Shown: positions 1 through 38,654 of the stretch, piece after piece
Position numbering within the stretch: the first letter of the stretch is position 1
Layout of the letters: each line of letters starts with the position of its first letter
DNA from: Chloroflexota bacterium
GTDB taxonomy: Bacteria; Chloroflexota; Limnocylindria; Limnocylindrales; CSP1-4
Length of the DNA: 38,654 nt
Reading direction: 5' to 3'
NCBI GenBank assembly: GCA_017881905.1
Contig: JADGQI010000111.1
Span: forward strand, 1-38,654
Notes under the pieces: model-generated
Told to the model about the DNA's origin: nothing
The model's input: the letters and a program-made list of their open reading frames with translations, nothing else
Databases searched by the model: none
Program-made: the position numbers and the translations under genes

Positions 1-306
1 CTCGACGGCGAGCCGGTCCGGATGGTCGACGCGCTCGAGCTCGCGGCGCGCCTCGGCGGCCGCGGGCTCCCGCCGCTGCGGGTGCCGACCGGGGTGCTCC
101 GCCTGATGGCGCCGACGTCCGGTCTCCTGCACGGCCGGTTCGGGATCCCGGCGAACCTGGCCGAGGTCATCAGCGCAGGCGACGGCGTGACCTACTGGGC
201 GTCGCATGCGAAGGCGTCGCAGGAACTGGCATTCGCCCCACGGGCGCTCGAGGACGGCCTTCGGGCGACCTTCCGTCCGGCCGCGACCGTCAGCGGCGGT
301 GCATGA
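1..306 (+). CDS. C-terminal end of an SDR / NAD-dependent epimerase-like protein (partial)
   Basis: The reading frame is open from the first base, so the start lies outside the window; about 101 residues are visible. The tail carries a pattern typical of extended short-chain dehydrogenases of the dihydroflavonol-reductase/epimerase type: a YW...[11 protein letters not shown] segment followed by a region like the 'PR-x-L-x-x-GLR-x-T' C-terminus of that family. The NAD-binding and catalytic parts are outside, so the substrate cannot be named. Its TGA overlaps the upstream ATG candidate of lipA (ATGA, 303-306), which suggests a shared transcript. Confidence 0.6.
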
Positions 307-326
307 CCGAGCGTACACTCCGACCC

Positions 327-1391
327 ATGGCGCGTGACCTCCCGATGTTCGACCCGGCCGGGGACGCGTCGACCGCCCGCCGCCATCCCGCTCCGCTCCC
401 GGCCACGATCGCGCTCGGCGGGGGACCGACCGACGACCGGGCCGTCGGCGGCGCCGCTCACCTGCGTCGCCATCCGGACTGGATCAAGGCCCGGATCCCT
501 TCGGGCGAGAACTACCACGACCTCAAGGGGTTGCTCCGCGGACTCGGGTTGAACACGGTCTGCGAGGAGGCCCATTGCCCGAACATCGGCGAGTGCTGGG
601 ACCAGCGCACCGCCACGATCATGATCCTGGGCGACACGTGCACCCGGGCCTGCGGCTTCTGTGCGGTGAAGACCGGCCGGCCGACATGGTTCGACGACGA
701 TGAGCCGCGCCGGGTCGCCGAGGCGGTCTCCGAGCTGGGGCTCGAGCACGTCGTCGTGACCAGCGTCGCGCGCGATGATCTCCCGGACGGTGGCTCGCGG
801 ATCTTCGCCGAGACGATCACCCGGATGCGCGCCGCCTGCCCGGGGATGGGCATCGAGGTTCTCATCCCCGACTTCGACGGGGCCGACGAGCGGCTGCGCA
901 CGGTCATGGACGCGCGCCCGGACATCCTGAACCACAACCTCGAAACGGTCCGGCGCCTCCAGAAACCGGTCCGCAAGCGGGCTCGCTGGGACCGCAGCCT
1001 GTACGTGCTGCGGCGAGCCAAGGAGATGGCCGCGGAGATCGGCTACGCGGCGCACACCAAGAGCTCGGTGATGGTCGGTCTGGGCGAGACCCGGCCGGAG
1101 CTGACCGAGGCGTTCGAGGCGCTCCGCGAGGTCGACGTCGACATCCTGACGATCGGCCAGTACCTCCGGCCGTCGCTCCAGCATCTGCCGCTCGAACGCT
1201 ACTACCACCCCGACGAGTTCGCCGAGATGAAGGTCGAGGCGCTAGCCCTCGGGTTCCGGCACGTCGAATCGGCGCCGCTGGTCCGCTCGAGCTATCACGC
1301 CCGCGACCAGGTCCCGGGCGCGGAGCTCCGTCGACTCCGTCGCCAGGCGACGCTCGACGCCGAGGGCCGGATCGTCCCGGCCGCGAGCTAG
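327..1391 (+). CDS. lipA: lipoyl synthase
   Basis: Radical SAM enzyme that inserts two sulfurs into octanoyl groups on lipoyl domains, the last step of lipoate formation. Counting from an in-frame ATG at 303, both diagnostic clusters are present: C87-x4-C92-x5-C98 (auxiliary 4Fe-4[13 protein letters not shown]) and C113-x3-C117-x2-C120 (radical [11 protein letters not shown]). The C-terminal 'GQYLRPS..HLP..RY.HP.EF' block is also typical. Two starts are possible. ATG 303 overlaps the preceding stop. ATG 327 lies 7 nt after a TACACT box (314-319), matching the leaderless pattern seen across this window, so I chose 327. The adenosine-deaminase-family gene follows after 3 nt. Confidence 0.95.
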
Positions 1392-1394
1392 CGG

Positions 1395-2447
1395 ATGGCG
1401 CAGCTCTCCCGGAAGATCCCGCTGGCCGAGCTGCACTGCCATCTCGGAGGCGCGGTGACCCCGGCCATCATGTGGGGGATCGCCCACGCCCAGGGGATCA
1501 AGCTCCCGACCAAGGACTACTGGGAGTTCCGCGACCTCATCACCGTCTCGCCGCGACGGGCCCGCAGCTTCGACGGCTACCTCCAGCTGTTCCATTGGAC
1601 GGAGCTCATCCAGTCGAGCCCGTTGGCGGTCGAGCGGGCGGTCTACGAGGTCGTCGGCGGCGCCTATCGCAAGAACAACGTGACCACCATCGAGCTCCGG
1701 TTCAACCCGATGAAGCGGAACCGCGGCGGCGAGCAGGACCTGGACCACATCATCGCGGCGGCCCTGCGCGGGATGGACAAGGCGACGCTCGAGTACCCGG
1801 TCAAACCCGGTCTGCTGTTCTGTCTCGATCGGGCGTTCCCGTACGAGCTCAACGAGATCCTGGTCGAGAAGGCCATCCACTGGCGCGATCGCGGGATCGT
1901 CGGGATCGACATCGCGGGACCCGAGTCGGCCACCTTCCGCGTCGCGGACTACAAGCGACTGTTCCGTCGGGCCCGCCAGTACGGGCTCGGCCTGACCATC
2001 CACACCGGTGAATCCGGCCCGATCGACGAGGTCGCCCGGGTGATCGAGCTGCTCGAGCCCGACCGCATCGGCCACGGGGTCAAGGCCGCCTACGACCCGC
2101 GCGCGATGGCGATGCTGGCCGACCGCGGGATCGTCCTCGAGATCTGCCCGACGTCGAACCTCAACACCCGGGTCGTGTCGGGCTGGGACGAGTTCCGCTG
2201 GATCTTCGACCAGTTCCGGCGCAACGGGGTCCGCTTCACGATCAACACCGACGGCCCGGAGATGCTCAAGACCTACATCCGCGATGAGCTCGCGACCCTC
2301 GGACGGCTCGGGATCCTGTCGCTCGAGGACCAGCAGCGGGCGGCCGAGACGTCACTCGCCGCGGCGTTCGTGCCGAACGTCTCGGACGTCCCGGCCGCGG
2401 TCCTCGAACCCGCGCCCCGCGGCGTGGTGGAGCGCGAAGAGGCCTAG
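1395..2447 (+). CDS. adenosine-deaminase-family metal-dependent deaminase
   Basis: Amidohydrolase-superfamily TIM-barrel enzyme of normal length (350 aa). The metal site is complete: H14-x-H16 (HCHLGG), H203 in HTGE with E206, H227 in IGHG and D286 in INTDGP. Two positions that touch substrate in classical adenosine deaminase differ. The Asp after H-x-H-L is Gly18 (HLGG rather than HLDG), and the second Asp of the usual NTDDP is Gly287. The deaminase chemistry therefore looks intact, but the nucleoside accepted may not be plain adenosine. Cotranscribed with lipA (3-nt gap). It ends 7 bases before the convergent nucleotidyltransferase gene. Confidence 0.8.
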   Translation: MAQLSRKIPLAELHCHLGGAVTPAIMWGIAHAQGIKLPTKDYWEFRDLITVSPRRARSFDGYLQLFHWTELIQSSPLAVERAVYEVVGGAYRKNNVTTIELRFNPMKRNRGGEQDLDHIIAAALRGMDKATLEYPVKPGLLFCLDRAFPYELNEILVEKAIHWRDRGIVGIDIAGPESATFRVADYKRLFRRARQYGLGLTIHTGESGPIDEVARVIELLEPDRIGHGVKAAYDPRAMAMLADRGIVLEICPTSNLNTRVVSGWDEFRWIFDQFRRNGVRFTINTDGPEMLKTYIRDELATLGRLGILSLEDQQRAAETSLAAAFVPNVSDVPAAVLEPAPRGVVEREEA

Positions 2448-2454
2448 CTCCGGG

Positions 2455-3579
2455 TCAAACGGTGTCGTGCCGGACCCGACGGACGCCCCGCTGGTGGAGG
2501 ATCCTGCGGGTCGACCGGCGGATGCTCGAGCCGAGCGCACGAGCGATCTGCCCGGCCCCGTCCTGCTCGAAGACCCGCAGCGTCAGGTGCGGAGTCTGAT
2601 CGGTGTCGCCGGGTGGAGCGGATCGGAAGGTCGCTCCGCCGCCGCACGTCCGCTCGAGGAGCTCTCGCTTTGCGGTCGGGATCCGGAAGCGTTCGAGCAC
2701 GCCGGGGGGCGGGCTGGCCCCGAGGAATCGGTCGGCCATCGACAGGACGAGCCAGGTCGTGGTCCGCGCTCCGATCCGGTCGGCCCGGTCGGCGACCGCC
2801 TCCCAGTCGAGCTCGGCTCCATTGCTTCGGACCAGCTCCGCGATGTCGCAGTTCCAGCGCAGGCGCAGCGGTGATCGGCTCCGATGGATCGCTAGATGGA
2901 TCAGGGTGTCCTCGAGGCTCAGCAGCCGGACGGGGCGATCGAGCAGCGTCCCGGGGGCGGAGCGGTCCCACAGGCCGTCGATGTCGGAGCGGAAGAAGCG
3001 ATCCGCCCACAGGTCGCGGTGGAGCTCGAGACGGACCGACTCGTTGCCGTCGCCGACGTACCAGGGCGGGTCGTGGAACTCGTGGACCAGCGCGTGGAAG
3101 GTGAGCTCCTGCGCCTGCCGATAGCCGAGCTCGACCAGGACCCGCCGGGCGACGGTCAGGTCAGGCTCGCGGACGAGAACGTCCAGGTCCGCAGCGCCGC
3201 GGGAGGCGAGCGAGCCGTACAGCCGCTCGGCGATGACGAGGCCCTTCACCGGCATCGCCGGCACGTCTGCGGCCGACAGCCCGTCGAGCACGCGGCCGAG
3301 CGCGTCGGCCATCCGTCCGTTGCGCAGCAGGGTCACGTGGCGCCGGCGGATCGCGCGCTCGAGCCAGGGGCCCGAGACCGCGTCACCCGCCGCCTGGGGG
3401 AGGCTGACGGCGAGCAGCGGCAGGACGTCGTGGCGGTGGCCGAGGTCCCACATCCGGTCCCAGTCCAGCCCTGCCTCGACCAGGCGCCGGAGGTCGGCCG
3501 TCTGGACCGCGGTCAGACGCGTCCGCGCCCCGAGGCAGAGCGCCTGAAGCTCGGCATCGAGATCGGTCAGCTGGCGCAT
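2455..3579 (-). CDS. NTP_transf_5-type nucleotidyltransferase, last gene of the RiPP-like cluster
   Basis: 374 aa. Residues around 110-145 contain PVKG..(10)..YGS..SRGAADLDVLV, the signature of the 'uncharacterised nucleotidyltransferase' family (PF14907): a GS pair followed by D-x-D, expected to bind metal and NTP. Members are known near PqqD-like and HPr-kinase-like genes in peptide-tailoring and exopolysaccharide clusters, but the transferred group is usually unknown. The start has a GAGGAG ribosome site and lies 13 nt after the permease stop, so it belongs to the same operon. The inferred role is transfer of a nucleotidyl group to the modified peptide or a partner; this is not shown by sequence alone. 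Confidence 0.75.
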   Translation of the reverse strand: MRQLTDLDAELQALCLGARTRLTAVQTADLRRLVEAGLDWDRMWDLGHRHDVLPLLAVSLPQAAGDAVSGPWLERAIRRRHVTLLRNGRMADALGRVLDGLSAADVPAMPVKGLVIAERLYGSLASRGAADLDVLVREPDLTVARRVLVELGYRQAQELTFHALVHEFHDPPWYVGDGNESVRLELHRDLWADRFFRSDIDGLWDRSAPGTLLDRPVRLLSLEDTLIHLAIHRSRSPLRLRWNCDIAELVRSNGAELDWEAVADRADRIGARTTTWLVLSMADRFLGASPPPGVLERFRIPTAKRELLERTCGGGATFRSAPPGDTDQTPHLTLRVFEQDGAGQIARALGSSIRRSTRRILHQRGVRRVRHDTV

Positions 3580-3592
3580 CCGGCCTCGCTCC

Positions 3593-4447
3593 TCAGTACT
3601 GGGCCAGGCTGCCGTCGGTCCGGCCGTAGCGGATGGCGAGGGAGCACGAGATGAGCCCCGCCGCCAGGTAGATCGCGCTCAGGGCGACGAGCGCGACGAA
3701 CTCCGGGATCGCCGCGGTGATCCCGGTCCCCAGGAGGATCGATCCGCGCAGGATGACCAGGGCGTGGGTCATCGGCAGTAGCTCGCCGAGCGCCTGCAGC
3801 CCGGCCGGCAGGACGGCGGTCGGGTAGAACACGCCGCTCAGCACGATCGACGCACCCTGGAGCAGCCAGCCGACGGGGTTCCCACGCTTGATGACGATGA
3901 CGACGCCGCCGGCCAGCAGGCCCATCCCGGTGAACCCGACCATCGTCACGAGCAGGGCGAGCGCCGTCGCCGGGAGGTCCGCGTGCGAGAAGTCCGCTCC
4001 GAGCAGCGCTCCAGCGACCAGGTAGGTCACCGCACCGATGGCGGCCGACACCTGGAGCCAGATGGACGTCGACATCAGCACGGTCGAGAGTCGCGACGGG
4101 CTGAGGACCATCAGCTCGAGCGTCCCGGTCGTCTGGCTCTCGCGGAGGCTCCCGCCGATCCCGCCGACGGTCTGGCCGAGGAACTGCTGGAGGGCGACAC
4201 CGACCAGGACGAACGCGAAGTAGTCGGCGCCGTACTTCGAGATGTCGGCCGTGTTGGCCAGGCCGAACGAATGACTGATGAAGAAGAAGACCGCGACCGT
4301 GACCACGGCGCTGCCGAGGCGCAGGACGAACCCGGCCCGATAGCTCGTCTCGATCGTCCGGTCGCGCTTGAAGAACGCGATCGGGACGCGCGCGGCGTCG
4401 GCGAGGCCGTCGAGCGGCCCGCGAGCGGTCAGCGCGCCGGCCGTCAT
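3593..4447 (-). CDS. ABC-2 type transporter permease
   Basis: 284 aa with six or so hydrophobic segments, including ones near residues 45-65, 85-105, 125-150, 160-185, 190-215 and 255-275. This is the layout of DrrB/ABC-2 export permeases. The ATG overlaps the stop of the ATPase gene (ATGA at 4444-4447), so the two form one exporter. It lies downstream of four small precursor genes and upstream of the nucleotidyltransferase, which makes export of the mature peptide the likeliest job (inference). A lipid or polysaccharide substrate cannot be excluded. Confidence 0.85.
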   Translation of the reverse strand: MTAGALTARGPLDGLADAARVPIAFFKRDRTIETSYRAGFVLRLGSAVVTVAVFFFISHSFGLANTADISKYGADYFAFVLVGVALQQFLGQTVGGIGGSLRESQTTGTLELMVLSPSRLSTVLMSTSIWLQVSAAIGAVTYLVAGALLGADFSHADLPATALALLVTMVGFTGMGLLAGGVVIVIKRGNPVGWLLQGASIVLSGVFYPTAVLPAGLQALGELLPMTHALVILRGSILLGTGITAAIPEFVALVALSAIYLAAGLISCSLAIRYGRTDGSLAQY

Positions 4448-5505
4448 CGGGCGACCGCCTGGCGGACGAGGCTCGGGGGCGACGCGGTCCCCGGGGCGAG
4501 GGTGTGGACGTAGATCTCCTCGAGCGACAGGTCGCGCGTCTCGCAGAAGTAGACGTCCGCCCCGGCGGTCACGAGGGCACGAAGGACCGGCCCGAGTGCC
4601 TCCTCATGGGCGAGGGTCAGCCGGACGACCACCGGAGCGTCGTCCACGGCTGGCGTCGGCTCATCCGGCTCGGGACCGGCCAGGACGGCCAGCACCTCGG
4701 GCAGGGCGGCGAGATCGACCCCGGCGGTCCCCATCCGGGGGCTCAGGCGGAGCTCGCAGCGGATCCCGTAGCCGATCGTCCGGCGGAGGTCGGCGACGCT
4801 GCCTTCGGCCACGATCCGGCCGTCCTGGATGAACGCGAGGCGACGGCACAGCGCCTCGGCCTCGGGCATCGAGTGGGTGGCCAGGACGACGGTCCGACCG
4901 AGCTCGCCGATGATGTGGTCGGCGATGAACTCGCGGATCGCCACCGCCGAGATCGGGTCGAGCGACCGCGTCGGTTCGTCCATGAACAGGATCTCCGGCT
5001 CGGTCATCAGACCGCGGGCGATCGCCAGCTTCTGGCGCTGACCGGTCGACAGGTGGCCGAAGGGGCGGTCGAGGTGGTCGGAGATGCCCAGGCGTTCGGC
5101 CAGGTCGGCGATCCGGCCGGGCGTGGCCGCGGTCGGGAGATGCTGGAGCGCGGCAAAGAACTCCAGGTTCTGGCGGCCGGTCAGCCGCCAGTAGAACGAG
5201 CGCTCGTCGCCGCTCACCAGGCCGATCCGCTGGCGGACGGCATGGGGGTCGCGGGCCACGTCGAAGCCGGCGACCCTTGCCACCCCGCTGGTCGGGATGA
5301 GCAGCGTCGTCAGCATCCGGATCAGCGTGGTCTTGCCCGCACCGTTCTGTCCGAGCAGGCCGAAGACCTGGCCGGGCGGCATCCGCAGGCTGACCTCGCT
5401 CACGGCCGTGCGCTCGGTCCGGTGCGACGGCTGGACGATGTCGCGATACGACCGGAGCGGGCGGAATCGCTTGGTGAGGTTCTCGGTCTCGATCGCTGAG
5501 GTCAT
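4444..5505 (-). CDS. ABC transporter ATP-binding protein (exporter, DrrA-like)
   Basis: 353 aa. Walker A GQNGAGKTT at 52-60, signature LSTGQRQ at 152-158 and Walker B ILFMDE at 172-177 are all present, with a switch histidine in LATHSMPEAE. After the ATPase core there is a C-terminal extension of about 100 residues, common in DrrA-type exporters. It pairs with the overlapping permease. A 120-base spacer containing a strong hairpin separates it from the last precursor gene, so its transcription probably depends on read-through from the precursor region. No strong ribosome site is seen before ATG 5505. Confidence 0.9.
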   Translation of the reverse strand: MTSAIETENLTKRFRPLRSYRDIVQPSHRTERTAVSEVSLRMPPGQVFGLLGQNGAGKTTLIRMLTTLLIPTSGVARVAGFDVARDPHAVRQRIGLVSGDERSFYWRLTGRQNLEFFAALQHLPTAATPGRIADLAERLGISDHLDRPFGHLSTGQRQKLAIARGLMTEPEILFMDEPTRSLDPISAVAIREFIADHIIGELGRTVVLATHSMPEAEALCRRLAFIQDGRIVAEGSVADLRRTIGYGIRCELRLSPRMGTAGVDLAALPEVLAVLAGPEPDEPTPAVDDAPVVVRLTLAHEEALGPVLRALVTAGADVYFCETRDLSLEEIYVHTLAPGTASPPSLVRQAVAR

Positions 5506-5539
5506 GGTGTCGCGGATGGTCCCCGATATCGCGCGATCG

Positions 5540-5592
5540 GATCCGGGTGGGAGGAGTCGACGACCGAGGCGGTCGGCTCCTCCCCCTGGATC
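5540..5592 (-). terminator. strong hairpin between precursor pair B/A and the ABC genes (attenuator candidate)
   Basis: Arms 5540-5556 and 5577-5592 pair with one bulge and two mismatches (core GGGAGGAG / CTCCTCCC). The loop holds a second small stem, CGACC...GGTCG. There is no long T-run, so partial termination or an RNA-end stabiliser is more likely than full termination. Its place right after the precursors fits higher precursor than transporter expression. Confidence 0.5.
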
Positions 5593-5625
5593 GGTGACGG
5601 ATGGGCCGCGAACGGCCCCTCCGAC

Positions 5626-5736
5626 CTAGCCTGGGCCCTTGGTGAGGTGGATACCGTAGCTGGTGCTGACGGCGGCCTCCTGGGCGAGCTCATCCTCGAC
5701 ATACGTCGCGATGATCTCTGGGCTCTCGTAGTCCAT
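5626..5736 (-). CDS. RiPP-type precursor peptide A (36 aa)
   Basis: Tiny gene with an AAGGGGG ribosome site before its ATG. Residues 1-28 match the other three precursors of the cluster except at positions 2 (D), 19 (Q) and 26 (S). The shared part has Y3-E4-S5-P6-E7-I8, an acidic helix-like stretch (YVEDELA, 12-18) and V23-S24-T25-S26-Y27-G28. The variable tail is IHLTKGPG. Conserved front plus hypervariable end, small size and neighbouring PqqD-like, kinase, peptidase and export genes are what a leader/core precursor looks like. The core boundary is not known. It pairs with precursor B, which has Cys at position 26. Confidence 0.8.
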   Translation of the reverse strand: MDYESPEIIATYVEDELAQEAAVSTSYGIHLTKGPG

Positions 5737-5761
5737 TCGTGTACCCCCTTGAACGCTATCA

Positions 5762-5778
5762 CCGGCCATCACGGCCGG
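5762..5778 (-). other. small hairpin between precursors B and A
   Basis: CCGGCC (5762-5767) and GGCCGG (5773-5778) form a perfect 6-bp stem with a 5-base loop, starting one base after the stop codon of precursor B. It may stabilise or separate the two reading frames on the transcript. Confidence 0.4.
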
Positions 5779-5779
5779 A

Positions 5780-5887
5780 TCAGGTGTTGAAGACCGGCTT
5801 CTGGCCGTAACAGGTGCTGACGGCCGCCTCCTGGGCGAGCTCATCCTCGACATACGTCGCGATGATCTCTGGGCTCTCGTACTCCAT
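5780..5887 (-). CDS. RiPP-type precursor peptide B (35 aa)
   Basis: The start is preceded by GGGAGGTGA, a near-perfect match to the anti-SD, which is unusual in a window where many genes look leaderless. The front 28 residues carry the family pattern with Y3-x-x-P6-x-I8, Q19, and V23-S24-T25-C26-Y27-G28. The variable tail is QKPVFNT. The coding DNA of its first 25 codons is almost identical to that of precursor A, suggesting a recent tandem duplication. The Cys at position 26 distinguishes it from its partner A (Ser). Confidence 0.85.
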   Translation of the reverse strand: MEYESPEIIATYVEDELAQEAAVSTCYGQKPVFNT

Positions 5888-5893
5888 ATCGGG

Positions 5894-5935
5894 TCACCTC
5901 CCTTCCGCACGAATCTCCTGGACGAGCCAGGGCAT
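5894..5935 (-). pseudogene. possible relic of a second S26 peptidase 3' end
   Basis: The bases before precursor B read in frame as ...Q-E-I-R-A-E-G-R-stop. The true peptidase gene before precursor D ends ...Q-E-S-G-A-G-R-R-stop. Both share CCAGGAG, then GTGCGG, then a purine-rich AGGTGA that serves as stop codon and ribosome site together. This suggests a duplicated peptidase-precursor module whose peptidase was lost. Only about 40 bases are involved, so this is tentative. Confidence 0.3.
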
Positions 5936-5946
5936 GAGTGCCGTTG

Positions 5947-6873
5947 TCACTCGGGCGACTCCCGAGACGTTCCGACCGGGCCGCCGGTCAACAGCGCGAT
6001 CACGGCATCGACCGTCTCGTCGAGACCGGCCGATCGAAGCGTGGCGCACGCGACGCCGGTCACGACCCGCGGCAGGCGGGCGATGACCCCGTCGAAATCC
6101 CAGGCCGCGGCGGGTGTCCCCCGGAGGAGCTCCATCGTCGCGATCGCACCCGGGACGGGACTCGGCGCCGGTCGTCCGCCGGCGTCCGGATCGCCGTCGA
6201 GCAGGACGATCGCACTCAACCGGGCCGGCGCGGCGACCCGCGTCCCGAACGCCTGGTCGAGCGCGGCGGGACCGACCGCCCATTCGCTCCCACCGCCGAG
6301 CTCGTACGGTGCGACGTCGGCCAGGAACCCGAGCTCGGCGAACAGGTCGAGGGCGGGACGCCTGATGTGCAGGCCCCGGGGGTACGGCAGGATCGTCCGG
6401 TCGTCCTGGGCGACCAGGGCCAGCTCGTCCGACAGCAGGTCGAGACCGCGTCGAAGGAGCCCGAGCACGACCGTCGTCTTGCCCCGGCCGCTCCGGCCGG
6501 CGACAAGGACCGCCCGGCCGTCGAGCGCGACGACCCCCGCGTGGATCGCCAGGATCCCGATGTCGGACAGGGCGGCGATGAGGCCCCCGACGATGGCGTC
6601 GAACAGCCCGACCAGCGGCTCATCCTCGTCGCGCCAGCGGCTCGTCCGGCCGTCGGCTGCCACGATGGTCGTCCCGCCGTGGGTGTCGCGGACGAGCGCG
6701 ACCTCGACCGTCCGCCGCGCGGGGCCGCTCTGGCGGTCGTCCGACGCGAACCAGCCGTACGTGTCGTCGACCCGGGCCATCACGGCGGGATCGTTGGCCC
6801 GGACCACGAGGTCGACGCCGTGGACGCGGTACGTCGCCAGGCCCGTCGCGCGGTCGGCGAGGCGCGTCCCCAT
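5947..6873 (-). CDS. HPr-kinase-like protein 1 (peptide kinase candidate)
   Basis: 308 aa. A P-loop GRSGRGKTT (about 126-134) follows a conserved 'LAIHAGVVALDGRAVLVAG' lead-in, and a LLSDELALV segment lies about 20 residues later. This is the arrangement of HprK-related kinases found with PqqD-like proteins, and of the kinases that phosphorylate lasso peptides such as paeninodin. It is a clear paralogue of the second HPr-kinase-like protein in this cluster (shared ELGGGSEW, IVLLDG, and a matching C-terminal 'LDETVDAV' region). ATG 6873 is directly preceded by a GTG and by a GGGGGG ribosome site. The likely target is Ser, Thr or Tyr in the shared S-T-[S/C]-Y-G part of the precursors, or their tails (inference). 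Confidence 0.8.
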   Translation of the reverse strand: MGTRLADRATGLATYRVHGVDLVVRANDPAVMARVDDTYGWFASDDRQSGPARRTVEVALVRDTHGGTTIVAADGRTSRWRDEDEPLVGLFDAIVGGLIAALSDIGILAIHAGVVALDGRAVLVAGRSGRGKTTVVLGLLRRGLDLLSDELALVAQDDRTILPYPRGLHIRRPALDLFAELGFLADVAPYELGGGSEWAVGPAALDQAFGTRVAAPARLSAIVLLDGDPDAGGRPAPSPVPGAIATMELLRGTPAAAWDFDGVIARLPRVVTGVACATLRSAGLDETVDAVIALLTGGPVGTSRESPE

Positions 6874-6892
6874 CACTGCCCCCCTGGTGGGT

Positions 6893-7168
6893 TCACGCGA
6901 GCAGGTCCAGAGCCTCGAAGTTGGCGAGCGTCCGGTCGACGTCGGGGGCGACCGTCTCGGGCGAGCGGGCGTAGAGCGCGGCGAAGTCGGCCACGAGCCG
7001 ATCGAGCGGGCGCCCGTCGCACAACTCCCAGAGCTGGGCTGCGGAGCCGTTGATCACGTGGGCCTTGCCGTTGCGTCCATCGTGGAGGATCGCCTCGCGG
7101 CCGACGCGCTGGAGGGTCACATCGGGCCGGGCGACCGGGCCCGCAGGCGGACGATCGTCGATGGTCAT
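6893..7168 (-). CDS. PqqD-like RiPP recognition protein
   Basis: 91 aa, the usual size for a stand-alone PqqD/RRE protein. The middle holds the family pattern 'VINGSAAQLWELCDG' (about 38-52), a short strand followed by the winged-helix core, then an acidic helix ending in 'LANFEALDLL'. Such proteins bind leader peptides; in lasso clusters the recognised leader has Y-x-x-P, which is also present in all four precursors here. A GAGGGAGC ribosome site precedes ATG 7168. The gene lies between the two precursor pairs and just upstream of HPr-kinase-like protein 1. Confidence 0.85.
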   Translation of the reverse strand: MTIDDRPPAGPVARPDVTLQRVGREAILHDGRNGKAHVINGSAAQLWELCDGRPLDRLVADFAALYARSPETVAPDVDRTLANFEALDLLA

Positions 7169-7292
7169 CGAGAGCTCCCTCGCCGGTACATTCGGGTCAT
7201 CCGATTGTCGGCATCGGTACCGGTCATGTCGAGGGCATGAGACAGGTCGTGGTGTCCCGAGACACCGGCGGGGCGCATCGCCCGGACATGGA

Positions 7293-7331
7293 ACGACCGG
7301 CCCGTCGGCGCGTCGCCAGCGGGCCGGTCGT
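7293..7331 (-). terminator. strong hairpin after precursor pair D/C (attenuator candidate)
   Basis: ACGACCGGCCCG (7293-7304) and CGGGCCGGTCGT (7320-7331) form a perfect 12-bp GC-rich stem with a 15-base loop that itself has a GGCG/CGCC stem. It starts 9 bases after the stop of precursor C. No T-run follows, so partial termination or 3'-end protection of a short precursor RNA is the likely effect. Confidence 0.55.
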
Positions 7332-7340
7332 CAGTGGACG

Positions 7341-7442
7341 CTACTGATAGACGATGTTGCCGTAGCAGGTCGAGACCGCCGCTTCGGCGGCCAGCTCATC
7401 CTCGACATACGTCGCGATGATCTCTGGGCTCTCGTACTCCAT
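7341..7442 (-). CDS. RiPP-type precursor peptide C (33 aa)
   Basis: Short gene with a GGAGGGAG ribosome site. Residues 1-28 follow the family pattern: M-E-Y3-E-S-P6-E-I8, A19, and V23-S24-T25-C26-Y27-G28. The variable tail is NIVYQ. Compared with precursor D over codons 1-28, ten codons differ silently and only one (position 26, Cys/Ser) changes the residue, so the amino-acid sequence of this part is under strong purifying selection. It is followed by a 12-bp hairpin. Confidence 0.85.
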   Translation of the reverse strand: MEYESPEIIATYVEDELAAEAAVSTCYGNIVYQ

Positions 7443-7468
7443 GAGGCTCCCTCCAGTGTCGCCGGTCG

Positions 7469-7570
7469 TCAGACCGGGAAGGTATTGCCATAGCTGGTCG
7501 AGACCGCCGCCTCCGCAGCGAGCTCGTCCTCCACATAGGTCGCGATGATCTCGGGGCTTTCGTACTCCAT
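7469..7570 (-). CDS. RiPP-type precursor peptide D (33 aa)
   Basis: First precursor of the operon. Its ribosome site GGAAGGAGGTGA overlaps the stop codon of the S26 peptidase gene and is close to a perfect anti-SD match. The front matches the family (Y3-x-x-P6-x-I8; A19; V23-S24-T25-S26-Y27-G28) and the variable tail is NTFPV. It has the most diverged DNA of the four but the same front peptide, which argues for real selection on the protein. It pairs with precursor C (Cys at 26). Confidence 0.85.
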   Translation of the reverse strand: MEYESPEIIATYVEDELAAEAAVSTSYGNTFPV

Positions 7571-7575
7571 GGGCT

Positions 7576-8148
7576 TCACCTCCTTCCCGCACCTGACTCC
7601 TGGGTGATCGGTGCCAGCATCAGCCGGGTCGGGGCCCGGGCAAGGGTCGGGATCGCGCGCAGCGCGGTCCGACGGATGGGAGCAGGGGAGTGTTCGGCGA
7701 CACGTCTGGCGACCCGGGCGCCGCGACCGGCCGAACGCGAGACGCCGGCGATGATCCTGGCCGAGCGCCCGCTGAGCCCGCGACGAAGGACCGGCCCGGA
7801 TGCCTCGCGTCGGACGCCGCGGACCACGCCGAGGACGTCCTCGAGGGACAGCGGAGGATCGAAGTCAGCCTCGTTGTCGCCCTTGACGATGAGCTGCTCG
7901 CGGCCGTCGCGCCAACGGCTGCCGACGAGACGGTGCGCCACGATCCCATCGTACCGCTCGAACACGACGACCTCGCCGACCCGCGATGGCGTGGCGCCGA
8001 ACGCGACGAGCATCCGGCCACCGGGACCGACGAGCGGGTGCATGCTCGTCCCGCGCGTCTCGAGCCAGGCCTCGGTGCCCGTGTCGCGGTATCCCAGGTA
8101 CAGCCCGAGCAGCGCCGTCGCCCGCGGATCGCGTGCATCGCCGGTCAT
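7576..8148 (-). CDS. S26-family (ER-type) signal peptidase-like protease, leader-peptidase candidate
   Basis: 190 aa. S35 lies in GTSMHPL (box B of S26 peptidases). The second catalytic residue appears to be H72 in 'IVAHRL', as in ER/SipW-type enzymes, rather than Lys. KGDNEADFDP (89-98) matches the conserved Gly-Asp box. No clear membrane segment is visible at either end; the C-terminus is an arginine-rich, amphipathic stretch. ATG 8148 overlaps the stop of HPr-kinase-like protein 2 (ATGA), and the gene stop overlaps the ribosome site of precursor D. The likely job is leader removal from the precursors (inference). Longer starts upstream would lie inside the kinase gene and are rejected. Confidence 0.8.
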   Translation of the reverse strand: MTGDARDPRATALLGLYLGYRDTGTEAWLETRGTSMHPLVGPGGRMLVAFGATPSRVGEVVVFERYDGIVAHRLVGSRWRDGREQLIVKGDNEADFDPPLSLEDVLGVVRGVRREASGPVLRRGLSGRSARIIAGVSRSAGRGARVARRVAEHSPAPIRRTALRAIPTLARAPTRLMLAPITQESGAGRR

Positions 8149-9095
8149 CGCGCCAGCTCCAGCGCCGAACCGACGGCGGTGACCGTGTCGTCGAACCGGC
8201 CCACCGACAGGCGCAGGCACGGTACGCCGGACAGCATCCGACCCACGGCGTCGAGCGTCCCGGCGAAGTCGACCGAGGCCGCCCAGGTGCTCCGCATCAG
8301 CTCGACCGCCGCGACCGCCGGCGACACCTCGACGATCCGGGGCGCGGTGGATGGGTCCGGCGTCCCGTCGAGCAGGACGATGCCGCCGAGCGACCGGGGC
8401 TCCTCGAGGCGACCGCCGAGGAGGTCGACCACATCAGCCTGGCTCACGGTCCATTCGCTCCCGCCGCCGAGCTCGTCGAGCGGTCGGGACCGGAGCGAGG
8501 CCAGCTCGGGCAGCAGGTCGAGCGTCGACGGCCGGACGTGGACGGCGCGCCGATACGGTCGCACGACGTCGCCGACCGGGTCGAGCAGCGCGAGCTCATC
8601 GGACAGGAGTCCGCGACCGGCCCGAACGAGACCGAGTACCAGCGTGGTCTTGCCCTGCCCACTGCGGCCAGCGACGACGATGGCCCCGTCGGGTCCGGCG
8701 ACCGCGCCGGCGTGGGCAGCCAGGATCCCCGCCGTGTGCAGCCGGGCGACGATCGTCCCGACCATCCCCTCAAGCAGGCCGAACAGCCCCTCGGTCGCCG
8801 ATCCGAGCCGGTGGGACCTGCCCACGGGGTCGTCGAGTCGACACGGACCGCCCTCCCCGAGGTCGACCAGACTGAAGCTGGAGGTGGTCATCGGGGTGGC
8901 CGCCGGGGCGGAGAACCGGAAGGCCGCGTACGTCGCGTCGACGACGGCGAGCACGTCGGGCAGGTCGGACGTGACCGACAGCCCGACCCCGAGGACGTCG
9001 TAGTCGAGGCGGTGGCCGTCGCCGCGGGGGCCGACAACCGGGAGCGCGTCGTCCGCGGTGCTGACGATCGCAACAGGTCCCAGGTCCGATCCCAT
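8145..9095 (-). CDS. HPr-kinase-like protein 2 (peptide kinase candidate)
   Basis: 316 aa. P-loop GRSGQGKTT at 143-151, preceded by 'ILAAHAGAV', followed by LLSDELALL; later ELGGGSEW and IVLLDG blocks match its paralogue in this cluster. It heads the biosynthetic genes and overlaps the peptidase gene by 4 nt. The frame is open much further upstream, but that extension is Arg/Pro-rich, unlike the paralogue, and runs through the promoter region and into the opposite frame of the regulator. ATG 9095 has the same GTGATGGG start context as HPr-kinase-like protein 1. Two kinases for two precursor pairs suggests a dedicated kinase per pair (inference). Confidence 0.8.
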   Translation of the reverse strand: MGSDLGPVAIVSTADDALPVVGPRGDGHRLDYDVLGVGLSVTSDLPDVLAVVDATYAAFRFSAPAATPMTTSSFSLVDLGEGGPCRLDDPVGRSHRLGSATEGLFGLLEGMVGTIVARLHTAGILAAHAGAVAGPDGAIVVAGRSGQGKTTLVLGLVRAGRGLLSDELALLDPVGDVVRPYRRAVHVRPSTLDLLPELASLRSRPLDELGGGSEWTVSQADVVDLLGGRLEEPRSLGGIVLLDGTPDPSTAPRIVEVSPAVAAVELMRSTWAASVDFAGTLDAVGRMLSGVPCLRLSVGRFDDTVTAVGSALELAR

Positions 9096-9182
9096 CACCG
9101 AGAGGCGCCCCCGTCCGATGACGGCCGTCGGCCGCCGTTGCCTCGTTCGCGGACGGCCGCGAGCGACCGTCCCCGTGGTCCG

Positions 9183-9212
9183 ATTGTGGGCGGAACGGAG
9201 GATTCCTGTCGA
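9183..9212 (-). promoter_or_regulatory. candidate promoter of the RiPP-like operon
   Basis: On the minus strand TCGACA (9207-9212) and CACAAT (9183-9188) are 18 bases apart, giving 5/6 and 4/6 matches to a housekeeping -35/-10. Transcription would start near 9176, leaving a leader of about 80 bases before ATG 9095. That leader includes a GGACGG...CCGTCC hairpin (9151-9172). Confidence 0.45.
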
Positions 9213-9229
9213 GCGAGGGACGGCACGGA

Positions 9230-9249
9230 GTGGTGCGTCGACGCACCAC
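9230..9249. promoter_or_regulatory. 20-bp perfect palindrome, operator candidate
   Basis: GTGGTGCGTC followed by GACGCACCAC is a perfect two-fold palindrome without a spacer. It lies between the regulator stop (9274) and the kinase start (9095), 18 bases upstream of the predicted -35 box. The site suits a dimeric winged-helix regulator, most simply the SufR-like neighbour. Its position upstream of the -35 would suit activation more than repression. Confidence 0.55.
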
Positions 9250-9273
9250 CGAGCGGGCGCTTCGAGCGGCCGA

Positions 9274-9990
9274 TCAGCCGATCCGCGAGGAGACCCGGTA
9301 GGTGCAGCAGCGATCCCCGGCGGCGATGTGCGAGTCGCGCACGACGTCCGCATCGAGGACCTCGCTGAACAGCGCCAGCTCCGCGTCACAGGCCCGGGTC
9401 GTCCCACGAGCGACCTGGAAGATCGCGCAGTTGTGCTCCACGAGGCGGATGGTGCCGTCAGGGGTCACCTCGGCCTGGGCGATATAGCCCTGCTCGTCCT
9501 GGATGACCGCCAGCTCGCGGACCCGGTCGATGAGCGAGGCACCCGCCGGGAGTCGCTCGGCGATCCGGGACCGCATCCAGGAAGCCGCCTGGCTGCGGCG
9601 AGCGCTGAAGACCTGATCCACGAGGTGGTCGCCGCCGACCTCGTCGATGGCGGCCAGGAGCCCGGCCGCCAGGCCGTCGTAGTTCGACGGGAAGAGATCC
9701 TGGGCGTGCGGCGTGACGTCGTACAGGTGCCGCGGTCGCCCGACCCCGTGCCGTTCCGGTCGGCGGGCCACGAGGTCCGCCGCTTCCAGCGCGCGAAGCT
9801 GCTGGAGGATCCCCGTCCGGCTGGCGTGCAGGCGCGCGGCCAGCTGATCGGGGGACGACGGTCCGAGCTGGCGGAGCAGGACGAGGATGTCTCGTCGGAG
9901 GGTGTGCGGAAGGTGATGGCCGTTCGTTCCGACGGTCTCGGCATCGGCGCCGTGGGCGGTCGGCTCGGGGGCGCGCTCGATACCCGGCAT
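9274..9990 (-). CDS. SufR-like winged-helix regulator with a predicted Fe-S cluster site
   Basis: 238 aa. The N-terminal part (about 28-95) is an ArsR/DeoR-like winged helix ('LRRDILVLLRQLGPSSPDQLAA', then a basic wing 'RPERHGVGRPRHLY'). The C-terminal part has C188-x12-C201-x27-C229, with an additional C228. This is the spacing I recall for mycobacterial SufR-type regulators that hold a 4Fe-4S cluster; the third Cys of cyanobacterial SufR is absent. A TAGCCT box (9997-10002) lies 6 nt before ATG 9990, so transcription is probably leaderless. No suf genes are in the window. Its position at the head of the RiPP-like cluster suggests control of that cluster in response to redox state, NO or Fe-S status (inference). 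Confidence 0.75.
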   Translation of the reverse strand: MPGIERAPEPTAHGADAETVGTNGHHLPHTLRRDILVLLRQLGPSSPDQLAARLHASRTGILQQLRALEAADLVARRPERHGVGRPRHLYDVTPHAQDLFPSNYDGLAAGLLAAIDEVGGDHLVDQVFSARRSQAASWMRSRIAERLPAGASLIDRVRELAVIQDEQGYIAQAEVTPDGTIRLVEHNCAIFQVARGTTRACDAELALFSEVLDADVVRDSHIAAGDRCCTYRVSSRIG

Positions 9991-10070
9991 GGCCGAAGGC
10001 TAGCACCGTGCTCGGCGCGGCGCTGTCGTCGAGATGACCTGCGCCTCGATCCGCGATGTACGCTGCGGCC

Positions 10071-11237
10071 GTGGACCTCGACCTGTCGCCCGAACACGAG
10101 CTCCTCCGGACCACGGTCCGCGAGTTCATGCTGGCGGAGGTCGCCCCCGTCGTCGACGAGCACGAGCGGGCGCGGCGATTCCCGAGTGCGATCGTGGCCC
10201 GCCTCGGTGAGATGGGCTGGCTGGGGATCCCGATCCCCGAGGATGAGGGCGGCGCCGGCCTCGACACGCTGGCCTACGCCATCGCGATCGAGGAGATCGG
10301 CCGGGTGTGGGGCTCGCTCGGGCTCATCGTCGCGGCCCACACCAGCCTCGGCTGCGGACCGCTCCATCTCGCCGGGACCCCGGAGCAGAAGGCGCGATTC
10401 CTCGTCCCGATGGCGGCCGGCAGAGTCATCGGCGCATACGGGCTGACCGAGCCGGGGGCGGGCTCGGATGCCGCCGGGACGCGGACGACCGCCCGTCACG
10501 AGGACGGGCCCGACGGCGGGACGTGGATCCTGGACGGTGGCAAGCGGTTCATCACCAACGCCGGCCAGGCCGGCACGTACATCGTCACCGCGCGGACCGG
10601 CATGAGCGGGACGAGCCAAGCGGAGATCTCGGCCTTCATCGTGCCCGCCGACACGCCGGGCTTCAGCGTCGGCCGGCTCGAGGAAAAGATGGGTCTCCAC
10701 GCCTCGGCGACCGGCGAGCTGGTCTTCGACGGCGTGCGGATCCCGGCCGGCAACCTGCTCGGTGAGCGAGGGGGCGGCTTCCGGACCTTCCTCACGATCC
10801 TCGATGGCGGCCGGATCTCGATCGGGGCGCTCGCCGTCGGGCTGGCCCAGGCCGCCCTCGACGCCGCGATCCCGTACGCGCGGACGCGCGAGCAGTTCGG
10901 CCGGCCGATCGGGACGTTCCAGGGCGTGGCGTTCCTCATCGCCGACATGGCCACCGAGATCGAGGCGGCCCGGCAGATGGTCTGGCGGGCCGCCTGGCTC
11001 AAGGACCAGGATCGGGACTTCGCGCTCGCCGCGGCCCAGGCCAAGCTGTTCGCGTCGGAGGTCAGCTCCCGTGCGACGAACGCCGCGATCCAGGTCCACG
11101 GCGGCTACGGGTACGTCGAGGAGTACAAGGTCGAGCGCTACCTGCGCGACGCGAAGCTGACCGAGATCGGCGAGGGGACCAGCCAGATCCAGCGACTGGT
11201 GATCGCGCGGCGGATCCTGGGGCTGCGGGTCGTCTGA
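10071..11237 (+). CDS. acyl-CoA dehydrogenase
   Basis: About 388 aa with the three-domain layout of acyl-CoA dehydrogenases. Visible marks are 'YGLTEPGAGSDAAGTRTTA' (FAD/substrate loop), 'KRFITNAG', 'REQFGRPIG', 'QVHGGYGYVEEYKVERYLRDAKLTEIGEGTSQIQRLVIAR' near the end, where the Glu of 'IGEGTS' is the catalytic-base region of short-chain members. I chose GTG 10071 because it lies 6 nt after a TACGCT box (10059-10064); an ATG at 10056 would add five residues. Divergent from the SufR-like regulator. Its stop and the stop of the convergent sortase-like gene lie in one small palindrome. Confidence 0.92.
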   Translation: MDLDLSPEHELLRTTVREFMLAEVAPVVDEHERARRFPSAIVARLGEMGWLGIPIPEDEGGAGLDTLAYAIAIEEIGRVWGSLGLIVAAHTSLGCGPLHLAGTPEQKARFLVPMAAGRVIGAYGLTEPGAGSDAAGTRTTARHEDGPDGGTWILDGGKRFITNAGQAGTYIVTARTGMSGTSQAEISAFIVPADTPGFSVGRLEEKMGLHASATGELVFDGVRIPAGNLLGERGGGFRTFLTILDGGRISIGALAVGLAQAALDAAIPYARTREQFGRPIGTFQGVAFLIADMATEIEAARQMVWRAAWLKDQDRDFALAAAQAKLFASEVSSRATNAAIQVHGGYGYVEEYKVERYLRDAKLTEIGEGTSQIQRLVIARRILGLRVV

Positions 11238-11244
11238 GCCGGGC

Positions 11245-12000
11245 TCAGTCGTCCCGGTAGAGCCGGACGATGAGCCGGTCGCGGTCGTGCGGGCCGACGC
11301 ACGTCTGGAGGGTCATCGAGGGACGGGCCTGTCCGGCATAGGCGAACCCGCCGGCGGTCGGCAGGACGACCCGCCACCACGCCACGGAGTAGCGCTGGAC
11401 GTGACCACCGGCGTCCGCATACGAGACGGCCATCCCCGTGCGCAGCCGTCCCTGCACGTACAGATCGTGCAGCCGGCGGAACGGACCTCCGGCGTGGGCG
11501 AACAAGTAGATGTTGTTCGGACCGGCACAGCCCCAGCGATAGACCATGAAGTCCGGGGGCCGTGATCGGCTGCACGAGAACCAGCTGACGCCGCGGTCCA
11601 GGCCGAGGCTGGCGCTCCAGACGTGGTTGCGCCCGTGGTGCTCGCGGACCGGCGGCGTTGTCCGAGGCGGCTTGGCCGCGGCCTCGGCTGGTTTCGCGGC
11701 CGTCACCACCGCCGGGGGAGCCGCCCGGATCTCGTCGGGGGCCCGATCCACCTCGAGCGACGGACCCACGCTGGCGACGAGGCTCGGATCCAGGATGAAT
11801 TCCGCTCGCAGACCGGGTCCAATCGCGGGGGTGACCGTGGCCGTGAGCGCGCCGAGTCGAAGGTCGAGATAGCCTGGGGCCGTGCTCGGTGCCGCTGCGG
11901 CCGCCGGACCGACCGCGCCGACGCTCAGCACGGTGATGGCGAACGCGACGGCGCAGCCGCGCACGCGCCCGAGGAGACGCCTACGGGTGATCGGATCCAT
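11245..12000 (-). CDS. exported sortase-like transpeptidase
   Basis: 251 aa. The N-terminus has TRRRLLG followed by a hydrophobic stretch ending AAAAAP, a possible Tat or Sec signal. A Pro/Ala-rich linker (about 90-120) leads to a C-terminal sortase-type domain: H169 in 'NIYLFAHAGGPF', C234 in 'TLQTC', R246 in 'RLIVRLYR'. These are the three catalytic residues in the right order. This resembles the small class E/F-type sortases of high-GC bacteria. No LPxTG-like substrate gene is seen nearby, so its partner is unknown. A CACGAT box lies 6 nt before the ATG. The lipoprotein gene upstream is on the same strand. Confidence 0.75.
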   Translation of the reverse strand: MDPITRRRLLGRVRGCAVAFAITVLSVGAVGPAAAAAPSTAPGYLDLRLGALTATVTPAIGPGLRAEFILDPSLVASVGPSLEVDRAPDEIRAAPPAVVTAAKPAEAAAKPPRTTPPVREHHGRNHVWSASLGLDRGVSWFSCSRSRPPDFMVYRWGCAGPNNIYLFAHAGGPFRRLHDLYVQGRLRTGMAVSYADAGGHVQRYSVAWWRVVLPTAGGFAYAGQARPSMTLQTCVGPHDRDRLIVRLYRDD

Positions 12001-12092
12001 GCCCCGATCGTGGCCGTCCGTCCGGGCCGCGACCCTGGCCCGGTGGTCCCGGTCGCGATGGGACGGAGGGGCCGGGTGTCAGTCGCCGATGG

Positions 12093-12557
12093 TCAGCCCC
12101 CGGTCCCGGCGGCGGCGGTGAAGGCCGTCTTCAATCCGGCCGCGAACTTCTTCGGCCAGGGACCCTGGCCCGAGACGACGAAGGGAGACGGCGCGAGCGA
12201 CTCGTAGGTCGTCTCGTCGGTCACGTACGATCGGGCGCACGCGGCGACGGATCCCGACAGGCGCTGCCAGGCATCGCGATCCGCGAAGATGTAGACGCGG
12301 ATCTGGGTGGGGGTCGCCTCATCCAGGCCCTTGGCGTCGAATGCGATCGCGGTCTTCGCCAGCGTGGGGTCCGAGCAGCCGGCGTCGCCCGATACGACGT
12401 TCTCGACGCCGATGCCGACCTTGGCGAGCTGCTCGACGATCCCGGCGAAGTCGGCTGGCGTCGGCGATGGCGCCCCGCCGGCGGCACCGCATGCTGAGAC
12501 CGTGAGGCAGAGCGCGAGAAGGCCAGCGATCGCTGGGGCGATCCGTCGGTACGGCAC
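12093..12557 (-). CDS. small lipoprotein of unknown function
   Basis: 154 aa. The N-terminus is a lipoprotein signal: basic MPYRR, hydrophobic core, then lipobox L-T-V-S-A-C with Cys at about 23. The mature part has no motif I recognise; it contains two further cysteines (in 'DAGCSDP' and 'VAACARS') that could form a disulfide. The start is GTG 12557, 6 nt after a TAGCCT box (12564-12569), matching the leaderless pattern. It precedes the sortase-like gene on the same strand by 92 bases, so both may act at the cell surface, but no direct link can be shown. Confidence 0.75.
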   Translation of the reverse strand: MPYRRIAPAIAGLLALCLTVSACGAAGGAPSPTPADFAGIVEQLAKVGIGVENVVSGDAGCSDPTLAKTAIAFDAKGLDEATPTQIRVYIFADRDAWQRLSGSVAACARSYVTDETTYESLAPSPFVVSGQGPWPKKFAAGLKTAFTAAAGTGG

Positions 12558-12732
12558 GGGTGGAGGCTAGCATCGCGCGCCGCGATGCGCCGCCGCCGGC
12601 GTCAGCGCTCGCGGGCTCGCCGCTTCGCCGCGCGGAGGCGAGCCAGGGTGTCCTCGGTCGCCGACCGGGTCGCCAACGACCCGGTAGCTGTCGTAGGATT
12701 GGCTCCCGCCGACCCCCGAACCGAGGAGGACC

Positions 12733-14061
12733 GTGCCCGAGATCCGCCCCTTCCGCGGCCTGCGCTTCGAGCCGGATTCCGTCGGCGACCTCGCCAACGT
12801 CGTCAGCCCTCCATACGACGTCATCTCACCCGTCCAGCAGCGAGCCCTGATGGCGCGCGACCCGCATAACGTGGTGCGCCTCGACCTACCGGCCGACGAG
12901 CTGGGCGACGAGCCCGACGACCGCTATCGACGGGCCGCGCGGACGTTCGCCGCGTGGCGCTCGGACGGCTCGTTCCGGAAGGACCCCAAGCCGGGCCTGT
13001 ACGTCTACGAGCAGGCGTACCGGGTCCCCGGCACGGACGTCGAGCGGACCCAGCGCGGCTTCTTCGGCCGGCTCCGACTCGAGCCGCTGGTGCCCGGCGG
13101 GGGCGTCCTGCCCCATGAGCGGACGCTGTCCGGCCCCAAGGAGGACCGCTACAAGCTCCTGCGCGCCACCGGGGCGAACTTCAGCCCGGTCGTCGGACTG
13201 TACGCGGACGCGAGCGGCAACGCCTCGGAGCTGCTTGGGCAGATCGCTCGGACGACCCCGACGATCGATCTCGCGGACGACGATGGGGTGCGCCATCGAC
13301 TGTGGGTCGTTCCGGGCGACGACGACGAGACCGGACCGGTCAAGCGGCTGATCGCGGCTGCCGCGGCTGCGCCGATCACGATCGCCGACGGACACCACCG
13401 TTACGAGACCGCGCTGCGCTATCGCGACGAGCGCCGGATGAGCCGATCGTGCGAGGAGGATCCGCCGTTCGACTACCTGATGATGCTGTTCCTCGAGACG
13501 ACCGCCGAACCACTTACGGTGCTCCCGACGCACCGCGTCGTCCGCGGGCTAGGCGAGCCGGGCGTGGAGGCGCTCTGGGGCGGGCTCGCGGACCTGTTCG
13601 ACGTGGAGCGAGTCGCCGCGTCGGACGAGCTCGAGGCTCGTTTCGGGACGGCGGTGGCCGCGACCGCCGGAGGCAACGGACGATTCGGCCTGTGGACCCG
13701 TGACGGTGGGGCCGTCCTGGTCGCCCGGCGCGACGCGTTCACGGCCGACCTGCCGTCCGGGAGCGACGCCCTGCGCCGGCTGGACGTGGTCCTGCTCCAG
13801 GTCGCCCTCGACCGGCTGTGCGGGATCGACCCAGCAGCCACCGCCGCCGGCGGGCGGGTGGCCTATACCAAGGCCGCGGCCGAGGCCATCGGCTGGGTCG
13901 ATCGGGCCGATGACGGGTCGGATGCCGCGTTCCTGCTCGAACCGACGCCCGTCGCCGATATCGCCGCCGTCGCGATGGCGGGCGACGTGATGCCGCAGAA
14001 GTCGACCTACTTCTACCCCAAGCCTGTGACCGGGCTCGTCATCAACCCGCTCGAGTGGTGA
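12733..14061 (+). CDS. DUF1015 family protein
   Basis: 442 aa. The opening 'IRPFRGLRF....GDLANVVSPPYDVIS' and later 'TIADGHHRYETALRY' (about 215-230) are hallmarks of the DUF1015 family (PF06245), widespread and of unproven function; in many genomes it sits near D-3-phosphoglycerate dehydrogenase or serine metabolism genes, which are absent here. The start is GTG with a GAGGAGGA ribosome site a few bases upstream. A TAGGAT box lies about 40 bases before the start. The C-terminal 'MPQKSTYFYPKPVTGLVINPL' is also typical. Divergent from the lipoprotein gene. Confidence 0.88.
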   Translation: MPEIRPFRGLRFEPDSVGDLANVVSPPYDVISPVQQRALMARDPHNVVRLDLPADELGDEPDDRYRRAARTFAAWRSDGSFRKDPKPGLYVYEQAYRVPGTDVERTQRGFFGRLRLEPLVPGGGVLPHERTLSGPKEDRYKLLRATGANFSPVVGLYADASGNASELLGQIARTTPTIDLADDDGVRHRLWVVPGDDDETGPVKRLIAAAAAAPITIADGHHRYETALRYRDERRMSRSCEEDPPFDYLMMLFLETTAEPLTVLPTHRVVRGLGEPGVEALWGGLADLFDVERVAASDELEARFGTAVAATAGGNGRFGLWTRDGGAVLVARRDAFTADLPSGSDALRRLDVVLLQVALDRLCGIDPAATAAGGRVAYTKAAAEAIGWVDRADDGSDAAFLLEPTPVADIAAVAMAGDVMPQKSTYFYPKPVTGLVINPLEW

Positions 14062-14124
14062 GGGCGGTCACGTGGACCGACCGCGCCCCGCGCCCCCAGC
14101 CGACCGAGGTGTAGCATGCCGCAG

Positions 14125-15036
14125 GTGACCCCGGACGATCTTCCGGGTTCGAGCGGAGAGGCGGATTCCCCCCTCCGCCTCTCCGCTCGACCGACCACTG
14201 CATCGACGCCCGCCGGTCGTCCGGTCCGCAAGGACGAGATCGAGCTCGTTGAGCGGGGCCTGTACATCGAGTCCTGGCTGCCTGAGCGGAGATCCAGGCG
14301 CCGGCCGCTCCTGTTCCTCCACGGCGAGCTGTCGGGCTCGTGGTTGTGGGAGCGCTACCTCGGCTTCTTCGCCTCCCGCGGCTGGGAAGGGCACGCGCTC
14401 AACCTGCGCAACCATTTCTGGTCGCAGACGGCGGACCCGGCGACCCTCTCGTTCGATACGTATACGGACGACGTCGTCGCGGCGATCGAGCGGTTCGGTC
14501 CGGCGGTCGTCGTGGTCGGTCACGGGATGGGCGGCCTGCTGGCGCTCAAGTCGGCGGAGCGCCACGAGATCGGCGGGCTGATCCTGCTGTCCTCCGAGCT
14601 ACCACGGGACCTCCGTCCGCCGGCGCGGATGCACGAGCTACGCGAGATCCCTGAGGCGTATGGGAAGTCGGTCATCGGCTGGGAGACGCTCCCGGAGAAG
14701 CTCCAGCGCGAGAACCGTGACCTGAGCCTGGCCGACGTCCTGCGCATCCAGCATCTGCTCGGACAGAAACCGCACGAAGCCGGTGCTGCTCGCCGCCAGA
14801 TGCTGGCCGGCGTGCCGATCGATCGTCGCGCGGTCGAGGCGATCCCGCGGCTGGTGATCGGGGCCGGGCTGGACCGACAGGTCCCGGAGCCGGACAGCGA
14901 GCGGCTGGCCGATTGGCTCGATGCCCCGTACGAGCCGTTCGGCGCGCACTCGCACTACGGCCTGGTGCTCGGCGAGGCGAGTCATGTCCAGGTCGCCGAG
15001 GCGATCCGGACGTTCCTCGAGACCCACCGGCTCTAG
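14125..15036 (+). CDS. alpha/beta-hydrolase-fold protein lacking the nucleophile serine
   Basis: About 303 aa. The fold is recognisable: 'RRPLLFLHGELSGSWLWERYLGFFASRGWEGHALNLR' at the start, a nucleophile elbow near 131-137, and a C-terminal acid/His region ('GAGLDRQVPEPDSERLADWL', 'GAHSHYGLVLGE'). The elbow reads V-G-H-G-M-G-G where G-H-S-M-G-G is expected, so the catalytic Ser is Gly. The protein is therefore probably not a normal esterase; a non-hydrolytic or binding role is possible. GTG 14125 lies 7 nt after TAGCAT (14112-14117); an ATG at 14116 is inside that box. A 17-bp hairpin lies within the first 22 codons. Confidence 0.8.
   Translation: MTPDDLPGSSGEADSPLRLSARPTTASTPAGRPVRKDEIELVERGLYIESWLPERRSRRRPLLFLHGELSGSWLWERYLGFFASRGWEGHALNLRNHFWSQTADPATLSFDTYTDDVVAAIERFGPAVVVVGHGMGGLLALKSAERHEIGGLILLSSELPRDLRPPARMHELREIPEAYGKSVIGWETLPEKLQRENRDLSLADVLRIQHLLGQKPHEAGAARRQMLAGVPIDRRAVEAIPRLVIGAGLDRQVPEPDSERLADWLDAPYEPFGAHSHYGLVLGEASHVQVAEAIRTFLETHRL
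14149..14190 (+). other. 17-bp perfect inverted repeat inside the start of the hydrolase gene
   Basis: Arms 14149-14165 and 14174-14190 (TCGAGCGGAGAGGCGGA and its complement) enclose an 8-base C-rich loop. It lies 25 bases after the predicted GTG start of a leaderless gene, where it could restrain translation or end the upstream transcript; no T-run follows. Confidence 0.6.
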
Positions 15037-15066
15037 CCTTCGGTCCCCGCCGGGCCTCGACGTCGT

Positions 15067-15096
15067 TTGCCCGGAGCGGCGGGCCGCTGGTATCAT
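15067..15096 (+). promoter_or_regulatory. tRNA-Glu promoter
   Basis: TTGCCC (15067-15072), an 18-base spacer and TATCAT (15091-15096) give a good housekeeping-type promoter about 43 bases before the mature tRNA 5' end. Confidence 0.6.
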
Positions 15097-15138
15097 CCCC
15101 GCCGGTCCCGGCGCTCCTCGCCGGACGTCGATCGCCCT

Positions 15139-15215
15139 GCCGCATTCGTCTAGAGGCCCAGGACACCGCCCTCTCAAGGCGGAGATCACCGGTTCGAATC
15201 CGGTATGCGGTACCA
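15139..15215 (+). tRNA. tRNA-Glu (anticodon CTC), CCA encoded
   Basis: Cloverleaf by eye: acceptor GCCGCAT pairs with ATGCGGT (first pair a G-U wobble), D arm GTC...GAC, anticodon stem CCGCC/GGCGG with loop CTCTCAA (anticodon CTC), and T arm ACCGG-TTCGAAT-CCGGT. The CCA end (15213-15215) is encoded. It reads GAG codons, which are very frequent in this genome. Confidence 0.95.
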
Positions 15216-15265
15216 CCGGCCCAACCCCGTCGACCCGTCCCCGTCGACCCCGTCCGCGAGGTCCC

Positions 15266-16354
15266 ATGCGTCCGTCGCCCGAACGTCGGCTGGTGATCCT
15301 GACCGAGGGTCAGTTCCAGGTCCACGACGCGAAGACGGCGCTCGGCGTGATGCGCTACGGGCGCGACCGGGTCGTCTGCCTGCTCGACTCGGGGATGGTC
15401 GGTCGCCGGGTTGCCGACCTCGTCGGCGACGACCCGCGCTTCGACGTACCGGCCGTCGCCACCCTCGAGGCGGCCCTCGCGCTGGGCGTCGATGCCCTGC
15501 TCATCGGGATCGCGCCGACGGGGGGCAAGCTTCCGCCGGACTGGCGCGGGATCATCCTGGCCGCGCTCGGCGCCGGCCTCGACGTGCTGAGCGGCCTGCA
15601 CACGTTCATCGCCGACGATCCGGAGTTCGCAGCCGCCGCCTCCTCCTCCGGCGCCACGATCGTCGACTACCGACGGCCGCCGGACCGGATGGAGACCTCG
15701 ATCGGCCGCGTCCATGGAGCTGGCAAGCATGTGATCCTGACCGTCGGGACGGATTGCGCGATCGGCAAGATGTCGGTCGCGCTCGAGCTCCGGCAGGCGG
15801 CGCTCGACGAGGGCCTGCGCGGCGTGTTCGTCCCGACCGGCCAGACCGGGATGATGATCGAGGGCTGGGGCGTGGCGGTCGACCGCCTGGTCGCGGACTT
15901 CGTCCAGGGGACCTGCGAGTGGCTGATCGAGGAGGCCGAGATGCTCGGGGACTGGATCCTCGTCGAGGGCCAGGGGTCGCTCGACCATCCGGCCTACTCG
16001 AGCGTGACGCTGGGGCTCATCCACGGGACCACACCCGAGGCGATGGTCATGGTCCACAAGCCGGGCCTCGACGAGCACGAATTCACCCACCTCCCCGATC
16101 GCTCGTTCCCGATCCACCCGCTGCCGGAGTTCATCCGGCTCCACGAGCAGGTCGCCGGGTTGGTCGCGCCGTCACGGGTGGTGGCGGTGGCATTGAACAC
16201 TTCGCTGTACCCGGACGAGGCCGCCGCCCGGCGGGTCATCGCCGAGACGGCCGAGCTGACCGGCCTCCCGACCGACGATCCGTTCCGGTTCGGCGGGGCG
16301 CGTCTGTTCGGTGCGATCAGGGCGGCACTCGAGCCGCCGAGCGTCAGACGATGA
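15266..16354 (+). CDS. dgcN: DUF1611 protein, D-glutamate N-acetyltransferase (DgcN-like)
   Basis: 362 aa, DUF1611 family (PF07755): a Rossmann-like N-terminal half ('LVILTEGQF', 'RVVCLLDSGMVGR') and a P-loop half with 'VGTDCAIGKMSVAL' (about 160-172) and 'ILVEGQGSLDHPAYS'. Members characterised in marine bacteria (DgcN) acetylate D-glutamate with acetyl-CoA, handing N-acetyl-D-glutamate to the partner racemase DgcA. The next gene overlaps by 4 nt (ATGA) and encodes exactly such an enolase-superfamily partner, so the pair assignment is well supported. GAGG precedes ATG 15266. The frame is open further upstream but runs through the tRNA and is rejected. Confidence 0.85.
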   Translation: MRPSPERRLVILTEGQFQVHDAKTALGVMRYGRDRVVCLLDSGMVGRRVADLVGDDPRFDVPAVATLEAALALGVDALLIGIAPTGGKLPPDWRGIILAALGAGLDVLSGLHTFIADDPEFAAAASSSGATIVDYRRPPDRMETSIGRVHGAGKHVILTVGTDCAIGKMSVALELRQAALDEGLRGVFVPTGQTGMMIEGWGVAVDRLVADFVQGTCEWLIEEAEMLGDWILVEGQGSLDHPAYSSVTLGLIHGTTPEAMVMVHKPGLDEHEFTHLPDRSFPIHPLPEFIRLHEQVAGLVAPSRVVAVALNTSLYPDEAAARRVIAETAELTGLPTDDPFRFGGARLFGAIRAALEPPSVRR

Positions 16355-17430
16355 GCCTGACCGTCGCTCACGAGGTGCACCGGATCCCGTTCCGCGACCC
16401 GTTCCGGATCGCCCGGGCCGACGAGTCCAACGACACCGGCGTCGCCACGACGGTCATCGTCGAACTACGGTCGGATCGGTACCCCGACCTGGTCGGCTAC
16501 GGCGAGGGGTTCCCCGACGCCTACTACGGCGAGACCGAGGACACCGTCGCGGCGATCCTGCCCTGGCTGCTGGCGCTGATCCCGCTCCTCGACGAGGACC
16601 TCGAGGAGCGTGGGTCGGTCGAGGTCGTCCTGGGCGTCCTGGCTGGGGCCGCGGCGACCTTCGACGCGAGCCTCGGGCACAACGGTGCAGCCAAGTGTGC
16701 GCTGGACATCGCCCTGCACGACCTGGCCGGGAAGATCCTGGGGATCCCGCTAACCTCCCTGCTCGGGCTATCGACGGTCATCCCGCCGACCGACTTCACG
16801 ATCGGGATCGACGAGCCGGCGGTCGTCGGCCGGCGCGCCGCCCGGGCGGCCCACTTCCCGGCGCTCAAGATCAAGCTCGGCGGACCGTCCGACCTCGAAA
16901 CGCTGGCGGCCGTCCGAGCGGTCTACGACGGGCCGATCCGGGTCGACGCGAACACGGGCTGGACCCTGGAGGGCGGCAAGCGTCTGCTGCCGGAGCTCAT
17001 CAGGTTCGGGGTGGAGCTGATCGAGCAGCCGTTCCCGGCCCACCGGCTCGACGACCTCGCGGCGCTCCAGGCCGAGTCTTCGCTGCCGATCGTCGCCGAC
17101 GAGAGCGCCGTCACGATCCGCGACCTGGATCGCCTCGTCGGGGTCGTCGCCGGGGTCAACGTCAAGCTGGCGAAATGCGGCGGGGTGGGTCCCGCGGCGC
17201 GGATGCTCGCCCGGGCGCGCGAGCTCGGTTTCCAGACGTTCCTCGGCTGCATGGAGGAGACGTCGGTCGGGATCGCCGCCTCGGCGGCCGTCGCGTCGCT
17301 GGCCGACTGGGTGGATCTCGACGGGAGCCTCCTCCTCTCCGAGGACCCATTCGGGGGCCTCGAGCTCGGTGACGACTGCCGCTGGCGGCTCACCGATCGG
17401 CCCGGGCTCGGGGTCGACCGGCGCGTCTGA
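16351..17430 (+). CDS. dgcA: enolase-superfamily epimerase, N-acetyl-D-glutamate racemase / dipeptide epimerase (DgcA-like)
   Basis: 359 aa, muconate-lactonising subgroup of the enolase superfamily. The catalytic set is present: K173-x-K175 (LKIKLGG), metal ligands D199 (VDANTGW), E225 (IEQPF) and D250 (ADES), and K272/K275 in KLAKCGG on the opposite face. This is the dipeptide-epimerase / DgcA architecture. Together with the overlapping DUF1611 gene it would convert D-Glu via N-acetyl-D-Glu to N-acetyl-L-Glu. An L-Ala-D/L-Glu epimerase working on murein peptides is the alternative, and also fits a D-glutamate salvage role. No deacylase gene is adjacent. Confidence 0.85.
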   Translation: MSLTVAHEVHRIPFRDPFRIARADESNDTGVATTVIVELRSDRYPDLVGYGEGFPDAYYGETEDTVAAILPWLLALIPLLDEDLEERGSVEVVLGVLAGAAATFDASLGHNGAAKCALDIALHDLAGKILGIPLTSLLGLSTVIPPTDFTIGIDEPAVVGRRAARAAHFPALKIKLGGPSDLETLAAVRAVYDGPIRVDANTGWTLEGGKRLLPELIRFGVELIEQPFPAHRLDDLAALQAESSLPIVADESAVTIRDLDRLVGVVAGVNVKLAKCGGVGPAARMLARARELGFQTFLGCMEETSVGIAASAAVASLADWVDLDGSLLLSEDPFGGLELGDDCRWRLTDRPGLGVDRRV

Positions 17431-17660
17431 GAGCGCTTCCGAACGCCTGTCCGCCGAACGTCCGTTCGTGTGGATAAGTTGGTGGACGAGAAGGTGGAGA
17501 AACCCTCTACCGCCGTTCAGGCGCGACTCGTACGATAGGCGGTGAACGGCGTCGGACCCTCGGGGAGGAGGGTCGCCGGGACCCCGTAGCCTGCGGTCGG
17601 ACCGCCCGCTTCCGCGGTCGAGCGCGCCCTGCACGAGTGGAGAGGAGGGAGATGTAGCGC

Positions 17661-18173
17661 ATGGATCCCAGTAGACCTGTCGAGGCGCCGAGCCTATCGC
17701 CGGACGCGGTCGAGTTCGTCCGCTTCTGCTATCGGCGGCGCCGGGTCGGCTGGCCGGAGCTGTATGACGAGATGTGCGCGGTCGCTGGACGCGGGCTGTA
17801 CCGCGGGTGGCACTTCGCCGAGCTCGAGGAGCACGGTATCGGGTTCAGCCTCCATCAGACGCTGGACCTGGCACGCATCGCCGGTCAGGTCGCCCTCGAG
17901 GAGGGGGATCGTCGCGGGCGGACGCGGGTCAAGACCCCGGTCCGATCCGTCGCCGACCGAACGGACATCGCGATCCCGATCATCAGCGCCGAGCCGGTCG
18001 CCGTCCCGATCGAGGTCGATCGCGAACCCATGATCGACGTCCTGATCCGGGTCCCCGCGGCCGACCAGCCCACCGATCCGCCGGGCATCGTCGACGTGAC
18101 GACCCGCGAGTCCTCGCCTTCGCGTCCCGCACTGTCGCCGTCGCTCATCCGGAGCGCTGCCGGCGCCGGCTGA
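17661..18173 (+). CDS. unknown protein
   Basis: 170 aa that I do not recognise. The N-terminal half (about 14-75) looks folded and helical, with clustered aromatics: 'FVRFCYRRRRVGWPELYDEM', 'GLYRGWHFAELEEHGIGFSLHQTLDLARIAGQVALEEG'. The second half is Pro/Ser/Asp-rich with short beta-like stretches and is probably disordered. A long leader precedes it, holding a TACGAT box (17531-17536), a GACCCTC/GAGGGTC hairpin (17555-17574) and a GGAGGGAG ribosome site. The 230 bases between dgcA and this gene otherwise show nothing. It ends before a terminator-like hairpin. Confidence 0.6.
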   Translation: MDPSRPVEAPSLSPDAVEFVRFCYRRRRVGWPELYDEMCAVAGRGLYRGWHFAELEEHGIGFSLHQTLDLARIAGQVALEEGDRRGRTRVKTPVRSVADRTDIAIPIISAEPVAVPIEVDREPMIDVLIRVPAADQPTDPPGIVDVTTRESSPSRPALSPSLIRSAAGAG

Positions 18174-18215
18174 ACCCAGTCGCCGAGGATCGGCGACGAA
18201 CCGGACTCATCCACG

Positions 18216-18241
18216 GACCCCCGACCGCCAGGCCGGGGGTC
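18216..18241. terminator. intergenic hairpin between convergent genes
   Basis: GACCCCCG (18216-18223) pairs with CGGGGGTC (18234-18241), with two further inner CC/GG pairs. It sits between the stops of two convergent genes and is followed on the plus strand by CTCGTTCGTCC, a weak pyrimidine tail. Confidence 0.6.
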
Positions 18242-18256
18242 TCGTTCGTCCGGTCG

Positions 18257-18484
18257 CTAGGCGCGGATCCTGCGCCGGGCCATCTCGCCCTCGATCTGGC
18301 GCTCCGCCTCGACGTAGCGGTCGATCTGGTCGCGGAGCTGGTTCGCCTCGGGCGCGTACAGATGGACCTGCTGCTGGAGGATGTAGCTCAGCCGTCGACT
18401 GGTCATCCGCACGTGGTCGAGGTTCTTCATCAGGACCAGCGGATCCATGGCCGCCAGGTCGGCCGGGTCGTACATCTGCTGCAT
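18257..18484 (-). CDS. small coiled-coil protein of unknown function
   Basis: 75 aa, almost entirely helical, rich in Gln, Arg and Leu ('MTSRRLSYILQQQVHLY', 'LRDQIDRYVEAERQIEGEMARRRI'), with no membrane segment. Start chosen at ATG 18484 because a TAGAAT box (18492-18497) lies 7 nt upstream, a leaderless arrangement; a longer version from 18553 would run into the neighbouring methyltransferase gene and reads as a shadow. It lies 10 bases downstream of that gene on the same strand but appears to have its own promoter inside the methyltransferase 3' end. Confidence 0.6.
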   Translation of the reverse strand: MQQMYDPADLAAMDPLVLMKNLDHVRMTSRRLSYILQQQVHLYAPEANQLRDQIDRYVEAERQIEGEMARRRIRA

Positions 18485-18494
18485 GGCGGCAATT

Positions 18495-20042
18495 CTAGAC
18501 GGCGCGCAGGCGGCGGGGCGGCCACTCCCAGTCGACCGGCAGGGGAGCGCCATTGACGGCGCGGCGCCGTCCCGCCTCCGTGGCGCCGAGGATGAGGATG
18601 CGGTCCAGCTTGGTCGCGCGGCCGGCCTCGTCGCCCCACAGCTTGGTCATCTTCCGCCCGGCGTGGACGTCGTCGAGGGCGATGCCGGCCAGCTTGTAGC
18701 CGGCGGGCTCGGCCGCCGCTTCCCAGACGGCGCCGGCGAGGCCGATGCCGTGACTGATCTTGCGCCCGCGGTCGGCCTCGACGTCGCCGATCACCAGGGC
18801 GAGCACAGCGTCGTCGGACAGGACCTCGCGCAGCCCGTCGAGGACGTCGCCGAGGAATCGGAGGTAGGCGGTCTTGTGGTGAGCGTCGTCGAGCGCGGCG
18901 TCGATGGCGTTCGCGTCGAACCCGAGAAACCACGTCCGCAGCCAGTTGTAGTAGCCGTATTTGACCACCCGGAGGTACGGCGGCGAGGTGACGACCAGCC
19001 GGGCGCGATCGGGCAGGCCCCGGGCCCGGAGCGCGGTCCGCGTCCGGTCGCCCGCATCGCGCGCGTCACCGAGCAGCGCGATGCCCCGGACCGGCGGGAG
19101 CGGCTCTCGGTAGAGCCGCCCGAGCTTGGCGTCGAGACAGCCGAAGACGTCCCGCTCGGGCGACGTGAAGCCGGTCCGCGCGACGAAGTCACGAACGTAG
19201 CGGGGAGCCATGCTGAAGGTGTTCGGCATGACCTCGGACAGATACGTCGCGCTCTTGCCGTGGAGGATGCCGGTGATCGCCGCCGCGAGGAACCGGTCGA
19301 CGTGGTCGTCGAGATGGAGCGACGAGCGGACGAACAGCAGCTGCGCGAAGGTCCGCGGAGCGAAGCACAGGGCGACCTCGAGCGGGACGGGCTCGGCGTC
19401 GGCTCCGGGCGCGCCGGGCCGCAGCTCGCTGCCCGCCGCCGGCACCCGCACACCGTCCGTCCCGGGCGAGCCGAGGACGCGGAGGGCGAGCGTCAGCCAG
19501 GCCTCGGCCTCGCCCGCCCAGCGCACCCGGAGCGCGGTCAGACGGGTCCGGGCTTCAGCCTCGGACGCGGGCTCGACCTTGGCTGCCGTCAGCAGGTGGG
19601 CGAACGGGTTGAGGTCGTTGCCGACCCCGATCCGGCCCTCGGCGCACGCCTGCAGCGGGGTCGTGCCGCGACCGCTGAACGGGTCGAGGACGACATCGCC
19701 GGGTCGCGAGTAGCGCGCGATGAAGGCGTGGGTGAGGGCGGCCGGGAAGCTCGCGAGGTACGAGCACATCGGGTGGAACCGATGACCCCACAGTCGCTGC
19801 TGATCCTTCCATTCCGGGGCGATCTCGAGCGCGGGAAGCCCGGCCGGTACGAGCTCCGGCAGCCCCAGGGCGAGCTGTGCCGGTTCGCGCTCCGGCGCCA
19901 CCGCGGCCGACCCATCCGGGCGTGGCTCGGCGGCAGCTACGGCGTGCCCGGCGACGTCCGGCGATCCGGTCGTGGCGGACACGTCGGCCGTACCCGGCGC
20001 AGGCGGTCGAGCGGCGGCGGGGCTGGTTGAACGAGCGGGCAA
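18495..20042 (-). CDS. orphan SAM-dependent DNA methyltransferase (N4-C / N6-A type)
   Basis: About 515 aa. The SAM motif 'VVLDPFSGRGTTPLQA' (DPFSGRGT at 120-127) comes before the catalytic 'VVTSPPYLRVVKYGYYNWLRTWFLG' (TSPPY at 352-356). This is the reverse of the usual order in beta-class enzymes, with about 225 residues between the two motifs. The first 60 residues are low-complexity Ala/Pro. No restriction endonuclease or specificity gene is adjacent, so it is probably an orphan. The start is uncertain: TTG 20042 follows a GGAAGGA about 15 bases upstream and a TATGCT box (20100-20105); the conserved part begins near residue 68. Confidence 0.85.
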   Translation of the reverse strand: MPARSTSPAAARPPAPGTADVSATTGSPDVAGHAVAAAEPRPDGSAAVAPEREPAQLALGLPELVPAGLPALEIAPEWKDQQRLWGHRFHPMCSYLASFPAALTHAFIARYSRPGDVVLDPFSGRGTTPLQACAEGRIGVGNDLNPFAHLLTAAKVEPASEAEARTRLTALRVRWAGEAEAWLTLALRVLGSPGTDGVRVPAAGSELRPGAPGADAEPVPLEVALCFAPRTFAQLLFVRSSLHLDDHVDRFLAAAITGILHGKSATYLSEVMPNTFSMAPRYVRDFVARTGFTSPERDVFGCLDAKLGRLYREPLPPVRGIALLGDARDAGDRTRTALRARGLPDRARLVVTSPPYLRVVKYGYYNWLRTWFLGFDANAIDAALDDAHHKTAYLRFLGDVLDGLREVLSDDAVLALVIGDVEADRGRKISHGIGLAGAVWEAAAEPAGYKLAGIALDDVHAGRKMTKLWGDEAGRATKLDRILILGATEAGRRRAVNGAPLPVDWEWPPRRLRAV

Positions 20043-20411
20043 GGGCGGTCCCGGTCCTTCCGATCCGCGCCGCGATCCAGATCGGGCGACGGGTGGCGGA
20101 GCATAGCACGCGTGTTCGACGATTCAAGTGGTCCCATCGGCCCGAACAGGCGTACCCTAGGGGTGAGTCCGAGGCTGTGTGCGGAACCACGCGGCCGCGA
20201 TCGGTCCGGAAGGACGGCGTCCCTGCCGCTCTTCGGGACCCGTAGCGTCCCGCGAGGGCCCGTCCCCACCGTCCGGCATCGCCGGCGAAGAGGCCACCAG
20301 GACTCATCGGGCCGCTTCCGCGATGTCACGTCGTCGGGGGCGGCCCTCTCCGCGAGCCGGTCGGCGTCGCCTCCGTCGGACCCCGGATCCGACGGTAGAC
20401 TGGGTCGTCGC
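20043..20411. other. 369-base intergenic stretch before tRNA-Arg
   Basis: It holds the TATGCT -10 box (20100-20105) of the methyltransferase gene on the minus strand and the TAGACT box (20396-20401) that should drive tRNA-Arg. I see no coding pattern with this genome's third-position bias and no RNA family I recognise. A GGTCCGGAAGGA string near 20202 recalls SRP RNA but lacks the rest of that domain. Confidence 0.4.
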
Positions 20412-20487
20412 GTCCCCGTAGCTCAGCGGACAGAGCAACCGCCTTCTAAGCGGTAGGTCGAAGGTTCGAACCCTTCCGGGGACGCCA
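20412..20487 (+). tRNA. tRNA-Arg (anticodon TCT), CCA encoded
   Basis: Acceptor GTCCCCG pairs with CGGGGAC; D arm GCTC...GAGC; anticodon stem ACCGC/GCGGT with loop CTTCTAA (anticodon TCT, reading AGA); T arm GAAGG-TTCGAAC-CCTTC; discriminator G and encoded CCA (20485-20487). TAGACT lies 10 bases upstream. Confidence 0.95.
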
Positions 20488-20500
20488 CGTTCTGCCCGGG

Positions 20501-22114
20501 TCATCCCCCGCAGGTGCTCGGATCGAGCGGCTCGACTCGGTAGATCGGGCGGGTCGTGGACGCCGACGGGCCACCGGCGCTGACCGGGACCGTCCCGACG
20601 GGGGTGAGCGCGTAGTCCTGCCGGGTCGGGACGAGATCGCGCTCGGACAGCCGGAGGATGTAGACCGGCCGCTCGCAGATGAGCGACGCGATCCGCGCCT
20701 CGCGGGTCCCCCAACCGTCGTAGACGATGTTCGTGTCGTCGACCACCAGGACGTCCGGGCGACGACCCTCGACGAAGAGCGCGTGCCACAGCGGTGTCGA
20801 GGTGTCCCAGTAGGACAGGATCGCGGCGTCCTGGGGCAGGAGATCGAGGGTCGCGGCGACGTAGTCGTCGCCGCTCCGGTCGCCGCTCCGGTCGCCATCG
20901 GCCCAATTGAGCCCGGCCAGGATGACCGCCATCCCGAGCGCGACGAGCGCGACTCCCGTCCCAGCGACCCGGCGGCGCTCGACCGCGTCCGCTGCGCCGG
21001 CCGCGGCCCCGGTCCCGGAGGCACCGGTGTCCGTCGCCGGCACCTGCTCGCGATCGCCGAGGCGCGCCACGACTCGCGCTACCCACTCCAGCGCCGCCGC
21101 TGTCCCGATCCCAAGGACCAGCCACGGGACGAGGAGGTAGTGCTCGAGCCGCAGGTAGTTCGCCCAGACGTAGGCGCCGCTCACCAGGATCCCGGCGCAG
21201 GCCAGGCCGAAGGCCGTTCGGCGGACGACCAGCACCCCGATCCCGACCAGCCCGAGCAGCGGCAGGACGGCCGTCGCCCGGTCGATCGCGAGGTCGCGCA
21301 GGTCGCCGAGCGATGCGAGGAACACGCCTGGTCCCTTGCTGGACAGGAAGTCGAACTGGGTCCGGAACTGCTCGCCGCTGACCAGCCACCAGACGCCTTC
21401 CAGGGTCGTCGGATGGCTGTACGGCAGGACCGGTGATCGGCCGGCCGCGATCGGGATGTACGCATAGACCGACACGCCGATGAGGCCGGCGATCAGCGCC
21501 GGCAGCACGATCCACGGCCGGGCGAGCAGCTCGCGACGCCCGACCCAGACCACGTACAGGACGATGAACGGCCCGACGAACAGGGTGAGCAGGTGGTTCC
21601 CGACGGCCAGCCCGAGCAGCAGGCCGCCGAGGGCGAGGTCGACGGCGGACCGCCGCGCCTCCCACACCAGCGCTCGGTGGAGGAGGAGCGCGCACAGGAG
21701 CAGGTGGAGGGGGTTGACCTCCGCGACCGTCGCCGCGGCCCATACGGTACCGACGGCACCGGTCCCGAGCGCCGCGGCGATCGCCAGGGCGGGCCGGACG
21801 TCGAGACGGATGGCGATCGCCGTGAGGGTCGCGAGCGCGGCGGCCACGAGGACCGCGGACAGGAAGTTGGCCCGGTACGCGACCGACCCGAGCGGCACGA
21901 GCTCCGCCAGCCAGGCCAGCAGGATGTACGTCGGGTAGCCGGTCGGGTGGGCGACCCCGAGCACGTGCGGCACCGTCTGCATCTCGCCCCAGTCGCCGAA
22001 CGCCTGCCCCGGCAGCAGCGTGCGCGCATACACGACGAGCGCCACGGCGCCGGTGATCGCCGGGGCGAGTCGGGTCAGGCTCAGGGCGGCCGGCCGAGCG
22101 GTGGTGCTGGACAC
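20501..22114 (-). CDS. DUF2723 multi-pass membrane protein (predicted glycosyltransferase)
   Basis: 537 aa with about 11-12 membrane helices followed by a soluble C-terminal domain of some 150 residues. The N-terminal loop 'GDWGEMQTVPHVLGVAHPTGYPTYILLAW' (about 40-68) is the DUF2723 (PF11028) signature; the acidic D/E pair in the first outer loop is expected to be catalytic, as in GT-C glycosyltransferases and the protein-mannosylating TMEM260 group. The sugar and acceptor are unknown. Start is GTG 22114, 6 nt after a TACCAT box (22121-22126). It diverges from the LiaF-like gene with overlapping -10 boxes. Confidence 0.85.
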   Translation of the reverse strand: MSSTTARPAALSLTRLAPAITGAVALVVYARTLLPGQAFGDWGEMQTVPHVLGVAHPTGYPTYILLAWLAELVPLGSVAYRANFLSAVLVAAALATLTAIAIRLDVRPALAIAAALGTGAVGTVWAAATVAEVNPLHLLLCALLLHRALVWEARRSAVDLALGGLLLGLAVGNHLLTLFVGPFIVLYVVWVGRRELLARPWIVLPALIAGLIGVSVYAYIPIAAGRSPVLPYSHPTTLEGVWWLVSGEQFRTQFDFLSSKGPGVFLASLGDLRDLAIDRATAVLPLLGLVGIGVLVVRRTAFGLACAGILVSGAYVWANYLRLEHYLLVPWLVLGIGTAAALEWVARVVARLGDREQVPATDTGASGTGAAAGAADAVERRRVAGTGVALVALGMAVILAGLNWADGDRSGDRSGDDYVAATLDLLPQDAAILSYWDTSTPLWHALFVEGRRPDVLVVDDTNIVYDGWGTREARIASLICERPVYILRLSERDLVPTRQDYALTPVGTVPVSAGGPSASTTRPIYRVEPLDPSTCGG

Positions 22115-22120
22115 CGACGC

Positions 22121-22130
22121 ATGGTAGCCT
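22121..22130. promoter_or_regulatory. overlapping divergent -10 boxes
   Basis: ATGGTAGCCT contains TACCAT on the minus strand (22121-22126), 6 nt before GTG 22114, and TAGCCT on the plus strand (22125-22130), 7 nt before ATG 22138. The two boxes share two bases, so the divergent leaderless genes should compete for polymerase. Confidence 0.55.
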
Positions 22131-22137
22131 CGGAACC

Positions 22138-22641
22138 ATGAAGCGCCTCGCAGGCCTGCTCGGCGTGCTCGCCGTGACGGGACTGGCCGTTCCGCCGGCC
22201 CTGGCGTTCCTGGAGAAGTCGCGGCGCGACCGCGAAGGGGTCCTCCCGTTCGACGAGGACGCGAACGAGCTGGACTACGCGGTCATCTTCGGCGAGCTCA
22301 AGGCGCGCAGTCGCGCGGACGCCTTCCGCGGCGGTGAGCTCTTCGTCTGGTACGGCGGCGGGGTGCTCGACCTGCGGGGCGCGACGCTGGACCCGGCGGG
22401 TGCGACCCTAAGCGTCCGGGCGATCTTCGGCGGGGTCGAGATCCTCGTCCCGGAGTCGTGGCCGGTGGTGGTCCACGCGAGCTCCGCGCTCGGGGCGACG
22501 GACGACGCGACGGATCCGTCGACCGCCGATCCCTCGGGGCCGACGCTCGTCCTCGAGACCCGGTCGATCTTCGGCGGGATCACCGTCGACAGCCGGCCCG
22601 ACGAGCCCGAGCCGATCCTCGTCGGCGCTTCCCCGGACTGA
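22138..22641 (+). CDS. LiaF-like (cell-wall-active-antibiotic response type) secreted or anchored protein
   Basis: 167 aa. An N-terminal hydrophobic segment (about 5-25, ending PPALAF) may be a signal or anchor. The rest has two repeats of the LiaF/DUF2154-type beta pattern: 'YAVIFGELKARSRADAFRGGELFVWYGGGVLDLRGATLDP...LSVRAIFGGVEILVPE' and a final 'ETRSIFGGITVDSR'. This is the domain found at the C-terminus of LiaF/VraT-type envelope-stress proteins. It has no adjacent LiaRS two-component genes. Leaderless start at ATG 22138. Confidence 0.7.
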   Translation: MKRLAGLLGVLAVTGLAVPPALAFLEKSRRDREGVLPFDEDANELDYAVIFGELKARSRADAFRGGELFVWYGGGVLDLRGATLDPAGATLSVRAIFGGVEILVPESWPVVVHASSALGATDDATDPSTADPSGPTLVLETRSIFGGITVDSRPDEPEPILVGASPD

Positions 22642-22731
22642 CGATCGGCCGTTCCGCCCGGTGCGCGAACGCGCCGGGGGCATGGGACTCTGGTACGTGG
22701 CATCTCGTCACCGGATAGCCCGGACGGCGCC

Positions 22732-22760
22732 TTGACACCCCCAGGACCCCCGGCCACGAT
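22732..22760 (+). promoter_or_regulatory. candidate promoter of the pilin gene
   Basis: A perfect TTGACA (22732-22737), a 17-base spacer and CACGAT (22755-22760) lie about 120 bases upstream of the pilin ATG. The leader contains CCTCCC-GTT-GGGAGG (22835-22849), a tight hairpin, and a strong AAAGGAGGTG ribosome site. Confidence 0.5.
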
Positions 22761-22881
22761 GGCCTGACCGATGGGCTCCGCGCGGGTCGGTCGGTCGGGT
22801 CGTCAAACACCCGGGGGTCGCACCGCCCCCACAGCCTCCCGTTGGGAGGACGTCGGGCGGAAAGGAGGTGCATACAGCGTC

Positions 22882-23064
22882 ATGCACGCGGTCCGTGAAC
22901 GAGTCGTCCCAGGACGACTTCGTGGGCGGCTGTCGGAGCGGGGTCAGGGTCTCGTGGAATACGGACTTATTCTGGTTCTTATCGCGATCGTCGCTATCCT
23001 GTCCCTGATCTTCCTCGGTGGCACGCTTTCCTCGATGCTCAGCAACGTCGGCAAATCCGTCTAG
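22882..23064 (+). CDS. Flp/Tad-type pilin
   Basis: 60 aa. A short basic leader is followed by 'ERGQGLVEYGLILVLIAIVAILSLIFLGG': the G-Q-G-L-V-E-Y-G junction with Glu at position +5 of the hydrophobic helix is the class IVb (Flp) prepilin processing site, and the helix forms the filament core. The C-terminus is very short, typical of Flp pilins. AAAGGAGGTG lies about 12 bases upstream of ATG 22882, rather far but very strong, suggesting high expression. No tadA/tadB/rcpC genes are in the window, so the assembly machine must be elsewhere. Confidence 0.88.
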   Translation: MHAVRERVVPGRLRGRLSERGQGLVEYGLILVLIAIVAILSLIFLGGTLSSMLSNVGKSV

Positions 23065-23318
23065 GAGCGTCGCTCAGCGACGACCCGCAGAGACGCCCTC
23101 GCCAGGTCCTGTGGACCGATCGGCGGGGGCGTCCGCGATTCCACGACGTCTGTCACCGAGCCGGTGCGGTCTGGTACCCCCGGATGGGACCAACGTACGG
23201 CTAGGCGGTCGGGTGGCCTCACCCCTACGCTCCCCTCAGCAGTCGGCAAGAGTCCACCCGTCAACTCCGGACGGGCACGGAGCCGGCTGGAAGACGCACA
23301 GACGAGGCTGATCGACCA

Positions 23319-23513
23319 ATGGCATCCATGGCCATCAATGAACTCGGTCCGATGCTCACTGCGAGCGAGGTCGCCGACATGCTTCACCTCCACGTCAACA
23401 CGGTGAAGCGGCTCGGCGACCGTGGCGAGCTCCCGTTCTACCGCGTCTGCAAGCGAGGCGATCGGCGCTTCCGCTATGAAGACGTCATGAACTTCCTGGC
23501 TCGCAACCGCTAG
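23319..23513 (+). CDS. BldC / excisionase-like small DNA-binding protein
   Basis: 64 aa. 'MLTASEVADMLHLHVNTVKRLGDRGELPFYRVCKRGDRRFRYEDVMNFLARN' is a MerR-like helix-turn-helix of the helix_turn_helix_17/excisionase type, as in BldC, with helix, recognition helix (VNTVKRLGDRG) and wing ('RRFRYEDV'). Such proteins are small regulators in high-GC bacteria, or excisionases of mobile elements; no integrase is nearby, so regulation is the better guess. Two in-frame ATGs (23319, 23328) are possible. It follows the pilin gene after 254 bases that show no other gene, and ends before a terminator. Confidence 0.8.
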   Translation: MASMAINELGPMLTASEVADMLHLHVNTVKRLGDRGELPFYRVCKRGDRRFRYEDVMNFLARNR

Positions 23514-23568
23514 ATCGGACCTCGGCGTCCGCAGGACTTCAGGCGCCGCTCCACCCTCCGCGTCTTCC

Positions 23569-23598
23569 AAGAGCGCCCGTTGGCCGACGGGCGCTCTT
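23569..23598. terminator. terminator between convergent genes
   Basis: AAGAGCGCCCGT (23569-23580) and ACGGGCGCTCTT (23587-23598) form a perfect 12-bp stem with a 6-base loop. A pyrimidine-rich TTCCTCGTCC follows. It lies between the HTH gene stop (+) and the aminotransferase stop (-) and could serve both. Confidence 0.75.
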
Positions 23599-23642
23599 CC
23601 TCGTCCTGGATCCGACCGACCGGGTCGGCCGCGACTGACGTG

Positions 23643-24923
23643 TCAGACCTTGCCGAGCGCCCCCCAGAAGATCGCCAACGCCTCGTCGATCTCGGCGGCC
23701 GTCACATCGATCGGCGGGATCCAGCGGATCACCTGGTGGGCGCGGCCGCACGACAGGACCAGCAGGCCGTCGTCGGCGCACTGGGCGACCAGCGCGTCGG
23801 CCGTCGCCCCGTCGGGCTCGCCGCTCTCCGTATCCTTGACGAATTCGACCCCGACCATGAGCCCGGGCCCGCGGACGTCCCCGATCCGGCCATCCTCCGC
23901 CTGGAACCGCTGCAGGCCGGCGCTCAGCTGCTCGCCGCGGGCGGCGGCATTGGCGATCAGGTCCTGGGCCTCGATCGTCTCGAGGACGGCGATCCCGGCT
24001 GCGCAGGCGACCGGGTTGCCGCCGTACGTCGTCCCGTGGGCGCTCCGTCCCCAGCGTTCCTGGAGGTCTCGTCGGGTCGCGATGGCGGACAGCGGCAGGC
24101 CGTTGGCGATGGCCTTGGCGATGCATACGACATCGGGGACGATCCCGGCGTGCTCGAATGCCCACATCTTCCCGGTCCGCGCGTAGCCCGACTGGACCTC
24201 GTCCATGATGAGAAGGATCCCGTGGTCGTCGCACAGCGCTCGCAGGCCGACCAGGAACTCGGGCGGCGCAGGGTAGTACCCGCCTTCGCCCTGGACCGGT
24301 TCGATGACGATCGCGGCCACCTGCGCCGGTGCGATGACCGTCTCGAACAGCGAGGCGAGGATCGCGAGACAGGCGCGGGACGCCGCCGCGCCGTCTCCCC
24401 CGAAGTCCGGATAGACGGCTGGGAACGGAGCGAAGTAGACGCTGGGCAGGAGCGGCTCGTAGCCGGTTCGGTAGTTGAGGTTGGACGTGGTGACGCTGGC
24501 CGCGCCGAACGTCCGACCGTGGAACCCGCCGCGGAAGGCGACGATCCCCGGCCGGCCGGTGACCCGGCGGGCCAGCTTGAGCGCGGCCTCGATCGCCTCG
24601 GACCCCGAGTTCAGGAACATGACCGTATCGATGGGTGCGGGCAGGGTGTCGGCGACCATGCCGGCCAGCCGGGCCACTGGCTCGGCGAAGCCCATCGCGC
24701 CGGTCGGCCCGATCAGCCGGTCGACCTGGGCGTGGATCGCGGCGGTCACGGCCGGGTGGTGATGACCCAGCGCGGTGACCGCGATCCCGTTCGCGAAGTC
24801 GAGGTAGGCCGCCCCCGAGGTGTCGTACAAGCGGTGGCCCTCTCCATGGCTCCAGCTGCGCTCGAAGTAGCGGCCGAGCACCGGCGACAGGTGGGGCGAG
24901 TCATGGGAGAGGGGGTCGGCCAT
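23643..24923 (-). CDS. class III PLP-dependent aminotransferase (GabT/ArgD-like)
   Basis: 426 aa, fold-type I aminotransferase group III. Visible blocks: 'YLDFANGIAVTALGHHHPAV', 'NSGSEAIEAALKLAR' (phosphate-binding), 'GGFHGRTFGA', 'AAIVIEPVQGEGGY', 'LIMDEVQSGYARTGKMWAFEH' (Asp for the PLP ring nitrogen), 'CIAKAIANGLPLSA' (Schiff-base Lys) and 'HGTTYGGNPVA'. The Gln in 'DEVQ' and the overall set suit 4-aminobutyrate or related omega-amino acid transaminases better than a named enzyme; the exact amino donor cannot be read. AAGGA lies 8 bases before the ATG. Divergent from the acyl-CoA dehydrogenase gene. Confidence 0.88.
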   Translation of the reverse strand: MADPLSHDSPHLSPVLGRYFERSWSHGEGHRLYDTSGAAYLDFANGIAVTALGHHHPAVTAAIHAQVDRLIGPTGAMGFAEPVARLAGMVADTLPAPIDTVMFLNSGSEAIEAALKLARRVTGRPGIVAFRGGFHGRTFGAASVTTSNLNYRTGYEPLLPSVYFAPFPAVYPDFGGDGAAASRACLAILASLFETVIAPAQVAAIVIEPVQGEGGYYPAPPEFLVGLRALCDDHGILLIMDEVQSGYARTGKMWAFEHAGIVPDVVCIAKAIANGLPLSAIATRRDLQERWGRSAHGTTYGGNPVACAAGIAVLETIEAQDLIANAAARGEQLSAGLQRFQAEDGRIGDVRGPGLMVGVEFVKDTESGEPDGATADALVAQCADDGLLVLSCGRAHQVIRWIPPIDVTAAEIDEALAIFWGALGKV

Positions 24924-25020
24924 GGTCGGGGTCCTTCAGCGGGACGGCGCGGCGGCGCACGCGCCGGGGAGTCGGGCGAGCTCCGAGTATAGGCCGGGGC
25001 CTGGGTGGCAGAATGGCGTC

Positions 25021-26241
25021 GTGATCGACTTCTCCCTGACCGACGAGCAGCGGCTCGTCCAGCAGGCCGCCCGCGCGTTCGCCGAGGCCGAGATCCTGCC
25101 GCACATCCGCGAGTGGGACGAGAAGGGCGAGGTCCATCGGGAGGTCTTCGCCCGGATGGGCGAGCTCGGACTCCTGGGGGCGCCGATCCCGGAGACATAC
25201 GGCGGCGGCGGGATGGATTACATCAGCTTCGCCCTGCTGTGCGAGGAGCTCGAGCGAGCCGATACCGCCTTCCGCGTCGTCCAGAGCGTCCACGTCGGGC
25301 TGAACTCGCTGACCCTGCTCCAGTGGGGGACCGAGGATCAGCGCCAGCGCTACCTCGTCCCGCAGGCGCGCGGCGAGAAGCTGGCGACGTTCGGGCTGAC
25401 CGAGCCGGGGGTCGGCACGGATGCGGGGTCCCTCCAGACCACGGCCCGGCGGGATGGCGACATCTACCGCCTCAACGGCCAGAAGATCTGGATCAGCCTG
25501 GCCGACGTGGCCGACCATTTCCTCGTGTTCGCCACCGTGGACAAGGCAAGGAAGCACCGCGGCGTCACAGCGTTCATCCTCGAGCGCGGGTTCAAGGGCC
25601 TCAGCACGGGCACGCTCCACGGCAAGCTCGGGATCCGGGCCGGCAACACAGGTTTGATCAACCTCGACGATTGCGAGGTCCCCGTCGAGAATCGCGTCGG
25701 GGAGGAGGGCGAGGGCTTCCTCATCGCGATGAGCGCCATCGACCAGGGCCGCTACACGGTGGCCGCCGGTGCCGTTGGACTGGCTCAAGCCTGCCTTGAC
25801 GCGAGCGTCAGGTACGCCCACGAACGACAGACGTTCGGCGAGGAGATCGGCCGACACCAGCTGGTCAAGCAGATGATCGCCACGATGGCGCGCGGCACCG
25901 AGATCGGGCGGCTGCTCGTCTGGCGGGCCGGCTGGATCAAGAACCAGGGGCTGCGCAACACGCGTGAGACCAGCCTGGCCAAGTGGCATGCGACGGACCA
26001 CTCGGTCCAGGCCGCGCTCGATGCGATCCAGATCCACGGTGCCAACGGCTACAGCAACGAGTTCCCGGTCGAGCGCTACCTGCGGAACTCGAAGGCGGCG
26101 GTCATCTACGAGGGCACCAGCCAGCTCCACACCCTGATCCAGGCCGACTACGCGCTCGGCTACCGGGAGGATCGTCCGCTCCGCTGCGAGCCGTGGCCGG
26201 CACAGGGCTGGGAACGCGGCGTGCCCCGGGCGGTCGAATGA
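25021..26241 (+). CDS. acyl-CoA dehydrogenase
   Basis: 406 aa. 'FGLTEPGVGTDAGSLQTTA', 'GQKIWISLADVADHFLVFATVD', 'RQTFGEEIGRHQLVKQMIA', and near the end 'IQIHGANGYSNEFPVERYLRNSKAAVIYEGTSQLHTLIQ', where Glu in YEGTS is the expected catalytic base. It groups with short-chain or glutaryl-CoA-type dehydrogenases but not with certainty. GTG 25021 lies 6 nt after CAGAAT (25009-25014); an earlier in-frame ATG at 24922 would add an unlikely Pro/Gly-rich head. Only about 40% of residues look shared with the other acyl-CoA dehydrogenase in this window, so they are distinct enzymes. Confidence 0.9.
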   Translation: MIDFSLTDEQRLVQQAARAFAEAEILPHIREWDEKGEVHREVFARMGELGLLGAPIPETYGGGGMDYISFALLCEELERADTAFRVVQSVHVGLNSLTLLQWGTEDQRQRYLVPQARGEKLATFGLTEPGVGTDAGSLQTTARRDGDIYRLNGQKIWISLADVADHFLVFATVDKARKHRGVTAFILERGFKGLSTGTLHGKLGIRAGNTGLINLDDCEVPVENRVGEEGEGFLIAMSAIDQGRYTVAAGAVGLAQACLDASVRYAHERQTFGEEIGRHQLVKQMIATMARGTEIGRLLVWRAGWIKNQGLRNTRETSLAKWHATDHSVQAALDAIQIHGANGYSNEFPVERYLRNSKAAVIYEGTSQLHTLIQADYALGYREDRPLRCEPWPAQGWERGVPRAVE

Positions 26242-26257
26242 CCTCACGGGCCACCGG

Positions 26258-26533
26258 ATGACCCCACTGGCGGATCGGGCGGTCCCAGGGATCGGCGAGC
26301 GGATCCGGCTCCGTTCGGGCCTCGCCGGTCGACCGCCCGGCATCGCGTTCGCGATCGTCATCGTCGGCCTGGGGCTGCTCGGGGCGGACCTGTTCGGGGT
26401 CATCCACATCGTCGGCGGTTCGCTGCGCGGGAACGGCCGCGCCGCGGCGTTCGGTGTCGAGCTGGCCGCCGCGACGACCGCTCTCCTCGCGGCGCTCGCC
26501 TGGACCGTCCGCCGGACGGCGAATCGTCGGTGA
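26258..26533 (+). CDS. small two-helix membrane protein
   Basis: 91 aa with two hydrophobic segments (about 28-50 and 64-84) and basic flanks. I do not recognise a family. Its TGA overlaps the GTG start of the GMC oxidoreductase gene (26530-26533), so the two are translationally coupled; a role as membrane partner or anchor for the oxidoreductase is a reasonable guess but unproven. The start at ATG 26258 lies 16 bases after the acyl-CoA dehydrogenase stop without a strong ribosome site. Confidence 0.6.
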   Translation: MTPLADRAVPGIGERIRLRSGLAGRPPGIAFAIVIVGLGLLGADLFGVIHIVGGSLRGNGRAAAFGVELAAATTALLAALAWTVRRTANRR

Positions 26534-28641
26534 CCGCGCCTTCCGACGCCGAGCCGGCCCCTGGACCCGACGGGGAGGCCGGGGACCGGGCGTCGACGGT
26601 GCCGCCCGGCTGGAGTGCCGCGGAGATCGCGACCCTGGTGCTCCTGGCCGAGACGTTCGTCGCGGGGCGCGCCGAGCGTCGCGCGGTGATGGCGGCCGAG
26701 GCGCTCAGCCTGGCCCTCGATCCGGCCCAGGTGCGTCAGCTCCGGCTCGTCCTGCGGCTGCTCGAGTCGCGCCCGGCGAACCTCGCCCTGGCTCGACGGG
26801 CCGTGCGGTTCGGCGACCTGGATCCAGCCGCGCGCGAGCGGTATCTCCTGGATTGGGGCCGGTCGCGCCTGACTCTGCGGCGCTCGGCGTTCGCGGCGTA
26901 CCGCCGGCTGCTGAGCTTCCTGGCGTACGGCGACCCAGGCGATGCCGGTGATCCGAACCCGAACCTGGCCACGATCGGCTACGTCCAGGACGACCCGGGT
27001 CTGACAGTCGAGCCGACGACGATCGTGCCGTTCGCATTGCCGCCGAGGCCGGACGGCGGTGAAGCCGTCACGCTCGAGGCGGACGTTGTCGTCGTCGGCT
27101 CCGGAGCCGGTGGCGGGGTCGTCGCACGCGCCCTGGCCGAGGCCGGTCGCTCGGTCGTCGTGCTCGAGGCCGGGCCGTTCGTGCCGGAACCGGCGATGCC
27201 GCGCTCCGAGCTCGACGCGTTCGACCGGCTCTACCTGGATCACGGCCTGACGGCCACGTGGGACGGATCCGTGTCGATCCTGGCCGGGGCCGGCGTCGGG
27301 GGAGGGACGACGATCAACTGGATGACGTCGATCGCCGCGCCCGATCCGGTCCGGCGCGGATGGGTTCGGGCCCATGGCATCGACGGGTTCGACGGGGCCG
27401 AAGGCGATGCGGACTACGCCGCGATCGGCGACGAGCTCGGCATCACCGAGACCGCGCCCATCCCGCCGAAGGACGCGATGCTCATCCGGGGCGCCCAGGC
27501 CGGCGGCCTCGACGCGGGCCCGACGCGACGCAACGCCGTCGGCTGCGAGGCCTGCGGCTCATGCCCGTTCGGCTGCCGTGCCGGGACGAAGCGATCCGGA
27601 CTGCGGGCGCACCTCGAGGACGCCTGCCGGGCGGGCGCCCGGCTCGTCCCCGATGCCCGTGTCGATCGCGTGATCGTCGAAAGTGGCCGGGCCGTCGGGG
27701 TCGAGGCGACGGTCGGCTGGGAGGCGCCGTCCAGCCGTGCCCTGGCCGCCGGCGGTCATCCCGTGGCTCGGCGGCGGCTCATCGTCCGCGGCCCCCAGGT
27801 CGTCCTCGCCGCGGGGGCCCTGCGGACGCCGGTCGTGCTCGAGCGATCCGGGATCCGACACCCGGCAGCCGGACGGTACCTGCTGCTCCACCCGGTATCG
27901 GTCCTGGCCGGGATCTTCGCCGAGCCGATCGACATGTGGCGTGGGCCGGCGCAGGGGGCGAGGTCGCTCGCCTTCGTCGACGGCGTTCGCGGCCGGAACG
28001 GCTACACGATCGAATCCGCGCCCGGTCACCCCGGGCTGATCGCGCTGGCCCTGCCGTGGGACGGGAACGCTGCGAACGCGGCGCTCATGGCCCGGATCCG
28101 GCACGTCTCGCCGCTCATCGCGATCGGCCGGGATGGCGGGACCGGCCGGGTCCGAGCGACGGCCTCGGGCGGGGCGCGGATCGACTACCGGCTGGACCGC
28201 GTCGGCGTGACCACGCTGCGCCACGGGCTGGTGACGATGGCGCGGATCGCCCGGGCGGCCGGTGCCCTCGAGATGGTCGCGGCGGGGACGCCCGGCCTGT
28301 GGCACCGACCGGTCGCAGCGGGGCCGGGCGACGAGGCGCGGGCGTTCGCGGCCTTCGAGGCGCGGGTCGCCCGGTTCGACTTCGGACCGAACCGCGGTGC
28401 GGTGTTCAGTGCCCATCAGATGGGCACCGCGCGATTCGGGTCCGATCCGAAGCGCCACGTTTGCGATCCGGGCGGACGCGTCCGATCGGGGGCCGGCCGC
28501 GGTCCCGGCCGCGACGCCGTCGTTGCGGGTCTGTACGTCGCGGACACCTCGCTCTTCCCGACGGGCATCGGCGTCAACCCGATGCTGACGGTCATGGCGC
28601 TCGCGCGGCGGGTGTCGCGAACGGTCCTCGCCGAGGCCTGA
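26530..28641 (+). CDS. GMC-family FAD oxidoreductase (long-chain alcohol oxidase-like)
   Basis: 703 aa. A helical N-terminal part (about 20-140) precedes the FAD-binding 'DVVVVGSGAGGGVVARALAEAGRSVVVLEAGP' (about 187-218). 'GAGVGGGTTINWM' follows, then a Cys-rich block with C339, C342, C345 and C349. The C-terminal 'SAHQMGTARFG' supplies the catalytic His, and 'GIGVNPMLTVMALA' supplies the second active-site position (Asn). This set suits the long-chain fatty alcohol oxidase / glucose-methanol-choline branch with a four-Cys loop. The Cys block could hold a cluster or disulfides. Start GTG 26530. Confidence 0.88.
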   Translation: MTAPSDAEPAPGPDGEAGDRASTVPPGWSAAEIATLVLLAETFVAGRAERRAVMAAEALSLALDPAQVRQLRLVLRLLESRPANLALARRAVRFGDLDPAARERYLLDWGRSRLTLRRSAFAAYRRLLSFLAYGDPGDAGDPNPNLATIGYVQDDPGLTVEPTTIVPFALPPRPDGGEAVTLEADVVVVGSGAGGGVVARALAEAGRSVVVLEAGPFVPEPAMPRSELDAFDRLYLDHGLTATWDGSVSILAGAGVGGGTTINWMTSIAAPDPVRRGWVRAHGIDGFDGAEGDADYAAIGDELGITETAPIPPKDAMLIRGAQAGGLDAGPTRRNAVGCEACGSCPFGCRAGTKRSGLRAHLEDACRAGARLVPDARVDRVIVESGRAVGVEATVGWEAPSSRALAAGGHPVARRRLIVRGPQVVLAAGALRTPVVLERSGIRHPAAGRYLLLHPVSVLAGIFAEPIDMWRGPAQGARSLAFVDGVRGRNGYTIESAPGHPGLIALALPWDGNAANAALMARIRHVSPLIAIGRDGGTGRVRATASGGARIDYRLDRVGVTTLRHGLVTMARIARAAGALEMVAAGTPGLWHRPVAAGPGDEARAFAAFEARVARFDFGPNRGAVFSAHQMGTARFGSDPKRHVCDPGGRVRSGAGRGPGRDAVVAGLYVADTSLFPTGIGVNPMLTVMALARRVSRTVLAEA

Positions 28642-28698
28642 CGACCCGCCGACCCGAGGAGCCGCGAGCCCGGCGGGCGGCAGGGGCAGGCGGCGGCG

Positions 28699-29796
28699 TC
28701 AGTCGGGGACGATGGCGCGGGCGCCGCCCAGGGTGGTCTCGCCGTCGGCGGTGCCTCGTGCGTGGCCGTCGTCATCGGACCGGTCGGTCGCCGGCGTCAC
28801 CTCGAGCGCGTCCCCCGACGCCCGGCTCCGCGCGGTGACGATGAGCGCCACGGCGAAGATGATCACCGCCCCCGCGACGACGGTCCGCGGCTCGATCGTC
28901 TCGCCCAGGAGGAGCCCCGCGAGGACGAAGGCCACGACCGGGTTGACGTAGGCGTAGGTCGCGACCCGAGGCAGCGGAGCGACGCGCAGCAGCCAGACGA
29001 AGGTCGTGAACCCGACCAGGCTACCGATCGTGATCAAGTACAGCAGTCCGAGCCATGATCGGGCGGACACGCTGGCGACGTCGAACGTCCGGAGCTCGCC
29101 GACCGCGACGGCGCCGGCGAGCAGAAGACCACCGCCACACAGCATCTGCAGTCCGGTGGCGGTCAACGGCCGCCGCGGCAGCCGGGCGCGATGTGACGAG
29201 TAGACCGACCCCGCGCCCCAGAACAGCGGAGACAGGAGCAGGACGAAGACGCCCAGCGGGTCGAACGCCGACCCGTCCTGTCGGCCGAGCGGGGCGACCA
29301 GGATGACGACACCGACCAGGCCGATGACGATCCCCGCGAGCGCCGCCGTCGGCAGACGCTCGTCGAAGAACACCCGACCGAGGACAGCGACCCAGAGCGG
29401 CATCGTGGCGATGAAGATGGCGGCGATGCCGGCCGGCACCATCGTCTCGCCGAGCGCGACCATGCCCATCCCGCCGAACAGCAGGGCGCCACCGACGATC
29501 GCCGAGTCACGCCACTCGCGCCGGGTCGGCAGGTGTGGACGGTCGGCCTCGGTGACGTTCGGGTCGTCGCGCAGGCGACGGGCGGCGACGATCTCCCAGG
29601 CGATGAGGATGAGCCCGGCGATCAGGAAGCGGACCCCGGCCATCAGGAACGGCGGGATGGTCTCGACGCTCAGGCGGATCCCGATGTAGGTCGAGCCCCA
29701 CACGAAGTAGAGCGTGAACAGCCCGGCCCAGATCGCGATCGGGCTGACCGCCCGGCGACGGGTCACCGTTGCACTTGGCTCAGTCGACTGGTCCAA
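28699..29796 (-). CDS. EamA/DMT-family transporter
   Basis: About 365 aa with ten hydrophobic segments in two EamA repeats: 'IAIWAGLFTLYFVWGSTYIGIRLSVETIPPFLMAGVRFLIAG' opens the first and 'TATGLQMLCGGGLLLAGA' the second. The usual Pro/Glu and 'GET..P' sites are present ('ALGETMVPAG', 'LLGETIEP'). These export amino acids or other metabolites; the substrate is unknown. The start is uncertain. TTG 29796 lies 6 nt after a TATGCT box (29803-29808), the leaderless pattern here. GTG 29766 is the alternative and lies just after a 30-base palindrome. Convergent with the GMC gene. Confidence 0.85.
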   Translation of the reverse strand: MDQSTEPSATVTRRRAVSPIAIWAGLFTLYFVWGSTYIGIRLSVETIPPFLMAGVRFLIAGLILIAWEIVAARRLRDDPNVTEADRPHLPTRREWRDSAIVGGALLFGGMGMVALGETMVPAGIAAIFIATMPLWVAVLGRVFFDERLPTAALAGIVIGLVGVVILVAPLGRQDGSAFDPLGVFVLLLSPLFWGAGSVYSSHRARLPRRPLTATGLQMLCGGGLLLAGAVAVGELRTFDVASVSARSWLGLLYLITIGSLVGFTTFVWLLRVAPLPRVATYAYVNPVVAFVLAGLLLGETIEPRTVVAGAVIIFAVALIVTARSRASGDALEVTPATDRSDDDGHARGTADGETTLGGARAIVPD

Positions 29797-29800
29797 GTGC
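29771..29800. promoter_or_regulatory. 30-base near-perfect palindrome at the EamA start
   Basis: GCACTTGG (29771-29778) and CCAAGTGC (29793-29800) flank a central AGTCGACT; only two positions of each half do not match. It covers the predicted transcription and translation start of the transporter, so it could be a repressor site or a start-blocking hairpin. Confidence 0.6.
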
Positions 29801-29849
29801 GGAGCATAGCGCTCCGGAGCCCGCCGCGCACATCCGATCCGGGGCCGTT

Positions 29850-30662
29850 CTAGGCGGCGGCCGACACCCCCGTCGGGCGACACCGGCGGCAGGCTCGGTA
29901 GCCGGCCCGCTCGCCGTCGGTGGCCGAATGGAAGGGCACGCGGTGGGCACCGGTGATCCGCCGAGCCGCGTGGCACGACGGCAGGCAATAGATCCGTGTC
30001 GTGTCCGAGCCGATGTAGCGGATGCCGGCCCGGGCGAGCGTCTCCAGCTCGTCGGGGTCGAGCCCCTCGGCCTCGAGGATCGTCCGCTTGTTGGCCGGGC
30101 CCCCGAGCGAGTACTGGCCGATCATCCCGTCGCTCCGGACCACCCGGTGGCACGGGACGATGAGCGGGACCGGGTTGTGCCCGAGCGCCGTGCCGACGGC
30201 GCGGACGGCCTTGGGTCGGCCGATCTCGGCGGCGATCCAACCGTACGGCCGGACCTCGCCGCGAGGGATCTCGAGCGCCTTGGTCCAGACGTCCCGCTCG
30301 AACCCGGTCCGCCCGCGGAGGTCCAGCTCGATCGACACCCGCCGGCCGCCGTCGAGTCGTCGGGCGATCGCCCGCTCGAGCTTCTCCGGCAGGGCGGCGA
30401 CGGCGTAGGCCGGGCGCCCGAAGCGCGCGACGTGTGACCGCTCGAAGGCTCGTCCGTCGGGAGCCGTCTCGACGGCGACCACGCCGAGGCCGTTGAACGC
30501 GACGTAGAGCGGCCCGATCGGCGACGGCATCGTGGTGTACGCGTCGGCCAGCCCGACCGCGACGAGCGTTCGCGGCAGCAGGCTGGACGGTGCATCCGTC
30601 CGCAGCTCGCCGAGCTCGGCGGCCAGTTCGTCGTCACTGGGCGCGATGAGCGGGTGGGTCAT
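29850..30662 (-). CDS. O6-methylguanine-DNA methyltransferase fused to a C-terminal Ada-type zinc domain
   Basis: 270 aa. Residues about 40-200 are an Ogt-type alkyltransferase with 'GTALGHNPVPLIVPCHRVV', where C171 is the methyl acceptor. After a short linker, residues 213-263 hold 'YCLPSC...ACRRC' (C226, C230, C258, C261), the four-cysteine zinc site of the Ada N-terminal domain, which accepts methyl from phosphotriesters. The order is reversed relative to E. coli Ada and the AraC-type DNA-binding domain is missing. ATG 30662 overlaps the stop of the ECF sigma gene (ATGA), so the pair is cotranscribed and translationally coupled. Confidence 0.88.
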   Translation of the reverse strand: MTHPLIAPSDDELAAELGELRTDAPSSLLPRTLVAVGLADAYTTMPSPIGPLYVAFNGLGVVAVETAPDGRAFERSHVARFGRPAYAVAALPEKLERAIARRLDGGRRVSIELDLRGRTGFERDVWTKALEIPRGEVRPYGWIAAEIGRPKAVRAVGTALGHNPVPLIVPCHRVVRSDGMIGQYSLGGPANKRTILEAEGLDPDELETLARAGIRYIGSDTTRIYCLPSCHAARRITGAHRVPFHSATDGERAGYRACRRCRPTGVSAAA

Positions 30663-31282
30663 CGGAGGACCTCCTGGAGGTGGGCGGCGGGATGCGTGCC
30701 GGAGGGGGATGGGTCGGATCTGGACTCGGCGTCGAGGGCCGCCCGGAGCAGCGCGAGGCCCCGGTGGACCTGTGCCTTGACGGTGCCCTCGGGCCGTTCG
30801 AGCGCGATGGCGATCTCGTCGTACCCGAGGCCATCGACGTGACGCAGGACGATCGGCGCGCGATATCGCTCGGGCAGGGCGAGCAGGCGGTTCGCCCAGG
30901 CCTCGATCGCCTGGCGGCGGTCCAGCCGGCCGTGCGGGGTCTCGGCCGATGTCCCGCTGGGGTGATCGAGCTCGTCGAGGAACGTCAACGACGCACGTCC
31001 GCCGGTCGTGGCGCGGCGACGGGCCCTCGTCCGTGCCACGTTGACGACGATCGTCGCGAGCCACGCGTCCAGCCGGAGCGCCGCGATGCGTTCGGCGTCC
31101 CAGCCGCCGAGCGCCCGGTAGGCGCGGATGAACGCGTCCTGTGCGGCATCCTCGGCCTCGGTCGGGTCGCCGAGGATCCGCAGGGCGATCGAATAGAGTC
31201 GATCCTGCCGGGCGCGGACGAGCCCCTCGAAGGCGAGGTCGAGATCGTCCGAGAGCGCGGCCAGGAGTGTCGCTTCGTCCAT
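30659..31282 (-). CDS. ECF-type RNA polymerase sigma factor
   Basis: 207 aa. Region 2 is visible as 'RLYSIALRILGDPTEAEDAAQDAFIRAYRALGGW' (about 28-60) and region 4 as 'LLALPERYRAPIVLRHVDGLGYDEIAIALERPEGTVKAQVHRGLALLR' (about 130-178). No anti-sigma gene follows; instead the next gene, overlapping by 4 nt, is a DNA-alkylation repair protein. Start ATG 31282 was chosen because the frame before it is not sigma-like. A CGGTCG-G-CGACCG palindrome (31298-31310) lies just upstream and may be an operator or part of an autoregulated promoter. Confidence 0.88.
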   Translation of the reverse strand: MDEATLLAALSDDLDLAFEGLVRARQDRLYSIALRILGDPTEAEDAAQDAFIRAYRALGGWDAERIAALRLDAWLATIVVNVARTRARRRATTGGRASLTFLDELDHPSGTSAETPHGRLDRRQAIEAWANRLLALPERYRAPIVLRHVDGLGYDEIAIALERPEGTVKAQVHRGLALLRAALDAESRSDPSPSGTHPAAHLQEVLR

Positions 31283-31322
31283 CACGAGTCCATAACACGG
31301 TCGGCGACCGTTCGGTTGCGTC

Positions 31323-32039
31323 TCAGGCGGCAGGGTCCGGGTGCACGCGGACGACGCGGCCGTCGGGGCCGATCGCATCGGTCTCGCCGGTCGGCTGGAC
31401 GAGGAAGATCCAGATGTCCCAGGCGACGTGGCTCACGACGAGCGCTCCTAGCGGGACCCGCGCAGCGTAGAGCGCGCACCAGTGAGCGCCGGCGAGCCCG
31501 GCCGCCCCGAACAGGGTGAAATTGCCGGTCGTGACGTGGACGCCGCCATAGCACGCGGCCGCGAGCGCCGCCCCGGGCCACCGACCGAACCGGCGCATGA
31601 GGGACTCCTGGATGAGCCCGCGCCAGAAGATCTCCTCGGCTGGGCCGATGACGAACGCGAGCCGTGCGGCGATCTCCGGACGGGGCCGGAGCGTCCGGAG
31701 CGTGTAGATGTCGCGGATCTCGGCGTCGCCCCCGGGGACGTAGCGGCGGGCGAACCGATCCCCGACCGCGAACGTGAGATACAGCCCGAGTGCGGACAGG
31801 AGACCCAGCATGACCCGCCCGGGTCCGATCCCGATCCGCCGTGAGGGCCGGCTGGTCAGGAGCGCCCAGCTCCCGAGCGCCAGCCCGGTCGCGGTCATCC
31901 GGCTCCAGAACCGGTCGCGCGGCCCGTTGAACGTCGCGGCGAACGCCGCGGCCGCCGCGCCGAGGCCGACGATGAGGGGAAGCGTGCCGGGTCGGTCGTC
32001 GGGACGTGCGGCGAGCCTCGCCACGCCCCGATCAGCCAT
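31323..32039 (-). CDS. CPBP-family intramembrane metalloprotease
   Basis: 238 aa with about six membrane segments. The CPBP (Abi/Rce1-like) motifs are present: E135-E136-x3-R140 in 'GPAEEIFWRGLIQ', H168 in 'YGGVHVTTGN', and H204-x3-D208 in 'VVSHVAWD'. The family includes prenyl-protein-type proteases and bacteriocin-immunity proteins; the substrate here is unknown. Its start overlaps the end of the LLM-UbiA gene by 8 bases, so it is in the same operon. Another 40 bases separate it from the ECF sigma gene, so a signal-transmitting protease for that sigma is possible but speculative. Confidence 0.85.
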   Translation of the reverse strand: MADRGVARLAARPDDRPGTLPLIVGLGAAAAAFAATFNGPRDRFWSRMTATGLALGSWALLTSRPSRRIGIGPGRVMLGLLSALGLYLTFAVGDRFARRYVPGGDAEIRDIYTLRTLRPRPEIAARLAFVIGPAEEIFWRGLIQESLMRRFGRWPGAALAAACYGGVHVTTGNFTLFGAAGLAGAHWCALYAARVPLGALVVSHVAWDIWIFLVQPTGETDAIGPDGRVVRVHPDPAA

Positions 32040-34089
32040 GCCCGACCCCGGACAGGAGGATCCCGGCGACGAGCAGCCCGCCGAACGCCAGGTGCAGCTG
32101 GGCGGTCCGCAGATCGATCATCGCGATCGCTCGTGTCTGACCGCCGGCGCCGAGCTCGGCGGCCCGGATGACCCGGACGAGATACGGCAGTGACGCGATG
32201 GCGATCATCGTGGTCGCCGGGATGAGCCCCACCGCGACCGTCAGTCCGAGGCTGATGTAGGCGGCCAGGACGAGCCCGACATACGAGTAGTGCGCCCAGT
32301 CCCGGCCGATCCGCGACGAGAGCGTGACGATCCCCGCCCGGGTGTCCTCGCCGATGTCCCGCCATTCGTTGCCGTGGAGGATCGCCGCGACGAGGCAACC
32401 GACCGGGATCGACACGATCAGCGCGGTCACCGACCACTCGCCGCTGATCGCGAAGTACGAGCCGACGACCATCAACGGACCCATCAGCACGAAGACCAGC
32501 GGGACCCCGAGCGCGTGGAACTTGTACTGGAACGGGGGAGCCGTGTAGAAGTACCCGCCGGCCAACCCGATCAGTCCGAGGACGACGATCGCCGGGCCAC
32601 GCAGCGCGACGAGGTAGAGCCCGTCGAGGATGGCCAGCACGAATGCCCCGATCGCGACCAGATAGGCCTGTCGCTCGCGCAGGCGCCCGGTCACGATGGC
32701 GTGGCTGGCCCGCGGCGACGTGATCGTATCGATGCCCTTCCGGACGTCGTAGATCTCGTTGACGATGTTGGTGCCCGAGTGGATCAGGACGCCTCCGATC
32801 AGGGCGGCGATGAACGGCGCCCAGGCGAACAGCCCGTCGACCGCCGCGAGTGCGCCCCCGGCCAGGACCGGGATGATCGACGCGGTGTAGGCGAACGGTC
32901 GGAGGATCTCCCAGACCGCGGCCGATCTCCGCCGGACGAGCGATCCGGTCCCGAGCCGCCGGTCGTCCGCCAGCCCGGTCCGCGACGCGTCGTCGTTGCC
33001 GCGCTCGACGACGGCCCCTCGCTCGGTCGCCCGGCTCTCGGCGGGACTCGGCGCCGCGGCGTACAGTCCCGCCGCGGCGATGAGCTCGTCGATCTGGCGA
33101 TCCTCCTGGAGGACCGGCTGGAGCAGCGGCAGCCCGAGGCCGGCATCAGTGTGGAAGGCCATCGCCTTGGCCGCGACATCTTCGCGCGTCCCGCACAGCA
33201 TGAACGCGTCGAGGAGCTCGTCCGGGATGAGGTTCCCGGCGGTCGTGTAGTCCTCGGCCCGCCAGGCGGCCGCGATCCGGTCGCGGAGCTCGGCGTCGAA
33301 CCCGGCGCGCTTGAGCGAGACGTCGGACAGGACCGACATCATGTAGATCACGAACGGCTCGCGCTTGGCCCGGTTGAGCGCCTCACGCCGGGTCGCGTCG
33401 ACCAGCGACAGGAGGTAGCCGGCCGACTCGATCGACTCGGGATCACGGCCGGCCTCGACGGCCGACGCCCGGAGCCGCTCGAGGATCCCGCGCAGCGATG
33501 GGATCGACTCCGCGGGGCGAGCGAGGTAGCCGTCGGCCTTCTGCCCGGCCAGGGCGACGAACTCCTTGCGGTAGGCGGCGATGAACAGCGGGATCCGGTG
33601 GGTCGGCGGGAACATCGGCTGGATCGGCGGCAGGCCCGGGGTCGCCGACGGCAAGCGTTCGCCCGCCCACAGCGCGCGCAGCTGATCGATCGTCGTGGAC
33701 ACGCGTTCGACCGCGGCCTCGGGTTCGTACGGGATGCCCATCTGCTTGAGCCGCAGGGGCAGCCCGGTGCCCAGCCCGAGGACGATCCGCCCGGGGAGGA
33801 TCTCATCGAGCGCGGAGCCGGTCATCGCCAGGACGACCGGGTGGCGGGTGAACGGGTTGACCGCGCCGAGCGCGATCCGGAAGCCGGCCTCGCCGTCGTC
33901 CTCGCCGTCGGCGGCCATGGCCGACGCGATCGAGCTCCCGAAGCTGACCGCGTCGCGCTCGAAGTACGAGTCGTGGATCCAGATCGAGTCGAGCCCGGCA
34001 TCGCGGGCCTGGCGCGTCCAGCCGACGGCGTCGTCGATCTCCCCGCGGGCGGCGAGGCCGAGTCCGATCGGCCGGGCAAGGGTTCGCAT
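32032..34089 (-). CDS. fusion of an LLM (F420/flavin-dependent) oxidoreductase and a UbiA/MenA-like prenyltransferase
   Basis: About 685 aa with two unrelated domains in one open frame. Residues about 5-330 are luciferase-like: 'GLGLAARGEIDDAVGWTRQARDAGLDSIWIHDSYFERD', 'RIALGAVNPFTRHPVVLA', 'LGLGTG'. After an Arg/Asp-rich linker (about 340-390), the rest is a UbiA prenyltransferase with many membrane helices, first Asp motif 'NEIYDVRKGIDT' and second 'NEWRDIGEDTRAG', closest in look to MenA (DHNA prenyltransferase). I chose ATG 34089 because GGAG lies 11 bases upstream and a TACGAT box overlaps the alternative ATG at 34134. It is first in a minus-strand run down to EamA. Confidence 0.85.
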   Translation of the reverse strand: MRTLARPIGLGLAARGEIDDAVGWTRQARDAGLDSIWIHDSYFERDAVSFGSSIASAMAADGEDDGEAGFRIALGAVNPFTRHPVVLAMTGSALDEILPGRIVLGLGTGLPLRLKQMGIPYEPEAAVERVSTTIDQLRALWAGERLPSATPGLPPIQPMFPPTHRIPLFIAAYRKEFVALAGQKADGYLARPAESIPSLRGILERLRASAVEAGRDPESIESAGYLLSLVDATRREALNRAKREPFVIYMMSVLSDVSLKRAGFDAELRDRIAAAWRAEDYTTAGNLIPDELLDAFMLCGTREDVAAKAMAFHTDAGLGLPLLQPVLQEDRQIDELIAAAGLYAAAPSPAESRATERGAVVERGNDDASRTGLADDRRLGTGSLVRRRSAAVWEILRPFAYTASIIPVLAGGALAAVDGLFAWAPFIAALIGGVLIHSGTNIVNEIYDVRKGIDTITSPRASHAIVTGRLRERQAYLVAIGAFVLAILDGLYLVALRGPAIVVLGLIGLAGGYFYTAPPFQYKFHALGVPLVFVLMGPLMVVGSYFAISGEWSVTALIVSIPVGCLVAAILHGNEWRDIGEDTRAGIVTLSSRIGRDWAHYSYVGLVLAAYISLGLTVAVGLIPATTMIAIASLPYLVRVIRAAELGAGGQTRAIAMIDLRTAQLHLAFGGLLVAGILLSGVGHG

Positions 34090-34232
34090 CAGGTGGCGCT
34101 CCAGTCGCGCGGAACGGGCCCGCGGGACGGCCATCGTACGCTCGACGACCGTCCGCCTCGTGCCCCTCCCGCGACGATACCGGAACGGGCCGCGAACCGC
34201 GGCGGCCGTCGGCAGCGTGCGACAATCCGGCG

Positions 34233-35246
34233 ATGTCGATCGACGAGCGCTTCGACGATCTCGCCGCCAGCCTGGGTGGGTTCTACCGGACCTGGACGGT
34301 CTATCTCGGGCTGGAGCTCGGGCTACTCCCTCGGATCCGCGACGCCGGCAGTGACGGCATCGCGCTGGCCGAGCTCGCCTCGGCGGCCGGTTGCCTCGCC
34401 GAGCCCGTCGAGGTCTGGGCGCGGCTCGCCGATTCGGTCGAGGTCATCGTCTACGACGGCGAGCGCGCCCGGCCGATCGACGACGTGATGACGGTCCTCC
34501 TGTCCGACGATCGGCCCGAGTTCCTCGGCGGGCAGTTCGTCTCGACCATCGTCAGCAGCCTCGACTACGAACGCCTGGCCGAGTTCTTCCGGACCGGCCG
34601 CACGATCCCCGAGCGTCCGGCCCGGTTCCATCGCGCGATCGAGGCCGTGACCGCGCAGGACATCGCCGTGTTCTTCCAGGAGGCCCTGGCGCAGCTACCC
34701 GACCTGGCCGCCGAGCTCGCCGAGGGTGGGCGGGTCCTCGACGTGGCCTGCGGCGGCGGTCGGTGGCTCATCGCCGTCGCCCGGCGCTTCCCGGACACAG
34801 CGCTCGTCGGCGTCGAGTACGAGCCGGATTCCGTGGGCCGGGCCCTCCGCCACGTGTCGGAGGCCGGCCTGGCCGACCGGATCGAGATCGACAACCGCGA
34901 CCCGACCGACCTGCCCTACGGCGCGTCGTTCGACCTGGTCTACTTCCAGGACGCGCTCCACGAGATCCCTGACCCGGTCGGTGCGCTGCGCTCGGCCTGG
35001 TCCTGCGTCAAGCCGCGTGGCCGGCTGGTGGTCCTCGATTGGTGCCTGCCGTCGAGCATCGATGAATCCCGCTCGCTCCACGGCGCGATGCTGTGGGGGA
35101 TCCAGCTCGACGAGCTCTACCAGGGCACCCGGATGTGGGACCACGCCGGGTATGGCGCCCTGTTCGATTCGGCCGGCGTCCCAGGCCCGGAGACCGTGGA
35201 CCTGCCGTCCGGGGCCACCGTGTTCGTCGTCCGCCGCGCGGCCTGA
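34233..35246 (+). CDS. class I SAM-dependent methyltransferase with an N-terminal winged helix
   Basis: 337 aa, O-methyltransferase-like layout. The N-terminal 100 residues form a dimerisation/winged-helix part ('LGLELGLLPRIRDAGSDGIALAELASAAGCLAEPVEVWARLADS'). The SAM-binding motif I is 'GGRVLDVACGGGRWLIAVARRFPDTALVGVEYEP' (about 165-200), followed by a motif near 'FDLVYFQDALHEIPDPVGALRSAWSCVKPRGRLVVLDW'. The acceptor molecule is unknown. ATG 34233 lies 6 nt after GACAAT (34221-34226), a leaderless pattern. Divergent from the LLM-UbiA gene. Confidence 0.82.
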   Translation: MSIDERFDDLAASLGGFYRTWTVYLGLELGLLPRIRDAGSDGIALAELASAAGCLAEPVEVWARLADSVEVIVYDGERARPIDDVMTVLLSDDRPEFLGGQFVSTIVSSLDYERLAEFFRTGRTIPERPARFHRAIEAVTAQDIAVFFQEALAQLPDLAAELAEGGRVLDVACGGGRWLIAVARRFPDTALVGVEYEPDSVGRALRHVSEAGLADRIEIDNRDPTDLPYGASFDLVYFQDALHEIPDPVGALRSAWSCVKPRGRLVVLDWCLPSSIDESRSLHGAMLWGIQLDELYQGTRMWDHAGYGALFDSAGVPGPETVDLPSGATVFVVRRAA

Positions 35247-35270
35247 TCCAGCGGATCACGGCCCGAGCCG

Positions 35271-35807
35271 GTGAAGCTCGACCCCGCCGCGCTGGCCGAC
35301 GGCCTGGCACGCGAAGCCGGGCTGGCGGACGGTTCGCCGGAGGCGGGTTCGCCGGCGCTGGGTCCGCGCGGCCCCGGGCTGGCACTGGCCGGACTGGCCG
35401 TCCGGGTCGTCGCGGTCGGCTGGGCGACCGTGGACCTGGACCGCGCCTGGGTCGAGCTGGCCCCGCGGACGCCGACCGCCCCGGCGGTCGGCGCGGTCGT
35501 TCGGGACGAGCTCCTCGGGGCGCGCGGGCGCATCCTCGGGACGTCGGCCGGCGGCGTACGGTCGATCCTCCTCGAGCCCGCCACCGAGGGTCGGCTCGCC
35601 GCGTCGCTGGCCCATCGCGGGGAGGGTCCGGCGGTGCTCTATGTCGCCCCGACCGTCGGCGATCTGTCCGCCGCGGTCGACCGGTTGACCCATGGCGGGT
35701 CCCGGGTGCGGGCCGGCCGGACCGCTCTCGGCCCCGGCGTGGTCGTCCTCGGCGTGCCCTCCGCCGGACCGCAGGTCATCGTCGTCGCGGTACCATCCGG
35801 ACCATGA
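35271..35807 (+). CDS. unknown alanine-rich protein
   Basis: 178 aa that I do not recognise. An Ala/Gly-rich head (1-35) precedes alternating short hydrophobic strands ('VRVVAVGWATVDLDRAWVEL', 'GAVVRDELLGARGRILGTSAGGVRSILLEPAT', 'VVVLGVPSAGPQVIVVAVP'), which could be a small alpha/beta ligand-binding fold. Codon use and third-position GC match its neighbours, and its TGA overlaps the ATG of the GNAT gene, so it is very likely real. Start is GTG 35271, 24 bases after the methyltransferase stop. Confidence 0.55.
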   Translation: MKLDPAALADGLAREAGLADGSPEAGSPALGPRGPGLALAGLAVRVVAVGWATVDLDRAWVELAPRTPTAPAVGAVVRDELLGARGRILGTSAGGVRSILLEPATEGRLAASLAHRGEGPAVLYVAPTVGDLSAAVDRLTHGGSRVRAGRTALGPGVVVLGVPSAGPQVIVVAVPSGP

Positions 35808-36241
35808 CCGATCGACCCGTGACCGTTCGCCCGGCGACGCTCGATGACGCCGACCGGATCGCCGCCTTGTTCACGGACGAGGGCTACCCCGCGGCCGGCT
35901 CTACGATCGTGGCCCGGATCGAGCGCTTCGCGGCCGCCGACGGCCACGTCCTCGTGGCCGAGGATGCCGGTGAGCTGTTGGGATTCGTGGCGATCCACCT
36001 GATGCCGCGGTTCGAGCACGACGACACGATCGGGCGCGTGCTGGCCCTGGTCGTCGATGCCGGCGCCCGCGGCCGCGGCGTCGGTCACGACCTGATGACC
36101 GCGGCCGACGGGATCGCGCGCGAGGCCGGTGCGGCGTTCATCGAGGTGACCGCCGCCCACCATCGACCGGAGGCGCGCCACCTCTACGAGGCGCTCGGCT
36201 ACGACGCCACGGTCACCGCGTATCTCCGGAAGCGGCTCTGA
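35804..36241 (+). CDS. GNAT-family N-acetyltransferase
   Basis: 145 aa, a single GNAT domain. 'TVRPATLDDADRIAALFTDEGYP' opens the fold, 'VLALVVDAGARGRGVGHDLMTAADGIAREAGAAFIEVTA' holds the acetyl-CoA pyrophosphate loop R-G-R-G-V-G, and 'ARHLYEALGYDATVTAYLRKRL' is the typical end. The acceptor is unknown. ATG 35804 overlaps the previous stop (ATGA), but it also lies 7 nt after TACCAT (35791-35796), so it may have its own leaderless promoter inside the preceding gene. Confidence 0.88.
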   Translation: MTDRPVTVRPATLDDADRIAALFTDEGYPAAGSTIVARIERFAAADGHVLVAEDAGELLGFVAIHLMPRFEHDDTIGRVLALVVDAGARGRGVGHDLMTAADGIAREAGAAFIEVTAAHHRPEARHLYEALGYDATVTAYLRKRL

Positions 36242-36291
36242 CCGACGGCGCGGGGGCGTTCCCGCATCTCCGCCTTCGGACCGCGTCGCCG

Positions 36292-37461
36292 GTGCTCCTC
36301 GGTCTGCCATGGGAGCTGCCGCTCGGCGACTGGTCGTCCGACGACGTGACCTTCCGCGAGCTGCCGGTCGGACCGTCCCGTCACCTCGTCCGCTTCGTGG
36401 TCGACGACGAAGCCCTCTACGCGCTCAAGGAAGAGCCCCTCGCGATCGCCCGTCGCGAGTACGAGGTCTTGCGGGGGCTCGAGGTGGCCGAGCTGCCCGC
36501 CGTAAGCGCGATCGGTCTGGCCGAGGCACCGGACCGGTCCGAGGCGATCCTGGTGACCTCGTATCTCGCCCACTCGCTCCAGTATCGACGGCTCCTGATG
36601 CGTCTGCCGTCCCGCTCGGAGGCGTATCGCGACCGGCTCCTCGATGCGATGGCGTCCCTCCTGGTGGACCTCCATCGCGGCGGCGTCTACTGGGGCGACT
36701 GCTCGCTCGCCAATACCCTGTTCCGGCGCGACGGCGATCGGATCCAGGCCTACCTGGTGGACGCCGAGACCAGCGAGGTCCATCCATCGCTGTCCGACGG
36801 CCAGCGAGCGTACGACCTGGAGGTCCTCGTCGAGAACGTCGCCTTCGGCCTGGCCGACCTCGCCTCGCTGAGCGATCGGCCGGAGGACCTGGACGACGCG
36901 ATCGCGGCCGCGGAGAGCGTTCGGACCCGATACCGCGGCTTGTGGGACGAGCTCCATGCCGAGGAGCTGCTCGGGGCCGACGATCGGTATGCGGTCGCCG
37001 CCCGCGTCCGTCGTCTCAACGACATGGGCTTCTCGATCGACGAGATCGAGCTCGAGCCGGGCGACCGGGCCGGTCGGCTGCGGTTGCGCGTGGCGGTCAC
37101 CACCCGTCGGTTCCATACCCGTGAGCTGGAGCGGCGGACGGGGATCGTGGCACTCGAGGGCCAGGCACGGATCCTGATGAACGACCTGCGCGAGTACCGG
37201 GCCTGGCTCGAGTGGTTCGAGCGGCGGCCGCTCGACCGGGCCGAAGGCGCCGAGCGCTGGCTCGACGATGTCTATGAGCCGACGATCGCCCGGCTTCGCT
37301 CGGCCGTGGGCCCGGACCGCGACCTCGTCCAGGCGTATTGCGACGTGCTCGAGCACAAGTGGCTGCTGTCGGAGGAGGCCGGCCGCGATGTCGGCCTCGA
37401 GCGGGCGGTCATGTCCTACCTGTCGATCGGCGCGCCGGCACCGGAGACGGACCCGGCCTGA
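36292..37461 (+). CDS. DUF4032 kinase-like protein
   Basis: 389 aa. The first 200 residues have a lipopolysaccharide-kinase-like fold: 'FVVDDEALYALKEEP' (Lys in strand 3), 'LLVDLHRGGVYWGDCSLANTLFRR' (catalytic loop G-D-C-S-L-A-N) and 'IQAYLVDAETSE' (metal-binding Asp, D-A-E instead of D-F-G). The C-terminal 180 residues are helical and match the DUF4032 (PF13224) arrangement as I know it from high-GC bacteria. The phosphate acceptor is unknown. Start is GTG 36292, about 50 bases after the GNAT stop; no better start or ribosome site is visible. Confidence 0.8.
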   Translation: MLLGLPWELPLGDWSSDDVTFRELPVGPSRHLVRFVVDDEALYALKEEPLAIARREYEVLRGLEVAELPAVSAIGLAEAPDRSEAILVTSYLAHSLQYRRLLMRLPSRSEAYRDRLLDAMASLLVDLHRGGVYWGDCSLANTLFRRDGDRIQAYLVDAETSEVHPSLSDGQRAYDLEVLVENVAFGLADLASLSDRPEDLDDAIAAAESVRTRYRGLWDELHAEELLGADDRYAVAARVRRLNDMGFSIDEIELEPGDRAGRLRLRVAVTTRRFHTRELERRTGIVALEGQARILMNDLREYRAWLEWFERRPLDRAEGAERWLDDVYEPTIARLRSAVGPDRDLVQAYCDVLEHKWLLSEEAGRDVGLERAVMSYLSIGAPAPETDPA

Positions 37462-37487
37462 CCGGCGCGTGGCATGATTCAGGTCTG

Positions 37488-38423
37488 ATGTCCCAGACCG
37501 TCTCCTCCGACGTCGTCATCCGTGTCCGTGACGTCCGCAAGAGCTACGGTGACGTCCACGCCGTCGACGGCGTGTCGTTCGAGGTCGCCCGAGGCGAGGT
37601 GTTCGGTCTGCTCGGACCGAACGGCGCCGGCAAGACGACGACGGTCGAGATGCTCGAGGGCCTGCGCAAGCCCGATAGCGGCCAGCTGGAGATCCTCGGG
37701 ATCGACGCGGACAGCCAGCCGGACGCGCTCAAGCAACGCATCGGGGTCACGCTCCAGACCGCCGAGCTGTACCCCAAGCTGACCGTGACCGAGGTCATCG
37801 ACCTGTTCCGGAGCTTCTACACGCGATCCCTGCCGACCGATCAGCTGATCGACTTCCTCGATCTCGGCGAGCGGCGGAAGGCCCTGACCAGGGAGCTCTC
37901 GGGCGGCCAGCGGCAGCGCCTCGCGGTGGCCCTCGCGCTGGTCAACGACCCGGAGGTCGTCTTCCTCGACGAACCGACGACCGGGCTCGACCCCGCCGCC
38001 CGTCGGTCCCTGTGGGACCTGGTCGAGCGCCTCCGCGAGCAGGCCAAGACGATCCTCCTGACGACCCACTACATGGAGGAGGCCGACCACCTGTGCGACC
38101 GGCTGGCGATCATGGACCATGGCCGGATCCTCGAGATCGGGACCGCAGCGGAGCTGATCGACCGACGGTTCAGCGAGCGCGCCGTCCGGTTCGATACGCT
38201 GCCCGGGGTCGAGGACGCCGAGCTGACCGCGCTGCCGGCGGTGAAGTCGGTCAAGCACGATGACGGCCGGACGTCGCTGTACACCGGCGACGTCCCGACG
38301 ACGATCGGGGCTCTGCTCGCCCTGACCGAGGCGCGCGGCCTCGAACCCGGCGATCTCGGCGTGCGCAAGGCGACCCTCGAGGACGTCTTCCTCGACCTGA
38401 CCGGTCGGGCCCTGCGCGACTGA
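37488..38423 (+). CDS. ABC transporter ATP-binding protein (export type)
   Basis: 311 aa. Walker A 'GLLGPNGAGKTTTVEML' (about 44-60), signature 'LSGGQRQRLAVALAL' and Walker B 'VVFLDEPTTGLDP' are complete, with switch His in 'LLTTHYMEEAD'. The C-terminal 90 residues form the extension common in CcmA/DrrA-type exporters. ATG 37488 follows CATGAT (37473-37478) by 9 bases. The next gene, 10 bases on, is the matching ABC-2 permease. The substrate cannot be told. This pair is distinct from the exporter of the RiPP-like cluster. Confidence 0.93.
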   Translation: MSQTVSSDVVIRVRDVRKSYGDVHAVDGVSFEVARGEVFGLLGPNGAGKTTTVEMLEGLRKPDSGQLEILGIDADSQPDALKQRIGVTLQTAELYPKLTVTEVIDLFRSFYTRSLPTDQLIDFLDLGERRKALTRELSGGQRQRLAVALALVNDPEVVFLDEPTTGLDPAARRSLWDLVERLREQAKTILLTTHYMEEADHLCDRLAIMDHGRILEIGTAAELIDRRFSERAVRFDTLPGVEDAELTALPAVKSVKHDDGRTSLYTGDVPTTIGALLALTEARGLEPGDLGVRKATLEDVFLDLTGRALRD

Positions 38424-38433
38424 TGGTGGACCG

Positions 38434-38654
38434 ATGAAGGCGCTCACCGCTCTGACCATGGCCAACATCCGGAGCTACCTGCGCGACCGCGGCGCGCTCT
38501 TCTGGACGTTGGCCTTCCCGCTGATCTTCGTCGTCCTGTTCGGGGCGATCTTCTCCGGCGGCGACAACACGATCACGGTCGCCTGGGTCGACCAGGACAT
38601 GACCCCGGCGTCGGCCCAGCTGCGCGAGGCGTTCGCGGCGGCACCGAACGTCAA
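38434..38654 (+). CDS. ABC-2 type permease (5' part, cut by the window edge)
   Basis: The first 73 codons are visible: 'MKALTALTMANIRSYLRDRGALFWTLAFPLIFVVLFGAIF', one membrane helix preceded by a basic cytoplasmic segment, then an outer-loop start with 'ITVAWVDQDMTPASAQLREAF'. This is the opening of an ABC-2/YhgE-like export permease with a large first outer domain. GGTGGA lies 5 bases before the ATG. It pairs with the ATPase gene directly upstream. Confidence 0.85.
   Translation, partial: MKALTALTMANIRSYLRDRGALFWTLAFPLIFVVLFGAIFSGGDNTITVAWVDQDMTPASAQLREAFAAAPNV

Follow-up and report, generated by a model that had tools for sequence, protein, structure and literature searches.

A cyclase-free gene cluster of the Chloroflexota with four YxxP precursors and two HprK-like kinases, probably of the linear-phosphopeptide kind

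The window is the whole 38,654-nt stretch of DNA analysed here (contig JADGQI010000111.1 of the Chloroflexota assembly GCA_017881905.1). Eleven collinear ORFs, all on the minus strand, occupy positions 2455-9095 of it. The initial annotation had described these eleven genes, four of them of only 33-36 codons, and their coordinates, order and sizes were verified; the "many" 4-nt overlaps that it mentioned come down to just two junctions (8145/8148 and 4444/4447). Read in the direction of transcription, the genes encode an HprK-like kinase (kinase 1; 8145..9095, 316 aa), an S26-type archaeal/SipW-like signal peptidase (7576..8148, overlapping the kinase 1 gene by 4 nt), the precursors A1 (7469..7570; MEYESPEIIATYVEDELAAEAAVSTSYGNTFPV) and A2 (7341..7442; MEYESPEIIATYVEDELAAEAAVSTCYGNIVYQ), a PqqD-like RiPP recognition element (RRE) of 91 aa (6893..7168), a second HprK-like kinase (kinase 2; 5947..6876, 309 aa, starting at either GTG 6876 or ATG 6873), the precursors A3 (5780..5887; MEYESPEIIATYVEDELAQEAAVSTCYGQKPVFNT) and A4 (5626..5736; MDYESPEIIATYVEDELAQEAAVSTSYGIHLTKGPG), the DrrA-like ATPase (4444..5505) and DrrB-like ABC-2 type permease (3593..4447) of an ABC exporter, and an NTP_transf_5 nucleotidyltransferase of 374 aa (2455..3579). 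Searches with PADLOC and PHROGs gave no match. On the same strand, a further gene (9274..9990) encodes a SufR-like HTH regulator with C-terminal cysteines, which scores 87.4 bits against TIGR02702 and does not reach its cut-off of 178.8. Its place in the cluster is uncertain, and membership is unproven because a 178-nt gap and a promoter-like element lie between it and the kinase 1 gene.

Since 25 columns are invariant in the alignment of the four sequences, a Shine-Dalgarno-like sequence stands at each gene, and leader differences among the genes fall mostly at third codon positions, the small genes are not chance ORFs; when A1 is compared with A2, 11 positions of the 84-nt leader differ, and 10 of the codon changes are synonymous. 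The leader motif is Y3-x-x-P6-x-I8, and the tails are hypervariable, with almost nothing common to the last 5-8 residues. A leader kept constant in front of such divergent ends is what RiPP precursor families look like, and chance would hardly produce it. Searches of GTDB contigs, plasmids, viral contigs and 151 genomes of the class gave no precursor homologue outside the window, and the case for the peptides therefore depends on four paralogues from one MAG.

The genes probably form two transcription units rather than one, kinase 1-S26-A1-A2 and PqqD-kinase 2-A3-A4-ABC-ABC-NTP. Each unit is preceded by a promoter-like element on the minus strand, TCGACA-N19-ACAATCGGA (9179..9212) upstream of kinase 1 and TCGACA-N18-ACAATCGGA (7200..7232) upstream of the PqqD gene; the two have identical ends and were the sole sigma-70-type sites found by scanning 2400-10100. 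The pattern TCGACAN{14,19}ACAATCGGA has two sites in the 2.58-Mb genome, which are these same elements; it was built from them, so chance alone would also leave it without further sites, and the telling point is the agreement of both sites rather than genome-wide rarity. Both precursor pairs are followed by strong hairpins without T runs, again on the minus strand: one GC hairpin 3′ of A2 (7275..7345; -42.7 kcal/mol, z -3.7), the probable end or attenuation of the first unit, and two 3′ of A4 (5535..5625; -56.7 kcal/mol, z -4.6). The paired precursors and the two kinases, which are 45% identical, suggest a duplication.

Both kinases match HprK_rel_A over the P-loop region only, at 49.1 bits (kinase 1) and 52.8 bits (kinase 2) against a curated cut-off of 200. 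The His, the P-loop (GRSGQGKTT in kinase 1) and one Asp are kept; set against the His-Lys-Asp-Asp motif of lasso and LPP kinases, both read H-K-D-E, with SDE in the place of DD. Glu stands in both at the second Asp of the paeninodin-type kinase motif, a residue reported to be essential there. DD, not SDE, is found in most kinases associated with radical SAM enzymes and in those resembling the kinase of the Linear Polyphosphorylated Peptides (LPP; Popov et al., 20 May 2026, PMC13381572), and SDE is also present in several HprK-rel-A-like relatives. A tree of the kinases unites the two window proteins in a clade of their own (100/98), separate from the clade of LPP-like kinases (100/100) and that of the radical SAM clusters (100/100); AlphaFold models of the kinases were uninformative (pLDDT 42).

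The peptidase scores 31.6 bits against TIGR02228 (sigpep_I_arch), below the cut-off of 51.85, and has no resolved placement in the S26 tree. Its Ser35-His72-Asp97 are conserved in an alignment with related S26 proteins, the His-to-Asp spacing of 25 equals that of LppS (H68, D93), and it is the probable leader peptidase. The PqqD-like protein scores 44.8 bits against PF05402 (cut-off 23.4) and 30.6 bits against TIGR04353 (PqqD_rel_X), where the cut-off of 35 is not reached; its AlphaFold model is mediocre (69.5), and the best PDB matches, at a non-significant E of about 0.06, are lasso B1-leader complexes, consistent with an RRE. The exporter ATPase scores 239.5 bits against TIGR01188, with ABC_tran clear, and the permease 40.8 bits against PF01061 (ABC2_membrane); both have counterparts in the radical SAM cluster G348 (E 3e-80 and 2e-60, respectively). 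The nucleotidyltransferase matches PF14907 at 172 bits, with the GS-x9-DLD motif visible. Searches for kinase 2 in GTDB contigs, for kinase 1 and the peptidase in plasmids, and for the peptidase in viral contigs gave no match.

The earlier statement that lasso B2 protease, Asn-synthetase-like cyclase and YcaO are lacking proved true of the genome as a whole, at its 78% completeness: none of the three was found in it (PF13471 and PF00733 were used for the first two). A lasso peptide reading was rejected because the genome has neither the B2 protease nor the Asn-synthetase-like cyclase. There is no radical SAM maturase in the cluster, and the six radical SAM genes of the genome are housekeeping ones (MoaA, MiaB, LipA, RlmN, HemW and KamA); since YcaO was not found either, modification in trans by an enzyme of the radical SAM or YcaO type is unlikely.

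Whole-genome searches covered the window's own phylum, where the S26 peptidase profile matched in 33 of 400 genomes. Many of these S26 loci have PqqD and HprK genes adjoining, in two styles, one with a radical SAM enzyme (e.g. L079-L082, L084, L094, L095, L098 and G348) and one without (L092, L093, L105 and L106), the latter in the order precursor-S26-PqqD-HprK-ABC. Precursors were sought as short ORFs that start with ATG, have a ribosome-binding-site-like sequence and contain the motif [YW]xxPx[VLI]. Of 21 S26 loci, 13 have a YxxP precursor near the peptidase gene, whereas among 14 HprK loci lacking S26 a single one does (Fisher p 0.0015); leaving out two loci that had been found by the precursor search itself, the counts are 11/19 against 1/14 (p 0.004). 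The density of motif-bearing short ORFs is 0.13 per kb near S26 and 0.011 per kb far away. A search of related genomes for precursor-like genes was the check proposed with the initial annotation, and its outcome supports the precursors. Because the HprK loci examined that have no S26 are as a rule devoid of YxxP precursors, the precursors go with S26 and not with HprK, PqqD or NTP transferase as such. Three related genomes of the same family have HprK-like genes without PqqD or S26.

Among known systems the comparison of most weight is with LPP, defined by a SpI, an RRE, an HprK-like kinase, an NTP transferase, an MsbA-like exporter and YxxP precursors, and called Bacillota-restricted; there LppK phosphorylates and cleavage by LppS is RRE-dependent (PMC13381572). 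LPP systems share with the window the YxxP leader, the discrete RRE, the HprK-like kinase, the archaeal-type SpI, the NTP transferase, an exporter and the lack of cyclase and B2 protease, and often have multiple precursors, whose N termini are conserved and whose C termini vary. They differ in having one HprK-like kinase, where the window has two with the SDE motif; an MsbA-like exporter, where the window has a split ABC-2 DrrA/DrrB-like pair; one to three precursors rather than four; and a core of 45 aa (LppA) rather than a predicted 12-15. Of the LPP motif YxxPxVLxHQxIxFETxxS the window keeps just YxxPx[I], the predicted distance from Tyr to the cut is three residues longer, and the host belongs to the Chloroflexota instead of the Bacillota. 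We file the window as a variant of LPP rather than a member because its leader motif and exporter type differ from those of the published family and the kinase motif is doubtful.

The four loci without a radical SAM enzyme resemble the window in their precursor, S26, PqqD, HprK, ABC exporter and YxxP motif and in having no radical SAM gene in the operon, but each has one DD-type operon kinase, in a clade of its own, an MsbA-like ABC exporter and a single precursor, with a longer, Ser/Cys-rich core. They are closer to LPP than the window is, and would extend LPP beyond the Bacillota into the Chloroflexota. Phosphorylated lasso peptides (paeninodin, pseudomycoidin, Bsf) share with the window a discrete RRE, an HprK-like kinase, an NTP transferase and a YxxP/WxxP leader, but have the B2 protease and Asn-synthetase-like cyclase that are absent in the window. 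The HPr-rel-A system (TIGR04352/TIGR04353) supplies the best NCBIfam models for the window kinases and PqqD, has an NTP_transf_5 partner and shows SDE in several relatives; the window scores below its cut-offs, however, and S26-less HprK loci are those generally without YxxP precursors. The radical SAM clusters with PqqD, HprK and S26 (G348 and others, with SynChlorMet-like parts) have S26, PqqD, HprK and a YxxP precursor in common with the window, and G348 the same type of exporter pair, but add the radical SAM enzyme and conserved-Cys precursors, and their kinases form a separate clade.

Cut sites in the relatives were predicted from sequence: in the precursors of the phylum, hydrophobic residues are followed by a small one that lies 19 (in one case 20) residues from the Tyr or Trp of the motif. 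In LPP, the residues from -3 to -1 influence cleavage, and phosphate is carried by Ser3 of the core (PMC13381572). Cleavage of A1-A4 most likely falls after Ala21, giving [A/Q]EA↓AVST[S/C]YG; this site is favoured because the 19-20-residue register of the relatives falls there, which reproduces the Glu(-2) and Ser(+3) of LPP (FET↓AxS). Nearly as good, and our second choice, is cleavage between Ser24 and the next residue (AVS↓T). The calculated [M+H]+ values of the A1, A2, A3 and A4 cores are 1242.600, 1317.614, 1514.731 and 1487.785 for the Ala21 site and 985.463, 1060.477, 1257.593 and 1230.648 for the Ser24 site, to which each phosphate would add 79.966. By analogy with LPP, phosphorylation would most likely occur at Ser24 (core Ser3).

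Our preferred reading, with a probability of roughly 0.66, is that the window holds a RiPP cluster which works without a cyclase and makes linear phosphopeptides. Support in hand consists of the genes and their motifs, the absence of cyclases and the co-occurrence of YxxP precursors with S26; RRE, kinase, S26, NTP transferase and exporter genes are packed in two tight units, and the LPP experiments argue for this reading because the kinase, the RRE and the SpI peptidase perform the corresponding steps there. The precursor pattern, the conserved catalytic residues of S26 and the register of the predicted cut sites also speak for it. Against it stand the lack of precursor homologues outside this genome in the searches made, the Glu in place of the second Asp in both kinases, the scores of HprK, S26 and PqqD below curated subfamily cut-offs, and a cut site that is a prediction with a close competitor. 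On the LPP model, the PqqD-like protein would bind the leader through Y3-x-x-P6-x-I8 and pass the precursor to an HprK-like kinase, which would add one or more phosphates to the conserved hydroxyl residue just past the cut site (likely Ser24). The S26 peptidase, also guided by PqqD, would remove the leader, likely after Ala21, and the NTP_transf_5 protein may elaborate the phosphate further by adding a nucleotide or sugar. Four linear peptides of 12-15 residues, with AVST[S/C]YG in common and the last 5-8 residues differing, would leave the cell through the DrrAB-like ABC pump. The initial annotation had proposed a peptide class marked by phosphorylation and/or nucleotidylation and not by ring formation: phosphorylation without ring formation is the best reading, borne out by the anatomy, the absent cyclases, the precursors found at corresponding places in related clusters and the LPP results, but the class can no longer be called unknown, LPP having been published in May 2026. 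A bolder version, which we regard as tentative and on balance doubtful, has the two SDE-type kinases and the nucleotidyltransferase assembling a composite group, linked through phosphate and made of nucleotide, sugar or polyphosphate, on the AVST[S/C]YG cores, making the four secreted 12-15-mers with swappable tails a separate class, independent of the Bacillota LPP.

The kinase-like and nucleotidyltransferase proteins might instead do other chemistry, such as nucleotidylation or phospho-sugar transfer, with SDE marking an altered HprK activity and a linear nucleotidyl- or glycosyl-phosphorylated product. We consider this unlikely, although SDE is common to both kinases, which form a separate clade, a set of two kinases plus an NTP transferase hints at several steps, and PsmN, the pseudomycoidin nucleotidyltransferase, is needed to add hexoses to phosphoserine; the retained His, P-loop Lys and first Asp make phosphoryl transfer the simplest reading, and LppN is without visible effect in the LPP system (PMC13381572). 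About ten relatives pair S26, HprK and PqqD with a radical SAM enzyme, the closest counterpart found for the exporter sits in such a cluster (G348), and two of the precursors have a Cys near the conserved Cys position of radical SAM precursors, all of which would fit a split radical SAM or lasso cluster whose ring or crosslink enzyme has its gene at another locus or in the 22% by which the MAG is incomplete. That is very unlikely, however, given the housekeeping nature of the six radical SAM genes found, the two of four cores without Cys, the far smaller length of the window cores and their want of a multi-Cys pattern, and window kinases that fall outside the radical SAM clade.

Least credible, and given very little weight by us, is a degenerate or non-RiPP operon in which the small ORFs are transcription-control leader ORFs and the enzymes serve cell-surface polysaccharide chemistry. 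The hairpins 3′ of both precursor pairs would suit it, as would the same-family genomes with HprK-like genes but without PqqD or S26; leader conservation at the protein level, synonymous drift, hypervariable C termini and the YxxP motif speak against it, as do the presence of an RRE protein and of similar precursors in S26 loci.

Peptide natural products dominated by phosphate are nearly unstudied, and on the preferred linear-phosphopeptide reading their chemistry would be wider and more varied than reported. The module of signal peptidase and RRE with YxxP precursors seems to be spread in a second phylum, in both linear-phosphopeptide and radical SAM settings. The predicted window cores are unusually small, and a test by MS is therefore easy. 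Through the SDE kinases, the part played by the second catalytic Asp can be put to the test, and the four natural precursor variants show which residues the enzymes tolerate.

Clusters resembling those of linear polyphosphorylated peptides (LPP) occur outside Bacillota, at four loci (L092, 8213-10476; L093, 6069-10515; L105, 11102-15479; and L106, 5132-9432) whose hosts belong to a very-large-genome class of the window's phylum. Their gene content comprises a YxxP precursor, an S26 signal peptidase, a PqqD-like recognition element, an HprK-like kinase and an MsbA-like ABC protein, and the precursor cores carry ALA|[TA]SG and Ser/Cys-rich tails.

Kinase and signal peptidase are also combined in the radical SAM-PqqD-HprK-S26 RiPP clusters of L047 (6884-13837), L079, L081, L082, L084, L095 and L098, where the Y/WxxP precursors have conserved cysteines (e.g. 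MKSLYETPEVSMVELRPSEAVLGNCKVEALYEGPGFGGADCVGVPPGRQCLWVGS).

Two genomes from the same family as the window (L028 and L029) contain tandem HprK-like pairs; no S26, PqqD or precursor gene was detected with these pairs. At L043 (6067-9390) a tandem HprK-like pair is followed by a protein of YcaO-like appearance, possibly representing another RiPP type. At L091 a lasso-like precursor (13620-13766; YEPPQIIEELELTTRAGSPISKPDDELDLFGLGE) lies close to an S26 gene. In the window itself, a sortase-domain protein (11245-12000, minus strand) is encoded close to the cluster, not inside it.
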